From NCBI GenBank assembly GCA_026415695.1, contig JAOAGP010000098.1, positions 1 to 64,000 of the forward strand: DNA of 64,000 nt. The letters are read 5' to 3'. The position numbers and the translations under genes are program-made. Of the stretch, positions 1 to 64,000 are shown piece after piece. How positions within the stretch are numbered: the first letter of the stretch is position 1; the number at the start of each line of letters is the position of its first letter. Source of the DNA: Thermodesulfovibrionales bacterium (GTDB lineage Bacteria; Nitrospirota; Thermodesulfovibrionia; Thermodesulfovibrionales; Dissulfurispiraceae). The notes beneath the pieces were generated by a model. It was not told the DNA's origin, ran no database searches, and worked only from the letters and a program-made list of their open reading frames with translations.

Positions 1-51
1 ACCCATTTAACTCGCTTAACGCAAGCATCTTAACAAGATTATATCAAAAAA

Positions 52-72
52 CTTGACATAAAGTTACTAAAG
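52..72 (+). promoter_or_regulatory. Candidate HspR operator (HAIR-like inverted repeat)
   Basis: CTTGACA, seven bases, then ACTAAAG. The known HspR operator (HAIR) is CTTGAGT-N7-ACTCAAG; this site matches 11 of 14 defined positions with the exact 7-base spacer. It covers the -35 box and most of the spacer of the dnaJ promoter, so HspR binding would exclude RNA polymerase. The hspR gene is the second gene of the same operon, which makes negative autoregulation the simplest reading. The similarity is seen; the regulation is inferred. Confidence 0.72.
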
Positions 73-81
73 TTTTATAAT
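53..81 (+). promoter_or_regulatory. Consensus sigma-70 promoter of dnaJ-hspR-clpB
   Basis: TTGACA at 53-58 and TATAAT at 76-81 are separated by exactly 17 bases, a perfect match to the housekeeping consensus. The dnaJ start codon follows at 105, preceded by GAGGTG at 93-98. A promoter this strong in front of a heat-shock operon is expected to need repression, which fits the operator overlapping it. Promoter assignment is by sequence only; no transcript data are available. Confidence 0.85.
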
Positions 82-104
82 AAGAAAAAAGTGAGGTGAA
101 AGGT

Positions 105-1172
105 ATGGCGACACAAATAAAGGACTACTACAAGATATTAGGTGTTGAAAAAAATGCCTCTGAAGATGAGATTAAAAAGGCATTTAGGAGATTGGCTCGT
201 AAATACCATCCTGACCTAAATCCCGGTGATAAAACAGCTGAAGAGAAATTTAAGGAGATAAATGAGGCATATGCTGTTTTGAGCGATCCGAAAAAACGCG
301 CAGAATACGATAGAGGGGAAACAATAGATTTCAGCGAGTTTTTTAAGGGTGGTAAGGGCTTCTCTTTTGATTTTGGCGATTTTGGAAACATCTTTGGAGA
401 CATCTTTGGAGGCGGCTTTTCAACTAACCAATATCAGATGCAAGGTGAAGACCTGCGAATGAGCATGGAATTAGACTTAGTGGACGCATTTAAAGGAGTG
501 ACCAAAGAGATAACAATTAACAGGGCAAAACAGTGTCAGACATGCGGAGGAAAGGGTGCTAAGAGTTATGAAACTTGTCAGATGTGTGGTGGCAAAGGGA
601 CTATATCGTCTGGAAAAGGCTTTTTTAGAAGTATGCAACCATGCAGTAATTGTGGTGGAAGCGGCAAGAGGATCAAAGAGAGTTGCAACACCTGCAGAGG
701 TGATGGAAGGATATATCAGACAGAGACCGTCAAGGTAAAGATACCTCAAGGTGTCAAGGATGGGTCAACGGTTAGACTTCGTGGTTTAGGCAACGCTGGT
801 ATTGGTGGTGGTCAAAGTGGTGATTTACTCATAGATGTAACCGTAAGACCACATCCCTACCTTAAGAGGATTGATGATGATGTGTATGTGCAGGTGCCAG
901 TAACATTTGGTGAAGCGGCATTGGGGACTAAGATTGAGGTGCCAACCATTGATGGTATGGCAATGATGAAGATACCAGCAGGCACCCAAGGAGGTCAAAA
1001 GTTTAAATTGGCTGGCAAAGGCTTTATTGACCCAAAGACAAAGAAAAGGGGAGACCAATATGTTGAGATAAAGATAGTAGTCCCTAAAGATATTCCAGAG
1101 AGTGCTCATAAGGCAATACAAGAAATAGAGTCGTTATATAGGGAAAATCCGAGGAAAGGATGGGTGAAGTAG
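105..1172 (+). CDS. dnaJ: Chaperone protein DnaJ (Hsp40)
   Basis: Type I J-domain co-chaperone that stimulates DnaK ATP hydrolysis and delivers unfolded clients. The J domain occupies about residues 5-70 with the essential HPD at 35-37. A Gly/Phe-rich segment follows (about 82-105), then a zinc-binding region from residue 144 with four CXXCXGXG-type motifs ([32 protein letters not shown]), then the C-terminal substrate-binding domain. At 355 residues it is close to the usual 370-380. ATG at 105 is preferred over an upstream in-frame GTG at 96 because GAGGTG at 93-98 sits six bases before it. It is the first gene of an operon with hspR (1-base gap) and clpB. No dnaK or grpE lies nearby. Expected to be controlled by HspR at the overlapping operator. 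Confidence 0.95.
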
Positions 1173-1173
1173 T

Positions 1174-1533
1174 ATGCGTGTTAGAGGAGACAAAAACAAG
1201 CCATTATATATGATAAGTGTTGTATCCAAGATGTTGGAAGTGCATCCTCAAACGATACGGATGTATGAAAGAGAGGGTTTTGTGTGTCCACACAGGATTA
1301 ATAAGCAGAGGCTTTATTCAGACGAGGATATAGAGACACTCAATCTTGTGGTTCAACTCACAAAAGAATTGGGAGTAAATAAAGCAGGAGTGGATATCAT
1401 CTTGAGGATGAGACAAAAACTCTTACTCTTGCAAAAGGAGATGATGGAGGTATTGAATTATTTAGATGAGGACATAAGGCATGAGTTTCAAAGAAGGTTG
1501 CAGGAGATAATAAAAAGTAACGAGGAGGTTTAG
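1174..1533 (+). CDS. hspR: Heat-shock repressor HspR (MerR family)
   Basis: A 119-residue MerR-type regulator. The winged helix-turn-helix lies near residues 11-80, with the HspR-typical run [12 protein letters not shown] about residues 24-35 and a following wing ending in RLYSDEDI. The C-terminal part is a short helix, as in HspR proteins, with no ligand-binding domain or metal-binding cysteines. HspR represses heat-shock genes with DnaK as co-repressor in actinobacteria and acts similarly in Helicobacter. Here it sits between dnaJ and clpB, and a HAIR-like site overlaps the operon promoter, so it probably represses its own operon. The start ATG is one base after the dnaJ stop; ATG at 1210 is a possible shorter start but would cut into the DNA-binding domain. 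Confidence 0.88.
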
Positions 1534-1535
1534 AT

Positions 1536-4148
1536 ATGAGACTTGACAAGTTAACTATAAAAAGTCAAGAGGCATTGGCTGAGGCACAAAGGATTGCACA
1601 GTCAAAAGGAAACCAACAGATAGAACCAGAACACCTTTTGGTAGCATTGCTTTCAGATACAGATGGTATAGCCCAGAGGATACTATTAAATGCAAATTGT
1701 AATGTCAAATCTATAATGGATGACTGTCTTAAGGCAATTGAAAAGTTTCCAAAGGTAAGTGGTGCTGTGCCATTAGGTCAGATATACATATCACCATCAC
1801 TGAATCAGGTTTTTGAAAGGTCATTTAAACAGATGGAGCATTTAGGGGATGAGTATCTAAGTGTTGAACATCTACTCATTGGTATTACAGATACTGACTG
1901 CAAGGCAAAAGAGATATTAAAAAGACATGGTGCAGATACAAATAGGATATTAGAAAGTATGAAGGAGGTTAGAGGCACGCACAAGGTAACCGATCCAAAC
2001 CCGGAAGATAAGTATCAAGCACTTGTAAGGTATGGTAAAGACCTTACTGACCTTGCAAGGAAGGGAAAACTTGACCCTGTTATTGGTAGAGATGAGGAGA
2101 TTAGAAGGGTAATCCATGTCCTTTCAAGGAGGACTAAAAACAACCCTGTGCTCATAGGCGACCCCGGAGTTGGTAAAACCGCAATCGTGGAAGGGCTTGC
2201 ACAGAGGATAGTTGCTGGAGATGTCCCTGAGAGTTTGAGAGACAAGCGTCTTGTAGCAATTGATATTGGAGGACTGATTGCAGGCTCAAAGTATAGGGGT
2301 GAATTTGAGGAGCGTCTGAAGGCGGTGCTAAAAGAGATAGAGCAATCTGAAGGACAGATAATCACCTTTATAGACGAGATGCACACCCTTGTAGGTGCAG
2401 GTTCTGCCGAAGGTGCTGTTGATGCAGCAAACATGCTAAAACCAGCACTTGCAAGGGGAGAGTTGAGATGTATCGGGGCTACCACCGTAGATGAATACCG
2501 AAAACACATTGAAAAAGACCCAGCACTTGAGAGGAGATTTCAGCCTATATTGGTAAAAGAACCATCAGTAGAAGACACCATATCTATTTTAAGGGGTCTT
2601 AAGGAAAGATACGAGGTTCATCATGGTGTTAAGATTAAGGATTCAGCCCTAATTGCAGCGGGGGTTTTATCACACAGGTATATCACAGATAGATATCTAC
2701 CTGATAAGGCAATTGACCTAATAGATGAGGCATCTGCGAGATTGAGGATGGAGATTGACAGTATGCCTGTGGAATTAGACGAGATAGAAAGAAGGATTAG
2801 ACAACTTGAGATAGAAAAACAAGCACTTCTCAAGGATAATACATCAGACACACAAGAAAAACTTGAAAAGATAAACAAGGAGATTGCCGAACTTGGTATC
2901 AAGAGGGATGAACTAAAAAGACAGTGGTCTTCTGAAAAGGAGATAATCCAAAAGATTAGACAGATAAAAGAGGAGATTGAGCAAACCAAGATTGCATCAG
3001 AGATGGCTGAAAGACAGGGGGATTTAACAAAGGCGGCAGAATTAAGATACGGCAAACTGACAGAACTTCAGAAGATGCTTGAGAGGGCAAATGATGAACT
3101 CATAAATACCCAAAAACAAAGAAAGATGCTCAAGGAAGAGGTTGATGAAGAAGACATTGCAGAGGTGGTCGCAAAATGGACAGGTGTGCCAGTAAGTAGG
3201 ATGCTTGAAAGTGAGGTCAGTAAACTCATCAAGATGGAAGAGAGACTAAAACAAAGGGTGGTAGGGCAAGACGAGGCTATCATTGCGGTTTCAAATGCAG
3301 TAAGGAGGGCGAGGGCAGGGATACAAGACCCAAATAGACCAATAGGTTCATTCATCTTTTTAGGTCCTACAGGTGTGGGAAAAACTGAATTGGCAAAGGC
3401 ACTTGCGGAATTTCTTTTTGATGATGAAAACGCAATGATTAGGATAGACATGTCTGAGTATCAAGAAAGACATACTGTGTCAAGATTGATTGGTGCACCA
3501 CCGGGTTATGTTGGGTATGACGAGGGAGGTCAACTTACAGAGGCAGTAAGGAGAAGACCGTATTCGGTCATTCTTTTGGATGAGGTAGAAAAGGCACATC
3601 CCGAGGTCTTCAATGTGTTGTTACAACTACTTGATGATGGCAGACTCACAGACGGACATGGTCGGACGGTTGACTTTAAGAATACGGTTGTTATCATGAC
3701 CTCAAATATTGGAAGTCATATTATCCAAGAATATCTTTCTGAAAACATCAAAACAGAAAACCTAAAGGAAAGGGTCATGGCAGAGTTAAAGAACTTTTTC
3801 AGACCAGAATTTTTAAACAGGGTTGATGAGATCATCGTATTTAACCCATTAAATGATGCGTTGTTAAAGGACATTGTAAGGATACAGATACAGAGGATGA
3901 AAAGGTATTTAGAGGGCAAAAAGATAAATATCAACCTTACAGACAACGCACTTGAGTTGATTGCGAAGGCTGGTTATGACCCTGTCTTTGGTGCAAGACC
4001 TCTAAAGAGGGCAATTCAGCGTGAGATACTCAACCCTCTTGCTATGCACATTCTTGATGGGAGTATTAAAGAGGGGGATGCGGTAGAGGTTGATGTTAAG
4101 GATGGTAGGATTGTATTTGAAACAGTTGCTGTAGGTGAGATAGTGTAA
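1536..4148 (+). CDS. clpB: ATP-dependent disaggregase ClpB (Hsp100)
   Basis: Full-length 870-residue AAA+ protein-disaggregating chaperone that works with DnaK/DnaJ to resolubilise aggregates. Order: two Clp N-terminal repeats (about 1-145); first AAA module with Walker A GDPGVGKT near 208; long coiled-coil middle domain (about 400-525) that identifies ClpB rather than ClpA or ClpC; second AAA module with Walker A GPTGVGKT near 610; C-terminal D2 small domain. No ClpP-binding tripeptide loop was noticed. The ribosome site GAGGAGG lies just before the ATG. It is the last gene of the dnaJ-hspR-clpB operon, so it should be derepressed on heat shock through HspR. Intact. Confidence 0.96.
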
Positions 4149-4334
4149 AGAAACTTTTATGCTCATGTAATTAATTGATAAATCTAATATATTTGAGGAG
4201 TTAAGAACCGTGTGTTTAATGCAGGGAACAAAGCAGGAGCCATGAATAACGATACAAATTCCGAGACTATGTGAAAATCCGTTATGTTGATGTAGTAATT
4301 TAAAATTAGAAAAACATGACACAAGAAGTAATTA
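4149..4334. other. Unassigned stretch between clpB and its terminator
   Basis: About 186 bases without a credible coding frame. The 3' part of this stretch leads directly into a strong intrinsic terminator at 4335-4370. It could be the 3' untranslated region of clpB or a small independent RNA. I do not recognise it as tmRNA, 6S, SRP RNA or RNase P. A purine-rich central block around 4217-4243 stands out, but no structure was established by eye. Confidence 0.3.
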
Positions 4335-4370
4335 GATGAGGTAGTTGTGTTTGCAACTACCTCATCTTTT
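4335..4370 (+). terminator. Intrinsic terminator downstream of clpB
   Basis: Perfect 13-bp stem GATGAGGTAGTTG (4335-4347) paired with CAACTACCTCATC (4354-4366), a 6-base loop and a TTTT run. It is the first strong terminator after clpB and ends the heat-shock operon or a small RNA that starts in the preceding 186 bases. Confidence 0.8.
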
Positions 4371-4753
4371 CCGACTTTGTCGGTTTTTAGACATAACCAA
4401 TTGATATATTTATATTCCTATCTTTTATTAGGCACTACTATAAAATCTGCAAGGTTCTTTAAGTGTTCTAATTCACTGTCTGTTAATGCCGTCCCTACAT
4501 GACGGACTATACGCTGTTTTACCTTATTACCAGTCCTTATGTTTTCAACAATCTGGACTGCCTTCTTTGGTGAATTTGGTGAAGTTTTTATTCTGACAAA
4601 CATGATAAATAGAATATACCAGAAACAAAGCAAAAAGTCAAGCACAAAAAACACATTAGGCACTACATAAAGGATTTTCACCTGAAGAAGACATAAATAA
4701 TTGAAATTACTTAAGACTGAAGTTGTAGTTATGAAAAAACTGACAAAGTCGGG
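4371..4753. mobile_element. Decayed IS remnant with terminal inverted repeats
   Basis: The left end CCGACTTTGTCGGTTTTT (4371-4388) and the right end, read on the minus strand from about 4752 (CCGACTTTGTCAGTTTTT), match at 17 of 18 positions; CATAAC follows a few bases inside both ends. Between them lies only the N-terminal part of an IS1634-like transposase on the minus strand (4418-4603), flanked by a 12-bp direct repeat ATTAGGCACTAC (4427-4438 and 4655-4666). This looks like an internally deleted insertion sequence of about 380 bp, similar in form to a MITE. No obvious target-site duplication is visible. The left end is itself a small palindrome followed by T5 and could also act as a terminator. 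Confidence 0.6.
4418..4603 (-). pseudogene. IS1634-like transposase, N-terminal fragment
   Basis: Sixty-one codons starting MFVRIKTSPNSPKKAVQIVE at 4603. This resembles the N-terminus of IS1634/IS4-type transposases (MFVR-K..., then QIVEN-R...G.VKQR.V..VG). Full-length members of this group are about 500-600 residues and carry a DDE catalytic core, which is entirely missing here. The frame ends soon after the DNA repeat GTAGTGCCTAAT, where an internal deletion probably joined unrelated sequence. The upstream in-frame extension to 4681 encodes a hydrophobic, non-family sequence and is not counted. It cannot encode an active enzyme. Family assignment is from recognition of the N-terminal pattern only. 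Confidence 0.65.
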
Positions 4754-4767
4754 AGTTGACTTTCCAA

Positions 4768-4834
4768 CTTCCCCGCTTCCCCGCTTCCTTCCCCGTTACC
4801 CTTGAACCCTTGACACCTCGAACCCTTGAACCCT
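4768..4834. repeat. Short tandem motifs CTTCCCCG and CCCTTGAA
   Basis: Three copies of CTTCCCCG (4768-4775, 4776-4783, 4788-4795) are followed by four CCCTTGAA-like units (4799-4834, the third preceded by TCGAA). Low-complexity intergenic repeats of this kind occur in many environmental bacterial genomes. They have no coding potential and mark an unconstrained region next to the IS remnant. Confidence 0.6.
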
Positions 4835-4839
4835 AAAAA

Positions 4840-4907
4840 CTCTGTGTCTCTGCATCTCTGTGGTAAAAAAAGTTTTGTAATAACCACAGAGACATGGAGG
4901 CACAGAG
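4840..4907. repeat. Long imperfect inverted repeat (CTCTGTG type)
   Basis: A 25-base arm at 4840-4864 beginning CTCTGTGTCTC and ending TCTCTGTGGT pairs with 4883-4907, which begins ACCACAGAGA and ends CACAGAG; 20 of 25 positions are complementary, with an 18-base loop. The CTCTGTG/CACAGAG motif is a known type of dispersed intergenic repeat in environmental genomes. A long cruciform or RNA hairpin could form, but no T-run follows directly, so it is not called a terminator. Confidence 0.65.
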
Positions 4908-5245
4908 GTTAAAACAGGGGTCAAGGGGGATTGGGGAGGGAAGGCAAATCATAGTTTGTCATTTAGTTTTTGTAATTTGCTGGTAGCATTAGAAATATGA
5001 TTGCTTTAATGCGTTAGAAATTTTTTTTATTAGCATTACTCTAAAGGTCTAATTATCCGTTACAGTCTTTTTAAGGTGTTTATCTCGAGATTTTTCATTG
5101 TTGTGTTTATTAATTCATCATACTAACTAAATTGATTAATAACCATAAAACCATCTCAATGGACAAAACCAACCTTTTATGATAGATTATCACATATTTT
5201 AGTATATCCACAGCACTTTGCGAATAAAAAAGGAGAGGTAAAAAC
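4908..5245. other. AT-rich intergenic leader of the secreted-protein gene
   Basis: No coding frame or RNA gene is seen. The segment is strongly AT-rich from about 4950 on and ends with AGGAGAGG at about 5231-5238, the ribosome site for the gene at 5246. A promoter for that gene presumably lies here, but no convincing -35/-10 pair was found by eye. Confidence 0.4.
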
Positions 5246-8020
5246 ATGAAAACACAGTTTTGCATTTCTGCGTTAGTATTGTTTTTCTTAATACCAACGG
5301 TTGCCTTTGCTGGGCAAAATGAGGCGTATGAGGCTGCAAAGGAATCGTTTGAAAAGTTAAATACTACTTATTCTATGGTTAAGAATACTGTTGATGAAAC
5401 ATACGAAGTCTTTGCGAGGTTTAATAATGGTGTTAGAACATGGAGAAATGCGGTTACAAGGGAGACTCAAAACATGGGCATAGAAGAGATTGATAAACTT
5501 GCTGATGATAAGATTGAGGCAGTTATTGATAAGTTATTTGATAAGGCTAAAGAGGCAATCGGTATTCCAGATGGAATAGAGTTGGAGATTCCAGAGTCAA
5601 TGAAGGAAAAGGCAATAGAAAAATTAAGAAACAAGTTGAAGGGATATATCCCACCTAAAGTAGTAAATAGATTAGGTTATATGTATACATTAAGTGCCCT
5701 TGACAGAAAACTAAGAGACAACAACATCTATAGCAATCTTGAATATCTAAAGAGTAGTTTTGACAAAGGGGCAAAATTACTTGGAAACTTCAAAAATGCG
5801 ATAAAGTTTATAGATACCTTTTCACCAAGAAGCACGATTGACAGCCCCGTTGGAAGGCTAAAGAATGTGAAGGATTTTCTTGGGATGATAGGAGACATCG
5901 CAAAACCAATACCGTTGATGGGGACGATTATAAACAACTATGCTAAGGCTACTGATGCCTTCATGACCGCTCTCAATGACCTTGATAATAAGTTAAAAGA
6001 GGCTCGTCAAGGGTCACTTTGTGGCCAAGGAGGTGTTGATAGAGACATCCAAGACTTTTTTGAAAGGACATATCCGACTCAAGACTGCCTTACTTACTTT
6101 GCATTGCCTTCAAGTGAATATCCTCAACTTAATCCAATAAGGGCATGGAGAGGCAATTATATATTTGTCTGGTTTGAAGGCAATGGAACAATGGTTAGAG
6201 AAAGTGACTTTGAGATTTTATATAGGGCGTTTTCATCTCTTACAAATAACTATACATATAGACAATTGGTCAATCATGGACTTTTTTATAATCTCATAAA
6301 GTCATCGCATTATACAAATGTTAGAGGTCTTGCAAGCAGGGCAAAGGAGATTCATAAAAGGTTTATGAGTTATGAGTTTTCTGATGTCTTAAAGATGGAA
6401 GGATTTTATAAGGATGACTACATAGACTATTTTGTGGCTCCAAGCGGGAATGCCTACAGGTTGTTGTTGGATGCAGACGAATTTGTTGGTCTTTATTTCT
6501 TTAGTAAGACCTTTAAGGATGATGTTGAGTCATTGTACAACAAATACAAAAATGCCTTTGTAATCAATGGCACTATCAAGCCAGAGACCCCAAATATGAG
6601 CATTGCTAATATATCTGTATTTGTTGATAATCAACCCCCTAAAGAACTTAAATGTGCGGAGTTTTGCACCTTAAGACATGTGGTTTACAATGGTAGATAC
6701 AATATCAGGGTAGTGGCTGAAGGGTTTAAGGATGTGAATAAGACCTTTCAAAACGATCGTTATCCCCTTGTTATGCTTTCTATGTCAAGTCTTAAGATTG
6801 AGGCAGATAAAAAAAATGTTACAGTTGGTCAAAAGGTTATACTTACAGCCATCCTTGAAGGTAGAGTAGCACAGACTGGGAGATTCTACTGGTCAATAAA
6901 TGGAAAACCTTATGGAAGTAACACTAACAGGATAGAATTTGTGCCTACTCAATCTGGTATCTATAAAGCCAATTTAACTCTTGCAGATGATAGGGGTAGG
7001 ATTATTCTTCAGGCAGATTATTCTATTAATGTGATTGAGCAATTAACTTTATATATCCAAGGTCCGTCTGAGGTTCAACGGGATGTTGAGACGACATTTT
7101 ATGCCCAAGTAAAAGGTGGACTGTTTAGTCAAGATAAGGGGATATATACATACTCATGGCAATTGAACGGACAGCAATACGGCGGGAATGATAACTTCAT
7201 CAAGGTCAGATTTAACAAGGAAGGTAGTCAATCTATCAAGACAACCCTATGGCAATGGATAAAAGAGCAAAACAAATGGCAGAAGGTAACAGAGGCATCT
7301 CACTATTTAGTAGTAAAATCTGCACAGCAGGTCTTCATCAATGTTACTATCACAGGACCAACAAACGGATACATAGGTAATGACTTTGTATTTTATGCAA
7401 ACATAGAAAATCCTCAAAGATTAAGAGAGATTGTCAATGTTTCTAATCCACAGACGGCATTTAGATGGCGGATTAACAATAGTCCTTATGGTGGGACAGA
7501 TGGTTCACAGAGGATACGATTTGAAAATTCAGGTAAACACACAATATCTGTGATAGCATGGGTGTGGAATCCTTCAAGTAAAAATTGGATAAAGATCGGA
7601 GAGGCAAATCACATCTTTGAGGCGTTTAGTAGGCAATATACTGATAGAAGATATACACTTAAGCCCATCCCCACCCCAACACCAACACCAACTCAAACCC
7701 CTACTCCAAAATCCACTCCCACTCCTACTCCTACGCCGAAGGTAAGACAATTTAGTGAATTAAGTCCTCAAGAGCAAAAAGAGGTTCTCAATTGTCTTTG
7801 TAGGTGTAATAGCACTGCAACATCATCAGTTTCGGTTTATTATGATACTAAACCAGACAACCACTCACCCAGTTGTAGTGATTTAAAAAACGGTCCGTGT
7901 GTTAATAAGGGATTTGGATGTTGGCGTCATGTCCCACAAAACACTGGACAATGTGCAGAGCGATGTTATAAGTCTCACAATGTCCATTCTGTGCCGAGTA
8001 GTTATATGAATGCAAGGTAG
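5246..8020 (+). CDS. Secreted multidomain Ig-like protein with Pro-Thr linker
   Basis: A 924-residue exported protein of unknown function. Signal peptide 1-22 ends VAFA before GQNE. Next is a helical region (about 25-260), then a mixed region with a PEGA-like segment near 460-520. Three related beta-sandwich repeats follow, marked by WSINGKPYG (about 548), WQLNGQQYGG (about 637) and WRINNSPYGG (about 740), each followed by an IRF-type strand. A PTPTPT-rich linker (about 808-832) leads to a C-terminal domain with eight cysteines, probably disulphide-bonded. No catalytic motif or membrane anchor is seen. AGGAGAGG precedes the ATG. Its last 11 bases overlap a TMTC-like glycosyltransferase gene, suggesting the pair works together, with the linker or Ig-like domains as possible acceptors. 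The function is inference. Confidence 0.72.
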   Translation: MKTQFCISALVLFFLIPTVAFAGQNEAYEAAKESFEKLNTTYSMVKNTVDETYEVFARFNNGVRTWRNAVTRETQNMGIEEIDKLADDKIEAVIDKLFDKAKEAIGIPDGIELEIPESMKEKAIEKLRNKLKGYIPPKVVNRLGYMYTLSALDRKLRDNNIYSNLEYLKSSFDKGAKLLGNFKNAIKFIDTFSPRSTIDSPVGRLKNVKDFLGMIGDIAKPIPLMGTIINNYAKATDAFMTALNDLDNKLKEARQGSLCGQGGVDRDIQDFFERTYPTQDCLTYFALPSSEYPQLNPIRAWRGNYIFVWFEGNGTMVRESDFEILYRAFSSLTNNYTYRQLVNHGLFYNLIKSSHYTNVRGLASRAKEIHKRFMSYEFSDVLKMEGFYKDDYIDYFVAPSGNAYRLLLDADEFVGLYFFSKTFKDDVESLYNKYKNAFVINGTIKPETPNMSIANISVFVDNQPPKELKCAEFCTLRHVVYNGRYNIRVVAEGFKDVNKTFQNDRYPLVMLSMSSLKIEADKKNVTVGQKVILTAILEGRVAQTGRFYWSINGKPYGSNTNRIEFVPTQSGIYKANLTLADDRGRIILQADYSINVIEQLTLYIQGPSEVQRDVETTFYAQVKGGLFSQDKGIYTYSWQLNGQQYGGNDNFIKVRFNKEGSQSIKTTLWQWIKEQNKWQKVTEASHYLVVKSAQQVFINVTITGPTNGYIGNDFVFYANIENPQRLREIVNVSNPQTAFRWRINNSPYGGTDGSQRIRFENSGKHTISVIAWVWNPSSKNWIKIGEANHIFEAFSRQYTDRRYTLKPIPTPTPTPTQTPTPKSTPTPTPTPKVRQFSELSPQEQKEVLNCLCRCNSTATSSVSVYYDTKPDNHSPSCSDLKNGPCVNKGFGCWRHVPQNTGQCAERCYKSHNVHSVPSSYMNAR

Positions 8021-9311
8021 TCTTTTTATAGTTGTACTAACAGTTTTAGTTGCTTACTATAATTCGTTTTATGGAGTGTTTCAATTTGATGATTTTAATG
8101 TAATCGTTGACAATCAGAGGGTTCACTCATGGGAGGGATTCATTGGTGAACTGCCTCTTACGATTAGACCCCTGCTTAAGTTTACATATACGATAAACTG
8201 GATATCAGGCATGGGGATATTTGGTTATCACCTTTTTAACCTCTCTATACACATAATCAACACAATCCTCATATTTCATCTGATTAGGTCTATATCAATA
8301 AAGGATTTTGAAGAAAAACAAGCAGTCTCTATTGCGTTGCTTTCAACAATACTATTTGCACTACATCCCATTCAGACAGAGGCAGTAACATACATCTCTG
8401 GCAGGTCATCATCCATGATGACCATGTTTGTATTAATAAGCGTTTTATCCTATATCAAAGGTAATGAGATTGTTAGCAGACCCTTGCTTTATGTCGTATC
8501 ACCACTTTCTTATTTATGTGCTGTAGCTACTAAAGAGGTTGCAATATTTACCCCGTTAGTTTTACTCCTTTATAGTTGTCTTTACCTTAAAATGCAAAAA
8601 CTCATAAAAACACAGTGGGTTCATTGGCTGATATTCTTTTTAATTATTCCTATTATGCTTTTTACAAAGAGATACTCAGAAATCGTGTTTAGCGGTCTTG
8701 ATAAGATGGATTTTTTCAAAAACTTGGATTTTACCTTAAGGGGAGTTTTTTATAACCTCTCAAAGGTCTTTTTCGTTACGGAGTTAAACATAGACCCATC
8801 TCCTTCTCTGTTATATGATGATAGCACAGTGTATTGGTTTGTCTTTGCAATCATAATAATCACAACGATCATCACCGTAAAAAAGCACAGATGGTTTTCT
8901 TTTTCTGTTGCGTGGTTTATGATATTTCTATTGCCATATTTTCTCATTCCGCGAGGTGATATCCTAAACGAAAGGAATCTATATGTTTGTATGCCTGCGT
9001 TGTTTCTTGGTTTGTCTGTGATTGTCCATCGTGTTTTATCAAATCTTTGGGTCAAAAGATTGATGTTTGCCTGTCTCTTAGTTGCTCTTTGTGTTTTGAC
9101 TCATCATCGCAATACCGTTTATTACTCTGAGATTTCCCTTTGGCAAGACACGGTAAAAAAATCCCCTGATAATACAAGGGCACTTATAAATCTTGGCTAT
9201 GCATACTCGCAAAAGGGGATGCACAAAGAGGCAGAGTATTGGTTAAAAAAGGCAACAGAGACTAACAATCATGATGTTGCCTTTGAAAAGGCAAAGTCCT
9301 TGATGAATTGA
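8010..9311 (+). CDS. TMTC-like membrane O-glycosyltransferase (GT-C fold, TPR)
   Basis: A polytopic 433-residue protein resembling bacterial relatives of eukaryotic TMTC O-mannosyltransferases. An N-terminal hydrophobic helix is followed by FDDF near 26-29 (the acidic pair typical of GT-C enzymes in the first external loop), then HPIQTEAVTYISGR about 118-131 and ERNLYV near 320, all landmarks of the TMTC family. At least eight hydrophobic segments come before one or two TPR units at about 385-425. Such enzymes take sugar from a polyprenyl-phosphate donor and modify exported proteins. The ATG lies inside the end of the preceding secreted-protein gene, so translation is probably coupled. Its 3' end overlaps the convergent HD gene by 43 bases. 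Donor sugar and target are unknown. Confidence 0.72.
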   Translation: MQGSLFIVVLTVLVAYYNSFYGVFQFDDFNVIVDNQRVHSWEGFIGELPLTIRPLLKFTYTINWISGMGIFGYHLFNLSIHIINTILIFHLIRSISIKDFEEKQAVSIALLSTILFALHPIQTEAVTYISGRSSSMMTMFVLISVLSYIKGNEIVSRPLLYVVSPLSYLCAVATKEVAIFTPLVLLLYSCLYLKMQKLIKTQWVHWLIFFLIIPIMLFTKRYSEIVFSGLDKMDFFKNLDFTLRGVFYNLSKVFFVTELNIDPSPSLLYDDSTVYWFVFAIIIITTIITVKKHRWFSFSVAWFMIFLLPYFLIPRGDILNERNLYVCMPALFLGLSVIVHRVLSNLWVKRLMFACLLVALCVLTHHRNTVYYSEISLWQDTVKKSPDNTRALINLGYAYSQKGMHKEAEYWLKKATETNNHDVAFEKAKSLMN

Positions 9312-10051
9312 ATCACACCTTTTATGTCATCTTTGTTTGGAAGGGTCTGATGTATTGCATCAATGTATTGTCTCTGTAAGAGCAGATTGAATGTCTCTTT
9401 TAGATTAAGGTCAAAAACCCATGATAGTTGCAATAGTTTAAAGTCATTAAGTGTCTTTACATCTGATAGTTTGAGTAGGTTTTTTTGGTATATGCCTTTT
9501 ATGAAGTCTTCAGAATATGTTGGGGTATCTGGGAAACCTAAACCAACTGCTGATGGCTTATCTGAATCACTACTTTGATAATAATCAATAAAGACCTTCC
9601 AGATGTCCAATTTGTCAGCATCCCTTACAGCCTTAAGACATAACAGGGTATCAGGATCTGTAATATTAGTTGGGATGTGATAAGCATTATGAAATCTGAC
9701 CGAATTTAGTATTATTTCCTTTTGTTTAACATCAAGATCATCAAGGAAACACCCTCTTTGTAAAACGGTGTATGAAAGCAAACCATGATTTGCAGATTCA
9801 CTATCTTTAAATGTTCTATACTGGTTGTATTGAGGAAATCTGCCTAAATCGTGATACAAACAACTAATCCATGCTATGTCTTTCAATTCGGTTGTGACGG
9901 TATCATTAAGTATCTCATCTACATTGTCACAGACCCTGATTGTATGTTCTTCCTTTAACTTGTAGTTTTTGTAATGTTCATCGTCCTCCTCGTAATAAAA
10001 CGCTGAACAAAATCCCATAAACAAAGCCCTGTGGTAATCTCGCATTTGCAT
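9269..10051 (-). CDS. HD-domain metal-dependent phosphohydrolase
   Basis: A 260-residue soluble protein with the HD-superfamily metal set: an early His in HTIRV (about 36), the pair in YHDLG (about 67), further His in NHG and FHN, and a later Asp in RDADKLD. Such domains hydrolyse nucleotides or other phosphoesters; no partner domain such as GGDEF or RelA synthetase is present, so the substrate cannot be named. AGGTGA lies upstream of ATG at 10051; a second ATG at 10045 is possible. The gene is transcribed towards the TMTC-like gene and their last 43 bases overlap in opposite orientation. Confidence 0.7.
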   Translation of the reverse strand: MQMRDYHRALFMGFCSAFYYEEDDEHYKNYKLKEEHTIRVCDNVDEILNDTVTTELKDIAWISCLYHDLGRFPQYNQYRTFKDSESANHGLLSYTVLQRGCFLDDLDVKQKEIILNSVRFHNAYHIPTNITDPDTLLCLKAVRDADKLDIWKVFIDYYQSSDSDKPSAVGLGFPDTPTYSEDFIKGIYQKNLLKLSDVKTLNDFKLLQLSWVFDLNLKETFNLLLQRQYIDAIHQTLPNKDDIKGVIQFIKDFAFSKATS

Positions 10052-10128
10052 ATTTTCACCTGTGATTATTGTTAGATTTAGGATATAATAATGTTAATCT
10101 ATTATTTTTTCAAACATGCGGAGGGGAT

Positions 10129-10728
10129 ATGTCTTATAAATTAATCTTAAGTGCAATCATCATTGTGTTATTACCAATGCAGGCTTTTTGTGAGCAGGTA
10201 ATGAGGCATTTTGATAAGGGCAATGAATACTTCAACAAGGGTGATTACGATAAGGCAATTGTGGAATATACCAAGGTGATAAATCAAAAACCTGACTTTA
10301 TTGATGCCTTCTACAACAGAGGATTAGCCTATTACAAAAGGGGAAAATACCTTGATGCAATCAGTGATTTTACGAAAGTAATCAATACCGACATCAAAGA
10401 CGCCGAGTTATACTTCCACAGGGGACTTGCATATTTACAAAACAAGGATTACGACAAGGCGATAAATGACTACAATGAAACGATAGCCTTAAATCCAAAC
10501 TTCGCAGACGCCTATGTAAATAGAGGGATTGCCTATGCAAGAAAAGAGATGCTTGACAGGGCAATTGAGGACTACAATAAGGCTATATCTCTTAGACCAA
10601 ATGACATCCATTCATACTACTCAAGAGGTGTAGCCTTTTTCAAAAAGGCATTAGAGGATTTCAAAAGGGCTTGTGATAATGGTATTGCTCAGGCGTGTAG
10701 TGATTTTAAAAAATACTCTGAAAAATGA
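10129..10728 (+). CDS. Exported TPR protein
   Basis: A 199-residue protein with an N-terminal hydrophobic signal sequence (about 4-22, ending MQAFC) that could be a signal peptide or a lipobox-like site. About four consecutive TPR units follow (HFDKGNEYFNKGDYDKAI, DAFYNRGLAYYKRGKYLDAI and similar). A final Cys-containing unit (DNGIAQACSDFKKYSEK) resembles the end of many TPR cell-envelope proteins. TPR arrays bind partner proteins, here most likely in the periplasm. ATG at 10129, preceded by CGGAGGGG, is preferred to an upstream in-frame start at 10069, which would add 20 residues in front of the signal. The tautomerase gene begins 19 bases after the stop. Confidence 0.72.
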   Translation: MSYKLILSAIIIVLLPMQAFCEQVMRHFDKGNEYFNKGDYDKAIVEYTKVINQKPDFIDAFYNRGLAYYKRGKYLDAISDFTKVINTDIKDAELYFHRGLAYLQNKDYDKAINDYNETIALNPNFADAYVNRGIAYARKEMLDRAIEDYNKAISLRPNDIHSYYSRGVAFFKKALEDFKRACDNGIAQACSDFKKYSEK

Positions 10729-10747
10729 TGCATGGGAGGACAATTCT

Positions 10748-10951
10748 ATGCCATATGTAAATATAAAGGTAACCAAAGAGGGCTTGACCAAAGAAAAGAA
10801 ATCAGCCTTGATAAAAGGTGTAACTGAACTGCTTCAAAACCAATTGGGGAAGAATCCTCAAACTACTGTTGTAATCATTGATGAGGTTGACACTGACAAC
10901 TGGGGCATAGGTGGTGAGACCGTCACTGAGAGGAGAAAAAGGGGTTCATGA
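10748..10951 (+). CDS. 4-oxalocrotonate tautomerase family protein
   Basis: A 67-residue tautomerase starting MPYVNIKVTKEG. Removal of Met exposes the catalytic N-terminal proline, and the length is typical for the 4-OT group (60-70 residues). An arginine-bearing C-terminal tail is present. GGGAGG just before the ATG at 10748 decides this start over a longer in-frame alternative from 10673. Members of this family isomerise unsaturated 2-oxoacids. Without catabolic genes nearby the substrate is unknown. The 3' end overlaps atpZ by four bases (ATGA), so it is likely in one operon with atpZ and atpI. Confidence 0.85.
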   Translation: MPYVNIKVTKEGLTKEKKSALIKGVTELLQNQLGKNPQTTVVIIDEVDTDNWGIGGETVTERRKRGS

Positions 10952-11196
10952 ATAGTTCAATGAAGGATTTTTTATACGCAAGTTCTGTGGGCATACATTT
11001 TGTGCTGTGCACCATCGTTGGTTTGGGTATGGGTTATTTTCTTGACAAGACATTTGGCACATTCCCATATCTATCGGTTATCTTCTTTTTCATGGGTATA
11101 GCAGCTGGCATTAGAGAACTGCTTAGAATAGCAAAGAAGGAGCGTCAAAAGGATAGAGATGAAGGACAATTGGGACAAAAGCCTAAAAAAGATTAG
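10948..11196 (+). CDS. atpZ: AtpZ-like F-ATPase accessory membrane protein
   Basis: An 82-residue protein with two transmembrane helices (about 9-32 and 38-58) and a basic, charged C-terminal tail. The GMGYFLDKTFGTFPY segment between helices is the AtpZ (AtpI-like, putative F0F1-ATPase) signature. AtpZ and AtpI are small proteins encoded ahead of F0F1 genes, implicated in c-ring assembly and Mg/Ca transport. The start overlaps the tautomerase stop by ATGA, and the end overlaps atpI by 38 bases. No atpB, atpE or atpF follows, so the pair is detached from the main ATP synthase genes here. Confidence 0.78.
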   Translation: MNSSMKDFLYASSVGIHFVLCTIVGLGMGYFLDKTFGTFPYLSVIFFFMGIAAGIRELLRIAKKERQKDRDEGQLGQKPKKD

Positions 11197-11536
11197 TTTG
11201 TATGCGACATATATCATTGCACCTCTTTGTATTGTTGCACTTTTATTGTATGGTTGGAAGGCGTCATTAAGCCTTGTGCTTGGTGGTTTTTTTGCGATTG
11301 TTAATTTTAGGGGTGTTATTTGGGGTGTTCAAAACATTGTAGAACTTGACAAGGGAAAATCAAAGATGATGTTTATGACATTCTTTAGATTGATGGTCTT
11401 GTTTTCAATACTTCTGATACTGCTAATCTTTGATGTTATTCATATCCCAGCGATTGCATTAGGGCTTACAATAGTGTTTATCCTCATCTTATTGGAAGGG
11501 CTTACAAGGGCAAGGCAGATTAAGGATGAGGAATAG
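11159..11536 (+). CDS. atpI: ATP synthase subunit I family protein (AtpI)
   Basis: A 125-residue protein with four predicted membrane helices (about 12-32, 35-52, 70-92 and 95-115). The first loop carries GWKASLSLVLGGFFAIVNF, matching the ATP synthase I (AtpI/UncI) pattern. AtpI assists assembly of the sodium or proton F0 rotor ring. The reading frame starts inside atpZ with a 38-base overlap, so the two are co-translated. The usual downstream partners atpB-atpE are absent; the next feature is an antisense small membrane peptide. Confidence 0.75.
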   Translation: MKDNWDKSLKKISLYATYIIAPLCIVALLLYGWKASLSLVLGGFFAIVNFRGVIWGVQNIVELDKGKSKMMFMTFFRLMVLFSILLILLIFDVIHIPAIALGLTIVFILILLEGLTRARQIKDEE

Positions 11537-11537
11537 T

Positions 11538-11633
11538 CTATTTTTTAGATATCTTGCTTCTTAACCACGCACCAATTACAAACCCTATTGCAATAGCAAA
11601 GATGCTAATAAGTGCAATATTAAGAAACTCCAT
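11538..11633 (-). CDS. Small single-span membrane peptide (31 aa)
   Basis: A 31-codon frame starting MEFLNIALIS and ending RSKISKK. One hydrophobic helix (about 5-22) is followed by a basic tail, the usual topology of small bacterial membrane proteins. On the minus strand GGGAGG lies six bases before the ATG, which supports translation. It lies just past atpI in opposite orientation, with its stop codon 2 bases after the atpI stop, and reads away from gmhA. No family is recognised. It might be a regulatory peptide or a type-I-toxin-like peptide; nothing in the sequence decides this. Confidence 0.5.
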   Translation of the reverse strand: MEFLNIALISIFAIAIGFVIGAWLRSKISKK

Positions 11634-11738
11634 CTCTAACCTCCCATGGTTTTATTTTAGTTTAACAAATCAGCATCATAGTTGGCAGAGATTTTTTACT
11701 TGACCAATGGATGATTACTTAAGATAGACTAATAAAAT

Positions 11739-12323
11739 ATGGTGGATGAGATATTTAGGTTTTTTAATGAGAGCATAGAGATAAAAAGGGCATTTGTTGA
11801 GCAAAATGCGACCCTTATAGAAGACATCTCAAAGATGATTGCCAATGCCTTCAACGATGGCAAGAAACTCTTGATTTTTGGTAATGGTGGCAGCGCATGT
11901 GATGCATCACATATTGCAGGGGAGTTTGTAAATAGGTTTAAAAAGGACAGACCCGGACTACCTGCCATTTGTTTGAACACAGATATGGCTGTGATTACCT
12001 CAATTGCGAATGATTACGATTATAGTGAGATATTCGCAAGGCAATTAAAAACCCTTGGTGAAAAGGGAGATATTGCGATTGCAATTAGCACAAGTGGAAA
12101 TTCAAAAAACATACTAAAGGCAGTAACCGCTGCAAAAAAACGGGGGATTACCACCATAGCATTTACAGGCATGAAAGGTAATAAGTTTGCCAGTATGTGT
12201 GATTATGCATTCATAGTGCCATCTACCGATACTCCAAGGATACAAGAAACCCACATTACCCTTGCCCATGTCTTATGTCAATTAGTTGAAGACACCCTCT
12301 TTGGACATCAGATAAGAAAATAG
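11739..12323 (+). CDS. gmhA: Phosphoheptose isomerase
   Basis: A 194-residue SIS-domain isomerase converting sedoheptulose 7-phosphate to D-glycero-D-manno-heptose 7-phosphate, the first step towards LPS inner-core heptose. Diagnostic GNGGSACDASHIAGE about 49-63, STSGNS near 114, and the C-terminal QETHITLAHVLCQLVE with metal/catalytic Glu and His are present. The length is typical. No Shine-Dalgarno precedes the ATG; a TAGACT box at 11725-11730 ends eight bases before it, with TTGACC 19 bases upstream, so a leaderless start is possible. No hldE or gmhB lies adjacent. Confidence 0.9.
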   Translation: MVDEIFRFFNESIEIKRAFVEQNATLIEDISKMIANAFNDGKKLLIFGNGGSACDASHIAGEFVNRFKKDRPGLPAICLNTDMAVITSIANDYDYSEIFARQLKTLGEKGDIAIAISTSGNSKNILKAVTAAKKRGITTIAFTGMKGNKFASMCDYAFIVPSTDTPRIQETHITLAHVLCQLVEDTLFGHQIRK

Positions 12324-12357
12324 CACTTTAGACCTTATGACCAAAGCCTGCTGTGTT

Positions 12358-12387
12358 TTTACAATCACATCCAAAAGATTGTAAAAT
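12358..12387 (+). promoter_or_regulatory. Promoter of the ruvB operon, probably leaderless
   Basis: TTTACA (12358-12363), 18-base spacer, TAAAAT (12382-12387). The -10 box ends seven bases before ATG at 12395, which puts the expected transcription start at or next to the start codon. No Shine-Dalgarno sequence is present. Sequence-based call. Confidence 0.6.
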
Positions 12388-12394
12388 ACTATTC

Positions 12395-13417
12395 ATGAGA
12401 GTTGAGGACAAAAAAAGGGATACCCTTTCACCAAAGACAAACTCTGAAGAGATTCCATATGAGATTAGCCTCAGACCTAAATACCTTGATGACTTCATTG
12501 GTCAGGACAAGATAAAGGAAAACCTCAAGGTTTACATATCTGCAGCAAAGATGAGGGGCGAATCACTTGATCACATACTTTTTTTCGGACCTCCAGGGTT
12601 AGGGAAGACTACCCTTTCAACAATCATAGCAAATGAACTTAAGGTAAATATCAAGACTACCACAGGACCCATACTTGAAAAGTCTGGGGATTTAGCGGCA
12701 ATACTTACCAATCTGTCAGACAAAGATATACTCTTTATTGATGAGATTCACAGGCTTCCTCGCATGGTTGAGGAGATATTGTATCCTGCTATGGAGGATT
12801 TTAAACTGGATATAATAATCGGACAGGGTCCGAGTGCAAGGACTATGAAGATACCACTGCCAAGATTCACCCTAATCGGTGCGACAACTCGCACAGGATT
12901 ACTCACATCACCATTGAGGGATAGGTTTGGGATGGTGATAAGACTTGAGTTTTACGGTCTTGAGGATTTAAGGAAGATAGTTCATAGGTCAGCAAGACTT
13001 TTATCTGTGGAGATATCAGATGAGGCAGCAACAGAGATTGCAAAGAGGGCACGAGGGACCCCTCGTATTGCCAATAGGGTTTTAAAGAGGGTTAGAGACT
13101 TTGCACAAGTAAAAAGTGATGGTAGGATTGACATGAGCATAACTCAAGAGGCATTAAATGCATTGGAGATAGATATACATGGGCTTGATGAGATTGATAG
13201 ACGCCTGCTTCTTACCATTATAGATAGATTTAATGGTGGACCTGCAGGCATTGATGCAATTGCTGCTGCATTAAGAGAAGACAAGGAAACGATTGAGGAT
13301 GTTTACGAACCTTACCTACTACAGGAAGGATTTTTAGAAAGGACATCAAGGGGAAGGGTTGCAACGAGGATTGCTTATCAGCATCTTGGAAGGACAATCC
13401 CGCAAGGGTTGTTTTGA
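12395..13417 (+). CDS. ruvB: Holliday junction branch-migration helicase RuvB
   Basis: A 340-residue AAA+ motor that drives branch migration with RuvA during recombinational repair. Walker A GPPGLGKT, Walker B region [11 protein letters not shown], the GATTRTGLL sensor segment and the C-terminal winged helix are all present. ATG at 12395 is chosen because a -10 box ends seven bases before it; an in-frame ATG at 12353 would add 14 residues unlike the family. First gene of a nine-gene plus-strand operon. The downstream queH begins at its stop codon. ruvA and ruvC are not in the window. Confidence 0.95.
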
Positions 13418-13419
13418 GG

Positions 13420-13950
13420 ATGAGATTACTGATGCATATATGTTGTGCAAACTGTGCAATATATCCAATTATTTATCTCAAGGAAAAACACATTGAGTTA
13501 TCGGGTCTATGGTTTAATCCAAACATACATCCCTTTAAGGAATATGAGGCAAGGATGTTGTCTGTAAGAGAGTTAGCATCAAAGACAAGTATTGATGTTA
13601 ATTTTATTGATACATACGGTCTTGTTGATTTTTTAAGAAATACCGTTTACAAAGAGGATAAGAGGTGTGAGTATTGTTACAAGATAAGGTTTGAGATGAC
13701 TGCGAAGATGGCAAAAGAAGAAGGTTTTGACGGTTTTACAACCTCATTATTGATAAGCCCTTTTCAAGATAGGGGTTTGATGCTAAAGATTGCTGAATCT
13801 ATAGCAGAAGATTATGGGATTATCTTCTATGATGAGGACTTAAGACCCCTTTTTAAAATGGGCAGGAAAATTGCTAAAGAGATGGGGTTTTATCAACAGA
13901 AATACTGCGGATGTATATATTCTGAGATGCAGAGGTATAGGCATGCTTGA
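13420..13950 (+). CDS. queH: Epoxyqueuosine reductase QueH
   Basis: A 176-residue member of the QueH (formerly DUF208) family, which performs the last step of queuosine synthesis, reducing epoxyqueuosine in tRNA. It is unrelated to the cobalamin-dependent QueG. The family cysteines are visible: HICCANC near the start (about 6-12), CEYCYK in the middle and YCGCIYS near the C-terminus, binding an Fe-S cluster and metal. The conserved WFNPNIHPF and SPFQDR segments also fit. A TTG at 13414 in frame would overlap the ruvB stop; ATG at 13420 gives the usual family N-terminus. queA lies three genes downstream in the same operon. Confidence 0.88.
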   Translation: MRLLMHICCANCAIYPIIYLKEKHIELSGLWFNPNIHPFKEYEARMLSVRELASKTSIDVNFIDTYGLVDFLRNTVYKEDKRCEYCYKIRFEMTAKMAKEEGFDGFTTSLLISPFQDRGLMLKIAESIAEDYGIIFYDEDLRPLFKMGRKIAKEMGFYQQKYCGCIYSEMQRYRHA

Positions 13951-14161
13951 AAACATTGCCAAGACACTGATAATTTTGGGAATTGCTGTATTTGGTATAG
14001 GGCTGATACTCTTGTTTGCTGGAAAGATACCGTGGTTGGGCAAACTGCCAGGTGATATACTCATCAAACGGGAAAATTTTACCTTCTACTTTCCACTTGC
14101 AACAAGTATCCTTATCAGTGTTGTGTTGACATTTATCTTTTGGTTGTTTAGCAAGAGGTAA
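13943..14161 (+). CDS. DUF2905 small membrane protein
   Basis: A 72-residue protein with two membrane helices (about 5-25 and 47-68) joined by a short loop carrying GKIPWLGKLPGDI and KRENFTFYFPL, the DUF2905 signature. The function of the family is unknown. ATG at 13943 overlaps the queH end by eight bases. In-frame extension to 13871 would add non-family sequence and is rejected. In many genomes DUF2905 genes lie with ruvB, queA and spoIID-like genes, as here; the meaning of that linkage is not known. Confidence 0.82.
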   Translation: MLENIAKTLIILGIAVFGIGLILLFAGKIPWLGKLPGDILIKRENFTFYFPLATSILISVVLTFIFWLFSKR

Positions 14162-14164
14162 GGG

Positions 14165-15175
14165 ATGAGTAAATGGATTGTGTGTCTGACAAATGTGTTG
14201 CTTATAGTATTTTTCTTTTGCCTTAATGATGTAGTCTTTGCTGAAACGAAGGTGAGGGTGTTGATTGCAGACGGTAAGAAGTTTAAGATACCAGCAAAGG
14301 ATGAAAAGGTTGAAAGGCTTGGAAACGCCAAAGGGGATGCGTATTTAGATGGTATGAGGTATAAGGGCAATATTGAGGTATGGAAGGGTAATGGCGGGCT
14401 ATACCTCGTCAACGAGTTAACGCTTGAAGACTACATAAAGGGTGTGGTTGTTGGGGAGATGGGTGCAAGTTGGGAGATTGAGGCACTAAAGGCACAGGCG
14501 GTTGCTGCAAGGACATATGCAGTATTTCAGATGAACAATGGTATTAGACAAAAACCCATTAGGTATCATCTAACATCCTCTGTGCTTCATCAGGTTTTTA
14601 AGGGTGGCAACATCCCCGAAAGTATATCCAAGGCAGTGGATGAGACAAAAGGAGAGGTGATACTTTTTGAAGGTAAACCCATCATTGCTTATTACCACTC
14701 AACAAGTGGGGGGATGACGGAGGAGGCATCGGAGGTATTTATGAATGGGTATCCTTATCTCGTTCCTGTTGAGACATCAAGTGAACTTTCACCTTACCAC
14801 ATATGGGAAAGAAAGATACCCATAGTTGAGATAGAAAATGCCACCCAGTTAAAGGGCATCAGGGATATCCAGATTGAATCATATACTGTCAGCGACAGGG
14901 TCAAGGATATTAGATTTATACTTCAAGACAAAGAGATACTCTTTCCAGCAAAGGATCTTAGGAAAAATCTTGGATGGGATAGATTACCAAGCACACTTAT
15001 TACCAACATCACAAAGGATGGTGATGACTATATCTTTGAAGGAAGGGGATATGGTCATGGTGTAGGGATGTGCCAGTGGACAGCACTTGATATGGCGAAA
15101 AAGGGAATGAACTATAAAGAGATACTTGGCTATTTTTATCCCAATACAACTATACAGCGATATGAATCTAAGTGA
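14165..15175 (+). CDS. SpoIID/LytB-domain exported protein
   Basis: A 336-residue exported protein. Signal peptide about 1-27 (hydrophobic stretch ending VVFAE), then a SpoIID/LytB domain with ALKAQAVAARTYAV (about 104-117), HSTSGGMTEEASEVF, and the C-terminal YGHGVGMCQWTA. SpoIID proteins are lytic transglycosylases acting on denuded peptidoglycan glycan strands; in non-sporulating bacteria the homologues are thought to act in cell-wall turnover or division. The SPOR-domain gene two positions downstream also points to septal peptidoglycan. AGAGGTAAGGG lies before the ATG. Its 3' end overlaps queA by 14 bases. Confidence 0.82.
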   Translation: MSKWIVCLTNVLLIVFFFCLNDVVFAETKVRVLIADGKKFKIPAKDEKVERLGNAKGDAYLDGMRYKGNIEVWKGNGGLYLVNELTLEDYIKGVVVGEMGASWEIEALKAQAVAARTYAVFQMNNGIRQKPIRYHLTSSVLHQVFKGGNIPESISKAVDETKGEVILFEGKPIIAYYHSTSGGMTEEASEVFMNGYPYLVPVETSSELSPYHIWERKIPIVEIENATQLKGIRDIQIESYTVSDRVKDIRFILQDKEILFPAKDLRKNLGWDRLPSTLITNITKDGDDYIFEGRGYGHGVGMCQWTALDMAKKGMNYKEILGYFYPNTTIQRYESK

Positions 15176-16172
15176 ACTGTATTTTGACCTGCCAAAAGAC
15201 AGGATAGCCGTTAGACCCCTTAAAGACCGTGATGCCTCAAGACTATTGGTTGTAAAAAGAGACAAAGGATTACAACATGCTCATTTTAGAGACCTGCCTA
15301 ATTTTCTCAACCGAGGTGATTTAATAATCCTAAATGATACAAAGGTGGTTCCTGTTAGGTTGAGGATTAAGAAGCCTACGGGAGGGATAATAGATGCAAT
15401 AGTTACAAACAGGATTGACGAAAAGTCTTGTGAGGTGATGTTTAGAGGTGATTATTGTGGTCAGGGGTATCTTGAGGGTGAGGTTGTAAGTATAAGTTGT
15501 CAAAAGGGCAGGAAAACAATGAGGTTTCAATCTGACCTAACCGATATAATTGACAAACATGGATTGATGCCTCTTCCTCCTTACATCAAGAGGATACCAG
15601 ATGATGAGGACAAAAAGTCATACCAAACAGTGTATGCAGAAAATGAGGGTTCAATCGCAGCACCTACAGCAGGATTACACTTTACTGAAGACCTATTAGC
15701 AAGACTACAGGAAAAAGGGATAGATATTGAAAGGATTACGCTTCATGTTGGAAAGGGGACATTTTTGCCAATAAAAACAAACGATGTGAAGTTACACAAG
15801 ATGCAAGAGGAGTGGTTTGAGATAAAGAGGATATTGTTAGACAAGATAATGGACAAAAAGAAGCAAGGTAATAAAGTAATAGCAGTTGGCACTACTACCA
15901 CGAGGGCATTAGAGGGCATCTTGTCTAATCAATACAAGGCATTGAATAGTAACAATGGCGTTATAAGAGGCATGACTGACATATTTATCTATCCACCTTA
16001 TGATTTCAAGGCAATAGATGGATTAATAACAAACTTCCATCTGCCTTCATCAACCCCTTTACTCTTGGTTGCCTCACTTTTAGGCATTGATAAAACAAAG
16101 GAGATATACAAGATTGCCATAGAAAAGGATTATAGATTTTTTTCATATGGTGATGCTATGCTCATTTTATGA
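15162..16172 (+). CDS. queA: S-adenosylmethionine:tRNA ribosyltransferase-isomerase QueA
   Basis: A 336-residue enzyme that transfers and isomerises the ribosyl moiety of SAM to preQ1-tRNA, giving epoxyqueuosine, the substrate of QueH encoded upstream. Family landmarks: FDLP near the start, ILNDTKVVPVRL, APTAGLHFT, HVGKGTF, and TNFHLP near the end. ATG at 15162 gives the canonical N-terminus and overlaps spoIID by 14 bases; the in-frame start at 15126 would add 12 unrelated residues. Co-occurrence with queH in one operon and queF at 47.8 kb shows a complete late queuosine route. Confidence 0.95.
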   Translation: MNLSELYFDLPKDRIAVRPLKDRDASRLLVVKRDKGLQHAHFRDLPNFLNRGDLIILNDTKVVPVRLRIKKPTGGIIDAIVTNRIDEKSCEVMFRGDYCGQGYLEGEVVSISCQKGRKTMRFQSDLTDIIDKHGLMPLPPYIKRIPDDEDKKSYQTVYAENEGSIAAPTAGLHFTEDLLARLQEKGIDIERITLHVGKGTFLPIKTNDVKLHKMQEEWFEIKRILLDKIMDKKKQGNKVIAVGTTTTRALEGILSNQYKALNSNNGVIRGMTDIFIYPPYDFKAIDGLITNFHLPSSTPLLLVASLLGIDKTKEIYKIAIEKDYRFFSYGDAMLIL

Positions 16173-16879
16173 AACTAAAAGACCAAAGTAGGAATTCTAT
16201 ACTTCTACTAAACAGGACATCAGTAATTGCAGGTGCAATAATCATATGTGTTGTTAGTTTAGGGCTTGGTTACTTTATAGGGTTTAAGACCGGTGTATCG
16301 GGAAATGTAGAGGTAGAACAGATAACTGAAAAAACACCAAAACCCAAGATCAATGAAGACAAAAGGGTTCTTGAACCGCTCCCTCCACCACCCCAGCCTA
16401 CAGCACCTGTTCAAAAGATAACACCGGAAAAAGAAGAGATAAAACAACCCGAAAAGACAGAGAAAAAAGAGATTGAAAAGAAAGCCGAAGAACCAAAGAT
16501 AGTCATTCAAGAACAAAAGCAAGACACGAGCACTCAAAAGGGTTTTGAAAAAAGGATAGTGCCTGAAAAGAAGACTGAAAAGGAGCCAGACAAACCCAAA
16601 CCTTCAATACAAACTGAAGATAAGAAGACAGAGAAGATGCCTCCTAAAACCAAGAGTTATACCATCCAATTAGGTGCATTTCCGAGTAAGGCTGGTGCAG
16701 AGGAACTAAAGTCTCAATTGAAGAACAAAGGTATAAATGCTTACATAATAAGCAAGGATAAGGATAGCATATATTTCAGGGTAAGGGTAGGTAATTATTC
16801 AACTAAAAAAGAGGCTGAAAGAGCCCTCATATCCATAGAAAAACAAACAGGGCTAAAAGGTTTTATAACTACAAGGTGA
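16169..16879 (+). CDS. SPOR-domain membrane protein
   Basis: A 236-residue bitopic protein: short cytoplasmic N-terminus, one transmembrane helix (about 16-38), a long Pro/Lys/Glu-rich disordered linker (about 45-160), and a C-terminal SPOR domain (about 161-236) beginning SYTIQLGAF and ending near FITTR. SPOR domains bind denuded glycan strands at the division septum, as in FtsN. The linker would span the periplasm. ATG overlaps the queA stop (ATGA). With the SpoIID-like enzyme upstream, which acts on the same glycan form, a shared role in division-site wall remodelling is likely but inferred. Confidence 0.85.
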   Translation: MKLKDQSRNSILLLNRTSVIAGAIIICVVSLGLGYFIGFKTGVSGNVEVEQITEKTPKPKINEDKRVLEPLPPPPQPTAPVQKITPEKEEIKQPEKTEKKEIEKKAEEPKIVIQEQKQDTSTQKGFEKRIVPEKKTEKEPDKPKPSIQTEDKKTEKMPPKTKSYTIQLGAFPSKAGAEELKSQLKNKGINAYIISKDKDSIYFRVRVGNYSTKKEAERALISIEKQTGLKGFITTR

Positions 16880-16895
16880 GATAAACCAATAAAAT

Positions 16896-17858
16896 ATGAA
16901 AGCAGAGATAAACCTCAACGATGAAGATGATTATCCCTTTATCCATGGCAGTGCTGATAAGACATTGAGATTTATTGAGAAGGCATTGTCTGTTGAGATA
17001 GGCATTAGAGGGGATAGGTTATTCATTTATGGTGATGAGGATAATGTTTCAGAGGCAGAGAGGCTAATAAACGAGATAAGGGATATCAACAAAAAGGGTT
17101 ATCTTCTAAAACCTGAAGATATAAGTGGTAGTCTAAAAGAGTTCGCTGAAGGTAAGCCTATTTCAATAAAAAGGATATTTGAAAAGGGTATTTCCATTCC
17201 ATCAAAAAAGAGACTCATCATCCCAAAAACAGAAAACCAACAGATGTATTTGGATGCGATCAACTCCTACGATGTTGTCTTTGGTATAGGACCTGCTGGC
17301 ACTGGGAAGACATATTTAGCGATGGCAATGGCTATACATTCTTACTTAAACAAGAAGGTCTCAAGGATTGTATTAGTAAGACCAGCGGTTGAAGCAGGAG
17401 AAAAATTAGGATTTCTGCCGGGAGACATTGAAGAGAAGGTAAGTCCTTACATTCGCCCACTATACGATGCCCTTTTTGACATGATGGAGATAGAAAGGGC
17501 TTCAAAGTTGATAGAAAAAGGGGTCATTGAGATAGCGCCACTTGCATTTATGAGAGGAAGGACATTAAACGACTCATTCATCATACTTGATGAGGCACAA
17601 AACACTACATCAGAGCAGATGAAGATGTATCTGACAAGATTGGGTTTTAGCTCAAAGACAGTAATAACTGGCGATATAACACAGATAGATCTACCATACG
17701 GAAAACCATCAGGGCTTGTTGAGGCAATAAAGGTGTGCCAAGATATTGAGGATATCAAGATAGTCCATTTTACTGATAAGGATGTCGTAAGACACAGGCT
17801 TGTTCAGGAGATTGTAAAGGCTTACGAAAGATACGAAAAGAGGTCAAATGGAGAGTAG
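16896..17858 (+). CDS. phoH: PhoH family ATPase
   Basis: A 320-residue PhoH/YbeZ-type P-loop protein. An N-terminal KH-like segment (about 1-70) is followed by the nucleotide-binding core with Walker A GPAGTGKT near 131-138 and DEAQN near 231. The family is linked to RNA metabolism and, with YbeY, to ribosome quality control; ybeY is two genes downstream, matching the widespread phoH-ybeY pairing. Spacing from the SPOR gene is 16 bases and its 3' end overlaps the next gene by 11 bases. The N-terminus is intact and the length typical. Confidence 0.92.
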   Translation: MKAEINLNDEDDYPFIHGSADKTLRFIEKALSVEIGIRGDRLFIYGDEDNVSEAERLINEIRDINKKGYLLKPEDISGSLKEFAEGKPISIKRIFEKGISIPSKKRLIIPKTENQQMYLDAINSYDVVFGIGPAGTGKTYLAMAMAIHSYLNKKVSRIVLVRPAVEAGEKLGFLPGDIEEKVSPYIRPLYDALFDMMEIERASKLIEKGVIEIAPLAFMRGRTLNDSFIILDEAQNTTSEQMKMYLTRLGFSSKTVITGDITQIDLPYGKPSGLVEAIKVCQDIEDIKIVHFTDKDVVRHRLVQEIVKAYERYEKRSNGE

Positions 17859-19413
17859 TCAATCTAAGAAGTCAAGAATCTCAAGTCTGATAAACGCAGT
17901 TAAAAAACACTTCAAAAATAACTACCTTTTATACCTGATAATCGTTTCTTTAGCCCTATTGTCTTCATTCATACTTTATGATAAACAGGGACTTGACAGG
18001 TTTATCAGCATCTTTTTCATCTCTGCACTTTTAATATTTGTCTTTTGTAAGGATATTATGCGTTACAAACCTGTTTACATAAAGAATCCAAAGATGTTGT
18101 TAGTGCTTGCCATTATCTTTGGAGGCACACTATTATTAATAAAGTTTTCATACCTCATACTTGATGCCTTAAATAAGGGCTTTAATCTTGGCAATCAGGT
18201 TTCTTTTATCTATGGAATTCCCGTTCCTGTTGGTGCAATGCTCATCACCTTAATCTTTGACTTCCACACTGCAATAATGTTTTCTTTCATCATCAGTATC
18301 CTTACTGGTATCTGGTTTTACGACCCCTCATACACCGTATTTGCCTTTTTAGGCTGCATCATTGGTGCATTTAGCATCATAAGATGTAAAAAAAGGAGTG
18401 CAATCTTAAGGGCAGGGATGATTGTCAGTTTAGTTAATGTGGTCACAGCAGTTATTGCAATGATGGCAAGAGGAGATATTTTCAACGATATAGTTGTATT
18501 ACACACGATGATATATGCCTTGCTATCAGGTTTTACTGTGTCATCATTTCTATTTGTATTACTGCCATTTTTTGAGTATGTATTTTCTTTGACCACAGAT
18601 ATTAGTCTTTTAGAGTTATTAGACCTTGAACATCCATTGATGAAAAGTCTCATGATATCTGCACCCGGCACATATCATCACAGCATAATAGTCGGCAATT
18701 TAGCAGAATCAGCCGCAGAGGCAATCGGTGTAAATCCTTTGTTAGCAAGGGTTGCTGCGTATTATCATGATATTGGCAAGATGAAGATGCCCGAATATTT
18801 TGTTGAAAACCAGACTGCTGGTATCAACAAACACGATAAACTCACGCCCCACATGAGTAGTATGATACTCATTTCTCATGTAAAAGAAGGGATAGAATTG
18901 GCAAAACAACACAAGATACCAGCCATTGTATCTGATGCTATTCAACAACATCACGGAACAAGCCTAATAGCGTATTTCTATCAAAAGGCGATTGAACAAA
19001 ACTTGGGAGAAGCTATATTGCAGGATGATTATAGGTATCCAGGACCGAAACCACAAACACGCATTGCAGCGCTAATCATGATGGCTGATGCAGTTGAGGC
19101 TGCATCAAGAACCCTCATAGACCCAACACCTGCAAGGATATCTGCACTTGTAGAAAGAATCATCAACAATATCTTTCTTGACGGTCAGATTGATGAATGT
19201 GAACTTACACTTAAAGACCTGTCAGTCATAAAAAAGAAGTTTACATACATCCTAACAAGTATATTCCACAAAAGGATAATCTATCCCGAACTATCAAGGC
19301 TTAAGGGGTTAGAAAAGTCGCAATCAAATGGTAGGTCAAAGGAACAGGATAAAAATGGAAATACAATTGCAGAACAGGCAACGAAGGGTAAGGATAAATC
19401 AGAACAACCTTAA
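17848..19413 (+). CDS. Membrane HD-domain phosphodiesterase (short PgpH/7TM-HD)
   Basis: A 521-residue membrane protein: a first helix at about 29-47, several further helices to about residue 255, then a cytosolic HD domain with THH-type YHHSII, YYHDIG near 306, HM in LTPHMSS, and QQHHGTS. In PgpH/YqfF proteins this HD domain hydrolyses cyclic di-AMP. Those proteins are usually about 700 residues and carry a 7TMR-HDED extracellular domain between the first helix and the seven-helix bundle; that domain is missing here, so ligand sensing, if any, differs. The C-terminal tail is charged and disordered. It overlaps phoH by 11 bases and ybeY by 59 bases. The nucleotide substrate is inferred from the family. 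Confidence 0.82.
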   Translation: MESSQSKKSRISSLINAVKKHFKNNYLLYLIIVSLALLSSFILYDKQGLDRFISIFFISALLIFVFCKDIMRYKPVYIKNPKMLLVLAIIFGGTLLLIKFSYLILDALNKGFNLGNQVSFIYGIPVPVGAMLITLIFDFHTAIMFSFIISILTGIWFYDPSYTVFAFLGCIIGAFSIIRCKKRSAILRAGMIVSLVNVVTAVIAMMARGDIFNDIVVLHTMIYALLSGFTVSSFLFVLLPFFEYVFSLTTDISLLELLDLEHPLMKSLMISAPGTYHHSIIVGNLAESAAEAIGVNPLLARVAAYYHDIGKMKMPEYFVENQTAGINKHDKLTPHMSSMILISHVKEGIELAKQHKIPAIVSDAIQQHHGTSLIAYFYQKAIEQNLGEAILQDDYRYPGPKPQTRIAALIMMADAVEAASRTLIDPTPARISALVERIINNIFLDGQIDECELTLKDLSVIKKKFTYILTSIFHKRIIYPELSRLKGLEKSQSNGRSKEQDKNGNTIAEQATKGKDKSEQP

Positions 19414-19867
19414 AAAGATACTACACGGTATCATACAGACAAGATACTTTCAATATCTTCTAAAGAAAAATCTACCATTTTGCGATCATACAAAATTAGA
19501 GTTGAGCATCGTGTTTGTAAGCGAAAAGACTATAAGGCAGATAAACAAGAGTTTTAGAGGAGTTGATAAGGTTACGGATGTATTGTCATTTGCAATGGTT
19601 GATACAAAAAAAAATAATCATTTTTTGGTTGGAAACATACTTGGTGATGTAATTGTTTGTCCTTCAAGGGCAATAGCACAAGCTCATGAATACAACTGTG
19701 CTAATGAGGATGAGTTGTTAAGGCTTATTGTGCATGGCATCCTACACCTTTTAGGTTACGACCACGAGACAGACAATAAACAGGCACAGAGGATGTGGAG
19801 GGTTCAAAAAAGGCTGTGTGATTTAGCAATTGGGCATAAGGTGGGGAATATAATTCTCTCTAAATAG
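19355..19867 (+). CDS. ybeY: Endoribonuclease YbeY
   Basis: A 170-residue zinc-dependent RNase for 16S rRNA 3' maturation and 70S quality control. The metal-binding HGILHLLGYDHE motif lies at about 128-139, and the family core INKSFRGVDKVTDVLSF at about 62-78. ATG at 19355 is chosen; it lies inside the preceding HD gene and gives a 59-base overlap. An in-frame GTG/ATG further upstream at 19328 is less likely. Last gene of the ruvB operon. Gene order phoH-(HD)-ybeY is widely conserved. Confidence 0.92.
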   Translation: MEIQLQNRQRRVRINQNNLKKILHGIIQTRYFQYLLKKNLPFCDHTKLELSIVFVSEKTIRQINKSFRGVDKVTDVLSFAMVDTKKNNHFLVGNILGDVIVCPSRAIAQAHEYNCANEDELLRLIVHGILHLLGYDHETDNKQAQRMWRVQKRLCDLAIGHKVGNIILSK

Positions 19868-19871
19868 CAGT

Positions 19872-19985
19872 TCACTTTTTAAGGTGGTTTTTTATCGCTA
19901 ACGCTGCTAAAACGGCACTTCCGATACCTATACCAAAGCGAACCACAATACTACTAAAAATTACAACCTTTCTTAATATAGACAT
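19872..19985 (-). CDS. Small single-span membrane peptide (37 aa)
   Basis: A 37-codon frame starting MSILRKVVIF and ending KNHLKK. A hydrophobic, Gly/Ala-rich helix (about 7-31) is flanked by basic residues at both ends. GGGGGA lies seven bases before the ATG. It sits antisense just beyond ybeY, whose stop is five bases away, and upstream (on its own strand) of nothing but the DedA gene terminus. No family recognised. Its layout resembles the 31-residue peptide at 11.5 kb: short, basic-tailed, at the 3' end of an operon and on the opposite strand. Confidence 0.5.
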   Translation of the reverse strand: MSILRKVVIFSSIVVRFGIGIGSAVLAALAIKNHLKK

Positions 19986-20021
19986 AACTTTATCCCCCAT
20001 TTTTTAATACGGACAAGACAT

Positions 20022-20684
20022 TCATTTCTTGACTGCCTCATCGCTTAATCTCATGTTTCTATGTCTTATAAACTCAATAATCCCCGGCAATATTGAGATA
20101 AAGATTATGGCAAGTATCACTATGCTAAAGTTGTTTTTCACTATTGGAATGTTACCAAATAGATATCCTGCAGTCACACATACCCCTACCCACAGCAAAG
20201 CACCAATTATGTTATAGGCTATAAACTTTGGATAGGTCATTGCACCAATACCAGCTACAAAAGGTGCAAATGTCCTTATTATTGGGACGAATCTGGCTAT
20301 AATTATAGTCTTGCCACCGTATTTTTCATAGAAATCATGAGTCTTCTGAAGGTGTTTTTTGTTTAGAAATCTGACATCTTCTTTATGAAATATCTTAGGT
20401 CCCACATACCAACCTATCCAATAATTTACTGTGTCTCCTAAGATGGCAGAGATTGAAAGTATCAAATACAGAATCTTTAGGTCTAATGCCCCAAGTGATG
20501 CAAATGTGCCAGCCGCAAATAGTAGAGAATCTCCCGGTAAAAATGGTGTTACTACTACACCTGTCTCAAGAAAGACGATGATGAAGAGTATCGCATATGT
20601 AAGGGTGCCGTATCGCTCTATGATGATGCTTAGGTATTTGTCAAGATGGACAAATATATCAATGAGTTCAAGGATAAGTTCCAA
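20022..20684 (-). CDS. DedA family membrane protein
   Basis: A 220-residue SNARE-associated/DedA protein, a family of envelope transporters including undecaprenyl-phosphate and phospholipid flippases. The family segment FLPGDSLLFAAGTFA (about 48-62) with its acidic residue and the re-entrant ARFVPIIRTFAPFVAG (about 130-146) with conserved arginines are present, plus four or more hydrophobic helices. The start appears to be TTG at 20684 because no ATG precedes the conserved core; AAAGGTC lies upstream. It follows the sprT-like gene by three bases on the same strand, so they form a two-gene operon. Confidence 0.88.
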   Translation of the reverse strand: MELILELIDIFVHLDKYLSIIIERYGTLTYAILFIIVFLETGVVVTPFLPGDSLLFAAGTFASLGALDLKILYLILSISAILGDTVNYWIGWYVGPKIFHKEDVRFLNKKHLQKTHDFYEKYGGKTIIIARFVPIIRTFAPFVAGIGAMTYPKFIAYNIIGALLWVGVCVTAGYLFGNIPIVKNNFSIVILAIIFISILPGIIEFIRHRNMRLSDEAVKK

Positions 20685-20687
20685 TTA

Positions 20688-21077
20688 TTATTGACCTTTA
20701 CCAAAGATAATAGGATACAATCCCTTAAACTTCTCATGAAATAATCTGTGTCGTTCATTATGCAGCATCCTGCCATCAAGTATCCTCGTTGCTACATGTG
20801 CAGCCTCATGGGCAACGGTATCAAAACCCATATCATTTTGATTATAGGCATGCTCAACATTTATGCAAACCTGAAATATGCCATCGTAATAGATAGTCCT
20901 GCCATGGATGATGTGTCTGCCCCAAGAGTTGCTTCTATAACGATAGATGGGTCTTAATTTTAGATATCCTTCAAAATCAGATAACATCACAGATAGCCAC
21001 CCTTTGTGGATGTCTAACAACCTTTCGTAGTGCGGCTTCTGAAAAGCCCTGCGTTCTATCTTGACCTCAATCTCCAT
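20688..21077 (-). CDS. SprT-like metallopeptidase-fold protein
   Basis: A 129-residue protein with HEAAH in VAHEAAHVATR, a zinc-binding HExxH-type motif, and a downstream His/Phe-rich segment (NERHRLFHEKFKGLYP) that may supply the third ligand. The small size and layout match SprT-like domains. SprT family functions are poorly known in bacteria; eukaryotic SPRTN degrades DNA-protein crosslinks. ATG at 21077 is taken as start; a TTG at 21098 in frame is an alternative. Neither has a clear ribosome site. Upstream lies the palindrome at 21138-21157. Confidence 0.65.
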   Translation of the reverse strand: MEIEVKIERRAFQKPHYERLLDIHKGWLSVMLSDFEGYLKLRPIYRYRSNSWGRHIIHGRTIYYDGIFQVCINVEHAYNQNDMGFDTVAHEAAHVATRILDGRMLHNERHRLFHEKFKGLYPIIFGKGQ

Positions 21078-21137
21078 TATTTTCAATAAGACAGGCAACA
21101 GTAGGATGTTTATTAATAATACCTTTTTGACTACATT

Positions 21138-21170
21138 TTAGGCAATTCAGTGCCTAAGAAATAGGCACTA
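21138..21170. repeat. TTAGGCA palindrome and TAGGCACT repeats
   Basis: TTAGGCA (21138-21144), six bases, TGCCTAA (21151-21157) forms a perfect 7-bp inverted repeat. ATAGGCACTA follows at 21161-21170. The shared core TAGGCACT (either strand) also occurs twice in the IS remnant at 4427-4438 and 4655-4666. It could be a fragment of the same element family or an operator between the divergent genes at 21077 and 21251. Confidence 0.5.
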
Positions 21171-21250
21171 TCTATTTTACATATGTTGATATCTTATTGA
21201 TTTAAAATCATTTTAATAGTGGCATTAAAATTGTAATTATCCAATGCAAT

Positions 21251-21940
21251 ATGTCAACACTAATATTAAAAAACATACATTCAGAGGGACCTGGCACAAT
21301 TGAGGCGTATTTACACGCAGAGGGGATGAATTATGAGGTTGTTGATTTATCAAGTGGTGAAAGGATACCACCAGCAGATGCCTTTAATACCCTTGTGATA
21401 TTAGGCGGTCCTATGAGCGTAAATGAAGCTGATACCTACACATACATAAATGATGAGATAGGTCTTGTAAAGGAATTTATTGAAAAGGACAAAAAGGTAT
21501 TGGGCATATGTCTTGGAGCCCAGATAATCGCAAAGGCTTTGGGTGCAGAGGTTTACAAAGGGGCAGAACCGGAGATCGGATGGTGTGAGATAGAGTTTAC
21601 AAAGATAGCATTGTTGGACAAGAGGATTAGGAGATTGGCAATGCATCCAAATGTGGGAGACATTTGGAACAGGATAAAGGTATTTCAGTGGCATTATGAG
21701 ACCTTTGATCTGCCAAAAGGTGCTATACACATTGCAAGTTCAAGGCTTTACCCGAATCAGGCATTTAGGTATAAGGAAAATACATATGCCTTTCAATTTC
21801 ACATAGAGGTTGTTAGGGAGATGATATTTGAATGGCTTAAGGATGAGGATATAGACAATCAACAATTAATAGAACAAACAGACTTGTATTTTGAACTCTT
21901 ATATAGAAGAGCATTTGCATTTTACGATGCCTTTTTTTAA
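21251..21940 (+). CDS. Class I glutamine amidotransferase
   Basis: A 229-residue stand-alone GATase1-type protein, similar to GMP-synthase glutaminase-like proteins. The nucleophile elbow GICLGAQ (Cys about 80) and the catalytic FHIE (His about 176) are visible; an EIGW segment typical of this subgroup follows the nucleophile region. It hydrolyses glutamine or acts on a gamma-glutamyl substrate; the partner synthetase is not adjacent. It precedes the porin-amtB-glnB-glnA block by 31 bases, and a nitrogen-related role is plausible from context only. No clear ribosome site precedes the ATG. Confidence 0.8.
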   Translation: MSTLILKNIHSEGPGTIEAYLHAEGMNYEVVDLSSGERIPPADAFNTLVILGGPMSVNEADTYTYINDEIGLVKEFIEKDKKVLGICLGAQIIAKALGAEVYKGAEPEIGWCEIEFTKIALLDKRIRRLAMHPNVGDIWNRIKVFQWHYETFDLPKGAIHIASSRLYPNQAFRYKENTYAFQFHIEVVREMIFEWLKDEDIDNQQLIEQTDLYFELLYRRAFAFYDAFF

Positions 21941-21971
21941 AAGGTAAAGATTATACAAGGAGGATGTAAAG

Positions 21972-22751
21972 ATGAGAAAATCTATGGGGTTTAGGGTTTG
22001 GATGGTGATTTTTGTAGTAACATTTATGTTCACAGGGATGGCGGTAGCGGCTGATGCGCCTAAGTTTACAGGCACTGCCTCGGTTGATGTGATGTCAAAC
22101 TATGTGTGGAGGGGTATCAAACTCAGCAAGGATTTTGTCGTGCAACCGTCGTTAACCATAGGGTATGGTGGTTTTAGCATGAACATGTGGGCAAATGTGG
22201 ATCTAAATTACTTCGGTAAGCCTATAACAGGCAAGAGTGTAAAACACACAGAAACAGACATTACCTTGAGTTATACATATCCAATTGACAAGCTGAGCCT
22301 AACAGGTGGATATATCTATTATGGACTTGACAGTGTCCCAGATACACAAGAGATATTCATTACTGCAGCCTATGACACATTACTAAATCCATCACTGACC
22401 CTCTATTACGATATCAAAGAGGGAAAGGGTGGTTTTATAACGGCTTCAGTTAGTCACTCTTTTGAGTTATCAAAGGATATGCCTTTAAAGATTGGTGGTC
22501 TTATAAGTTATAACCTAAAGAATGAGATAATGAGCACAGGTGCAGCAAAAAACTTTAACAATTTCTACAATGCAGAGTTATCGGCATCCTTGACTGTGCC
22601 TATTACAAAACAGTTAAGCATTGCACCAAAAGTTGCATATAGTTTTGCACTTTCAAGTGATTCAAAGGATGCAATCGCAGCTATGGATGTAAGTGGTAAA
22701 GGCAAAAAGAATGTATTTTATGGTGGTTTAAATCTATCTTTGAGTTTTTAG
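21972..22751 (+). CDS. TorF-type outer-membrane protein
   Basis: A 259-residue beta-barrel-like protein. Signal peptide about 1-26 ends AVAA before DAPKFTGTA. The following ASVDVMSNYVWRGIKLSKD segment is typical of the TorF/Gcw_chp putative porin family, and alternating amphipathic strands continue to a C-terminal aromatic residue (SLSF). AGGAGG precedes the ATG. In this family genes often sit next to amtB, and here amtB follows after a hairpin, so it may provide outer-membrane passage for ammonium or another nitrogen solute. That role is inference. Confidence 0.8.
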   Translation: MRKSMGFRVWMVIFVVTFMFTGMAVAADAPKFTGTASVDVMSNYVWRGIKLSKDFVVQPSLTIGYGGFSMNMWANVDLNYFGKPITGKSVKHTETDITLSYTYPIDKLSLTGGYIYYGLDSVPDTQEIFITAAYDTLLNPSLTLYYDIKEGKGGFITASVSHSFELSKDMPLKIGGLISYNLKNEIMSTGAAKNFNNFYNAELSASLTVPITKQLSIAPKVAYSFALSSDSKDAIAAMDVSGKGKKNVFYGGLNLSLSF

Positions 22752-22782
22752 GATTTTTTCAGATGTTGCTAACCCTCCTTCT

Positions 22783-22824
22783 CTTGCAGTAGGCGACTAA
22801 AACCGCCTATCTGCAAGCCTTTTT
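22783..22824 (+). terminator. Terminator or attenuator between porin and amtB
   Basis: CTTGCAG-T-AGGCG (22783-22795) pairs with CGCCT-A-T-CTGCAAG (22805-22817) through 13 pairs with one small irregularity, followed by CC and T5. Placed 31 bases after the porin stop and 56 before amtB, it could separate the two genes or act as a partial attenuator. Confidence 0.7.
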
Positions 22825-22879
22825 CACAAAGGATGAGGATGTGTTAGTAGAAAAATACTAATCAACAGGAGGTTTTAAA

Positions 22880-24247
22880 ATGTTAAGAATCTTGATGTCA
22901 ATAATGGTCTTGTTGACCCTAATGTCTTTTGATTTGTATGCAGAGGAAAAGCCTGCCGCTCCAGTAGCATCACCAACTCCTACAGTTCAGACAGAGGCAC
23001 CAGCACCAGCTCCACAGGCTGCGCCAGCACCACTAAAGATAGATACTGGTGATACAGCATGGCTTTTGGTATCATCTGCTTTTGTTATGCTCATGTCTGT
23101 GCCGGGTTTAGCACTCTTTTATGGTGGTATAGCAAAAAGGAAGGATCTACTCAACACTATGGCTATGGTGTTGGTTGCTTATGCAATAGCAAGTATCTTA
23201 TGGGTAGTTTTTGGTTATTCTTTTGCCTTTAACGGTGACATTGCAGGTATCATTGGCAATGCAGAAAAGGTATTGCTTTCTGGCATAAAGATTGACTCAA
23301 TCGTTGAGGCAGCAAAGACTATTCCGGAATTGGTCTTTATGGTGTTTCAGTTGACCTTTGCAGCTATAACGGTTGCCCTTGTGTGTGGTGCATTTATTGA
23401 GAGGATTAAGTTTTCGGCATGGATACTCTTTGCCATATTCTTCTTTACCTTTTCATATGTGCCTATTGCTCACTGGGTGTGGGGAGGTGGAATGTTAGCA
23501 AAGATGGGGGCACTGGACTTTGCAGGTGGAACCGTTGTTCATATCAATGCTGGTATAGCAGGGCTTATTGGATGCATAATACTTGGCAAAAGGAGAGAAG
23601 CAACCCTTTTACCAAGTAATCTTCCTCTTGTCCTTGCCGGCACAGGACTTCTGTGGTTTGGTTGGTTTGGATTTAATGCAGGTTCATCACTTGCAGCAAA
23701 CGGTCTTGCTGGTTACGCATTTATCAATACAAACACCGCTACAGCACTTGGTGCACTTACATGGATGTTTATAGAGTGGACTTATGCAAAGAAGCCTACA
23801 GTCCTTGGTTTTGCATCTGGTGCGGTTGCAGGGTTGGTTGCTATTACACCTGCAGCTGGCTTTGTAAATATCATAGGTGCAATAGTAATAGGTATCTGTG
23901 CTGGGCTATTCCCATTTATAGCAGTGGCAGTTATTAAGCAGAAGATCGGATATGATGATGCCCTTGATGTCTTTGGTATTCATGGTGTTGGAGGTATTGT
24001 TGGTGCTATACTAACAGGCATCTTTGCTGACCCCTCAATCAACGAGGCGGGCAAGGGGCTATTGTATGGAAATGCTGGGCAGCTTTTAACACAAGTAATT
24101 GCTGTTGCTATTACTATCGTTTATGTAGCGATTGTAACTGCTATAATATTTGTGGTTATCAAGGCGGTAGTTGGTTTAAGGGTAGAGATTGAGGATGAGA
24201 TATCTGGGCTTGACGAATGTCAGCACGGTGAGAAGGCTTATAACTAA
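22880..24247 (+). CDS. amtB: Ammonium transporter AmtB
   Basis: A 455-residue ammonium channel. A signal-like leader (about 1-21) and a Pro/Ala-rich periplasmic segment (about 24-52) come before the eleven-helix Amt core. The pore twin-histidine pair is recognisable in GGTVVHINAGIAG and FGIHGVGGI, and GGIAKRKDLLNTM matches the family. Cleavage of the leader leaves the N-terminus outside, as in other Amt proteins. GGAGG precedes the ATG. It forms an operon with glnB 24 bases downstream, the PII protein that blocks Amt when nitrogen is plentiful. Confidence 0.95.
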   Translation: MLRILMSIMVLLTLMSFDLYAEEKPAAPVASPTPTVQTEAPAPAPQAAPAPLKIDTGDTAWLLVSSAFVMLMSVPGLALFYGGIAKRKDLLNTMAMVLVAYAIASILWVVFGYSFAFNGDIAGIIGNAEKVLLSGIKIDSIVEAAKTIPELVFMVFQLTFAAITVALVCGAFIERIKFSAWILFAIFFFTFSYVPIAHWVWGGGMLAKMGALDFAGGTVVHINAGIAGLIGCIILGKRREATLLPSNLPLVLAGTGLLWFGWFGFNAGSSLAANGLAGYAFINTNTATALGALTWMFIEWTYAKKPTVLGFASGAVAGLVAITPAAGFVNIIGAIVIGICAGLFPFIAVAVIKQKIGYDDALDVFGIHGVGGIVGAILTGIFADPSINEAGKGLLYGNAGQLLTQVIAVAITIVYVAIVTAIIFVVIKAVVGLRVEIEDEISGLDECQHGEKAYN

Positions 24248-24259
24248 AAGGTTTAATAA

Positions 24260-24610
<351 letters not shown>

Positions 24611-24615
24611 ACAAA

Positions 24616-24641
24616 GAGGTATAGGCATTAACCTATACCTC
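24616..24641 (+). terminator. Hairpin between glnB and glnA
   Basis: Perfect 10-bp stem GAGGTATAGG (24616-24625) and CCTATACCTC (24632-24641) with a 6-base loop, six bases after the glnB stop. The following ATATTT is only weakly U-rich, so it may be a partial terminator, a processing site or an mRNA-stabilising structure. Confidence 0.5.
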
Positions 24642-24682
24642 ATATTTAAAAAAATCAAAAACAAAACAAAAAAGGAGGATTT

Positions 24683-26095
24683 ATGACACCAAAGGATGTA
24701 ATCAAGTTTGCAAAGGAAAATAAGGCTGTGATGGTTGATTTCAAGTTTTTAGACTTTCCCGGTATTTGGCAACATTTTGCAGCCCCTATTTCAGAACTTA
24801 CAGAGGCAGTGTTTGAAGAGGGATTAGGTTTTGATGGTTCATCTATAAGAGGCTGGCAGGCAATAAACACATCTGACATGCTTGTTATTCCAGACCCTTC
24901 TACTGCGATTATGGACCCTTTTGCGAAGGTTCCTAATCTTAGCCTGATATGTAATATTGTGGACCCAATTACAAAGGAATTCTACTCAAGAGACCCTCGA
25001 TACATCGCTCAAAAGGCAGAGGCATATCTTAAATCTACTGGTATTGGCGATGTTGCTTATTTCGGTCCAGAGGCTGAATTCTTTATCTTTGATACCGCAA
25101 GGTTTGACCAAGACTCTCACAGTGGCTACTACTTCATTGACTCTGTTGAGGGTATATGGAACTCTGGTACTGATGAAAAACCCAATCTTGCATACAAGCC
25201 AAGACACAAAGAGGGATATTTCCCAGTGCCACCAACGGATAGCCTTGTAGATATAAGGCAAGAGATGGTGCTTGAGATGCAAAAATGTGGTATTTATGTT
25301 GAAAAAGAGCATCATGAGGTTGCCACTGCAGGACAAGCCGAGATTGACATGAGGTTTGATTCACTTGTAAAGATGGCAGACTCACTGATGATGTTTAAAT
25401 ACATCATTAAGAATGTAGCAAGGAGATATGGCAAAACGGTTACTTTTATGCCAAAACCAATATTCGGAGACAACGGCTCTGGTATGCATACACATCAGAG
25501 TATCTGGAAAAATGGCAAACCTACCTTTGCAGGTAACGGTTATGCAGGGTTAAGTGATACAGCCCTTTATTACATTGGCGGTATATTAAAACATGCAAAG
25601 TCTCTTGCAGCACTTACTAACCCAACAACAAATTCCTACAAGAGACTAACACCCGGTTTTGAGGCACCCGTTAATCTCGCATATTCTGCAAGAAACCGCT
25701 CTGCAGCCATCAGGATACCTACCTATTCTGCAAGTCCAAAGGCAAAGAGATGTGAGGTAAGGTTCCCTGACCCATCATGCAATCCATACCTTGCCTTTGC
25801 AGCAATGCTCATGGCTGGTCTTGATGGTATAGAAAACAAGATCCATCCAGGAGAGCCACTTGATAAAGACATCTATGAGTTAGGTCCAGAGGAACTTGCT
25901 ACTGTTCCAACAATGCCTGCAAGCCTTGATGAAGCATTAGATTACCTTGAAGAAGACCATGATTATCTGATGAAAGGCAATGTCTTTACAGAGGATGCGA
26001 TAGAGACATGGATAAATTACAAGAGGACAAGAGAGGTAGATCCTCTTAGATTAAGACCACATCCATACGAGTTTTTCCTATATTTTGATATTTAA
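24683..26095 (+). CDS. glnA: Glutamine synthetase type I
   Basis: A 470-residue dodecameric GSI enzyme making glutamine from glutamate, ammonia and ATP. Landmarks: DGSSIRGW near 50, [24 protein letters not shown]-type [12 protein letters not shown], and Tyr398 in the adenylylation-site region ([12 protein letters not shown]), matching Tyr397 of E. coli. This suggests control by adenylylation, though no glnE is in the window. AAGGAGG precedes the ATG. Downstream of amtB-glnB, it completes the ammonium-assimilation block. Confidence 0.96.
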
Positions 26096-26124
26096 GAAGG
26101 AAATTTTTAAGACAAACTCGCCAT

Positions 26125-26156
26125 CTACCCTCTCCCATTGCAATGGGAGAGGGTAG
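26125..26156. terminator. 32-bp perfect palindrome between glnA and the LOG gene
   Basis: CTACCCTCTCCCATTG (26125-26140) is directly followed by its exact reverse complement. It lies between convergent genes and could terminate transcription in both directions, although a clear T-run is missing. The CCCTCTCCC...GGGAGAGGG core is a widespread REP-like intergenic motif. Confidence 0.6.
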
Positions 26157-26185
26157 GGTGATGGCAGGCATCCTCCCTCCAAAAA

Positions 26186-26854
26186 CTATTTTGTGTTGTT
26201 ACCTTGTGTTGTCCAAAACTGCTTGTGATGTTGTTTCAGGTATTCAAAGACATCATCGGGTGAGTCAGCGATGTGAATGATGCCAATATCGTCTTTTGAT
26301 ATTGCCCTGTGTTGCAACACACTATCGTTTAGCCAGTTCATCAAACCCTGCCAATAATCCCTACCAAAGAGGATAACGGGGAAATTACTATCAACCTTGC
26401 CTGTCTGCACAAGCGTGAGTGCCTCAAAGAGTTCGTCCATAGTGCCAAAACCGCCCGGAAATATAACAAACGCCATAGCATACTTTATAAACATGAGTTT
26501 TCTTACAAAAAAATACCGAAAAGACAAGGAAATATCGTGAAAAGGATTGGGTTGTTGTTCTGATGGGATTTCTATGTTTAGTCCAATGGATTTACCCTTA
26601 CCCATCTTAGCCCCTTTATTTGCAGCCTCCATAATACCGGGTCCACCACCTGTTATGATTGAAAAGCCCGCATTTGAAAGCATCTTTGCAAGTTTGAGTG
26701 CTTGATGATAATAGATTGAATCCTCGCTGAATCTCGACCCACCAAAGATACTAATAGCAGGTCTGATATCATGAAGTGCCTCAAAGCCATCTACCAATTC
26801 AGATAAAATCCTAAAGACCCGCCATGTGTCTGAACTCTTTAGATCCTCAATCAT
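26186..26854 (-). CDS. LOG family protein (Rossmann fold)
   Basis: A 222-residue member of the LOG/lysine decarboxylase-like family. GGGPGIMEAANKGA (about 64-77) and PGGFGTMDELFE (about 130-141) are the diagnostic motifs. Characterised members remove the ribose 5-phosphate from cytokinin nucleotides or act on nucleoside monophosphates (PpnN-like). The natural substrate here is unknown. It is monocistronic, convergent with glnA across the palindrome at 26125-26156. Confidence 0.88.
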   Translation of the reverse strand: MIEDLKSSDTWRVFRILSELVDGFEALHDIRPAISIFGGSRFSEDSIYYHQALKLAKMLSNAGFSIITGGGPGIMEAANKGAKMGKGKSIGLNIEIPSEQQPNPFHDISLSFRYFFVRKLMFIKYAMAFVIFPGGFGTMDELFEALTLVQTGKVDSNFPVILFGRDYWQGLMNWLNDSVLQHRAISKDDIGIIHIADSPDDVFEYLKQHHKQFWTTQGNNTK

Positions 26855-26975
26855 GGTATCCTCTCCTTTGCACCAGTATATACACTATTATACTCAAAAT
26901 GCCAGTCATAAAATGACATTGGTTTTGCTTGCTATTTAGTGAATGAGTCTGTTTGTATTGTGTCAAGTAGAGTTT

Positions 26976-27638
26976 TTACCTGCTACTAATCCTACCATCT
27001 ATCATCTGCAGTATGTTAGCAGTTTTTTTTGCAAGGTCTAATTCGTGTGTGACCATCACAATGGTTTTGCCCTCCTGATTGAGATGTAAAAAGGTCTCCA
27101 TAACTATCTCTGTATTTTTACTATCAAGATTACCAGTTGGCTCATCTGCAAATATCACTATCGGATTATTTGCCATTGCCCTTGCAATAGCGACCCTTTG
27201 TTGTTCGCCTCCTGATACCTGATATGGTTTTCTGTTTGCTTTACCTGTTAGACCAAACTTGTCAATGAGTTTATGAGATATTTCTGATGCCTCATGCAAT
27301 GTCTTGCCTGCCTTTATCATCGGTAACATAATATTTTCCTCAAGTGTTAATTCTGGGATTAGGTAGTGAAATTGGAATATAAAACCATAATGTCTGTTTC
27401 TTATCTCTGCAAGTCGGTTTGAGTTGTTAAAATCAATCTTCTCATTACAAAGACGCACCTCTCCTGAGCTCGGTCTATCAAGCAATCCCATGATGTAAAG
27501 CAGAGAACTCTTTCCAGAACCTGACGGACCAATGATACTTGTAAATGTGCCTTCGTTGATTGTAAGGGTGATATCTTTAAGGATATGTTCACTACCTAAT
27601 ATCTTTGAAACCCCTGTTAGTTCAAGTAGCGGAATCAC
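26976..27638 (-). CDS. ABC exporter ATPase, LolD/MacB type
   Basis: A 220-residue ATP-binding subunit. Walker A GPSGSGKS (about 38-45), signature VSGGEQQRVAIARA, Walker B VIFADEPTGNLD, and the H-loop VTHE are intact. It is closest in type to LolD and MacB nucleotide-binding domains. Its start overlaps the permease gene by four bases, and an HlyD-type adaptor precedes that, giving the order adaptor-permease-ATPase. Such systems export lipoproteins, peptides or siderophores across the envelope. Confidence 0.9.
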   Translation of the reverse strand: MIPLLELTGVSKILGSEHILKDITLTINEGTFTSIIGPSGSGKSSLLYIMGLLDRPSSGEVRLCNEKIDFNNSNRLAEIRNRHYGFIFQFHYLIPELTLEENIMLPMIKAGKTLHEASEISHKLIDKFGLTGKANRKPYQVSGGEQQRVAIARAMANNPIVIFADEPTGNLDSKNTEIVMETFLHLNQEGKTIVMVTHELDLAKKTANILQMIDGRISSR

Positions 27639-28888
27639 CCACCACTCCTAAAGATGTCAATTGGGTTTAATTTAGATGCCTTGTATGAAGGATAAAAGGA
27701 GGCAAAGAAGGAAAATACAATGGCAAATAAGATACCGTAGAAAAAATAAAGGGGATTTCTGTCAAGTAAGAAGCCCTTTGTCCGAATGATACCCTGCACT
27801 TCTATGTCAACGGATGCGAGGTATTCCTGTATCAGAAAACCCAAGGCACTACCTAAAATAGAACCAATAATACCAATTATAAGTCCGTTGTAAGCAAATA
27901 CACGCACTATATCTTTATCTTCATAACCCAATGCCTTTAGTATTGCAATATCTCTCCTTTTTTCCATAACAGTCATCATGATGATGTTAAATATCCCAAA
28001 GGCAGACACTACAAGTATGGCAAAGACTATTATGTATGTCACATAGTTTTGAATCTTAAATATCTGCAGGAAATTTCGGTAAGAAAACTGCCAGCTTTCT
28101 GTGTAATAACCTGTTTCCTTGCTAATCCTTCTTGATATATCTTCAGCACTGTGAACATCCTTAATCTTGAAGACTATCTCGTTTACCTCATTGGGTTTTC
28201 CTGTCATCGTCTGGAGTGTTTTGATATTCATATACACCCTTGTCTGATCAATATATGTAATGCCCGAGTCAAAAAAATCTACTACCTTAAAAAGTTGTGT
28301 ATTGCCGTTTGGTGTGGTGATGATGACCTTTTTGCCTGTTTCAACGATTCCCAAATCTTGTGCAAGCAACCTGCCTATAATAATACTGTATCTGTCAGAT
28401 ATTAGATTGTTGAGTCTATTGTTGACTATAAACCTATCAATCACAGATGATTTCCTCTCAAGCATAGGGTCAATACCAATAAGTGAGGCAGTCTTTTCTA
28501 AAACCCCGTATCTGATAATACCTTGAGCGTTTAGGTGTGGTGAGACCCCTACAATGTCCTTGTCCTTTTCGTATCTTGTTATGAGTGTGGCATGGTCTGA
28601 AACCTTGTCTTTTTTTTCCTTTGGTTTTGCACCTCTTATGACAAAGATGTTGTCTTCACCATAAAACCTCTTTAGTCTTTCCTCTGGTTTTTCCTCATCC
28701 TTAACCTTCAGTGTGATGTGAGAATTTAGGTCAATTGCCTGTTCTATGAAGTATTTCTGAAAGCCATTCATCAGAGATGCCATTGCTACAAATGCCCCTA
28801 CCCCAATACTCACACCTAATACTGCTACCAATGTCTGCCGTTTTCTCTTTAGAAGTAGTCTTAAGATGAGAAAAAAGATGGCCTTCAT
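27635..28888 (-). CDS. ABC exporter permease, LolC/E-FtsX type
   Basis: A 417-residue permease with four membrane helices: one near 18-40, a large periplasmic domain (about 45-270), and three helices near 275-300, 325-350 and 380-400. The C-terminal KALGYEDKDIVRVF and SFYPSYKASKLNPIDIFR segments match the FtsX-like domain shared by LolC/E and MacB. It overlaps the ATPase gene by four bases, and its start codon shares one base with the adaptor stop. Lipoprotein sorting (Lol) or MacB-like efflux are both possible; the adjacent adaptor favours the second. Confidence 0.88.
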   Translation of the reverse strand: MKAIFFLILRLLLKRKRQTLVAVLGVSIGVGAFVAMASLMNGFQKYFIEQAIDLNSHITLKVKDEEKPEERLKRFYGEDNIFVIRGAKPKEKKDKVSDHATLITRYEKDKDIVGVSPHLNAQGIIRYGVLEKTASLIGIDPMLERKSSVIDRFIVNNRLNNLISDRYSIIIGRLLAQDLGIVETGKKVIITTPNGNTQLFKVVDFFDSGITYIDQTRVYMNIKTLQTMTGKPNEVNEIVFKIKDVHSAEDISRRISKETGYYTESWQFSYRNFLQIFKIQNYVTYIIVFAILVVSAFGIFNIIMMTVMEKRRDIAILKALGYEDKDIVRVFAYNGLIIGIIGSILGSALGFLIQEYLASVDIEVQGIIRTKGFLLDRNPLYFFYGILFAIVFSFFASFYPSYKASKLNPIDIFRSGG

Positions 28889-30012
28889 TATTTGGTAATC
28901 ACCCTTTGTCCTTCACTTAACCCTGACAACACCTGATAATAACCCTTAATTGGTCTTGGATCAATATCAACCTTAAGCCTTTTCTTATCGTTCCCCTCAA
29001 GCACCTCTACATATCCCTCGGAATATGCCTCTACTGGTATAAACAGTCCTGTGCCTTGTCTAATTATTATATTTGCCTCAACACTCATATTTATGACAAC
29101 AGGTTTATCTTTATAGTCAACCATCGCCCTTGCCTTTACAAGCCTTGATGCCCTATCTGACTGAGACTCAACAATCCTGATTACACCCTCAAAGATCTCA
29201 TTTACAAAAGGGTCAGATGTTACAAGAACCTTCATCCCGTTTTTTATGTAGGGGACATTCTCCTCGTCAATCATCAACACTGTTTCAATGTCGTTTGTGT
29301 TGCCAATAGAAAATATCTCGTTTGTCTGATTAAGTGTATTAACATAGTCTCCTTCCTTTACAAATCGTCTTGTTATCCTGCCATTGATAGGGGATTTAAT
29401 AGTGTGTTTTTCTATCTCTGCTATAATCGCCTTTTCTTTGTAGACAAGACCTTTGTACTGGCTTTCAAGGGATTTGAGGCTATCATTTAAGATGTTTTGA
29501 TGTCTGTTAAGGTCTTTACTTGCAACCTCAAGCTCCCTTACTGCATCATCAAAACGCTCCTTTGATATCAATTCTTCTTCATAGAGTGCCTTCTTTCTCT
29601 CAAAGTTTTTAAGGGCATTGTCGTAGATAGCCTTTTTGATGGCTATCATGTTTCTTATATCACTCAAAAAATCGGAGTCCTCTTTAAGCCTTTGTCTAAC
29701 TAAATCAATCTGTGTCCTCACCTCAGACAGATTTTCCTTTAGGCTGTCATTCTTGATAGTAGCAAGTATTTGCCCAACCCTTACATCATCACCTTCTCTT
29801 ACGAACAATCTTTCAACAATCCCAGAAACCTCTGACTTAACAACTACCCCCTTTGATGAGTCAATGTATCCAGAGGCATATACAGATTCAATGAGTTTTG
29901 TAGTTTTTACCTCATGTATCTTGTGTTTTGAGGTAGTGTTTTTTTTGTATGTGATTATGCCAACTATGGCTAATATGGAAATAATTGCAATTACAAATGC
30001 CTTTTTTCTCAT
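28888..30012 (-). CDS. Membrane-fusion adaptor protein (HlyD/MacA type)
   Basis: A 374-residue periplasmic adaptor: N-terminal membrane anchor (about 5-22), a lipoyl half-domain near 55-80 (SGIVERLFVREGDDVRVG), a long coiled-coil hairpin (about 95-190), the second lipoyl half with KSPINGRITRRFVKEGDYV, and beta-barrel domains. It would link the FtsX-type permease to an outer-membrane channel, which is not encoded nearby. GGAGA precedes the ATG. First gene of the adaptor-permease-ATPase operon. Confidence 0.9.
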   Translation of the reverse strand: MRKKAFVIAIISILAIVGIITYKKNTTSKHKIHEVKTTKLIESVYASGYIDSSKGVVVKSEVSGIVERLFVREGDDVRVGQILATIKNDSLKENLSEVRTQIDLVRQRLKEDSDFLSDIRNMIAIKKAIYDNALKNFERKKALYEEELISKERFDDAVRELEVASKDLNRHQNILNDSLKSLESQYKGLVYKEKAIIAEIEKHTIKSPINGRITRRFVKEGDYVNTLNQTNEIFSIGNTNDIETVLMIDEENVPYIKNGMKVLVTSDPFVNEIFEGVIRIVESQSDRASRLVKARAMVDYKDKPVVINMSVEANIIIRQGTGLFIPVEAYSEGYVEVLEGNDKKRLKVDIDPRPIKGYYQVLSGLSEGQRVITK

Positions 30013-30112
30013 TCTTTCTCCTTTTGTGATTACTATTGGAGGTTATTTTAACTCAAAAGACCAAGTTGTTGTTGATTATTTATGGAAGATGATAGGAAAG
30101 GTAGAGTATATT

Positions 30113-30187
30113 TGGAGCGGGCGACGGGATTCGAACCCGCGACCTTCAGCTTGGGAAGCTAACATTCTACCACTGAAATACGCCCGC
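30113..30187 (-). tRNA. tRNA-Gly (anticodon CCC), CCA encoded
   Basis: Minus-strand cloverleaf: acceptor GCGGGCG/CGCCCGC, anticodon stem TTAGC/GCTGA with loop TTCCCAA (anticodon CCC), T arm GCGGG-TTCGAAT-CCCGT, discriminator T. The 3' CCA is encoded (30113-30115). The D stem is weak at its outer pair, as in several Gly tRNAs. Confidence 0.93.
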
Positions 30188-30239
30188 TAAAAAAATTATA
30201 ACACGATTTTTGTTTTGTAGTCTAATCGTAGGTTTGTCA

Positions 30240-31340
30240 TTATTTTTCTTGATATTTTATAAGATTTTTTACATACCTTCCTATAGCAAGGCAGCAAGTA
30301 AGACCGGGAGATTCAATACCTATGAGGTTAATCATCCCATTTAGCCCTCTATCCTTCTCTTCTTGAATGATAAAATCCTTAAAACCACTGCCTATTAGTT
30401 TTGGTCTTATGCCAGTGGTGTCAGGACACAGGTATTCTTTATCAAGGCCATTTATAAGTCTTGATGCCATTTGATAAAAAACCTCTTTTTTTGAGATGTC
30501 TATTTGGTAATTAATTTCATCTACTGGCTCTGTATCTGGTCCAAACCTTAATCTGTTATCTAAATCAAGCGTTGCATGTATGCCTAATCCTTCAAGATCT
30601 GCATGCGGTATGGGATAAATCAAGCGTGTAACAGGAGATTTTTTGGCATAGTAGAAATACGAACCTTTTACAAATCTCAATTGGTATTGTTCATCATCTA
30701 TGCCAGCCATTTCTGCAATCTTATCTGAATAAAGCCCAGCAGAATTTATCAGGTATCGTGTGGTGGTGGTTTCTTTGTTGTCAAAGGTAATCTCAAAACC
30801 ATCGTCAATCTTTTTAATCTTGCTCAGCATCATTTTGAATAAAAAACTTACATCCCTTGCCTTTGATAGTTGGTAAAGTTTATCCATTAACCTGTGAACA
30901 TCAACTATACCTGTGTTGTTTGACAAGATACCACATATACCTTTTACATTGGGTTCAAGGTTTGAAAGTGTGGTTTTATCTATTAATTCTAACCCCTCTA
31001 CCCCTAACTCTTGACCATGTTTATAGAGATCTATGAGATTTATCTTATCGGACTCATTAGTCGCTACAATAATCTTACCAATCTTTTTGTGTGGGATAGA
31101 GTTTTCATGACAAAATTCATACAACAATCTGCTACCTTCTAAACACAGCTTTGATTTAAGGGTTTTTGGAGGGTAATAAATACCTGAGTGTATTACTCCA
31201 CTATTACGGCTGCTTGTTTCAAGTCCGTATCGTTCATTTTTTTCAAAGAGGTAGATGTTGTCAAGATCTTCTGACAGTTCATAAGCAATAGCAAGACCTA
31301 CAACCCCTGCACCTATTATTGCAATGTCTATATCTGGCAT
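30240..31340 (-). CDS. lhgO: L-2-hydroxyglutarate oxidase
   Basis: A 366-residue FAD-dependent oxidoreductase of the DAO superfamily converting L-2-hydroxyglutarate to 2-oxoglutarate. The N-terminal dinucleotide fold IIGAGVVGLAIAYEL (about 7-21), SSRNSGVIHSGIYYPP near 43-58, and a C-terminal ESPGLTCCLAIG match LhgO. No Shine-Dalgarno is visible; GATAAT ends six bases before the ATG, suggesting a leaderless message. It is divergent from the BamD-like gene with a 79-base gap. Confidence 0.88.
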   Translation of the reverse strand: MPDIDIAIIGAGVVGLAIAYELSEDLDNIYLFEKNERYGLETSSRNSGVIHSGIYYPPKTLKSKLCLEGSRLLYEFCHENSIPHKKIGKIIVATNESDKINLIDLYKHGQELGVEGLELIDKTTLSNLEPNVKGICGILSNNTGIVDVHRLMDKLYQLSKARDVSFLFKMMLSKIKKIDDGFEITFDNKETTTTRYLINSAGLYSDKIAEMAGIDDEQYQLRFVKGSYFYYAKKSPVTRLIYPIPHADLEGLGIHATLDLDNRLRFGPDTEPVDEINYQIDISKKEVFYQMASRLINGLDKEYLCPDTTGIRPKLIGSGFKDFIIQEEKDRGLNGMINLIGIESPGLTCCLAIGRYVKNLIKYQEK

Positions 31341-31419
31341 GGAGTTATTATCACATTTTTTTTGATTTTAATTATAGTGTGTTGACTTAAGACTTTGAGA
31401 ATGGTTTTAATATCTACCT

Positions 31420-32160
31420 ATGATTAGCAAACACCTCATAACAGTATTGTTTATTTTGACAATCTCATTATTATTTGCTTGTGGTAAAGAGGTCAAGAAA
31501 GAAACCCCTTACAACCCAGAGGTGTATATCTCAAGGGCAGATAAGTTGATAAATGATAAAGATTATGAAGAGGCTCGAAAATTACTTTTTGAGGTTAAAA
31601 ACAGAGACCAGACAAGACAATATGCACAGATTGCCCAGCTCAAGATTGCCGATTCTTACATCAGAGACGGAGACTACGATTTGGGCATAGAAGAATATAG
31701 AAAATTCATTGAGCACTTCCCTGATAGTCAATATGCCATGGATGCACAGTATCAAATCGCTATGGCGTATTTCAACCAGATTGAAGGACCTGACAAGGGC
31801 GCAGCGGCAGCTACAAAGGCACTCAATGAGTTTAAGAAATTAAAAGAGCAATACCCAAGAAATCCATATCGTGAAATAGTTGATATAAGGATTGAAAAGT
31901 GCATAAATGTTATTGCTGATTATGAGTTTATTGTAGGGCAGTTCTATTTCAAAAAGGAGTCATACAAGGCTGCACTTGGAAGGTTTGAGAATCTGCTCAA
32001 GAGGTTCCCTGATTATAAAAAGGCTGATGAAACCCTGTATTACATTGGTCTTTCTTACAAGGGGCTAAAAGATACAGAAAAGGCTAAGTCCATCTTCAAA
32101 GAACTTATTGATAAATATCCAAAAAGCAATCTCATACAAAAGGCAAAAAAAGAGATTTAA
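31420..32160 (+). CDS. BamD-like outer-membrane lipoprotein
   Basis: A 246-residue lipoprotein: signal peptide with lipobox LLFAC (Cys about 21), then about five TPR-like units (ARKLLFEVKN, EYRKFIEHFPDSQYAM, NEFKKLKEQYPRNPYR, GRFENLLKRFPDYKKA, KELIDKYPKSNL). This matches BamD/YfiO/ComL, a core subunit of the outer-membrane beta-barrel assembly machine. No Shine-Dalgarno lies before the ATG; TAATAT ends six bases upstream, so a leaderless start is possible. The stop overlaps the next start (TAATG). Confidence 0.83.
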   Translation: MISKHLITVLFILTISLLFACGKEVKKETPYNPEVYISRADKLINDKDYEEARKLLFEVKNRDQTRQYAQIAQLKIADSYIRDGDYDLGIEEYRKFIEHFPDSQYAMDAQYQIAMAYFNQIEGPDKGAAAATKALNEFKKLKEQYPRNPYREIVDIRIEKCINVIADYEFIVGQFYFKKESYKAALGRFENLLKRFPDYKKADETLYYIGLSYKGLKDTEKAKSIFKELIDKYPKSNLIQKAKKEI

Positions 32161-32810
32161 TGTCATCTTACTACCCTGCTTTTGTCAAGATTAAAGAAAA
32201 AGAGTGTGTTGTTGTTGGTGGTGGCAGGATAGCAGAAAGGAAGGTCTTTGCCTTGTTAGAGGCAGGGGCAAGTGTTACCGTTATTAGCGATACGATTACT
32301 ACGAGGTTACTTAAGTTATCACAAAAAGGGCTTATTAAACACATACAAAGGCACTATCAGAGTGGGGATGTAAAGGATTGTTTTTTGGTTATTGCAGCAA
32401 CCAATGACGAGCAGATAAACAAACAGATAGCAGAAGAGTCAAGATTCCTTATAAATGTGGTTGACAATCCAAGGTTGTCAAACTTTATCGTCCCTGCGGT
32501 TTTAAGAGAAGGTGATCTGACGATTGCAATTTCAACAGGCGGTGTAAGTCCAGCACTTGCAAGGACTATCAAAAACGACCTAAAAAACTATATCCACAAG
32601 GATATAAAAAGATATCTCAAACTCCTAAAGGATTTAAGATACAAGGTGTTTCAAGGATTGATACCATTTAGGTTGAGAAATCGGTTTTTGATGTTTACAG
32701 GTTCTGTAGAGATGTTGGACATATTAAAGCAAAGAGGATACAAAAAGGCAAGGGATTTAGTTGTAAGAAGATTTAAATCACTTCAAAAAAAGGACATACA
32801 ACAAACTTGA
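32160..32810 (+). CDS. Precorrin-2 dehydrogenase/ferrochelatase (siroheme synthase domain)
   Basis: A 216-residue CysG N-terminal/Met8-type enzyme that oxidises precorrin-2 to sirohydrochlorin with NAD+, and in some members inserts iron. The motif VVGGGRIAERKVFALLEAGA (about 18-37) and the following STGGVSPALART (about 124-135) identify the family. It lacks the methyltransferase half of CysG. Translationally coupled to bamD by TAATG, and its stop overlaps the TTG start of the next gene. It serves siroheme or heme d1/heme biosynthesis. Confidence 0.9.
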   Translation: MSSYYPAFVKIKEKECVVVGGGRIAERKVFALLEAGASVTVISDTITTRLLKLSQKGLIKHIQRHYQSGDVKDCFLVIAATNDEQINKQIAEESRFLINVVDNPRLSNFIVPAVLREGDLTIAISTGGVSPALARTIKNDLKNYIHKDIKRYLKLLKDLRYKVFQGLIPFRLRNRFLMFTGSVEMLDILKQRGYKKARDLVVRRFKSLQKKDIQQT

Positions 32811-33742
32811 AGAGACTTAATATTGCAGTCATAGGTGTTGGTTACATTGGTTATCATCATGCAAGGATATTAAAGACATTGGATGGAGTAAATCTATTCT
32901 GTGTCGTAGATTCTGATAAAAAAAGGGCAGAGGAGGTTGCAAGTGAGTTTGACTGTCTTGCTACATCAGACTATCATGAAGTTATCAATGATGTGGATTG
33001 CTTTTGTATTGCTACCCCCACACAAAGCCATTACCAGATTGCTTGGGATTGTGTAAATCATGGTAGGCATGTCTTTATTGAAAAACCTATTACGGATACC
33101 TCTCAAGAGGCGGCATCACTAATACAACTATGCCATAAAAAAGGTGTTTCAATCCAAGTAGGACATGTTGAGAGGTTTAACCCTGTCTTTAAAATGGCTC
33201 TGACACTGGATAAGAAGCCTTTATTGTTTTATTCTGAAAGGCTGTCTCCATTTTTAGAGAGGGCAAGGAATATTGATGTTGCAAAGGATCTGTTGATTCA
33301 TGATATTGACCTGATACTTACCTTTATGAGGGTAAGGGGATTGGATACAACGATTAAAAAAATAAATTGCAATGGTATCTGTGTTGTTACTGATAAGCCA
33401 GATGTTGTAATGGCTGATATTGAGTTTAGTTGTGGTATTACTGCACATATTAGGGCAAGTAGGATTGAGCGGGATAGAAAGAGGATGATGACTATATATC
33501 ACAAAGACGGATACATCACCTTGGATTATCAAAATCTGATATACACCACATTTAAAAAGGATGACATCTCATTTCAAGACTCACATCTAAAACTTAAAGA
33601 CGAATTGTTGAAGGAGGAACTAAATTCCTTTATAAATGCTATAAGACACAACACCCCTGTAGTTGTGCCTGCAGATGAGGCACTTGAGGCACTCATGATA
33701 ACAGAGGAGATTAACAGGATATTAGGAGAAGATAAGGCATGA
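32807..33742 (+). CDS. Gfo/Idh/MocA family oxidoreductase
   Basis: A 311-residue NAD(P)-dependent sugar dehydrogenase. The Rossmann motif GVGYIGYHHARI (about 10-21) and the family EKPI (about 93-96), followed by GHVERFNPVF and HDIDLI, are present. Start is TTG at 32807 overlapping the preceding stop (TTGA). It overlaps the aminotransferase gene by ATGA, which suggests the pair oxidises and aminates a nucleotide sugar, as WbpB/WbpE do. Exact sugar unknown. Confidence 0.87.
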   Translation: MKRLNIAVIGVGYIGYHHARILKTLDGVNLFCVVDSDKKRAEEVASEFDCLATSDYHEVINDVDCFCIATPTQSHYQIAWDCVNHGRHVFIEKPITDTSQEAASLIQLCHKKGVSIQVGHVERFNPVFKMALTLDKKPLLFYSERLSPFLERARNIDVAKDLLIHDIDLILTFMRVRGLDTTIKKINCNGICVVTDKPDVVMADIEFSCGITAHIRASRIERDRKRMMTIYHKDGYITLDYQNLIYTTFKKDDISFQDSHLKLKDELLKEELNSFINAIRHNTPVVVPADEALEALMITEEINRILGEDKA

Positions 33743-34833
33743 TACCAATGATTGATTTAAAGAAGAATTACCTGACTATAAAGGATGAGATACATCAAGG
33801 AATAGGGCAGGTTCTTGAAAGCGGACAATTCATACTTGGTAAAAAGGGGTTAGAACTTGAAGAAAAGGTGAAGGATTTTCTCAAGGTGCCAAATGCGTTA
33901 TCCCTTGCATCAGGGACTGATTCCCTACACCTTGCCTTAAGGGCATTAGGAATTGGTAGGGATGATGAGGTGATAACTACCCCTTTTACCTTCTTTGCAA
34001 CCGTTGAGGCTATCTTGTATGTTGGTGCAAAGCCAGTGTTTGTAGATATTGATAAGGATACATTCAACATTGACCCCACACTCATTACAAAGAAGATTTC
34101 AAAAAAGACAAAGGCAATACTACCAGTGCATATCTTTGGACACCCTGCTGATATGCCAACTATCATGGAGATTGCTAATGAACACAACCTGAAGGTCATA
34201 GAAGATTGTGCACAGTCCTTTGGTGCAAGTATTGGCAATCAGATGACAGGCACATTTGGTGATGCAGGATGTTTTAGTTTCTATCCAAGTAAAAACTTGG
34301 GTGCCTACGGTGATGGCGGGATGGTAGTTTTTAAGGATAGTGCCTTGAGTAATGAGATAAAAAGGTTGAGAAATCATGGTTCATTAGGAAATTATGTGCA
34401 TGACATAATTGGGATTAATAGCAGGCTTGATGAATTGCAGGCTGTAGTGCTTCTTGTTAAATTAGAAAGGATTAGACAATACAATGAAAACAGACGGGAT
34501 TGTGCAAGATTTTATAGTGAGTTTTTAAAAGACACATCGGTAGTATGTCCTATTGAAAGGGATGGCTACTATCATGTATATCACCAGTTTAGCATCAGAC
34601 ATAAAGACAGGGATGTGATTCAGCAAAATTTAAAGGACAATGGCATCGCTTCAGTTGTTTATTATCCGATACCACTACATCTTCAAAGGGCACTTGAGTT
34701 TTTGGGTTACAAAAGAGGAGATTTTCCAGTTGCTGAAATGGTATCTTCAGAGATATTATCTCTTCCAATGTATCCTGAACTAACGAGTCAAGAGATACAA
34801 ACGATATGCAAAACAATTCAAAAGTCCCTTTGA
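33739..34833 (+). CDS. DegT/DnrJ/EryC1 sugar aminotransferase
   Basis: A 364-residue PLP-dependent aminotransferase making amino sugars on nucleotide carriers. Family motifs: SGTDSLHLALRA (about 56-68), ED-A in EDCAQSFGA, the PLP lysine region FSFYPSKNLGAYGDGG, and the C-terminal LSLPMYPEL. It overlaps the oxidoreductase by four bases and the glycosyltransferase by 28 bases. With those neighbours it probably builds a glycan precursor with an amino sugar. The product is inferred. Confidence 0.9.
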   Translation: MIPMIDLKKNYLTIKDEIHQGIGQVLESGQFILGKKGLELEEKVKDFLKVPNALSLASGTDSLHLALRALGIGRDDEVITTPFTFFATVEAILYVGAKPVFVDIDKDTFNIDPTLITKKISKKTKAILPVHIFGHPADMPTIMEIANEHNLKVIEDCAQSFGASIGNQMTGTFGDAGCFSFYPSKNLGAYGDGGMVVFKDSALSNEIKRLRNHGSLGNYVHDIIGINSRLDELQAVVLLVKLERIRQYNENRRDCARFYSEFLKDTSVVCPIERDGYYHVYHQFSIRHKDRDVIQQNLKDNGIASVVYYPIPLHLQRALEFLGYKRGDFPVAEMVSSEILSLPMYPELTSQEIQTICKTIQKSL

Positions 34834-35993
34834 TATATGCAGTATTACCAGTAGGTAGTTATCATGGTTGGGGAGTCTGTGGTAAATACATTGTAAAGGA
34901 ACTTTCCAACTGGGTATCAGTAAAACTCATTTCTGAAGGTATCAACGAACTCTCTATAAACGATGAACTTGACTACAGGCTCATTACAAGCCTTCTCATT
35001 GATAATGACACACTATCACGGATAAAGGGAGCAAGGGTTTATAAGGTTGATACCCCAGTGATACAGTCAATCGTGATGAATACGATGATGCCTCTGTTAC
35101 CAAACTTGAAAGGGACATTCAATTTAGGATACACATTCTTTGAAGAGGATGTATTGACCAAAGATTTTATCAACAATGCCTGCTACTTTTTTGATGTCAT
35201 AGCAACTGGTTCAAAATGGAATGAGGATGTTCTAAAGTCATACGGAATACAGCATACAACAACCATAATTCAGGGTATTGACCCAGTGATATTTAACCCA
35301 CTTTATTCAGAAAAGGAATACTTTAGGGATAGGTTTGTCATTTTTTCAGGCGGTAAGTTTGAACTTCGTAAAGGTCAAGACATTGTGATAAAGGCGTTTA
35401 GATATCTTCAAGATAAGTATGATGACATCTTGCTTGTAACCTCTTGGTTTAACCATTGGCAACAAAGCATAAACACTATGCTTGCATCCCCATATATTAC
35501 ATTTAATCCTACAGAAGCACCCTTTGATGAACTCATAAAACATACTCTATCTCAAAACGGGATTGACTTAAAAAGGGTCATTGTTTTGCCTCCGATGCCA
35601 AACATCATGTTGTCAAGGATTTACAAAAATACCGATATAGGGTTATTTACAAACAGATGTGAAGGTGGCACAAACCTTGTGATGATGGAGTATATGGCAT
35701 GCGGAAAGCCGGTAATCGCCTCATTCAACACGGGGCATAAGGATGTGCTTAACGATAAAAACTCAATACCACTTATAGAGATGAAAGAGATGCCCATATT
35801 TAGAAACAACGACCATATCGCCACTTGGTATGAACCATCGTTGGATGAGGTTATTGCAAAGGTTGAATATGCATATCAAAATCAACAAGCAATCAGCAAG
35901 ATTGGAACTCAAGCAGGAAGGGATCTCAGCAGATTGACTTGGCGACAGACAGCACAAAGATTTCTTTATACCATTTTAAGAGCAAACACTTAA
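34806..35993 (+). CDS. Glycosyltransferase, GT4-like
   Basis: A 395-residue GT-B fold enzyme. The first domain has GSYHGWGVCGKYI near 18-30, the second the acceptor/donor region GGKFELRKGQD and the nucleotide-binding EX7E motif CEGGTNLVMMEYMACGKPVIAS. Such enzymes transfer sugars from nucleotide donors to polysaccharides or proteins. ATG lies inside the aminotransferase gene (28-base overlap). Placement next to a TPR glycosyltransferase suggests a protein or cell-surface glycosylation locus. Acceptor unknown. Confidence 0.85.
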   Translation: MQNNSKVPLIYAVLPVGSYHGWGVCGKYIVKELSNWVSVKLISEGINELSINDELDYRLITSLLIDNDTLSRIKGARVYKVDTPVIQSIVMNTMMPLLPNLKGTFNLGYTFFEEDVLTKDFINNACYFFDVIATGSKWNEDVLKSYGIQHTTTIIQGIDPVIFNPLYSEKEYFRDRFVIFSGGKFELRKGQDIVIKAFRYLQDKYDDILLVTSWFNHWQQSINTMLASPYITFNPTEAPFDELIKHTLSQNGIDLKRVIVLPPMPNIMLSRIYKNTDIGLFTNRCEGGTNLVMMEYMACGKPVIASFNTGHKDVLNDKNSIPLIEMKEMPIFRNNDHIATWYEPSLDEVIAKVEYAYQNQQAISKIGTQAGRDLSRLTWRQTAQRFLYTILRANT

Positions 35994-36006
35994 AATCACC
36001 AAAGCC

Positions 36007-37491
36007 GTGCAAGTTCCTAAAGACATCAGGAATGGACTACAAAAAAACCCTACAGAAATAAATATCCTTTTTAGGCTCGCTAATTTTTATGAGGTATGTG
36101 GTAGATATTCCGATGCTGTAAAGACCTATAAGAGGATATTAGACATCTCTCCACAAGAAACCCAAGCGGTATCAGATATATTAAGGCTCTTAAATCACAT
36201 TGCAAGACAAGATGCAGAAAGAATAATTACTGACATAGCAGAAAAAGGGTGTAAGGATTTAAGAATATTGAACCAATATGCACAGATACTTTATTCAAGA
36301 GGTGAGCCAGATAGAGCGATTGATATTCTAAAATCAAACATATTTTACCAACCGCAAAACTCTGAAACATACACAATACTTGGAAATCTTATGAGTGATA
36401 TAGGTTGTATTGATGCTGCTATTGCCTGTTATAAAACTGCAATTTATTACAACAACCTTGATTGTATCGCCTTTAATAATTTAGCGATTGCCTTTAAGGA
36501 CAATCACGAGATTGAAAGTGCAAAAGAAAACTTCATAAAGGCTTTAGACCTATGCCCTCATGAACCTTACATACACTGGAATTATGCCCTTACGCTCTTG
36601 CTTTCAGGTGATTACGAAAGAGGATTTGAAGAATACGAATGCAGATGGTCAAAGCCTGATTACAGCATCTATCAAAGGGCTTATGACTGTGATAAATGGG
36701 ATGGAAGTTTTGAGCCAAAAAGCATAATCATATATGCAGAGCAAGGATTTGGTGATGCAATACAATTTTCAAGATATGCCGAGATACTTGCCTCAAAAGG
36801 GCTAAATGTCATCATACATTGTCATAAAGAGATTGCAAGACTCATGAAAACTGTAAAAGGGGTTTCTGCATCTTACGATTTTGAAGAGATACCTCCTGCT
36901 ATTGATTGTTACTATCCGATGATGTCTTTGCCTTACATCCTACAGACAAGGACTGACAACATCCCAAGCAATATCCCTTATATCAAGGTTGATGAGATTG
37001 ATTTAAAAAGATGGGCAGAGATACTAAAGCCATATAAAAAAAGGTTAAACATTGGTATTGCATGGGCTGGTAGTCAAAACCATCCAAACGACAAAAGACG
37101 GTCTATACCTTTTAAGCATCTGCTTAAACTATTTGGTATCAAGGATGTGGCCTTTTTTAGTCTCCAGATAGATAAACAGTTTGATTTACCACCAGACATA
37201 TTAGACCTTACAGATTTGATTATGGATTTTTATGATACAGCCTGTCTGATTGGCAATCTTGATTTGATAATATCCGCAGATACAGCAGTATGCCATCTTG
37301 CAGGTGCAATGGGGATAACGGTGTGGATACTACTACCTTTTAGCCCTGATTGGCGTTGGTTTCTTGATGTAAAAACCTCTCCTTGGTATCCAACGGCAAG
37401 GTTGTTTAGGCAGAGGATTAGGGACGACTGGAGCGGAATTATAGACGAGGTAAAAATGGAGATAGAAAAGGCACTGTGTAATGTGGGCTGA
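36007..37491 (+). CDS. TPR-containing glycosyltransferase
   Basis: A 494-residue protein with TPR units in about 1-215 (ANFYEVCGRYSDAV, QILYSRGEPDRAI, GNLMSDIGCIDAAI, NNLAIAFKDNHEIESA, NYALTLLLSGDYERG) and a C-terminal GT9-like domain (about 235-490) with YAEQGFGDAIQFSRY and SADTAVCHLAGAMG; the tail WRWFLD...SPWYPTARLFRQ is typical of such TPR glycosyltransferases. The best start is GTG at 36007; no ATG precedes the TPR region and no ribosome site is clear. Related proteins act in flagellin, S-layer or exopolysaccharide glycosylation. It overlaps the next gene by 11 bases. Confidence 0.82.
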   Translation: MQVPKDIRNGLQKNPTEINILFRLANFYEVCGRYSDAVKTYKRILDISPQETQAVSDILRLLNHIARQDAERIITDIAEKGCKDLRILNQYAQILYSRGEPDRAIDILKSNIFYQPQNSETYTILGNLMSDIGCIDAAIACYKTAIYYNNLDCIAFNNLAIAFKDNHEIESAKENFIKALDLCPHEPYIHWNYALTLLLSGDYERGFEEYECRWSKPDYSIYQRAYDCDKWDGSFEPKSIIIYAEQGFGDAIQFSRYAEILASKGLNVIIHCHKEIARLMKTVKGVSASYDFEEIPPAIDCYYPMMSLPYILQTRTDNIPSNIPYIKVDEIDLKRWAEILKPYKKRLNIGIAWAGSQNHPNDKRRSIPFKHLLKLFGIKDVAFFSLQIDKQFDLPPDILDLTDLIMDFYDTACLIGNLDLIISADTAVCHLAGAMGITVWILLPFSPDWRWFLDVKTSPWYPTARLFRQRIRDDWSGIIDEVKMEIEKALCNVG

Positions 37492-38029
37492 GACATTTCT
37501 TGAACGATTTTATAAACAAAATCGTTATACATACAATATCCTTCTAACACACAGCATGGCGGTTGCAGAAAAGTCTGTGAAGATTGCACAAGGTATAAGA
37601 TTTACAACCGTTGATGTTGAATTTGTTTACAATGCCGCCATTCTACATGATATCGGTATTTTTATGACAAGGGCAGAAAGGTTAGGGTGCTATGGTAGGT
37701 ATCCATACATCACACATGGATATTGGGGTTATAGACTTTTACAATCAGAAGGCTTGATTAAGTATGCACGCATATGCCAGACACATGTGGGCGTAGGGCT
37801 TACTATTGATGATATAAAGACCATGAGTCTGCCGATACCATTAGTTGACATGATACCCCTATCCATTGAAGAGAAGATAATCTGCTATGCAGATAAGTTT
37901 TTCACAAAGAAGCAAGGCAACCTTGCAAAAGAACTGCCCTTAGAAAAAGTGAGGGGGCAGATGATGAGTTATGGAAAAGAGAAATTGCTAAGATTTGACG
38001 AACTTCACAATCTTCTAAATTGTTCCTAA
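37481..38029 (+). CDS. HD-domain hydrolase (TIGR00295-like)
   Basis: A 182-residue HD-superfamily protein. The metal set is visible: H in LTHSMAVAE (about 24), HD in ILHDIG (about 54), H in ITHGYWG, and D in YADKFF. The shape and length resemble the TIGR00295 group, whose substrate is unknown. It overlaps the TPR glycosyltransferase by 11 bases and is the last gene of the siroheme-to-glycan run; a housekeeping function unrelated to glycans is equally possible. Confidence 0.75.
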   Translation: MWAETFLERFYKQNRYTYNILLTHSMAVAEKSVKIAQGIRFTTVDVEFVYNAAILHDIGIFMTRAERLGCYGRYPYITHGYWGYRLLQSEGLIKYARICQTHVGVGLTIDDIKTMSLPIPLVDMIPLSIEEKIICYADKFFTKKQGNLAKELPLEKVRGQMMSYGKEKLLRFDELHNLLNCS

Positions 38030-38114
38030 AAAATGGTGCATAAAAATATCAATATGCTAACAGTTTAGGATGTAGATAGTCTCAAATAGGACGAAGTTAT
38101 TCGAAAATTAAATA

Positions 38115-38188
38115 CACGCCCTGAGGGATTTGAACCCCCGACCTGCGGATTCGTAGTCCGACGCTCTATCCAACTGAGCTAAGGGCGC
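38115..38188 (-). tRNA. tRNA-Arg (anticodon ACG)
   Basis: Minus-strand cloverleaf of 74 bases: acceptor GCGCCCT/AGGGCGT, D arm GCTC-AGTTGGATA-GAGC, anticodon stem TCGGA/TCCGC with loop CTACGAA (anticodon ACG, normally edited to ICG), T arm GGGGG-TTCAAAT-CCCTC, discriminator G. CCA is not encoded. Confidence 0.93.
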
Positions 38189-38202
38189 ATTATTTTAAGG
38201 AA

Positions 38203-38278
38203 TGGGGTGAGCGACGGGACTTGAACCCGCAACAGTCGGAGCCACAGTCCGATGCTCTGCCTTTGAGCTACGCCCACC
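38203..38278 (-). tRNA. tRNA-His (anticodon GTG), CCA encoded
   Basis: Minus-strand cloverleaf: G-1 at 38278, acceptor GTGGGCG/CGCTCAC, anticodon loop CTGTGGC (anticodon GTG) on stem TCGGA/TCCGA, T loop TTCAAGT, discriminator C73 opposite G-1 as in bacterial tRNA-His, and encoded CCA (38203-38205). It lies 14 bases upstream of tRNA-Arg on the same strand, so the two are probably co-transcribed. Confidence 0.94.
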
Positions 38279-38342
38279 ATAGTTGAAAAATAATTATACA
38301 TGTAAAAACCATAAAAAGTCATCATCATTGTAAGAAGGTCTT

Positions 38343-38933
38343 CTATGTGTTGTGTTTTTTGCAAATAATGATGATTGCTTTTTCAGAAAAAAGGTTAGGG
38401 AAAAGCCTTGTATAGATAGCATCGGGTAGATACGCCTCTTTTACGATGGTGATTTTTTTAGTCTTGCAATAATCCTTAAAATCCTTGACGCTTAAGAAAT
38501 GGAGGTTAGGGGTGTCATACCACTGGTGTGGTAAGGCAGGGGTTACAGGTGCCCTTCCGCAGAAAAACAGCTCTAATCTTGCTGATAGGTGTGCAAAGTT
38601 TGGGAAACCAACAATGACGCTTTTCCCCACCCTTAATGCCTCGTTTAAGACCTTTTCTGGAAATCTTACCTCTTGTAATGCTTCGTTCATGATTACAAAG
38701 TCAAAGGAAGCATCATTATAATCAACAAGACCATTATCAAGGTCATCATGAAAGACATCAAGCCCCTTTTCAACACATTTATAAATGTGTTTTTCATTTA
38801 TCTCAATGCCCTGACCTTTCACGCCTTTTTCATTTATCAGGTGGTATAACAACTCACCTTCACCACAGCCTAAATCAAGGACTGATGAGCCATGAGGTAT
38901 CATTTCCACTATCTTTTTGTGAGATTCATTCAT
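38343..38933 (-). CDS. metW: Methionine biosynthesis protein MetW
   Basis: A 196-residue SAM-binding-fold protein found with metX in bacteria lacking MetA. DLGCGEGELLYHL (about 20-32) is the methyltransferase motif I; NEALQEV and GRAPVTPALPHQWYDTPN are specific to MetW. It is required with MetX for homoserine acyltransferase activity in several species. ATG at 38933 is chosen; TTG at 38939 in frame is possible. It lies at the metX stop and forms the end of metY-metX-metW. Confidence 0.9.
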   Translation of the reverse strand: MNESHKKIVEMIPHGSSVLDLGCGEGELLYHLINEKGVKGQGIEINEKHIYKCVEKGLDVFHDDLDNGLVDYNDASFDFVIMNEALQEVRFPEKVLNEALRVGKSVIVGFPNFAHLSARLELFFCGRAPVTPALPHQWYDTPNLHFLSVKDFKDYCKTKKITIVKEAYLPDAIYTRLFPNLFSEKAIIIICKKHNT

Positions 38934-38935
38934 AA

Positions 38936-40084
38936 TCAATGTCTATTTTCTACATCCTTATAAACTTTTTCAAGGAAATGGCTTATCAGATGACTCTCTT
39001 CATCAATCTCAAGCAAAAAGGCATCGTGTCCATAATCAGAGTCAATCTCACAAAATGTTGTCTGTAGTCCTGCCATTTTACAGGCCTTTGCTATCTCTTT
39101 TGATTGATGCACAGGGTAAAGCCAATCAGATTTAAACGCTATTACGAGCACCTTTGCTGTTAGTTTGCTGAAGATCTCGTGTATTGGTTTACTACACGAT
39201 GTCAGATCAAAGAGGTCAATCGCCTTTGTAATGTAGAGATATGAGTTTGCGTCAAACCTTTCAACAAACCTGTCTCCCTTGTAATGAAGATAGTTTTCTA
39301 CCTCAAAATCGGCGGTAAATCTAAAAGGTGTTGTCGGAGATTTTCTCTGTCTGCCAAACTTCTCCTCCATTGATTTTTCACTCATGTATGTAATATGTCC
39401 GAGCATCCTTGCAACTGCAAGACCTTTTGCAGGGATATGCCCGCCATAGTAATATCCTCCTTTCCAGTATGGGTCTGCCATCACCGCCTGTCTGCCGACC
39501 TCATTAAATGCGATTTGTTGGGCAGAATGTTTCAATGTAGAGGCTATTACAATGGCACTCTCTATCTTGTTTGGATACGATACCATCCACTGTAGCGCCT
39601 GCATCCCACCCATTGAACCACCAGCAACACAGAGCAGTTTCTTGATACCCAAATGGCTTATTAGCCTATTCTGAACCTTGACCATGTCTCTGATGGTAAT
39701 GATGGGGAATGAAAGACCGTATGGCTCTTTTGTTTCGGGATTAAGTGAGATAGGGCCTGTAGTTCCTTTACATCCACCAAGCACATTTGAGCAGATGACG
39801 AAGTATTTATCTGTATCAAATGCCCTGCCACTTCCTATCATCTTGTGCCACCAACCGGGTTTCTTGCTTCCTTTATGATACCCAGCAGCATGGGCATCAC
39901 CAGAAAGGGCATGAAGTATTAGTATAGCGTTTGATTTGTCTTCATTGAGTTCCCCGTAAGTCTCATAGGCAACAGTTATAGGGCCAAACTTCTCTCCGCT
40001 TGAAAGTGTAATCTTGTCTTCACCTTCAGCAAAGGTGAAATACTTCGTCTCCACAATGCCTATTTCTGATTGTGTCTTCATCAA
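38936..40084 (-). CDS. metX: Homoserine O-acetyltransferase
   Basis: A 382-residue alpha/beta hydrolase that activates homoserine for methionine synthesis. The nucleophile elbow [12 protein letters not shown] (Ser about 146), oxyanion [12 protein letters not shown], and the C-terminal catalytic DYGHDAF are present. It overlaps metY by four bases. Acetyl- versus succinyl-CoA specificity cannot be read with certainty; the neighbouring O-acetylhomoserine sulfhydrylase favours acetyl. Confidence 0.93.
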
Positions 40085-41424
40085 ACCTTTGAAAGGGCGT
40101 AATCTAAATCTTCAATGATGTCTTGCACATCCTCAATGCCTATGGATAATCTAACAAAGTCATCGGTAACCCCTGTCTTTTCCCTCTCTTCAGTAGTTAG
40201 TTGTTGGTGAGTTGTGCTTGCTGGATGTATTATAAGGCTTTTTGCATCACCTATGTTTGCTAAATGAGAAAAGAGTTTTACATTATCTATGAGTTTCTTG
40301 CCTGCTGATAATCCCCCTTTTACACCAAATCCAATGATTGCCCCGTAAAGTCCTTTTTTGAAGTATCTTTTTGCGAGTTTGTAGGTTGGATGGGTTTTTA
40401 ATCCCGGATAGTTTACCCAACTAACCTTTTTATGTTTGCTCAAAAACTCAGCCACCTTCATTGCGTTTTCACTGTGTCTTACCATTCTTAGATGTAAGGT
40501 TTCAAGCCCTTGTAAGAATAAAAACGCATTAAAAGGACTCATGCAAGCCCCGATATCTCTTAAAAATTGAAGCCTTGTCTTCATTGCAAAGGCAATGTTG
40601 CCCATGCCCTGAAAGTCTTTGAATGTATCCCAATATACAAGACCGTGATAACTTGGGTCAGGCTCTGTAAAACCGGGAAATTTACCATTTGACCAGTCAA
40701 ATCTTCCTGAATCTACAATCACACCACCTATGGATGTGCCATGCCCCCCGATGAATTTAGTCGTGGAATGCACAACGATATCTGCTCCATAGTCTATGGG
40801 TTTTAATAAGTAAGGAGTTGGGACTGTGTTGTCAACAATCAATGGCACCAAATTTTCGTGTGCAATCCTTGCAATCTTTTCGTAATCAAGGATGTCTAAT
40901 TTTGGGTTTCCAACCGACTCAATAAAGAATGCCTTTGTTCTATCAGTGATTGCCTTTTTAAAGTTTTCAGGTTTAGATGGGTCAACAAATCTTACATTAA
41001 TCCCTAATTTTGGAAGCGTGTAGTGAAATAAATTGTATGTGCCACCATACAGACTTGTAGATGACACTATTTCATAGCCAAAGGTTGTAACCCTTGTGCC
41101 ATCAGTCCCGCAAGCATAAAATGAATCACTTGATGCGTTATCCGCAAGGGCAAGTATCGCATAAGTTGTAGCTGCCTGCCCTGAAGACACGGCAACCGCT
41201 GCAGTGCCGCCTTCAAGTTGGGCAATCCTCTTTTCAAGGATGTCAACGGTTGGGTTCATAATCCTCGTGTAGATATTGCCCAATTCTTTTAAGCCAAATA
41301 GGTTTGCTGCATGCTCTGTGCTTTTAAAAACATAGGAGCTTGTCTGGTATATAGGCACTGCCCTTGATAATGTTGAATTATCAGGTATATGCCCACCATG
41401 GATACAAATTGTGTCAGGTCTCAT
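40081..41424 (-). CDS. metY: O-acetylhomoserine sulfhydrylase
   Basis: A 447-residue PLP enzyme of the Cys/Met metabolism family that makes homocysteine from O-acetylhomoserine and sulfide. The PLP lysine is in [16 protein letters not shown]; the length above 420 residues and an inserted segment near 95-120 distinguish it from cystathionine enzymes. First gene of metY-metX-metW. No SAM-I riboswitch or S-box was found in the short upstream gap. AAGGAG precedes the ATG. It allows direct sulfhydrylation. Confidence 0.93.
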
Positions 41425-41457
41425 CGCTTTCTCCTTTTTATTTAGATTTGAGATAAA

Positions 41458-42552
41458 TCATTCCGTCTCTATCTTACTTAACTCTGCAGTAACTTTACCA
41501 ACTGGGACCTTTGTCTCCACCTTTATAGGCAGTCTATTTGCGTCATCTGTAAGCCAAACAAATATATCACCAACCTTCTTAAACAAGCCATCAGTGTGAA
41601 GGATTATTTTAGTCTTAATGGTATCTACATCCTCACCGTTTATTGTCTCAACCTTCTCTCTGCCTAATATTATAACCTGCACCCTGATAAATTTATTGCT
41701 GTCAAAAACATCTACATAGATCTTGCTTGTGTCAAATACTGGCATGCTCCTTAAATAATAGAATCCCGATATCACATCCCAGTAAAGAGTGCCCTTCACA
41801 TTATGATCCATCTGCTTGTTTTTAAGGTAATCAATAAAGGTAATCTGCCCCTCTGAATAATCAAAGATAGTCTCCTTATCACTTCTGTATTTGCCCTCAA
41901 TCTGCTTTATCCTGAATTTATGTGGTTTCCCGTTAACTATTATACTCTTTGCGTAATCTTCAACCCTGTAAAAATTGGATATGAACTTGTTTGAATGCAC
42001 CTCAGATTGAATTACCATATCTGTAAGTTGTCTTTTTGCAGAAAGTTTTGCATTACCAACATGAATACCTACCCAGTAGATGTTGTAATAAAGTTCTTCC
42101 TTGTTGTATCTCAACAGGGCAACTGCATTATCAGAAGGCTTGTGATATGATTTGTCTGCATCAATCTTAAGGGTATATCTGGAGTGACCATTTGTGATAG
42201 CATCGTTTAGTCTTGGAACCTCAAGTCTTATCTTTTGCTCCTCGTTTGTGGATGGTATTTGATTGTCTAATATAGGCAAAGAGGTTTTTGTATCTTGTGT
42301 CTCAAGGATACTTTCGTTTGCGGGATTTTTTTCTAATGTCTGACTATCTGTATCTGAAGGCTTTTCATTTATGTGTTTAGTTGTTATTTTCTCAATATTT
42401 TGTGGTATTAACTTGGCAATGATTGTAGTATTGATGAGTTTATTCAGATTTAATAAATCGCTTTTAACAAATGCATATATCGCAACACAATGCATTACTA
42501 TGGATGTTAAAACTGCAAGTATCAGAATTTTATGTCTTGTAATGATACTCAT
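41458..42552 (-). CDS. DUF3108 family envelope protein
   Basis: A 364-residue protein with one N-terminal membrane helix (about 8-28), a disordered low-complexity region (about 45-110), and a DUF3108 domain (about 140-350) with LRYNKEELYYNIYWVGIHVG near its start and LTDDANRLPIKVE near its end. The domain belongs to the lipoprotein-like beta-sandwich class seen in periplasmic proteins; function unknown. It is upstream of metY on the same strand with a 33-base gap, but is probably functionally separate. Confidence 0.78.
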   Translation of the reverse strand: MSIITRHKILILAVLTSIVMHCVAIYAFVKSDLLNLNKLINTTIIAKLIPQNIEKITTKHINEKPSDTDSQTLEKNPANESILETQDTKTSLPILDNQIPSTNEEQKIRLEVPRLNDAITNGHSRYTLKIDADKSYHKPSDNAVALLRYNKEELYYNIYWVGIHVGNAKLSAKRQLTDMVIQSEVHSNKFISNFYRVEDYAKSIIVNGKPHKFRIKQIEGKYRSDKETIFDYSEGQITFIDYLKNKQMDHNVKGTLYWDVISGFYYLRSMPVFDTSKIYVDVFDSNKFIRVQVIILGREKVETINGEDVDTIKTKIILHTDGLFKKVGDIFVWLTDDANRLPIKVETKVPVGKVTAELSKIETE

Positions 42553-42615
42553 ACCATCTTATTTGACTTTATCATAAAAGAGACTTTGTGTAAACCTGTA
42601 GAGTAAAGTTTTTTA

Positions 42616-42644
42616 TTCACATTAGACGATTTATAAGGTATAAT
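42616..42644 (+). promoter_or_regulatory. Promoter of the Cache-PAS histidine kinase gene
   Basis: TTCACA (42616-42621), 17-base spacer and TATAAT (42639-42644). The expected start site is near 42651, so the leader would be only a few bases long. GGGGG at 42651-42655 is then the ribosome site. Confidence 0.65.
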
Positions 42645-42659
42645 GAAAAAGGGGGAGTG

Positions 42660-45140
42660 GTGGGTAATACAATCTTAAAAACATTTAATCTTAATACCCT
42701 TGCGATTGTTGTCCTATTTTTTATTGCGATAGGCAGTTTTTGGCTATATGAGGATTACAGTCGGACTATTAAGGAGATTGAAGAGATTGAAAGGATTCAC
42801 ATAGAGGAGCACAAAAGCATAATAAAAAAAGACATCTCAAATCTTGCCAAGTTTATTGAGGAAAACAGAAAACAATTCTTCCTGCATGCAAAAGACCACA
42901 TCAAATCAAGAACCTACGAGGCAGTGGCTGTTGCCCAGTCTGTTTACAACTACTACAACAGTAAAAAATCTTTAGAAGAGATGAAGGAAATAGTGAGAGA
43001 GTCCTTAAGGCTTAAGAGATTTAATAACAATAGAGGATACTATTTTGCTACAGATACTAAAGGTATTGAGCAACTCTTTGCAGATAGACCCGAGATGGAA
43101 GGCAAGAATCTTTTAAATATGACAGATATTGATGGTAAATATGTGATTAAAGACATGATACATATTGCAAAGACAAAGGGAGAGGGGTTTTATGAATACA
43201 AATGGACAAAACCCAATAGCCAAGGAGCCCATCATAAAAAGATATCTTACATAAAATACTTTGCACCTTTTGACTGGTTTTTTGGCACAGGTGAGTATCT
43301 TGAGGATTTAGAAAAGGATTTTGTTGAGCAGATGATTGAACTTATAAAGAATATGTCAGCAGGGAATGGCTCATATATCTTTGCTTTTGATTATGATGGC
43401 AACTGCTTTGTTCATCCCAAAAAAGAATTGTTAGGGCAAAACATCATAGATTTAAAAGACAAAAACGGCAAGCCTATTATAAGGGATATGATAGATGTAG
43501 CAAGAAATGGGTCAGGAGGATATGTAACATATCTTTGGGAATCACCTTTAAGTGCCAAAATAATCCCAAAGATTAGTTATGTTAAATCCATTGAAGAATT
43601 AAAATTGGTGATTGGTTCAGGATTTCATCCAGACGATTTTGCACCACTAATATCAGAAAAAAAACAATCAGCGTATGTAAGGACTCAAAAGCAAATAGCA
43701 GTAATAATCTTTATAGCAATGTTTTTCTCTGTTGTAGCGGTAATAATCAACAGATACTTTATGAACAAGATAAAGCAAGACTTTTTGGTATTTAAAGACT
43801 TTTTTAGACGGGCAATAGATGACAATCAACCAATAGACAAAAACAAGTTAAATTTTGAAGAGTTTAAAGTGCTTGCTGATGCCGCCAATGACATGATACA
43901 AAGACGACTTGCATTAGAACTTGCCCTTGAATCTACTTCTGTTGAATACAGCAGGTTATTTGAAAAGATGATTGATGGCTTTGCTTTACATGAGATGATA
44001 TTTGATGATGAAGGTAATCCCAAAGACTATCGTTTCATAAGTGTAAATCCTGCCTTTGAAAGACTTACAGGTCTAAAGAAAGAGGATATCGTTGGTAAAA
44101 CGGTGCTTGAGGTCTTGCCTGATACAGAATATTACTGGATTGAGACATACGGAAATGTTGTAAAGACAGGACAGACGGTCAATTTTGATAGTTATTCAGG
44201 TGCATTAGGTAAGTATTTTGAGGTTACTGCTTATAAACATAGTGAAAACAAATTTGCAACTATTTTTGTTGATGTTACTGAAAGGGTGATGGCGTTTAAA
44301 AATCTTCAAGAGTTTACAACAACCCTTGAGGAAAAGATAGCAGATGAGGTTGAAAAAAGAAGAAAGCAGGAGATTATGCTCATCCAACAGTCTAAACTTG
44401 CATCCATGGCAGATATGCTGGTTTCCATTGCACATCATTGGCGACAACCATTAAATGCAATCGGTTTAATCGTCCAGTCCCTTGAAGATGATTTTGAAAA
44501 CGCCACACTTGATAAGGCAAGAATAAGGTGGGTTGTTGACAATGTTATGGATAGACTTGACCACATGTCAAAGACCATTTCATCCTTCACCGATTATTTT
44601 AATGTAAAACACACAACAGATTCATTTGCCCTAAATTCCCTTTTGTACAATACATATATCCTGATATCTGAGGAGATTGCAAGTAACAGTATAGATTTTG
44701 AGGTAAGATGGTTAAAAACAAACACCAGAATTAGATTTTTTCATGATTTGTCTATTAGTGATTTAGAGGAGACAATAATAAAAGGTGATACACACTATAT
44801 TCAACAGGTGTTGTTAGCGCTCTTGAGAAATTCAATTGAATCAATCATCCAAAAACAAAAACTCCTTCAAACCGTTTCAGAAAGGGGGTTGATTCAGATA
44901 TTACTTGATGACACAAAAGACTATCACATCATCAAGATTCAGGATAATGGAATCGGCATAGACCCTGAGATTGAAGATAGGATTTATGAACCATTCTTTA
45001 CAACAAAGGAAAAGAGTTTTACCGTAGGATTAGGATTATACATGTCCAAAGTAATAATTGGGGAATACTTTAAAGGCAGACTTTATCATGAACATGTTGA
45101 TAAAGGAGCAGTGTTTGTGATTGAGATACCAAAAGGCTAA
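42660..45140 (+). CDS. Sensor histidine kinase with two Cache domains and a PAS domain
   Basis: An 826-residue membrane sensor: first helix about 11-31, a tandem periplasmic Cache region (first about 45-235 with NNNRGYYFATDTKG, second about 240-340 with GSYIFAFDYDG and GNCFVHP), a second helix about 345-367, a HAMP-like linker, a PAS domain (about 425-545), and a HisKA region with the phospho-accepting His in IAHHWRQPLNAIG near 591, followed by a HATPase domain (DNGIGI, FTTK...GLGLYM). Cache domains bind small organic acids or similar ligands. The start is GTG at 42660 (GGGGG ends five bases before); GTG at 42657 is an alternative. No response regulator is adjacent, so the partner is elsewhere. 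Confidence 0.86.
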   Translation: MGNTILKTFNLNTLAIVVLFFIAIGSFWLYEDYSRTIKEIEEIERIHIEEHKSIIKKDISNLAKFIEENRKQFFLHAKDHIKSRTYEAVAVAQSVYNYYNSKKSLEEMKEIVRESLRLKRFNNNRGYYFATDTKGIEQLFADRPEMEGKNLLNMTDIDGKYVIKDMIHIAKTKGEGFYEYKWTKPNSQGAHHKKISYIKYFAPFDWFFGTGEYLEDLEKDFVEQMIELIKNMSAGNGSYIFAFDYDGNCFVHPKKELLGQNIIDLKDKNGKPIIRDMIDVARNGSGGYVTYLWESPLSAKIIPKISYVKSIEELKLVIGSGFHPDDFAPLISEKKQSAYVRTQKQIAVIIFIAMFFSVVAVIINRYFMNKIKQDFLVFKDFFRRAIDDNQPIDKNKLNFEEFKVLADAANDMIQRRLALELALESTSVEYSRLFEKMIDGFALHEMIFDDEGNPKDYRFISVNPAFERLTGLKKEDIVGKTVLEVLPDTEYYWIETYGNVVKTGQTVNFDSYSGALGKYFEVTAYKHSENKFATIFVDVTERVMAFKNLQEFTTTLEEKIADEVEKRRKQEIMLIQQSKLASMADMLVSIAHHWRQPLNAIGLIVQSLEDDFENATLDKARIRWVVDNVMDRLDHMSKTISSFTDYFNVKHTTDSFALNSLLYNTYILISEEIASNSIDFEVRWLKTNTRIRFFHDLSISDLEETIIKGDTHYIQQVLLALLRNSIESIIQKQKLLQTVSERGLIQILLDDTKDYHIIKIQDNGIGIDPEIEDRIYEPFFTTKEKSFTVGLGLYMSKVIIGEYFKGRLYHEHVDKGAVFVIEIPKG

Positions 45141-45188
45141 ATCTGTTGCTTTTCCCCATTTTAGATTTTTTATGCTAAACTGTAAAGT

Positions 45189-45899
45189 ATGATAGATACC
45201 CTTCAAATATACGAAGAACTCAAAGAAGACATATCAGAGGTTGCAGCGAAAAAGATTGCTTCTTCAATTGGGAAGGTCTATACAGAACTTGCCAATATGG
45301 TCACAAAAACAGAGTTTAATGAACTAAAAGAGATTGTTAGAGAACTCGCGGAGGCACAGAAGAGAACGGAAGAAAAAGTAGAAGAACTCGCAGAGGCACA
45401 AAAGAGGACAGAACAGAAGGTTGAGGAACTCGCGGAGGCACAAAAAGCAACACAAAAGGAACTCAGAGAACTTATTGGCGAGCATAAAAAGACAAGACAA
45501 CAAGTTGGCTCACTTTCTCATACAGTAGGTTATGTGCTTGAGGATAGAGCATACATTGGATTGCCAAAACTACTTAAAAGGGATTTTGATATTGAAATAA
45601 TAAAACCAATAAGAAGAGACTATGTTGAGATATCACCCAATAGATTTGTTGAGATAAACATTATTGCAGAGGCAAGGATTAATAACAAAGATGGATGGAT
45701 ATTGGGAGATTGTAAGACACAGATAAAGAAAGCGGATGTGGATAGTTTTTTAGAAAACATCAAAAAACTTGATTATGTTCTAAAGGGAGAAAGGCTTCTT
45801 GTAATGGTAACCTTTCAAACCTCTCCCGCAGTAAGAAGGTATATACAGGATAAGGGGATTAAGTTGTATTTCTCTTATGAAATGCCTTTTATCTATTAA
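45189..45899 (+). CDS. Coiled-coil PD-(D/E)XK-like nuclease-fold protein (DUF3782-like)
   Basis: A 236-residue protein. Residues about 40-105 form a coiled coil from tandem 14-residue repeats (ELAEAQKRTEEKVE and variants) encoded by three 42-base DNA repeats at 45342-45467. The C-terminal domain (about 120-236) contains EINIIAEA and GWILGDCKTQ, which fits a PD-(D/E)XK nuclease core (acidic residue then D-x-K). This layout is known in DUF3782/COG5493-type families of thermophiles and environmental bacteria; activity is unproven. TATGCT ends 12 bases before the ATG and no ribosome site is seen. Convergent with trpB, seven bases apart. Confidence 0.68.
   Translation: MIDTLQIYEELKEDISEVAAKKIASSIGKVYTELANMVTKTEFNELKEIVRELAEAQKRTEEKVEELAEAQKRTEQKVEELAEAQKATQKELRELIGEHKKTRQQVGSLSHTVGYVLEDRAYIGLPKLLKRDFDIEIIKPIRRDYVEISPNRFVEINIIAEARINNKDGWILGDCKTQIKKADVDSFLENIKKLDYVLKGERLLVMVTFQTSPAVRRYIQDKGIKLYFSYEMPFIY
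45342..45467 (+). repeat. Three tandem 42-bp coding repeats
   Basis: Units at 45342-45383, 45384-45425 and 45426-45467, each starting GAACTCGC and encoding ELAEAQK plus seven further residues. They set coiled-coil length and are prone to expansion or contraction. Confidence 0.85.
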
Positions 45900-45906
45900 G
45901 CAGAAT

Positions 45907-47100
45907 TTAAATACTAACACCCTTAAGATTGGCAATGTGCATGACATCCTTATCCCCTCTGCCTGAAAGGTTGACTACTATTATCTTATCCTTTGGCAAG
46001 GTTGGTGCAATTCTGATAGCCTCAGCAACAGCATGAGATGACTCAAGGGCAGGCATTATCCCCTCTGTCTCTGTAAGCAACTCAAAGGCTGACATTGCCA
46101 AATCATCAGTGATGTAAGTGTATTTTACCCGTTTTATATCTCTTAGATAGGAATGTTCAGGTCCAACAGATGCGTAGTCAAGCCCAGCGGATACAGAATG
46201 TGTTGACAATACATTGCCATCATCATCCTGAAGTAAGTAACTCTTACAACCTTGGAAAACCCCCAATGAGCCACTTGCAAAACGGGCTGCGTGTTTACCA
46301 ATCTCTATTCCCAAACCACCAGCCTCCACACCAATCATCTCAACACCCAAATCCAAGAAATCATAAAACAAACCAATAGAATTACTGCCACCACCAACAC
46401 AGGCTACAAGGATATCAGGATACCTGCCCTCATATTTGAGTATCTGTCTCTTTGTCTCTTTACCTATTATTGACTGAAAGTCCCTGACTATCATCGGAAA
46501 CGGATGAGGGCCAAAAACAGTCCCCATCACATAGTGTGTGTTTTTAACATTTGTTGTCCAATCTCTGAGTGCCTCATTTATGGCATCTTTTAAGGTTTTT
46601 GAGCCTTGATTGACCTCATTGACATTTGCACCCAATAGCCTCATCCTAAAGACATTTAGTGCCTGTCTCTTCATGTCTTCTGACCCCATGTAGATATCGC
46701 ACTTAAGACCTGTAAACGCAGCCCCTGTTGCGGTTGCAACGCCATGTTGTCCTGCCCCTGTCTCAGCTATGAGCCTTTCCTTTTTCATAATCTCTGCAAG
46801 CAGAGCCTGTCCTAATGCATTGTTTATCTTGTGAGCACCTGTGTGGGCAAGATCTTCCCGTTTGAGATATATCTTTGCACCACCTAATCTTTGGGTTAAT
46901 CTCTTTGCAAAATACAAAGGGGTTGGTCTTCCTATGTAGGTGGCTTGAAGTTCCTTTAATCTCCTTTTGAATATCTCATTTCTTTTTGCTTGTTTATAGG
47001 CATTTTCAAGCTCAAGGAGTGCGGGCATTAATGTCTCTGGGACAAACCTTCCACCAAAACTACCGAAATATCCCTTTTTATCAGGCAGGTTTTTTTTCAT
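45907..47100 (-). CDS. trpB: Tryptophan synthase beta chain
   Basis: A 397-residue PLP enzyme joining indole and serine. The PLP lysine lies in [13 protein letters not shown] (about 85-97) and the phosphate-binding [10 protein letters not shown] near 231-240. Length and motifs indicate the TrpB1 type that normally pairs with TrpA, yet trpA is not in the window. ATG at 47100 is preferred to a TTG at 47139. A TATAAT box ends nine bases before the ATG and no Shine-Dalgarno is clear, suggesting a leaderless or near-leaderless mRNA. Divergent from trpF. Confidence 0.95.
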
Positions 47101-47109
47101 ATCCGTCTT

Positions 47110-47132
47110 ATTATATTGATTTGTGTTATAAT
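47110..47132. promoter_or_regulatory. Divergent -10 boxes for trpB and trpF
   Basis: On the minus strand TATAAT (47115-47110) lies nine bases before the trpB ATG with TTGCTA 18 bases upstream. On the plus strand TATAAT (47127-47132) lies 13 bases before the trpF ATG; its -35 is poor. Both sit in a 45-base gap, so the two polymerases would compete. Confidence 0.5.
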
Positions 47133-47145
47133 TTAGCAATTTTTT

Positions 47146-47775
47146 ATGGATAATTACAGTGTAAAGGTTAAGATCTGTGGCATCACAAACCTTAAAGATG
47201 CCTTAATGGCTGTGGAGTTTGGAGCAGATGCATTGGGTTTTGTCTTTTTTAAGAAAAGCCCAAGGAATGTTGACCCTGTGATTGTCAGGGACATTATCAG
47301 AAAACTACCCCCTTTTATAAACACTGTGGGGGTTTTTGTAAATGAAGAGGTATCAGTGATTAATAAGGTAGTTGAATCAACTGGATTAGACTACATTCAA
47401 TTACATGGGGATGAACCACCTGAAATATGTGCCTTGTGGAGAAAGGCATTTAAGGTATTTAGGGTGAGGGATTTTGTTGACCTTTCAGTGTTAGAAAGGT
47501 ATGGATGTAGCACATTCTTGCTTGATACTTACTCAAAAGACACTTACGGTGGGACTGGACAGATATTCAACTGGGACATTGCTTTAGAGGCAAAGAGATT
47601 CGGTAATGTAATCCTTTCTGGTGGTCTAAATCCTGAAAATATCCAACAGGCAATAAGACATGTCATGCCATATGGTGTGGATGTAAGTTCAGGTGTTGAA
47701 TCAGAGAGAAAAGGGATAAAAGATATGGAAAGGTTGAGGCTCTTTATACAAAGGGCTAAGACTGCTGTGAGGTAA
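47146..47775 (+). CDS. trpF: Phosphoribosylanthranilate isomerase
   Basis: A 209-residue TIM-barrel enzyme of tryptophan synthesis (PRA to CdRP). The catalytic Cys is in [11 protein letters not shown] near the start, the catalytic Asp in [14 protein letters not shown], and the phosphate-binding SGGLNPENI near 160 and GVDVSSGVE near 180 are intact. Divergent from trpB across 45 bases. Its 3' end overlaps queF by 20 bases in opposite orientation. Other trp genes are outside the window. Confidence 0.93.
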
Positions 47776-48124
47776 CCTTTATGATGGTCTTTACATTCCC
47801 TCGTGGATTAAAATCACCAATCACCTCAAGGTATCGGGGAGATAACTTTGAGTATAGTTCAGAAAAGATGATGTTTGTAACCTCTTCGTGTGAGATATAT
47901 CTTTGCCTAAAGGAGTTTAGATAGAGCTTGAGTGATTTTAACTCAACAATCTTTTTATCAGGTTTATAATTGATGATAATTGTGGCAAAATCAGGATACC
48001 CAGAACGAGGACATAGGCAAGTAAATTCGGGAAATGTTATGTTTACCTCATACTGCCTTTCTGGGTTTGGATTATCCCAGATCTCTATCTCTGCCTTTTT
48101 TATTGCCTCTTCACCATATTTCAT
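47756..48124 (-). CDS. queF: NADPH-dependent 7-cyano-7-deazaguanine reductase QueF
   Basis: A 122-residue type I (YkvM-like) QueF that reduces preQ0 to preQ1 in queuosine synthesis. The catalytic Cys lies in the [14 protein letters not shown] segment (about 34-47), and the family signature [13 protein letters not shown] at about 61-73 contains the NADPH-binding QueF motif. It complements queH and queA located at 13.4-16.2 kb. TAAAAT ends six bases before the ATG and no Shine-Dalgarno is visible. Divergent from rfbA with a 30-base gap. Confidence 0.92.
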
Positions 48125-48154
48125 CTTGATATTTTACTTTAACAGGAGGAAAAA

Positions 48155-49033
48155 TTGAAAGGTATTATACTTGCTGGTGGTAGTGGCACTAGGCTTTATC
48201 CTATTACAAAACCTGTGTGTAAACAACTACTTCCAATATACGACAAACCAATGATCTACTATCCACTATCTGTTCTCATGTTGGCAGGCATAAGAGAGAT
48301 ACTCATCATCTCTACACCAAGAGACCTGCCAAGGTTTGAGGAGATCTTTACTGATGGCTCAAATTTAGGACTGACTTTTAGATACAAGGTTCAGGACTAT
48401 CCCAGAGGTTTAGCAGATGCCTTTATATTAGGCGAGGATTTCATTGGTGATGATTGTGTTACACTTGTGCTTGGTGACAACATCTTTTTTGGACACGGAC
48501 TCACAGGGCTATTAAAAAGGTCTGTCCAAGAGGTAAAACAAAATGGTGGTGCAGTAGTCTTTGGTTATTATGTAAATGACCCTGAAAGGTATGGAGTGGT
48601 AGAATTTGATGCATCAGGCAAGGCAATATCTATTGAGGAAAAACCCAAAAACCCTAAATCTAACTATGCGGTGACTGGGCTTTACATATATGATAATTCA
48701 GTTATTGGTATTGCCAAAACCATCAAGCCTTCACACAGAGGGGAGATAGAAATAACCGATGTTAATAAGGCTTATCTCAAAGAAGGCAGGTTAAAGGTTG
48801 AGTTGTTAGGTCGTGGTTATGCATGGCTTGATACAGGGACTCCAGAAAGTCTTCTTGAGGCTGGTAATTTCATTGCTACGATTGAAAAGAGGCAGGGACT
48901 TAAGATAGCGTGTATTGAGGAAATCGCACTGACTATGGGTTTTATTGATAAAAACAGGTTTTTAGAACTTGCAAGTGGTTATAAAAATGACTACGGTAAG
49001 TATCTGATGGATCTACTCAAACAAAAGAGGTGA
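48155..49033 (+). CDS. rfbA: Glucose-1-phosphate thymidylyltransferase
   Basis: A 292-residue nucleotidyltransferase making dTDP-glucose, the first step to dTDP-L-rhamnose. The N-terminal [13 protein letters not shown] (about 6-18) and [16 protein letters not shown] are characteristic. The start is TTG at 48155 with AGGAGG at 48144-48149. First of rfbA-rfbC-rfbB. Confidence 0.95.
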
Positions 49034-49037
49034 AAAA

Positions 49038-49586
49038 GTGCCATTTAAATTTACAAGATTGAGTCTTGACGGTGTTGTCCTTATAGAGCCAGTTGTATTT
49101 AGTGATGAGAGGGGATTTTTCCTTGAGACCTATAAGGCGTCTGATTTTATATCTGCGGGGATAACGGAAGGCTTTACACAAGAAAACCATTCTCGTTCCT
49201 TTAAAAATGTATTAAGAGGTCTGCACTATCAAATACATCCTTATGCACAAGGCAAACTTGTGAGGTGTATTTCTGGTGAGATATTGGATGTTGCAGTTGA
49301 TATAAGAAGGGATTCAAAAGATTATAAAAGATGGTTTTCAGAGATACTCTCTGCTCAAAACTGTAAGATGCTATACATCCCCCCCGGATTTGCACATGGA
49401 TTTTTGGTTTTGTCTGAAACTGCTGATGTGGTCTATCTTTGCACAAAGGAATATAGCCCAACGCATGATAGGGGTATTATCTGGAACGACCCAGACATTG
49501 CAATAGATTGGGGGATCACACAGCCAATTTTGTCTAAAAAGGATGCATCGCTTCCAAGATTGATTGATGCAGAAAATAATTTTTGA
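49038..49586 (+). CDS. rfbC: dTDP-4-dehydrorhamnose 3,5-epimerase
   Basis: A 182-residue cupin epimerase. ERGFFLETYK near 24-33, NHSRSFKNVLRGLHYQ (with the catalytic His) and IPPGFAHGFLVLS are diagnostic. Start GTG at 49038, four bases after the rfbA stop, with GAGG upstream. Third step of dTDP-rhamnose synthesis. Confidence 0.95.
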   Translation: MPFKFTRLSLDGVVLIEPVVFSDERGFFLETYKASDFISAGITEGFTQENHSRSFKNVLRGLHYQIHPYAQGKLVRCISGEILDVAVDIRRDSKDYKRWFSEILSAQNCKMLYIPPGFAHGFLVLSETADVVYLCTKEYSPTHDRGIIWNDPDIAIDWGITQPILSKKDASLPRLIDAENNF

Positions 49587-49601
49587 GATGAGGTAGAGAT
49601 T

Positions 49602-50609
49602 GTGATTCAAAAGATATTGGTTACTGGTGGGGCAGGTTTCATTGGGAGTGAATTTGTAAGACAGGCTTTAGAGAGAGGATATAGGGTGGTTGTAATTGAC
49701 TGTCTTACCTATGCGGGAGATAAAAAAAGACTAAAGGATGTCTTTAACGAGATAGTATTTTATGAGTCAGACATCGCAGATGTATCGTCAATATCTCAGA
49801 TATTCAGAGATGAGCGACCTGAAATAGTTGTTCATTGGGCAGCTGAAAGCCATGTTGATAGAAGCATTTTAGATGCATCTCCTTTTCTAAAGACAAATAT
49901 CATTGGCACAAAAACACTACTTGATGAGGCATTAAGACATAAGGTTGGCCTTTTTATTAATATCTCCACTGATGAGGTCTATGGTGAATTAGGGCAAGAG
50001 GGTCAGTTTGTTGAGACCACTCCACTTAATCCAAATTCCCCTTATTCTGTAAGTAAGGCATCACAAGATATGCTTGGTCGGGCTTATCACAGGACATACG
50101 GTTTGCCTGTAATAACCGTCAGACCCTCAAATAATTACGGTTATTGGCAGTATCCAGAAAAGTTTTTGCCAGTCATCATTTATAAGGCATATCATGATGA
50201 AAAGATACCGGTTTATGGCAAAGGTGAAAACATCAGAGAATGGCTGCATGTGAGGGATTGTGTAAATGGGGTGTTTAACATAATTCAACATGCAAAGGTG
50301 GGGGAGATTTATAACATCGGTGGTGGAAACGAGCGAAGGAATATAGATGTGGTAAAGGCTGTATTGAAGATAATTGGCAAACCAGAATCATTGATTGAAT
50401 TTGTGGCTGATAGACCAGGCCACGACTTTAGATACAGTCTTAACTGTGAGAAGATAAAAAAGCAATGTGGATGGTCGCCACAGATTGATTTTGAAAAGGG
50501 ACTAAAAGAAACGGTAGATTGGTATTTAGAGAACATGGATTGGGTATTGACAAAACTGGAGAATTTGAAAGAATATTGGCAGACGGTATATAAAAAACAA
50601 GGTGCTTAA
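49602..50609 (+). CDS. rfbB: dTDP-glucose 4,6-dehydratase
   Basis: A 335-residue SDR enzyme. The Rossmann motif TGGAGFIGSEFVR (about 8-20), STDEVYGEL, and the active-site YSVSK are visible; RPSNNYGYWQYPEKFLP is typical of RmlB. Start GTG at 49602, preceded by GAGGTAGAG. The reductase RfbD, needed to finish dTDP-L-rhamnose, is not next to it. Confidence 0.94.
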   Translation: MIQKILVTGGAGFIGSEFVRQALERGYRVVVIDCLTYAGDKKRLKDVFNEIVFYESDIADVSSISQIFRDERPEIVVHWAAESHVDRSILDASPFLKTNIIGTKTLLDEALRHKVGLFINISTDEVYGELGQEGQFVETTPLNPNSPYSVSKASQDMLGRAYHRTYGLPVITVRPSNNYGYWQYPEKFLPVIIYKAYHDEKIPVYGKGENIREWLHVRDCVNGVFNIIQHAKVGEIYNIGGGNERRNIDVVKAVLKIIGKPESLIEFVADRPGHDFRYSLNCEKIKKQCGWSPQIDFEKGLKETVDWYLENMDWVLTKLENLKEYWQTVYKKQGA

Positions 50610-50618
50610 CGATTTTTC

Positions 50619-50647
50619 TTGAAAAAAAATCCTCAAGATAGTATGCT
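50619..50647 (+). promoter_or_regulatory. Candidate promoter of the Lpp-like lipoprotein gene
   Basis: TTGAAA (50619-50624), 17-base spacer, TATGCT (50642-50647). The ribosome site AAAGGAGGTGA lies at about 50680-50690 before ATG at 50694. A strong ribosome site and optimal spacer fit an abundant envelope protein. Confidence 0.55.
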
Positions 50648-50693
50648 TATACAAGCGTATTTCAATTATTGCAAAGAAAGGAGGTGACAAAGG

Positions 50694-51065
50694 ATGAAGA
50701 AGTTATTTGCTATTGCTTTGATAGCAATATTCATGTTTTCCTTTGGTTGTGTGACGAAAGATTATGTAAAACAGCAGATTGACCCGCTCGTTGACAGGAT
50801 TAGTAAGTTAGAGGCAAAGGTATCAGCACTTGAGGCAAAGATAGATAAGGCTGAAAAGGATGCTGCTGAGGCAAAGAAACTCGCTACCGACGCCAAGGCA
50901 ACCGCAATGGAGGCAAAGAAATTAGCCGAAGAGTGCTGTAAGAAGGCTGATGAGGCAGCACAGCGTGCAGAGGCAGCAGCAAAGCGTGCAGAGGCAGCAG
51001 CACAGCGTGCAGAGGATGCATTCTCAAAGTCAAAGAAGGCTTTTGAGTTGCAGCAAAAGAAATAG
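50694..51065 (+). CDS. Lpp-like alanine-zipper lipoprotein
   Basis: A 123-residue lipoprotein. Signal peptide with lipobox FSFGC (Cys 19), then an unbroken helix of alanine-rich heptads (ISKLEAKVSALEAKI, DEAAQRAEAAAKRAEAAAQR) as in Braun-type lipoproteins and other alanine-zipper proteins, ending with LQQKK. A C-terminal lysine could be the site of peptidoglycan attachment, as in Lpp. An L,D-transpeptidase, the enzyme class that makes that link, is encoded directly opposite. It is longer than E. coli Lpp (78 residues). Ends at a terminator. Confidence 0.75.
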   Translation: MKKLFAIALIAIFMFSFGCVTKDYVKQQIDPLVDRISKLEAKVSALEAKIDKAEKDAAEAKKLATDAKATAMEAKKLAEECCKKADEAAQRAEAAAKRAEAAAQRAEDAFSKSKKAFELQQKK

Positions 51066-51068
51066 TCA

Positions 51069-52010
51069 TCAACATCCTACACAGGCAGACATCGTTTCAG
51101 GTGTCTGCCTTTTTGTTTCTGTGATATCGGTAGGAACCCCGTTTTTTTCCCTGATTGCGTTGTAAAGTTTGATGGTATCTACCTTATCTAACAAACCTTG
51201 TTTGATAAGAAGATTAAGTGCCTCATCATAGAAGTTTGGTTTTTTATAACCCTCTATATCGTGCACCTCAACAAATATCCTACCACTTTTTTTACCGATC
51301 TTAACATTCTGATGGATTATGTTGACCTTTGTGCCTATAGACACTAAATCAAATAACACAGGGATATCCTCCGGATACAACCTCAAACACCCGTGAGTAA
51401 CCCTTCTTCCTACAGCCCATGGTCTATTTGTCCCGTGTATAAGGTAACTACCACCTGAAAGTCTCAATGAATGTGTGCCAAGAGGATTATCAGGTCCTGG
51501 AGGGACAACGGCAGGTAGTTCTGGTCTTTCCTTTCTAATGGACTGCGGAGGATACCAGCTTGGTTTGTATGTCTTGTGTGTTATCTTAAATACACCAGTT
51601 GGAGTATCATTGCCTTCATCACCTATCCCTATTGGGAATGTCTTGATAAAGGTTTTTCCCTCTTTCTTAATAAACAGATACAGTCTCATCTCGGGAATAT
51701 TAATCACTATACCTTCGTATGACTCTATGTTTGGCAGTATCCATTGTGTTGGTATTAATACCTCTTTTCCTGCACCGGGATAAAATGGATCAAGATGTCT
51801 ATTAGCATCGGTTATCTCGTTGTAGCCTAAATTGAATCTCCTTGCAATCTCAATCAATGAGTCCTCTTTTGTGGTTGTATAGGTTGTTGTCTTGCCAAAA
51901 ACAGTTTCTTCCTTATTGAAGACAAAGGTTGAAGACTCTGATGGATTTTGGAAACACATCAAGATGATGACTACGATGATTAAAGTTATATAAAGGTGTT
52001 TTTTTGCCAT
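51069..52010 (-). CDS. L,D-transpeptidase with LysM-like segment
   Basis: A 313-residue exported enzyme: signal anchor about 5-22, a LysM-like region (about 43-90; TTKEDSLIEIARRFNLGYNE), and a YkuD domain (about 98-235) with the active-site HGTNRPWAVGRRVTHGCLRL (catalytic Cys in HGC). YkuD enzymes form 3-3 crosslinks or attach lipoproteins to peptidoglycan. A final segment with TETKRQTPETMSACVGC carries two extra cysteines and is encoded across the terminator of the opposite gene. The Lpp-like lipoprotein gene next to it, stop to stop, is an attractive substrate candidate. Confidence 0.88.
   Translation of the reverse strand: MAKKHLYITLIIVVIILMCFQNPSESSTFVFNKEETVFGKTTTYTTTKEDSLIEIARRFNLGYNEITDANRHLDPFYPGAGKEVLIPTQWILPNIESYEGIVINIPEMRLYLFIKKEGKTFIKTFPIGIGDEGNDTPTGVFKITHKTYKPSWYPPQSIRKERPELPAVVPPGPDNPLGTHSLRLSGGSYLIHGTNRPWAVGRRVTHGCLRLYPEDIPVLFDLVSIGTKVNIIHQNVKIGKKSGRIFVEVHDIEGYKKPNFYDEALNLLIKQGLLDKVDTIKLYNAIREKNGVPTDITETKRQTPETMSACVGC
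51083..51114 (+). terminator. Intrinsic terminator of the Lpp-like gene
   Basis: AGGCAGACA (51083-51091) and TGTCTGCCT (51102-51110) form a perfect 9-bp stem with a 10-base loop, followed by T5. It lies inside the 3' coding end of the convergent L,D-transpeptidase gene. Confidence 0.82.
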
Positions 52011-52113
52011 TTTAAAGTCAAATCAGATCGCTTAAAAAATTTGTATCCTTTTCATCAAATGATGCTCAATTATATACGGTAAGGTTGAAGTTTAACAACC
52101 TTGATAAACCTTG

Positions 52114-52737
52114 TCATTTAATCCTAATCAACAATCTACTCATCCCATCAATCTCAAACTCTTTGGTATCATAATGAACATCTTTATCCAATAAATCCAA
52201 CTCATCTCTACCCCTTATACCTTTGCTGATAATGAAATAGCCGTTGTCCTTAAGGAGTGCCTTTGCCTTATCTATCAACTCTTGGAGTTTAAACAATGCC
52301 CTTGAGACAACCACATCAAACTTTCTATCTCTAACATTTTCAATCCTGTCTTGAATTATCTCAAGGTCTGTGAGTTTCAGTCTTTTTTTTAAGTCAAGTA
52401 AAAATGCACATCTCTTCCTTGAAGGTTCTATCAGTGTAAGTTTTAGTCCGTTGTTTAGTATCTTAAGAGGGATACCCGGAAACCCTGCCCCTGTGCCAAT
52501 ATCACATATGCTTGATGATTTATCCTCCAAGAAATAGTCATACAACAGGGAGTCTATGAAGTGTTTGTAGATAATCTCCTTTGGCTCAGTTATTGATGTG
52601 AGGTTATAAGCCTTATTCCACCTTAATAGTTCTTTAAGGTAGATGATAAATGTATCAATTAACCTCACATCTGGGTTTATGCCTATTGATGTAAGTGCTT
52701 TTGATATGATCTCACTTATGTTTGTGTCTGACTGCAA
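52114..52737 (-). CDS. rsmG: 16S rRNA (guanine-527-N7)-methyltransferase RsmG
   Basis: A 207-residue SAM-dependent methyltransferase (GidB). The SAM motif CDIGTGAGFPGIPLKI (about 75-90) and the catalytic-region VSRALFKLQELI are typical. ATG at 52737 lies six bases from the serS stop. Last gene of a seven-gene minus-strand run that includes mnmG; rsmG and mnmG are often linked. Confidence 0.93.
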   Translation of the reverse strand: MQSDTNISEIISKALTSIGINPDVRLIDTFIIYLKELLRWNKAYNLTSITEPKEIIYKHFIDSLLYDYFLEDKSSSICDIGTGAGFPGIPLKILNNGLKLTLIEPSRKRCAFLLDLKKRLKLTDLEIIQDRIENVRDRKFDVVVSRALFKLQELIDKAKALLKDNGYFIISKGIRGRDELDLLDKDVHYDTKEFEIDGMSRLLIRIK

Positions 52738-52742
52738 TGTTT

Positions 52743-54008
52743 CTATACGATTATGTTTGTTTTCATGTATGGTATTAAGGCATCAGGCACTAAAACAGAA
52801 CCGTCTTTTTGCTGATAGTTCTCAAGTATTGCCACGAGTGTCCTACCAATAGCAAGCCCTGAACCATTAAGTGTATGGACAAACTCAGTGCCTTTTTTAC
52901 CTTCTCTTTTAAATCTGATGTTTGCCCTTCGCGCCTGAAAGTCTTCAAAATTTGAGCAGGAGGATATCTCTCTGTATCTTTGTTGACCGGGTAGCCATAC
53001 CTCTATGTCGTATGTCTTTGCAGATGCAAAACCCATATCCCCAGTGCACAAAACCACCACACGATAAGGAAGGTTTAGTTTTTGTAATATCGTCTCTGCA
53101 TCAAAGGTGAGTCTTTCAAGTTCATCATAAGAATCCTCTGGTCTTGTAAATTTGACCAACTCAACCTTGTTAAACTGATGTTGTCTGATTAGCCCCCTTA
53201 CATCCTTGCCATGAGACCCTGCCTCTCTTCTAAAGCATGGGGTAAATGCAGTGTAGTAGATTGGCAAATCGGACTCCTTGAGGATCTCGTCCCTGTGGAT
53301 GTTCGTTACTGGCACCTCTGCAGTAGGGATTAGATAGAGTTCTTCATCCCTTGTTTTGAAGAGTTCTTGTTCAAACTTTGGAAGTTGACCTGTGCCAGTC
53401 ATGGACTCTCTGTTTACAAGTAGTGGCGGGAATACCTCAATGTATCCCTTCTCTGTGTGTTCATCAAGCATGAAGTTCATTATTGCCCTTTCAAGTTTAG
53501 CACCCAAACCCTTCATCACAGAAAACCTCGCCCCTGATATCTTGGCTCCCCTTTGAAAGTCAACGATATCAAGTTTCTCCGCGATATCCCAGTGGTTTAA
53601 TGGCTCAAAGTCAAACTCTTTAGGCTCACCCCATTTTCTAACTACTACATTTTCTGTCTCATCCCTACCAAAGGGCACACTTTCATGTGGTATGTTTGGT
53701 ATGTTTAGAAGAAATTCTGTTTGTCTGTCTTCAATAATCCTAATCTCATCTTCTATCTCCTTAATTCTATCCCCTACAAGCCTCATCTCCTGCATCATTT
53801 CTGAAACATCTACACCAGACTTCTTCAGCCTGCCTATATCTGTTGATACAATGTTTCTCTTATTGCGGAGTTCTTCGGTCTCTTTAAGTAGGCTCATCCT
53901 CTGACTGTTGTCCTTTAGAAAATGAGAGAAATCTAAGTCAAGCCCCCTCTTTTTCATAGCCTCAATGACAATATCTGTATTGTCTCTTACAAATCTGATG
54001 TCAAGCAT
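52743..54008 (-). CDS. serS: Seryl-tRNA synthetase
   Basis: A 421-residue class II synthetase. An N-terminal coiled-coil arm (about 30-105), motif 2 [20 protein letters not shown] (about 260-280), and motif 3 [18 protein letters not shown] (about 382-399) are intact. Same operon as DUF1460 upstream (28-base gap) and rsmG downstream. GGGGGAA precedes the ATG. Confidence 0.96.
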
Positions 54009-54036
54009 AAATGGTTTCCCCCTCTATATTTAAAAT

Positions 54037-54828
54037 CTACTCTGTAGTCCTTAATACAACAATACCCGGTCTGTTTTTTACATAGTTTATAAAAGACTGA
54101 TCCACTACCTTACCCTTTATAGATGATGCATGTCTAAAGAGTATCTTGCCGTCTTTATCTCTTATGAAGATTCCCACATGACTAACATCAAGTCCTGCTT
54201 CATTGCTATAAATCCCTATGTAATCACCTGTTTTTAATCCATCAAGTATCCTTTTATCAATAAACCTTGATGGAATGTATATGATATTTCTTTGTATCAC
54301 AGGGAAGCCATCAAGGTAAAACCGCCTACTTTTCTTTAGATTTAATCGCTTTTTTGTTGTTATGACCTTATCTCCTGCAATGAGTTTTGTCACATCCTTT
54401 GAGTGTGCATCTTTGTCATAAGCCCAGTCGGTAAAAAAATGCCTCCTATTTCTAAAGTCAACAATGCCGTCTCTGTATCTTACCACCTTTAGATTTGACT
54501 GAAAATCATCAAAATCACGGCTTCTGCTCAAAGCCTCAACATAGTCAATGAATGTAAAACAATCCACCTCTTTAAGGTTAATCACAAACACCTCTGTTTC
54601 ATCACTACTACCAATAAGGGTTTTGTCGTTGTAAGGGATGCCCTTGAAAACTCCTGATATCCTTTCAATCTTATCAGACTTGTTTGTAAATTCCTTTGCA
54701 AGCAAATCGTTTATAACTTTAACGGAGAAGTTGCCCCACTCAATCTTGTTTTCATCTAACGCAGAGATTGATTTAGCAGATGCAACCATCATAATCACAA
54801 TCAAGCATAAACATATTTGTTTCAACAC
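54037..54828 (-). CDS. Exported DUF1460 protein (amidase-like)
   Basis: A 263-residue secreted protein with signal peptide (about 1-23). The DUF1460 signature VDCFTFIDYVEALSRS (about 92-107, with the candidate nucleophile Cys) and DVSHVGIFIRDKDG (about 210-223) are present; this fold is related to NlpC/P60-type cysteine peptidases, and members are annotated as N-acetylmuramoyl-L-alanine amidase-like. A peptidoglycan substrate is likely but not shown. Located between serS and mnmG. Confidence 0.82.
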   Translation of the reverse strand: MLKQICLCLIVIMMVASAKSISALDENKIEWGNFSVKVINDLLAKEFTNKSDKIERISGVFKGIPYNDKTLIGSSDETEVFVINLKEVDCFTFIDYVEALSRSRDFDDFQSNLKVVRYRDGIVDFRNRRHFFTDWAYDKDAHSKDVTKLIAGDKVITTKKRLNLKKSRRFYLDGFPVIQRNIIYIPSRFIDKRILDGLKTGDYIGIYSNEAGLDVSHVGIFIRDKDGKILFRHASSIKGKVVDQSFINYVKNRPGIVVLRTTE

Positions 54829-54838
54829 ACCTCCAGAT

Positions 54839-56710
54839 TTACCCGTTCCTTGTATGCCTTTCTAATGCAACCAGTAAGATTGATATTGCAGCAGGTGTGA
54901 TACCCGGTATCCTGCTTGCTTGTCCGATGTTAGAGGGTTTTATCTTCTTGAGTTTTTCCAATACCTCATTTGACAATCCCGGTATCCCTTCATACCTGAA
55001 GTCATCTGGTATCCTTCTTGATTCAAGTTTAGACATCCTTTCTGCAATCTCCAATTGTCTTTGTATGTATCCCTCATACTTCACCTCTATCTCAACTAAC
55101 TGCGACACCTCTTTGGTTATCTCTGATGGAGAGATTGTGTTTATGAAATCCATGTCAATCTCTGGTCTTTTGAGGAGTTTTTCAAGGGTGATTACCTCGC
55201 TAATGGGTGATGTGCCTTTTTCTTGAAGTAATGCGTTTACATCAACCGATGGAAAGACCCTTGTCGTTTTAAGACGATGTATCTCATCTGCTACAGATTG
55301 TCTTCTGTGTTTAAATTCCTCAAATGTGTCATCATCAATCAGCCCAATATCCCTACCTTTTTGCATGAGTCTTACATCTGCATTATCATGCCTTAAGAGT
55401 AGTCTGTGTTCTGCACGGGAGGTAAACATCCTGTAGGGTTCGTTAGTCCCCTTTGTGACAAGGTCATCTATCAAAACCCCAATGTATGCCTCATCCCTTC
55501 TCAATATTAGGGGTTCTTTGCCTAAAATCTTCATAGTGGCATTAATCCCTGCAATGAGCCCTTGCCCTGCAGCCTCCTCGTAGCCTGATGTCCCGTTAAT
55601 CTGACCTGCAAGAAATAGCCCTTTTATCTTCTTTGTCTCAAGCGTGTGATAAAGTTGTGTTGGAAAGACAAAGTCATACTCAATCGCATAGGCAGGTCTC
55701 ATTATCTCAGCGTTTTGGAGTCCCGGAATGCTCCTTACAATCCTTAACTGGACATCGTAGGGCAGGCTTGTGGATATGCCATTTGCGTAGTATTCCTTTG
55801 TCTGTAAGCCTTCAGGTTCAAGGAAGACCTGATGTCTTTCCTTGTCTGAAAAACGCACAACCTTGTCTTCTATTGATGGACAGTATCTTGGACCTATACC
55901 TGTAATCCTTCCACCGTAAAGGGGTGAACGGTCTAAATTGCCCCTGATGATGTCATGAGTGGTCTGATTTGTGTATGTGATAAAACAGGGCAGTTGGGGA
56001 TTGTGAATCTCCTTTGTTTTATATGAAAATGGGATTGGTGGGTCATCACCATATTGGGTCTCTGTCTGGCTAAAATCAATCGTCTTTGCGTCAAGACGGG
56101 GAGGGGTGCCTGTTTTTAATCTGCCTATCTCAAAACCCAATGATTTTAGGGAATCAGACAGTCCTATTGATGCAAACTCTCCTGCCCTGCCCGCAACAAA
56201 CTGTTCAAGCCCTATGTGGATGAGACCTTTTAGGAATGTCCCTGTTGTAACAATCACTGCCTTTGCACCGTAGAAGACACCCAAGTTTGTAATCACACCG
56301 CATACGGTGCCGTCTTCAGTGATTATCTGCTCAACTATCCCCTGCTTGATAGTGAGATTTGGTTGCTCCTCAAGAGTCTTTCGCATGTGTTGTTTGTAAA
56401 GGTTTCTATCCGCTTGTGAACGCAATGCCCAAACAGCAGGTCCCTTTGATAGATTAAGCATCCTAAACTGAATCCCTGCAAAGTCAGCAGCCCTTGCCAT
56501 CTCGCCACCAAGTGCATCAATCTCTCTAACAATATGCCCCTTAGCAAGACCGCCGATTGCAGGGTTACAAGACATGTGTCCGATGCTGTCTATGTTTATC
56601 GTAAATAGGCAGGTCTTCATCCCTAAACGAGATGATGCAAGTGCTGCCTCACATCCTGCATGCCCGCCACCAATGACGATTACATCGTAATCCGTTTCCT
56701 TAAATGGCAT
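54839..56710 (-). CDS. mnmG: tRNA uridine-5-carboxymethylaminomethyl modification enzyme MnmG
   Basis: A 623-residue FAD enzyme (GidA) that with MnmE modifies wobble U34. The FAD motif IGGGHAGCEAALASSRLG (about 13-30), GQINGTSGYEEAAGQG, and YRMFTSRAEHRLLLRHDNAD are diagnostic. ATG at 56710; xseB ends three bases upstream. mnmE is not in the window. Full length. Confidence 0.96.
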   Translation of the reverse strand: MPFKETDYDVIVIGGGHAGCEAALASSRLGMKTCLFTINIDSIGHMSCNPAIGGLAKGHIVREIDALGGEMARAADFAGIQFRMLNLSKGPAVWALRSQADRNLYKQHMRKTLEEQPNLTIKQGIVEQIITEDGTVCGVITNLGVFYGAKAVIVTTGTFLKGLIHIGLEQFVAGRAGEFASIGLSDSLKSLGFEIGRLKTGTPPRLDAKTIDFSQTETQYGDDPPIPFSYKTKEIHNPQLPCFITYTNQTTHDIIRGNLDRSPLYGGRITGIGPRYCPSIEDKVVRFSDKERHQVFLEPEGLQTKEYYANGISTSLPYDVQLRIVRSIPGLQNAEIMRPAYAIEYDFVFPTQLYHTLETKKIKGLFLAGQINGTSGYEEAAGQGLIAGINATMKILGKEPLILRRDEAYIGVLIDDLVTKGTNEPYRMFTSRAEHRLLLRHDNADVRLMQKGRDIGLIDDDTFEEFKHRRQSVADEIHRLKTTRVFPSVDVNALLQEKGTSPISEVITLEKLLKRPEIDMDFINTISPSEITKEVSQLVEIEVKYEGYIQRQLEIAERMSKLESRRIPDDFRYEGIPGLSNEVLEKLKKIKPSNIGQASRIPGITPAAISILLVALERHTRNG

Positions 56711-56713
56711 GGT

Positions 56714-56929
56714 TTATTCAATATCGGAGAGGTTTTTATCCTCAAATATCCTTTGTATCTCCTCTTCGGTTGTCCGCAATCTTGACCTGCAAAAACCTAT
56801 CAATTCAGTTGCTCGTCTTACCTTTTGTGTAAGGTGGTCTATGTCAATCTCTTGGGATTCAATGTTTGAGACAATTTCTCTTAATTCATTCAATGCCTTC
56901 GAATAGGTAAGGTCTTCTGCATCCTTCAT
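56714..56929 (-). CDS. xseB: Exodeoxyribonuclease VII small subunit
   Basis: A 71-residue helical protein with the XseB pattern (YSKALNELREIVSNIESQEI, then LTQKVRRATELIGFCRSRL). It forms ExoVII with XseA. Its start lies 44 bases inside the xseA end, with AGGAGG upstream, so the two are co-translated. Confidence 0.88.
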   Translation of the reverse strand: MKDAEDLTYSKALNELREIVSNIESQEIDIDHLTQKVRRATELIGFCRSRLRTTEEEIQRIFEDKNLSDIE

Positions 56930-58184
56930 CCTTATTTTTTACCTCCTTTTGTTCAATCTTGACTATGCTATTAATCCTACCTTTATAAAGGATTGTTTCT
57001 ATCACATCACCTTGTTTTACTTGATTTGCATCCCTTAATGCCTGTCCTTTCAACTTGGTTATACTGTATCCCCTTTTTAGTATGTTTTCAGGGTTTAAGA
57101 GCCTTATGCTTTCTTGTAATTTATCCACGGCGGAGATATGACTGTTTAAAAGGGAACTAACAGAAGAGATGAGTTTATTTGTCGTAATTTTCAATCCCCC
57201 AAGTGCCCTAATACTAAAGTTCTTTGCCCCAAAGATGAATCTATGCATGAGGTCGTTTAATTCTGTCTTTGAATCCAACACTATCCTCTGTGAGACGACC
57301 TTAATCCTGTGATAGACTTCCAAAATGGACTCCTCAAATCCCCTCACGCCTGACAGTATAAACTCTGCTACTGCTGTAGGGGTCTTCATACTCGTATGGG
57401 CAACCATGTCTGCTACGGATATATCCCTTTCATGTCCTATGCCAGTTATAACAGGAATTTGAAATTTAGCAATAGTCACAGCGAGGTCATAACCATCAAA
57501 ACAACTAAGGTCTATACTTGAACCGCCCCCTCTTATCAATACCACCATGTCAAAGTCATCTATCTGATTTTCAATCTCTTTGAATGCCTTGATAATGGAT
57601 TCTCCAGCCTCATCTCCTTGCATCAGTGCAGGGAATAACCTTGTGTAAAAAACATACCCATAGGGGTTTTGTAACAGTTGATTCATAAAATCCTCATATC
57701 CTGCTGCAGTGGGTGATGAAATAATCGCAATCCTTTGTGGCACTACAGCAAGGGGTATCGTTTTGTTTAAGCCTAATAGACCCTCTCTATGAAGTCTCTC
57801 AATTGTCTCCTTTTTCTTTAAAGCCATCTCGCCCATTGTGTATGTAGGGTCTATGTCTTTTATGGTTAGACCAAAACCATAAACCTCATGGAAATCAAGA
57901 CTGCAAAGGATCATTATCTTCATGCCAACCTTGAGAGTCTCGCCTGTTGCTTGAGCAAACTTTTGGGTGAGCCTTCTGTAGTCATAAAGCCATAGATTAG
58001 CCTTTGATTGAGCGATTACCTTTTCATCCTGTTTTTCAACAAGGGTGATGTAGCAATGTCCTTTTTGGTTTTCTCTAATATCGGATATCTCGGCTACGAC
58101 CCAATACAGTTCATCAAAGGACTCCTTGATAGTTGCCCTCACATCAGAGAGCAACTCACTTAGACTTATCGCATCTTTAATCAT
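56886..58184 (-). CDS. xseA: Exodeoxyribonuclease VII large subunit
   Basis: A 432-residue nuclease subunit for single-stranded DNA. An N-terminal OB fold (about 8-105, with SELLSDVRATIKESF and GHCYITLVEK), then the catalytic domain with SSPTAAGYEDFMNQL, VLIRGGGSSIDL, and TGIGHERDISVADMVAH (about 246-262). A coiled-coil region and a short C-terminal domain follow, ending in a basic-rich tail. Overlaps the cinA-like gene by eight bases and xseB by 44. Confidence 0.94.
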   Translation of the reverse strand: MIKDAISLSELLSDVRATIKESFDELYWVVAEISDIRENQKGHCYITLVEKQDEKVIAQSKANLWLYDYRRLTQKFAQATGETLKVGMKIMILCSLDFHEVYGFGLTIKDIDPTYTMGEMALKKKETIERLHREGLLGLNKTIPLAVVPQRIAIISSPTAAGYEDFMNQLLQNPYGYVFYTRLFPALMQGDEAGESIIKAFKEIENQIDDFDMVVLIRGGGSSIDLSCFDGYDLAVTIAKFQIPVITGIGHERDISVADMVAHTSMKTPTAVAEFILSGVRGFEESILEVYHRIKVVSQRIVLDSKTELNDLMHRFIFGAKNFSIRALGGLKITTNKLISSVSSLLNSHISAVDKLQESIRLLNPENILKRGYSITKLKGQALRDANQVKQGDVIETILYKGRINSIVKIEQKEVKNKDEGCRRPYLFEGIE

Positions 58185-58935
58185 TCTTACCCCAATACTC
58201 TATCTTTACAACCTTTTCAGCATTGAGAGACCTTATGAAGTATTCGGCTGATGTATTTACATCCTCAATGTTGTAACTGCTAAAGGTGACCATTACCTTG
58301 TAGTCATTGTTGCCTAAAACAGGATACGAGCCAATCTTTATGCCTCTAATCCTTTCTGTGATATCGCTTAAGGTAAGTGCAATGGCACTCTCATACTCAT
58401 TTACATAAACCTGTTTGATATACATTCGCTGACCAGTTTCAAGAATCTTTTTGATGTAAATCATCTTTCTCTGGAGGCACTGCGGAATTCCCGGCAGGAT
58501 GAAGATGTTCTTAAACTTTATAAGTGGCAATCCTATATCATTATGTGCAATTACCTCGGCACCATCTGGTATTAAAGCCATCCTCTTTTGCACATCCGTT
58601 GGCTCTTTACCAATAATCCTTTTTAGATGCTCAAGTAAGATGTTGTCAATCTTTGTAGAAACCCCAAATCCCTTTGAAATGGCATCTATTGTCACATCAT
58701 CATGTGTGGGTCCAATACCACCTGATGTAAAGACAACATCGTAAGACCTTGAAAACTCACATACACTCTGGCTTATCTCGTCTATCCTGTCCCTGATGAT
58801 TATGACCCTTTCGGTCTCTATGCCAATATCACGCAGTTGTTCAATGATATAGTGAGAGTTTGTATCTCTGACCATACCGCTTAATATCTCATCACCAATA
58901 ATAATGATACCAGCGTTTTTGTTTTCTTTACCCAT
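58177..58935 (-). CDS. CinA-like competence/damage protein (MoCF-binding domain)
   Basis: A 252-residue protein with the MoaB/CinA N-terminal molybdopterin-binding domain: IIGDEILSGMVRDTNSHYI (about 11-29) and TSGGIGPTHDDVT (about 69-81). It lacks the C-terminal deamidase (PncC) domain of full CinA, so it corresponds to the pyrophosphatase part. It is the first gene of a seven-gene minus-strand run. The exact substrate (ADP-ribose or nicotinamide-type) is not established for this form. Confidence 0.82.
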   Translation of the reverse strand: MGKENKNAGIIIIGDEILSGMVRDTNSHYIIEQLRDIGIETERVIIIRDRIDEISQSVCEFSRSYDVVFTSGGIGPTHDDVTIDAISKGFGVSTKIDNILLEHLKRIIGKEPTDVQKRMALIPDGAEVIAHNDIGLPLIKFKNIFILPGIPQCLQRKMIYIKKILETGQRMYIKQVYVNEYESAIALTLSDITERIRGIKIGSYPVLGNNDYKVMVTFSSYNIEDVNTSAEYFIRSLNAEKVVKIEYWGKND

Positions 58936-59064
58936 ATTGATATAAATTATAACCTAACCGATTAATATTGGGATAGAATTAAAAAGAGTCTTCCAGATAT
59001 CTTGAAGATGGCATGGGAAATCCCTCCCTCTCTTGAAAGAAGGGCGATATTTAAGGAGGCAATG

Positions 59065-60036
59065 ATGAAATACAGTTTAATCACAGGTGTTGCAGGATTT
59101 ATTGGTGCAAAAACGGCTGAATTACTTTTAACTAACAATAAGCATGTCATAGGCATAGACAACATGAATGATTACTACGACACACGGCTAAAAAACCATA
59201 GATTAGATAATCTAAAGGGGCATAAAGCATTCGTATTTAGACAGATTGACATTGAAGACATCGAAAGCATTAAAGGATTGTTTCAAGAGTTTCAAATAGA
59301 GTCGGTTATCAACCTCGCAGCACGAGCAGGTGTCAGGTATAGCATCCAAAACCCTCATGTATATATGACCACAAATGCAATAGGCACACTAAATCTCCTT
59401 GAGTGCATGAAAGAAAATGGGGTTAAAAAGTTTGTCCTTGCATCTACCTCTTCGCTATATGCAGGACATCCTCTACCATTTACAGAGGAACAACCCGTGA
59501 ATCAACCAATCTCACCTTATGCAGCGTCAAAGAAATCTGCAGAGGCAATAGCATATACATATCATTACCTCTATGGTATAGATGTTACAGTATTGCGATA
59601 CTTTACCGTTTATGGACCTGCAGGAAGACCCGACATGAGCCCATTTAGGTTTATCAAATGGATATCAGAGGGTTTACCAGTGATGGTATTTGGTGATGGC
59701 AATCAATCAAGGGATTTCACATACATTGATGATATTGCAAGGGGGACGATATTGGGACTAAAAGAATTAGGCTTTGAGATAATAAATCTTGGCGGGGGAG
59801 TTAGTCCTTGCTCTATTAATGAGTTGATAAAAAAGATTGAAAAACTCGTTGGTAAGAAGGCAATCGTTAAATATTTAGCATCAAACAAGGCTGACATGTC
59901 TGAAACAATGGCAGACATCAGCAAGGCAAAAAGGATACTCAACTGGTCACCAACCATTGATTTAGACGAAGGACTCAAAGAGACAGTCAGGTGGCATCTT
60001 GAAAATAAGGAGATTGTAAAACACATTTCAGTCTAA
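59065..60036 (+). CDS. NAD-dependent epimerase, UDP-glucuronate 4-epimerase type
   Basis: A 323-residue extended SDR enzyme. TGVAGFIGAKTAELL (about 6-20), STSSLYAG, YAASKKSAE (catalytic Tyr/Lys), and RYFTVYGPAGRPDMSPF match UDP-glucuronate/UDP-galacturonate 4-epimerases. AAGGAGG at 59053-59059 supports ATG at 59065 (59062 also possible); the longer frame from 59002 is rejected because its first 20 residues are not family-like. It probably supplies UDP-galacturonate for surface glycans. It stands alone between divergent and unrelated genes. Confidence 0.87.
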   Translation: MKYSLITGVAGFIGAKTAELLLTNNKHVIGIDNMNDYYDTRLKNHRLDNLKGHKAFVFRQIDIEDIESIKGLFQEFQIESVINLAARAGVRYSIQNPHVYMTTNAIGTLNLLECMKENGVKKFVLASTSSLYAGHPLPFTEEQPVNQPISPYAASKKSAEAIAYTYHYLYGIDVTVLRYFTVYGPAGRPDMSPFRFIKWISEGLPVMVFGDGNQSRDFTYIDDIARGTILGLKELGFEIINLGGGVSPCSINELIKKIEKLVGKKAIVKYLASNKADMSETMADISKAKRILNWSPTIDLDEGLKETVRWHLENKEIVKHISV

Positions 60037-60116
60037 TTTTTGTGGTAATCACCTATATTTTATGGTAATAATATTTGAATCATAAAATCTCGACATTTAC
60101 ACAGGGGGGGTAAAAA

Positions 60117-61736
60117 ATGTTTAGGAACTTAACAATAGGCAAAAAACTGGCATTTGGTTTTGGGATTGTAATATTACTCTTGGTAATTATCTCATCCTTT
60201 ACACTTTATTCTATAAGTTCAACGAATACAAAGGTTCATCATCTGGATGATGGGGTAGATATGATTCTTTATGCATCAGAGATACAGAGAGAGGTAAATG
60301 CTATACATCTAAAAGTAAGGAAGATGATGCTTTTAGATGATGTTTCAAAAAGGCAAACAATATTTAAAGAGATTGAGGAACACAGAAAATACTACAGGAA
60401 GAGGTTAGAGGAGTTAGAGAAATTAACCACTACACAAGAAGGTAAAGAAAAGATTAAGAATCTCGTAAATGCATCAAACGAAACAAGGGATGCCAACAAC
60501 AAGTCCATTCAACTGAGCCTTGCTGGGAAAAATCAGGAGGCAATAGAACTATACCTTAAAGAGGTCGAGGCAAAGGCAGGAAATCGAGAAAAGGCGCTTG
60601 AGGAATTGGTGCAGTTTTATTATAAGGATGCAAACAAACAGGTGGTGGAAATACACGAAATTTTACATTATGAGAGCATAATATTGGTGGTGCTTGTATG
60701 TGCAAGTGTGTTGTTTGCTATCCTTTTTAGCATATTCATATCTAAATCAATAAGAAAACCTGTAACAGAATTAAATGAGATACTTAAGAAGGTTGCTGAT
60801 GGTGACCTTACTGTTGATATAAAAATACTGACTAAAGATGAGATTGGCATGATTAGTCGGTCAGTAAATGATGCGATAAAGAGCATAAAAACACTGATAG
60901 CAGAGTCAAAGACAATCTCAAGTTCGCTTGCCTCATCATCAAAACAGCTTTCTACCACTACTGAGGAGATATCTCATAATCTTAATTCACAAACAGAACG
61001 TGCCTCTCAGATAGCCTCATCAGCGGAAGAGATGGGTCAGACAGTAATTGATATAGCAAAGAATGCTGCAAATATATCAGAGGTAAGTAATTCAACTGCA
61101 CAAGTAGCAAAGGAAGGCAAGGACATGACGGTAAATACAGCTAAAGAGATAAAGGTAATTGAGTCTTCAATATCAAAATTATCTGAGGTAATAGGTATAT
61201 TAGGTGACCGTTCTCGTCAGATAGGAGAGATAGTAACTGTCATAAAGGATATTGCTGACCAGACTAATCTATTGGCATTAAATGCAGCTATTGAGGCAGC
61301 AAGGGCTGGAGAACAAGGCAGAGGATTTGCAGTAGTTGCAGATGAGGTAAGAAAGCTTGCCGAAAGAACCACAAAGGCAACGGATGAGATAGCAGAGATG
61401 ATAAAAGGCATCCAGACAGAAGTAGATGTAGCTGAAGGTTCTATGCAAGATGCTACAAAGAAGGTATCAAATGGGGTTACATTGAGTGAAAAATCTGCAA
61501 ATACCCTGCAGACGATACTAACTAAAACCCAAGAACTACAAGGGATGATTCAGCAGATTGCCAGTGCAACAGACGAGATGTCTTCAGTAACAGACCACAT
61601 CGCACAAGACATAAGTGATATTGCAGAGGGTTCAAAGAGGATAAATTCAGCTGTCAAACAATCAGCACAGACATCAGGAGACATTGCAAGATTGGGTGAA
61701 GAATTGCACTCAGCGATTGGGAGATTTAGGGTCTAA
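60117..61736 (+). CDS. Methyl-accepting chemotaxis protein
   Basis: A 539-residue chemoreceptor: helix 1 about 8-30, periplasmic four-helix bundle (about 35-185), helix 2 about 188-210, HAMP (about 211-263), and a cytoplasmic signalling helical hairpin whose conserved tip [20 protein letters not shown] lies near 383-402. Ends without a CheR-binding pentapeptide of the NWETF type (tail is AIGRFRV). It implies a chemotaxis system elsewhere in the genome. GGGGGGG lies six bases before the ATG. The ligand is unknown. Confidence 0.93.
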
Positions 61737-61955
61737 ATACCTTAATATTTCCATTTCATTCAAAGCACCATATGAGGTTTTCTTTTTTTGTAATCAAAAG
61801 TGCAATAGCACGGAAGTGGCTTTTTATTAAAATCCTTAAACTTGAACAGTATTTTTATTCAGTTTTTTCTGAAGCAATAACTATCGAAAATGTTGCTTTT
61901 ATGGTTAAAAGATTATACTATAAATATTTTTTATAATATTAAGACGGAGGGATTG

Positions 61956-63092
61956 ATGAAGATAAAAAAGACTCAAATAAAGGCAACACTACTTGCAGTA
62001 GTAACCCTTCTTCTCTTTCCTATCTTCGTATATGGAGCCGACAGGACTCCAATCAAGATAGGTTTTATTGGTGGTTTGACCGGAAGAAGCTCCGATTTAG
62101 GGATTCAAGGAAGAAACGGAGCCATGCTTGCCGTTGAAGAAATCAACCAGATGGGAGGTATTAACGGAAGGACTATCCAATTGCTCATAAGGGACGATAA
62201 ACAAGACCAGCAGACTGCAATAAAAGAAGTACAAGGACTCCTTGACGAAGGGGTCATAGCCATAATTGGACACATGACAAGCAGTATGTCCGAGGTGACT
62301 CTGCCTCTTTTAAACGAGCGCAAGATTCCAATAATCAGCCCTACAGCAAGCACAAATAAACTGACAGGGATTGACGATTACTTTTTAAGGGTCATCAACC
62401 CTAACATACAACTTACAAGACTCATGGCAGACAATGCATATCGAAAACTAAGACTGCGCAAGATGGTAGCTGTCTATGACTTGTCTAATCGCACCTATTC
62501 AGAGGGATATATTAATGAATTTAAAACCTTTTTTGAGGGACAGGGAGGGAAGATTATCTCTACTTACACATTCAACACAGGGTCAAATGTCAGTTACAAA
62601 AAACTTGTAAGAGATATACTCCAAAGAAGCCCAGACGGACTGATCATCGCTACTGGTGCTTTAGATGCAGCAATGATTTGTCAGCATGTTAGGATGGCAG
62701 GTTCAAAGATTCCTATTCTCTCGAGCGGTTGGGCTCAAACTCCTGATTTCATCCGCCATGGTGGGACCGCTGTTGAAGGAGTGTTTTTTACCGCATATGT
62801 AGATTATGACAGTACAGAAAAACCTTTTGTTGAATTCAAGGAGAGATTCAAAGCCCGTTTTGGTCAAAATGAGCCGACCTTTGCGGCAGTCTTTGCTTAT
62901 GAATCAGTCATGGTGATAAGGGATGCCCTAATGAGAAACATAGACACCAAACAATTAAAGGAGACTATCCTGAAGCAGAAGGTTTTTAGGGGATTGCAGG
63001 GCACTTTTGAGATAGATACTTATGGTGATGCGATACGAAAGGCATATATCGTCGTAGTTAATAAAGGTCGTTTTTCAATCAAGGAAAGATGA
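61956..63092 (+). CDS. LivK-like periplasmic substrate-binding protein
   Basis: A 378-residue type I periplasmic binding protein of the branched-chain amino-acid family. Signal peptide about 1-27 (hydrophobic, ending VYGA before DRTPIKIGF), then the fold start IGFIGGLTGRSSDLGIQGRNG (given here in two parts: IGFIGGLTGRSSDL, GIQGRNG) and ASTNKLTG for ligand contact. GGAGG at 61946-61950 supports ATG at 61956. No LivHMGF transporter genes follow. Instead the stop overlaps by ATGA a Cache-domain sensor, so it may present its ligand to that sensor rather than to a transporter. Its codon choice looks slightly more GC-rich than neighbouring genes by eye. Confidence 0.82.
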   Translation: MKIKKTQIKATLLAVVTLLLFPIFVYGADRTPIKIGFIGGLTGRSSDLGIQGRNGAMLAVEEINQMGGINGRTIQLLIRDDKQDQQTAIKEVQGLLDEGVIAIIGHMTSSMSEVTLPLLNERKIPIISPTASTNKLTGIDDYFLRVINPNIQLTRLMADNAYRKLRLRKMVAVYDLSNRTYSEGYINEFKTFFEGQGGKIISTYTFNTGSNVSYKKLVRDILQRSPDGLIIATGALDAAMICQHVRMAGSKIPILSSGWAQTPDFIRHGGTAVEGVFFTAYVDYDSTEKPFVEFKERFKARFGQNEPTFAAVFAYESVMVIRDALMRNIDTKQLKETILKQKVFRGLQGTFEIDTYGDAIRKAYIVVVNKGRFSIKER

Positions 63093-64000
63093 GAAGATTC
63101 GTTTTTAGCCTTAGCCATATCCTTATCTTATCCTTTGTGCTCATATCTGGGTTACCTATTCTTGTCATGGGTTTTATAACGGTAAAAATCATTAGTGCAG
63201 AGATTACCGATGATATAATATCAAAGAATCTCCTCCTTGCCCAATCTTTATCATCGGAAGTTCAGAGGTTCCTCGATACATCTCTCTCCGATCTGAGAGA
63301 GATAGAAGAGACAATTATAGTAAAAAATTTATTCAAGGTTGATAAGATAAACTCATACTTGGATTCCATTTTAAAAATCAAACCTTATTTTGAATCTATT
63401 GAAATCCTTGATGAAAATGCAACAGTGCGGTTTATGTCCCCTCTGGATGAAAATATCATCGGTATCAACCGTTCAGGTCAGCAGTTTTTCTCCCATGTAA
63501 TGACCCACAAGAAACCCTACTGGTCTCAAATATTCATTTCCACTCAAACAGGCAATCCAACAGTAACGCTTGTCATTCCTGCAAAAGGATGGGTAATTGT
63601 GGGATATCTTAATTTATCGTCTCTAAACGCCATAACCGACAGAGTAAAGGTTGGGAGGCACGGGTATGCTTATATGACAGATCAGGACGGGACTTTTATC
63701 GCGCATCCAGACAAAAAAACGGTCATACAAAGGTTTAATCCGGGAATTCTAAACATTATGGAAACAAAGAAGAAGTCTTATGTAGAAAGCACTACATACC
63801 GCTATGAAAATCGTGAATATTTAGCAAGCCTTTCAACTGTTCCTAATACAGATTGGAGTGTTGTTGTGGTAGTCCCTACTGATGAGGCATTCTCACTCGT
63901 TAAAAGGATTAAGAACCTTTTTATACTGGAAACAGTTATTGTAGTCTTCCTCGCCTCATTGATTGCCTTTGTGAGTTTCCGGACAATCACACGCCCCCTT
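63089..64000 (+). CDS. Cache-domain membrane sensor, 3' truncated by window end
   Basis: An open frame of 304 codons starting MRRFVFSLSHILILSF with no stop before the window ends. Helix 1 about 8-34, a large periplasmic Cache domain (about 40-270) with RHGYAYMTDQDGTFIAHPD near its second lobe, then helix 2 about 278-300 followed by TRP-L at the end, the usual entry into a HAMP domain. The output domain (kinase, cyclase or chemoreceptor) is outside the window. The start overlaps the binding-protein stop by four bases (ATGA), which indicates a two-gene sensing unit. Confidence 0.78.
   Translation, partial: MRRFVFSLSHILILSFVLISGLPILVMGFITVKIISAEITDDIISKNLLLAQSLSSEVQRFLDTSLSDLREIEETIIVKNLFKVDKINSYLDSILKIKPYFESIEILDENATVRFMSPLDENIIGINRSGQQFFSHVMTHKKPYWSQIFISTQTGNPTVTLVIPAKGWVIVGYLNLSSLNAITDRVKVGRHGYAYMTDQDGTFIAHPDKKTVIQRFNPGILNIMETKKKSYVESTTYRYENREYLASLSTVPNTDWSVVVVVPTDEAFSLVKRIKNLFILETVIVVFLASLIAFVSFRTITRPL

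Follow-up and report, generated by a model that had tools for sequence, protein, structure and literature searches.

Positions 52-72 of the window, the 64,000-nucleotide stretch of Thermodesulfovibrionales DNA analyzed here, very probably form an autoregulatory operator for the repressor HspR, set within the promoter of a dnaJ-hspR-clpB operon. We consider it highly likely that HspR binds this site, represses its own consensus promoter, lets go when proteins unfold and then closes the promoter again; binding, repression and heat induction by HspR at this locus are predictions drawn from sequence. Resemblance to the HAIR motif by its letters alone means little, and it is the position of the site and its conservation that carry the case for an operator.

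The probable operator, its promoter and the operon

The initial annotation described a perfect TTGACA-17-TATAAT promoter with its −35 box inside CTTGACA-N7-ACTAAAG, an element agreeing with HAIR at 11 of 14 positions, and direct reading confirmed this description (Table 1). The arms CTTGACA (52-58) and ACTAAAG (66-72) enclose the spacer TAAAGTT (59-65), and the mismatches to HAIR fall at both inner positions of the left arm and at one position of the right arm. The site is a close variant of the HAIR operator CTTGAGT-N7-ACTCAAG located at a heat-shock promoter, and outside the order the agreement reaches 13 of 14. A promoter scan of positions 1-4800 returned 12 sites overall, compared with 11.9 in shuffled sequence, and a 12-of-12 match, TTGACA-17-TATAAT, stood before dnaJ alone. 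Upstream of the operator 51 bases are known, the window starting at base 1 of contig C57 in a genome of 2.2 Mb and 123 contigs.

Table 1. Features of the operon and its control region, with window coordinates.
Feature	Position	Strand	Description and basis
HAIR-type operator CTTGACA-N7-ACTAAAG (putative)	52..72	+	Left arm holds the −35 box; 11/14 HAIR positions; direct reading and comparison
−35 box TTGACA	53..58	+	Direct reading and promoter scan
−10 box TATAAT	76..81	+	17-base spacer, same distance in most aligned relatives; direct reading and promoter scan
dnaJ	105..1172	+	Genome's second DnaJ: J-domain, four CxxCxGxG-type zinc motifs (from translation), C-terminal domain
hspR	1174..1533	+	MerR-type winged-helix repressor, 119 residues
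clpB	1536..4148	+	Disaggregase, 870 residues; TIGR03346 1375 bits (cut-off 1232)
Probable operon end	4334..4388	+	Hairpin of 14 pairs (4334-4367) and a few T, then a smaller one (4371-4383) and five T; direct reading and hairpin scan

Gaps of only 1 base (dnaJ/hspR) and 2 bases (hspR/clpB) separate the three genes, and a GTG at 96 is a possible alternative start for dnaJ. As far as the contig reaches, dnaK and grpE lie outside the operon; both are on contig C62. At the probable operon end, the hairpin scan assigned the larger hairpin to the − strand alone and the smaller one to the + strand, and an Rfam search of positions 1-6000 returned no match. Farther downstream, an 87-aa open reading frame on the − strand (4418-4681) gives, from its sequence, the impression of an N-terminal piece of a transposase, and a low-complexity stretch at 4780-4925, with CCCTTGAACCC repeats and the inverted pair CTCTGTGTCTCTG / CAGAGACATGGAGGCACAGAGG, has the look of a dispersed repeat.

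That the second gene encodes HspR, as initially annotated, is likewise supported. Two HspR models were the best NCBIfam matches of the window protein, though its 90.6 bits lie below the equivalog cut-off of 105, and HspR models matched 69 of the 69 members of the protein alignment. Pfam MerR_1 scored 57.4 bits (cut-off 21.6), and the HPQTxR of the recognition-helix region was present in all 69 aligned proteins, including three from actinobacteria. The AlphaFold model of the monomer (mean pLDDT 89.8) has the MerR winged-helix fold with a long C-terminal helix (70-117) that characterizes HspR, and the gene shows the linkage to J-protein and chaperone genes that is likewise characteristic. The best solved structural match of this model was the MerR-family protein GlnR on DNA (4r4e_B, E 1.9e-4). 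A CbpM/J-domain complex was also among the structural matches; this likeness is notable, since CbpM is a J-domain binder for which an evolutionary relation to HspR has been proposed (in part of PMC4063869). The same genome contains a second MerR-type match (G000:C101, 42% identity over 59 residues), and five of 80 genomes have at most weak MerR-like matches to HspR.

Given the MerR fold of HspR and a dyad that overlaps the promoter spacer, HspR could instead activate the promoter as MerR and CueR do, by untwisting a long spacer. However, MerR activators act on spacers of 19-20 bp, and the window promoter, like those of most aligned relatives, has one of 17 bp. A perfect TTGACA-17-TATAAT promoter needs no activator, and the dyad starts at the −35 box rather than being centred in the spacer. 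Activation is thus very unlikely, and repression by HspR is the reading that we prefer.

Conservation of the site within the order and the phylum

Counting motifs within a single genome was rejected as uninformative, the counts being barely above controls. When the 104 bases upstream of dnaJ were put through 5000 dinucleotide shuffles, 18 of these reached an agreement of 11 of 14; HAIR with at most three mismatches occurred 6 times in the window (3.37 expected) and 144 times in the whole genome, compared with 102 for the reversed pattern. At 47927-47947, a 13 of 14 match to HAIR (CTTGAGTGATTTTAACTCAAC), better than that of the operator, lies inside a 122-aa open reading frame whose translation gives the impression of queF, and the match score alone is therefore misleading. 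When the genome was scanned by spacing, 11 free bases gave 118 places and 10 free bases gave 43 (9 and 7 in the reversed controls). The excess of 118 over 43 was not taken as regulation, probably arising because a pattern of 21 bases, unlike one of 20, stays in codon phase; of 29 places with 11 free bases that were checked, 28 lay inside open reading frames of at least 100 aa.

Comparison with relatives was more informative for position and conservation. Gene order dnaJ-hspR-clpB was found in 98 of 101 loci, a set in which many of 30 loci come from genomes that other loci already represent and three loci are actinobacterial, and the remaining 3 loci were cut by a contig end. The nearest named relatives are Nitrospirota metagenome genomes, several of them Thermodesulfovibrionales. 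After removal of duplicates (by the last 130 bases), of L056 and L152, whose upstream sequence was too short, and of L149 and L150, which are not Nitrospirota, 67 distinct Nitrospirota upstream regions remained. At an arm spacing of 7, 58 of these 67 regions had at least 10 of the 14 HAIR letters and 24 had at least 11, whereas 100 rounds of shuffling gave 2.81 such regions with at least 10 letters on average and at most 7. Each of the other spacings from 0 to 15 gave 1 to 6 regions, except spacing 2 with 19; this second peak was rejected as a separate signal, with 18 of the 19 overlapping spacing-7 sites (the exception is L063).

In an alignment of 66 sites, which were chosen by HAIR likeness and include four poor picks as judged by their left arms (L068, L120, L130 and L132), a −10 box stood at a constant distance, with T in 59, A in 60, T in 60, A in 59 and T in 61 of the 66 at its first, second, third, fifth and sixth positions. 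Within the right arm, the T at position 16 and the A at position 18 (counting from 0) were kept in 65 and 66 of the 66 sites, respectively; these positions mirror A4 and T2 of the left arm, giving a dyad pattern. Sigma-70 promoters are not known to require such a sequence between the −35 and −10 boxes, where the right arm sits. On a tree of the three encoded proteins, right-arm columns 14 to 20 changed 6, 5, 0, 7, 0, 15 and 8 times and the seven spacer columns 12 to 24 times each, such that column 19 (15 changes) is kept no better than the spacer. The 66 sites of this tree analysis were chosen by likeness to CTTGACA plus three right arms, without L068 (genus g16), for which no site was aligned, and both schemes of choosing sites favor conserved columns or arms. 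Weak sites occur in L063 (also genus g16), L075, L120 and L130.

Searched exactly, the pattern CTTGACA-N7-WMTMAAG occurred at 61 places in 80 genomes, including the genome of the window, compared with 10 for the reversed pattern; hspR lies 1077-1143 bases downstream of 26 of the 61. Just 26 of the 75 genomes having hspR carry the exact pattern before it. The full right arm ACTCAAG was rarer than expected, occurring in 1 of 66 sites compared with 7.7 expected from shuffled columns. Tuned operator strength as a general rule was rejected, the 21 distinct right arms giving P values of 0.48 for perfect arms and 0.06 for variance, and ACTCAAG being common outside the order. Right arms of the forms TATCAAG, TGTCAAG or their -AGG versions were seen in L078, L080, L082, L109, L111, L112, L118, L122, L126, L139, L141, L143 and L151. 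Loci with TATCAAG/TGTCAAG-type arms, which are more symmetric partners of CTTGACA, group together on the tree, and a shift of HspR specificity is possible there.

Across the phylum, HspR was found at E 1e-15 in 74 of 148 evenly sampled genomes. The comparison outside the order used 34 loci, one of them from the same class as the window genome, and 32 of the 34 have dnaJ-hspR-clpB. A site agreeing with HAIR at 10 to 13 of 14 positions stood before dnaJ in 17 of 20 regions; L229 and L230 score 9 and L225 scores 8. This count of 20 leaves out six hsp20 operons, L232 (39 bases upstream) and, of the 33 upstream regions scanned, the seven that start from hspR, either with the start of dnaJ cut off or with dnaJ absent. 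In the 33 regions together, an arm spacing of 7 gave 19 with at least 10 of 14, and every other spacing from 3 to 11 gave 1 or 2. The best sites outside the order, CTTGACT-N7-ACTCAAG, belong to family f22.

Among the 26 loci with the start of dnaJ in view, at least six (L233, L249, L235, L236, L251 and L252) have the order hsp20-dnaJ-hspR-clpB, hsp20 having been sought because no site stood before dnaJ in these six. These hsp20 genes were read from frames, and two were confirmed with Pfam. All six operons have a site before hsp20, with 11 or 12 of 14 positions and a −10-like box at the same distance, though two are of family f17 and four of f18, and hence they are not independent cases. Score-10 matches inside the hsp20 coding sequence of L233 and L236 were left uncounted. 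The site therefore stands at the head of the operon whichever gene is first, which autoregulation predicts and a chance likeness does not.

One explanation for the HAIR-like letters is that they arose by chance from a −35 box and an A+T-rich spacer, with the operon constitutive or otherwise controlled. The small excess of HAIR over its reversed pattern in the whole genome fits such a reading, as does a comparable match at the mraZ promoter of the same genome (CTTGACATCTATCAAATAAAG). Against this, the site is conserved at a single spacing, its right arm is conserved on the tree, better HAIR matches occur outside the order, and the site moves to hsp20 where hsp20 leads the operon. We judge chance to be very improbable. 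Alternatively, the dyad may be real but recognized by a protein other than HspR; here the score of HspR below its equivalog cut-off, the second MerR-type match in the genome and the fact that HspR binding at this site is a prediction all leave room for a different reader. Nevertheless, the site is close in sequence to CTTGAGT-N7-ACTCAAG, the HspR box given in passages of PMC7464140 and PMC6102357, remains with the hspR operon when the first gene differs, and has precedent in Streptomyces and Helicobacter, where HspR is autoregulatory according to titles in the reference list of PMC4063869. Recognition by another protein is thus improbable, if somewhat less so than chance. We favor recognition by HspR: the sequence and spacing of the site and its position in the promoter, conserved in the order (58 of 67) and in the phylum, support the earlier suggestion that the operon is probably self-repressed through the predicted operator.

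Reach of the predicted HspR regulon

The initial annotation also proposed a compact regulon without dnaK or grpE, and this is supported in the present genome, in which dnaK, grpE and groESL carry CIRCE. A perfect CIRCE, TTAGCACTC-N9-GAGTGCTAA, is present both at hrcA-grpE-dnaK-dnaJ1 on contig C62 (G000:C62:10566-10592), where dnaJ1 is a second dnaJ separate from that of the window, and at groESL on contig C61 (G000:C61:4344-4370). Neither the groESL stretch nor any of three stretches containing the five hsp20 hits yielded a strong HAIR-type site, leaving 52-72 as the sole strong HAIR-like site found at a heat-shock promoter of this genome. Further chaperone targets such as dnaK, groEL and hsp20, which are not required of all HspR regulons, were accordingly not found in this genome. 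This outcome comes close to a result that the initial annotation named as refuting its proposal, a lack of further HAIR sites at chaperone genes: none was found at groESL or hsp20, and the dnaK operon has in its vicinity only a match at the mraZ promoter, at a distance of 398 bases from hrcA. One CIRCE-like sequence, differing at 4 of 18 positions, lies at the end of the preceding open reading frame, 50 bases before a lone hsp20 (G000:C58:8874-8900; L187:1375-1401). No RpoH-type sigma factor exceeded the family cut-off of 323 bits in this genome; two weaker matches scored 148 and 54 bits.

Exact CTTGACA-N7-WMTMAAG occurs at three places in this genome: the operator, the mraZ promoter and one place inside a gene. 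The mraZ-promoter dyad (G000:C62:10946-10966; L158:5447-5467) is one mismatch from the window operator, has TATCAT 17 bases after TTGACA, and is located 57 bases upstream of mraZ, between that gene and hrcA. This match is probably due to chance, because no other exact match stood before mraZ among the 35 places away from hspR in the 80 genomes. Less probably, HspR would act from this match at a distance on the hrcA-grpE-dnaK operon, an arrangement known from H. pylori.

Even without those before hspR, the exact matches number 35 and outnumber the reversed control, which gave 10 in all. Of the 35, 32 lie inside open reading frames of at least 70 aa on either strand, an assignment that is weak for the short frames (for example L194 and L263), and the three outside are at mraZ of this genome, 213 bases before a FabG-like gene (L264) and in a gap with no chaperone gene nearby (L265). 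None of the 35 was seen directly before a chaperone gene. Within the window genome, HAIR with at most two mismatches was found at 21 places, and all 15 examined as loci were inside open reading frames of at least 100 aa; a further motif scan gave 59 places, and among 15 examined the two outside open reading frames were the window site and the mraZ promoter. We read the near-absence of other HAIR sites as indicating a one-operon regulon, given that the operator is conserved at its own position. The HspR regulon thus seems to consist of one operon, with dnaK and groESL under CIRCE, though weak HAIR sites may exist elsewhere in the genome.

A proposed circuit and its relation to known HspR systems

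In the circuit that we propose, an HspR dimer would sit on the dyad in the absence of stress, with its left half-site coinciding with the −35 box and its right half-site within the 17-bp spacer, and would exclude RNA polymerase from an otherwise consensus sigma-70 promoter. Protein unfolding would release HspR, whether because the repressor itself unfolds or by way of the chaperones DnaJ or DnaK, allowing dnaJ, hspR and clpB to be expressed together. ClpB and the DnaJ of the operon, with DnaK from the CIRCE-bearing operon, would then clear aggregates, after which HspR would repress the promoter again. The repression step is suggested by the position of the site and by the action of HspR elsewhere. 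The chaperone feedback step is borrowed from Streptomyces, in which DnaK is a co-repressor, and from Helicobacter pylori, in which CbpA, a modulator encoded by the first gene of the hspR operon, hinders HspR (both from parts of PMC4063869 and PMC7074700).

A broader arrangement for Nitrospirota, in which HrcA/CIRCE would serve folding (GroE and DnaK-GrpE-DnaJ1) and HspR would serve disaggregation only (ClpB and DnaJ2, with Hsp20 in some lineages), is put forward tentatively and with considerable doubt. Here DnaJ2 would be a private aggregate sensor for HspR in a one-promoter feedback circuit having half of its operator as a consensus −35 box. The HAIR-like match in the mraZ-hrcA gap makes this split between two repressors less probable, as does evidence for the CIRCE side that comes from a single genome.

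The closest counterpart is the cbpA-hspR-rarA operon of H. pylori, which also has a J-protein gene first, hspR second and a HAIR-like element in its promoter, in an organism with HrcA as a second repressor (passages of PMC6102357 and PMC7074700). Mutation of that element abolished binding and raised transcription ∼6.5-fold (PMC6102357, in part). However, the third gene there is a putative helicase and here clpB, and the J-protein of the present operon carries the zinc motifs of DnaJ and scores best against DnaJ rather than CbpA models. HspR of H. pylori also binds upstream of groEL and hrcA, whereas both corresponding operons here have CIRCE, no HAIR site was found at groESL, and near hrcA there is only the distant match on the mraZ promoter. 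Streptomyces shares HspR autoregulation, the targeting of clpB and a HAIR dyad whose arms are 7 bases apart (parts of PMC2687793 and PMC6102357). There, however, HspR has the dnaK operon, clpB and lon as separate targets; in the present genome clpB belongs to the operon that encodes HspR, and CIRCE stands at dnaK and grpE. A minimal box of TTGAGY-N7-ACTCAA is given for Streptomyces (part of PMC2687793), whereas the left arm here is the −35 sequence TTGACA. In Campylobacter jejuni, passages of PMC7464140 report in vitro binding of HspR to the clp promoter and to its own operon, and describe a 21-bp imperfect repeat that is comparable to our site. Yet the cbp, clp, gro and hrc promoters were all bound there, with HrcA and HspR acting jointly on gro and hrc (same source, in part), whereas HrcA and HspR appear to have separate targets in the window genome.

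Work on HspR has covered Actinobacteria, Helicobacter and Campylobacter, and Deinococcus (parts of PMC7464140 and PMC2687793), and other phyla offer precedents for HspR itself, HAIR, autoregulation, control of clpB and a J-protein gene placed ahead of hspR. Among the matches listed in the open full-text literature there was no report of HspR control in Nitrospirota, and Thermodesulfovibrio and Leptospirillum gave no HspR-related matches there. A mention of HspR alongside Nitrospira concerns an actinobacterium (part of PMC7325909). As far as this literature extends, the phylum, an operator whose left half is the consensus −35 box, and an apparent regulon of one operon, with CIRCE at dnaK and groESL, seem to be new.

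These results provide comparative support for a predicted HspR operator in many Nitrospirota, attached to what is apparently the smallest possible regulon, a single operon. They suggest a division of chaperones between HrcA and HspR in an organism without an RpoH-type factor over the family cut-off. The aligned sites, in which the left arm is held by the promoter while the right arm varies, should be useful for finding what HspR requires. If the one-promoter circuit is true, half of the operator must double as a consensus −35 box.

Follow-up and report, generated by a model that had tools for sequence, protein, structure and literature searches.

The P0001–P0002 locus

Two overlapping genes lie on the + strand of the window, that is, the whole stretch of 64,000 nucleotides that was analysed, both where the first-pass annotation had placed them: P0001 (5246–8020; 924 aa), which encodes an exported protein, and P0002 (8010–9311; 433 aa), which encodes a polytopic one. 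The ORF coordinates confirm the overlap of 11 bases (8010–8020) described there; the ATG of P0002 is located within the Met-Asn-Ala codons of P0001, and these codons are kept in a genome of the same genus (G001, see below). The overlap implies that the two genes would be co-transcribed, and possibly coupled in translation as well.

The N-terminus of P0001 reads by eye as a classical export signal (MKTQFCISALVLFFLIPTVAFA, followed by G), probably a cleavable signal peptide of 22 aa (5246–5311) ending in TVAFA. According to an AlphaFold model (ma497cc4d7145), P0001 has an N-terminal half of long helices, followed by an alpha/beta domain, four beta-sandwich blocks, a disordered linker of Thr-Pro type and, last, a Cys tail; because the mean pLDDT is 66.6 and the underlying alignment holds only four sequences, all domain borders are approximate. 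The helical region (residues ~26–256; 5321–6013) is missing from a paralogue encoded elsewhere in the genome (G000:C21), which does share the alpha/beta domain (residues ~266–434; 6041–6547). A PEGA-like beta block (residues ~438–511; 6557–6778) precedes three Ig-like domains, located at residues ~512–597 (6779–7036), ~600–691 (7043–7318) and ~700–795 (7343–7630); the third is lacking in the orthologue of the second congener (G002). Then follow the linker (residues ~806–838; 7661–7759), which is still rich in Thr and Pro in the orthologues of both congeners, and a C-terminal module with eight cysteines (7757–8017), for which no Pfam match was obtained but which recurs in other proteins in 11 of 396 Nitrospirota genomes. 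Signal, linker and Cys-rich tail agree with the initial description of this protein. Its “PEGA-like and three Ig-like repeats” fared unevenly: the first Ig-like domain passes the Pfam profile BiPBP_C (38.8 bits; cut-off 26.8) and most structure matches are Ig-type folds, but PEGA stays below its threshold (13.4 bits; cut-off 20.8), as does PKD on the first Ig-like domain (20 bits; cut-off 23.5).

P0002 and the TMTC enzymes

Searching the PDB by profile gave nothing but chance matches to LptG for the membrane part, and nothing but TPR proteins for the full alignment; fold comparison was chosen for this reason. The AlphaFold model of P0002 (m75992d8e6c46) has a pLDDT of 89 and a pTM of 0.90. By Foldseek, the 16 PDB entries that match it best are all GT-C enzymes (STT3/OST, ArnT, PglB, AglB and Pmt4), with a probability of 1.00, though the best E-value is only 2.5e-3. 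The model supports a GT-C glycosyltransferase fold for P0002, which probably is a membrane enzyme attaching sugars outside the cell. From these closest solved structures P0002 differs by a sequence identity of 10–16% and by other C-terminal domains; their acceptors are diverse, ArnT modifying lipid A, the oligosaccharyltransferases transferring oligosaccharides to Asn, and Pmt4 transferring mannose to Ser/Thr.

An alignment of 25 relatives places three of the motifs defined for TMTC enzymes (PMC7801869) in P0002: the DD of M1 in the first periplasmic loop (D27–D28; 8088–8093), the KE core of M4 (K175–E176; 8532–8537) and the ERxxY of M7 (E321–Y325, E-R-N-L-Y; 8970–8984). D27, D28, K175, E176, E321 and Y325, as well as R53, are among the residues of P0002 that vary little or not at all among 24 relatives, D27 being invariant among the 25 aligned sequences. 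Other motifs are kept in part. The remainder of M4, KE(T/Q)xxT, differs (KEVAIF); RxD of M3 in the second periplasmic loop is not conserved and reads RSS, with R132 retained and Asp replaced by Ser; DW of M5 is DP, retaining the Asp and lacking the Trp. The C-terminal TPR region is short (residues ~375–419; 9132–9266) and consists, apart from helical pairs in the model, of a single TPR-like stretch (TPR_1, residues 390–419) below the Pfam cut-off, whereas the aligned relatives have several such repeats.

With the animal protein O-mannosyltransferases TMTC1–4 (CAZy GT105), P0002 has in common a GT-C membrane domain followed by a TPR-like region, the DD in the first loop, and the RP, KE and ERxxY elements; a lipid-phosphate-sugar donor is presumed and an Ig-type acceptor proposed in its case also. 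It differs in being bacterial, in the deviating M3 and M5, and in the number of TPRs. In addition, DUF1736 (PF08409), the Pfam signature of TMTCs, matched neither P0002 nor the 24 relatives by hmmscan at E-values up to 1. A six-frame search of 150 genomes with this profile was likewise empty; it is not taken as proof of absence because the controls also gave no match. Of Pfam PMT and PMT_2, neither matched P0002, and PMT_2 was found in 1 of 25 relatives (E 0.002). Judged from sequence, P0002 is TMTC-like rather than a TMTC proper, because DUF1736 is lacking and just one or two TPRs are present; the resemblance to eukaryotic TMTCs proposed at first holds for motifs and architecture, but extends neither to DUF1736 nor to a full TPR array.

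Conservation of the gene pair within the genus

P0001 is known only from the genus of the source genome; none was detected outside it, and none was found on plasmids. Both congeners, G001 and G002, keep a full P0001 (55–57% identity), and neither has an intact enzyme gene adjoining it; the pair is intact in one of the three genomes, decayed in G001 and absent in the third. The simple reading that the pair is absent from the congeners and adjacent by chance is rejected in view of a remnant in G001. There, 29 codons of a P0002-type gene (MQVNRLLFILAATVIAYSNSLLGDFQFYD, then a stop) begin within the 3′-end of the P0001 orthologue, at the same overlap and the same Met-Asn-Ala codons. This remnant is the best N-terminal match outside the catalogued TMTC-like genes in 1.4 Mb of related DNA, the only other such match being a genuine TMTC-like gene; it is also found by HMM (E 3.4e-4), and its closest relatives are P0002 and L053, the sister of P0002, which places it in the same enzyme subfamily. 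A possible C-terminal piece, NAEEALGEAMRLRQ, is very short. Comparing the surroundings of the HD-domain and htpG genes for synteny gave no information: the HD gene of G001 has other neighbours, and no trace of P0001 was seen near htpG in the source genome.

Since the overlap in G001 still holds the decayed N-terminus of an enzyme of this subfamily, the linkage of the two genes is, on comparison of these genomes, older than the source species. By the same comparison the enzyme has been lost at least once while P0001, including its Thr-Pro linker and Ig domains, remained intact, which makes P0002 accessory. An unlinked TMTC-like gene, of which there is one in each congener, might substitute for the missing neighbour. 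Co-occurrence in related genomes, which had been proposed as a check, is seen only in part, as one intact pair in three genomes and one decayed copy. The earlier idea of a dedicated transferase with its own acceptor draws support from the GT-C fold, the overlap and the age of the linkage, but “dedicated” is hard to reconcile with two congeners keeping P0001 next to no intact transferase gene. It also sits poorly with the P0001 paralogue, which has no transferase neighbour, with the genome of the nearest relative of P0002 (another genus), in which no P0001 was detected, and with the usual neighbours of such genes in the order (see below).

The explanation we favour, tentatively and at slightly less than an even chance, is that P0002 is an accessory protein glycosyltransferase with P0001 as its likeliest local acceptor, the pair being older than the split from G001. 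P0002 would sit in the inner membrane and, using a polyprenyl-phosphate-sugar as donor, transfer the sugar to an exported protein at a DD/KE/ERxxY site on the periplasmic side, while its TPR tail may help to hold the substrate. The human TMTC and TMEM260 enzymes add O-linked mannose to Ig-fold domains, with TPRs thought to recruit the substrate (PMC11292533). Gene overlap would provide for co-expression with P0001, whose Ig-like strands or Thr-Pro linker might be the target. The pair would have formed before the source species and G001 separated, the enzyme later being lost at least once. We infer catalysis, the lipid-linked donor, the orientation of the site, P0001 as acceptor and a role of the glycan; the true acceptor may be an altogether different one.

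TMTC-like genes in the order and alternative functions

TMTC-like GT-C/TPR genes were found in 91 of 150 genomes of the order, in up to 17 copies per genome. P0002 belongs to the same family (E down to 1e-83) and shares its fold core and motifs; most members have several TPRs and are about 470–770 aa long, and none surveyed adjoins a relative of P0001, unlike P0002: a P0001-profile search across the surveyed loci returned only the gene in the window. At 66 such loci in the order, type IV pilins account for 16 of 134 adjacent ORFs but for a single one of 390 control ORFs, which itself adjoins a TMTC-like gene. GT2 sugar transferases are also recurrent neighbours at the 66 loci; Ig or PEGA families are not among them. 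On the tree, the pilin-linked genes fall into clusters (5 changes versus 13.2 in shuffles). The linkage stands independently of P0001 and suggests a class of pilin glycosyltransferases for which no account under this architecture was found in the open literature searched; no direct description of bacterial TMTC homologues or of TPR-bearing pilin transferases was found there either. That a membrane transferase is encoded next to the pilin it modifies is already known from the type IV pilin O-glycosyltransferases TfpO/PilO and TfpW. To our knowledge these enzymes lack TPRs; in the way they work, they would parallel the pilin-linked relatives of P0002.

The pilin linkage also feeds the strongest alternative, which is doubtful but far from negligible: that P0002, as a genuine GT-C protein glycosyltransferase, acts on other surface proteins, for example type IV pilins encoded elsewhere, and came to lie behind P0001 by operon accretion, acquiring a promoter by accident. 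In G001 a pilin gene is followed after 5 nt by the start of the intact TMTC-like gene, 11 prepilin-like genes of the source genome score above the Pfam cut-off, and the nearest relative of P0002 does without a detected P0001. However, P0002 and L053 are not linked to pilins and lie outside the main pilin-linked clades, and the overlap with P0001, surviving as a remnant in G001, argues against a very recent accident.

That P0002 acts on a lipid or glycan, like ArnT or polysaccharide-modifying GT-C enzymes, with no protein involved, is distinctly unlikely. The fold leaves the acceptor class unfixed, ArnT (5f15) ranks second among the structure matches, and GT2 genes are frequent in the neighbourhood of the family, but a TPR tail is a trait of TMTC-type protein transferases (PMC11292533), the family repeatedly adjoins pilins, and no sugar-biosynthesis gene lies directly beside P0002. 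Marginally less probable still is a relic on its way out, currently inactive and losing its TPR region as the decayed copy in G001 did; P0002 is indeed shorter than most relatives and has fewer TPRs, yet its frame is open over 433 codons, the family-invariant residues are present, the GT-C model is confident, and L053, at 460 aa, is only slightly longer.

A wider and rather unlikely picture would be that of a bacterial TMTC-like transferase with a co-encoded Ig-domain acceptor, performing domain-directed O-glycosylation of beta-sandwiches in a member of the Nitrospirota as a prokaryotic parallel to TMTCs and cadherins, with other branches of the family serving type IV pilins. If P0002 modifies P0001, the question of how GT-C enzymes with TPRs choose folded beta-sandwich substrates, still open for the human TMTCs, would have a simple model in these two genes.

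Architecture and setting of the gene pair

The gene of P0001, an exported protein of 924 aa with Ig-like domains (5246-8020, plus strand), overlaps by 11 nt that of P0002, a TMTC-like membrane protein of 433 aa (8010-9311, plus strand); the two open reading frames and their overlap are thus as the first-pass annotation had them. P0001 begins with a typical export signal, after which the structure model, of modest quality (pLDDT 66.6, built on four sequences), predicts an N-terminal half made of helices and an alpha/beta domain. In the model these are followed by four beta-sandwich blocks, of which one is PEGA-like and three are Ig-like, and the chain ends in a Thr-Pro linker and a tail with eight cysteines. 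Of the domains originally proposed, the Ig-like repeats are supported by a BiPBP_C match above the Pfam cut-off and by matches to Ig-domain structures, whereas the PEGA match is sub-threshold. A paralogue in the same genome (L052:9412-10887, contig C21; 491 aa, 35% identity) lacks the helical N-terminal half, the third Ig domain, the linker and the Cys tail; its gene adjoins a ksgA-like gene, with no transferase gene beside it.

The C-terminal 8-cysteine module (7757-8017; CxCxC...C...GPC...GxGCWR...C...C), which gave no match in a Pfam search, also occurs elsewhere, in total in 11 of 396 Nitrospirota genomes; besides the window it was seen at loci L050, L051, L055, L056, L057 and L174-L180. 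Otherwise unrelated proteins carry it terminally or internally, and once it stands alone as an apparently exported protein of 132 aa. Between clpB and P0001 (4271-4752), two overlapping near-perfect inverted repeats (arms of 17 and 18 nt, 94%) enclose a small minus-strand ORF (4418-4681); by sequence they resemble a degenerate insertion element, but transposase profiles gave no match there. In the intergenic stretch 4800-4910 upstream of P0001, short repeats of the CCTTGAACCCTTGA type precede an imperfect palindrome of 28 nt, CTCTGTGTCTCTGC...ACCACAGAGACATGG.

P0002 as a putative transferase

The model of P0002, resting on an alignment of 25 sequences (P0002 and 24 relatives), is confident (pLDDT 89, pTM 0.90), and its top 16 matches in the PDB are all GT-C enzymes (STT3/OST, ArnT, PglB, AglB, Pmt4; probability 1.00); with a best E-value of 2.5e-3 and TM-scores of about 0.5, the modelled resemblance is one of fold and not close. 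The likeness to TMTCs claimed in the first-pass annotation holds for this fold and, by the motif set for the human enzymes (PMC7801869), for the motifs DD (M1) and ERxxY (M7), the RP of M2 and the KE core of M4; of M5 the Asp is present but not the Trp, and the Asp of M3 is absent. Because DUF1736, the Pfam signature of TMTCs, has no match in P0002 or its 24 relatives, and the TPR is short and scores below the cut-off, P0002 is called TMTC-like rather than a TMTC member; it probably works as a TMTC-type or other GT-C transferase.

Such an enzyme would reside in the inner membrane with its DD loop and TPR facing the periplasm, use a polyprenyl-phosphate sugar as donor to glycosylate an exported protein. 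P0001, coming from the same message, would be the best local acceptor candidate, its Ig-like domains and Thr-Pro linker both being possible targets. Linker and Ig domains are retained in two congeners without a linked enzyme; since each of these keeps one unlinked TMTC-like gene, the retention neither identifies the target nor argues P0001 out as acceptor.

Conservation of the pair and a transferase remnant

Full-length P0001 orthologues were found only in these congeners, G001 (57%) and G002 (55%), among 150 relatives searched, and a pattern scan of limited sensitivity through about 85,000 species genomes gave no others. No intact transferase gene adjoins either orthologue. The nearest relative of P0002 (L053; 41–42% identity), its sister on the tree (SH-aLRT 98), belongs to another genus, where its gene has a TPR gene on one side and a gene for a small exported protein on the other; P0001 was not found in that genome, which is only 80% complete. 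With intact neighbours missing, the pair would fail the co-occurrence test that the first-pass annotation had set, and so be refuted, were a remnant in G001 left aside.

The DNA directly behind the G001 orthologue encodes MQVNRLLFILAATVIAYSNSLLGDFQFYD, followed by a stop (L050:11952-12041, contig C40); these 29 codons of a decayed TMTC-like gene start at an ATG within the last P0001 codons, at Met-Asn-Ala codons as in the window, that is, with the same overlap. The remnant looks like a P0002-subfamily N-terminus: among 91 TMTC-like proteins compared, L053 matches it best and P0002 second best. A search of 1.4 Mb of related DNA with the N-termini of P0002 and L053 gave matches of at least 26 bits at just two sites outside catalogued TMTC-like genes. 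One is the remnant (35.4 bits, E 2.5e-5); the other lies in a control region and is a genuine TMTC-like gene. A profile search recovered the remnant independently (E 3.4e-4). Given this remnant, the operon predates the split of the window's species and G001. As read from the DNA, the G001 enzyme decayed while P0001 stayed a complete frame of 940 aa, and no transferase trace lies behind the G002 orthologue; the enzyme is therefore not an obligate partner of P0001, and is either its accessory or acts on something else.

Pilin-linked relatives

TMTC-like genes are present in 91 of the 150 relatives, with up to 17 per genome; runs of three or four paralogues, consecutive or close, occur at L069, L080, L091 and L094. 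Type IV prepilins make up 16 of 134 immediate neighbours of 66 surveyed loci against a single one among the 390 genes of 20 control stretches, although the loci were picked from P0002 matches and are mutually related, so that neighbour counts are not independent; the sole control pilin itself adjoins a TMTC-like gene. By Pfam, N_methyl was found in 16 and GT2 in 15 of 128 neighbours, with GT2-like genes at 3/390 in the control stretches. Prepilin-adjoining loci occur in several genera of the order (L054, L060, L073, L084, L090, L104, L107, L112, L113, L118, L123), and the linkage clusters on the tree (5 changes vs 13.2 in shuffles); P0002's own branch lies outside the main pilin-linked clades. 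The intact TMTC-like gene of G001 begins 5 nt behind a pilin gene, and its nearest relative, from another genus, has a pilin neighbour too.

This recurrent adjacency suggests that part of the family uses pilins as acceptors, and the pilin loci are a precedent for the layout of an exported acceptor followed by a transferase. A GT-C/TPR transferase gene adjoining an exported-protein gene is a variant of a known arrangement. That P0002 is a dedicated TMTC-like enzyme with P0001 as its Ig-domain acceptor seems to us rather unlikely; the broader link with pilins may be the one that is more worth following.
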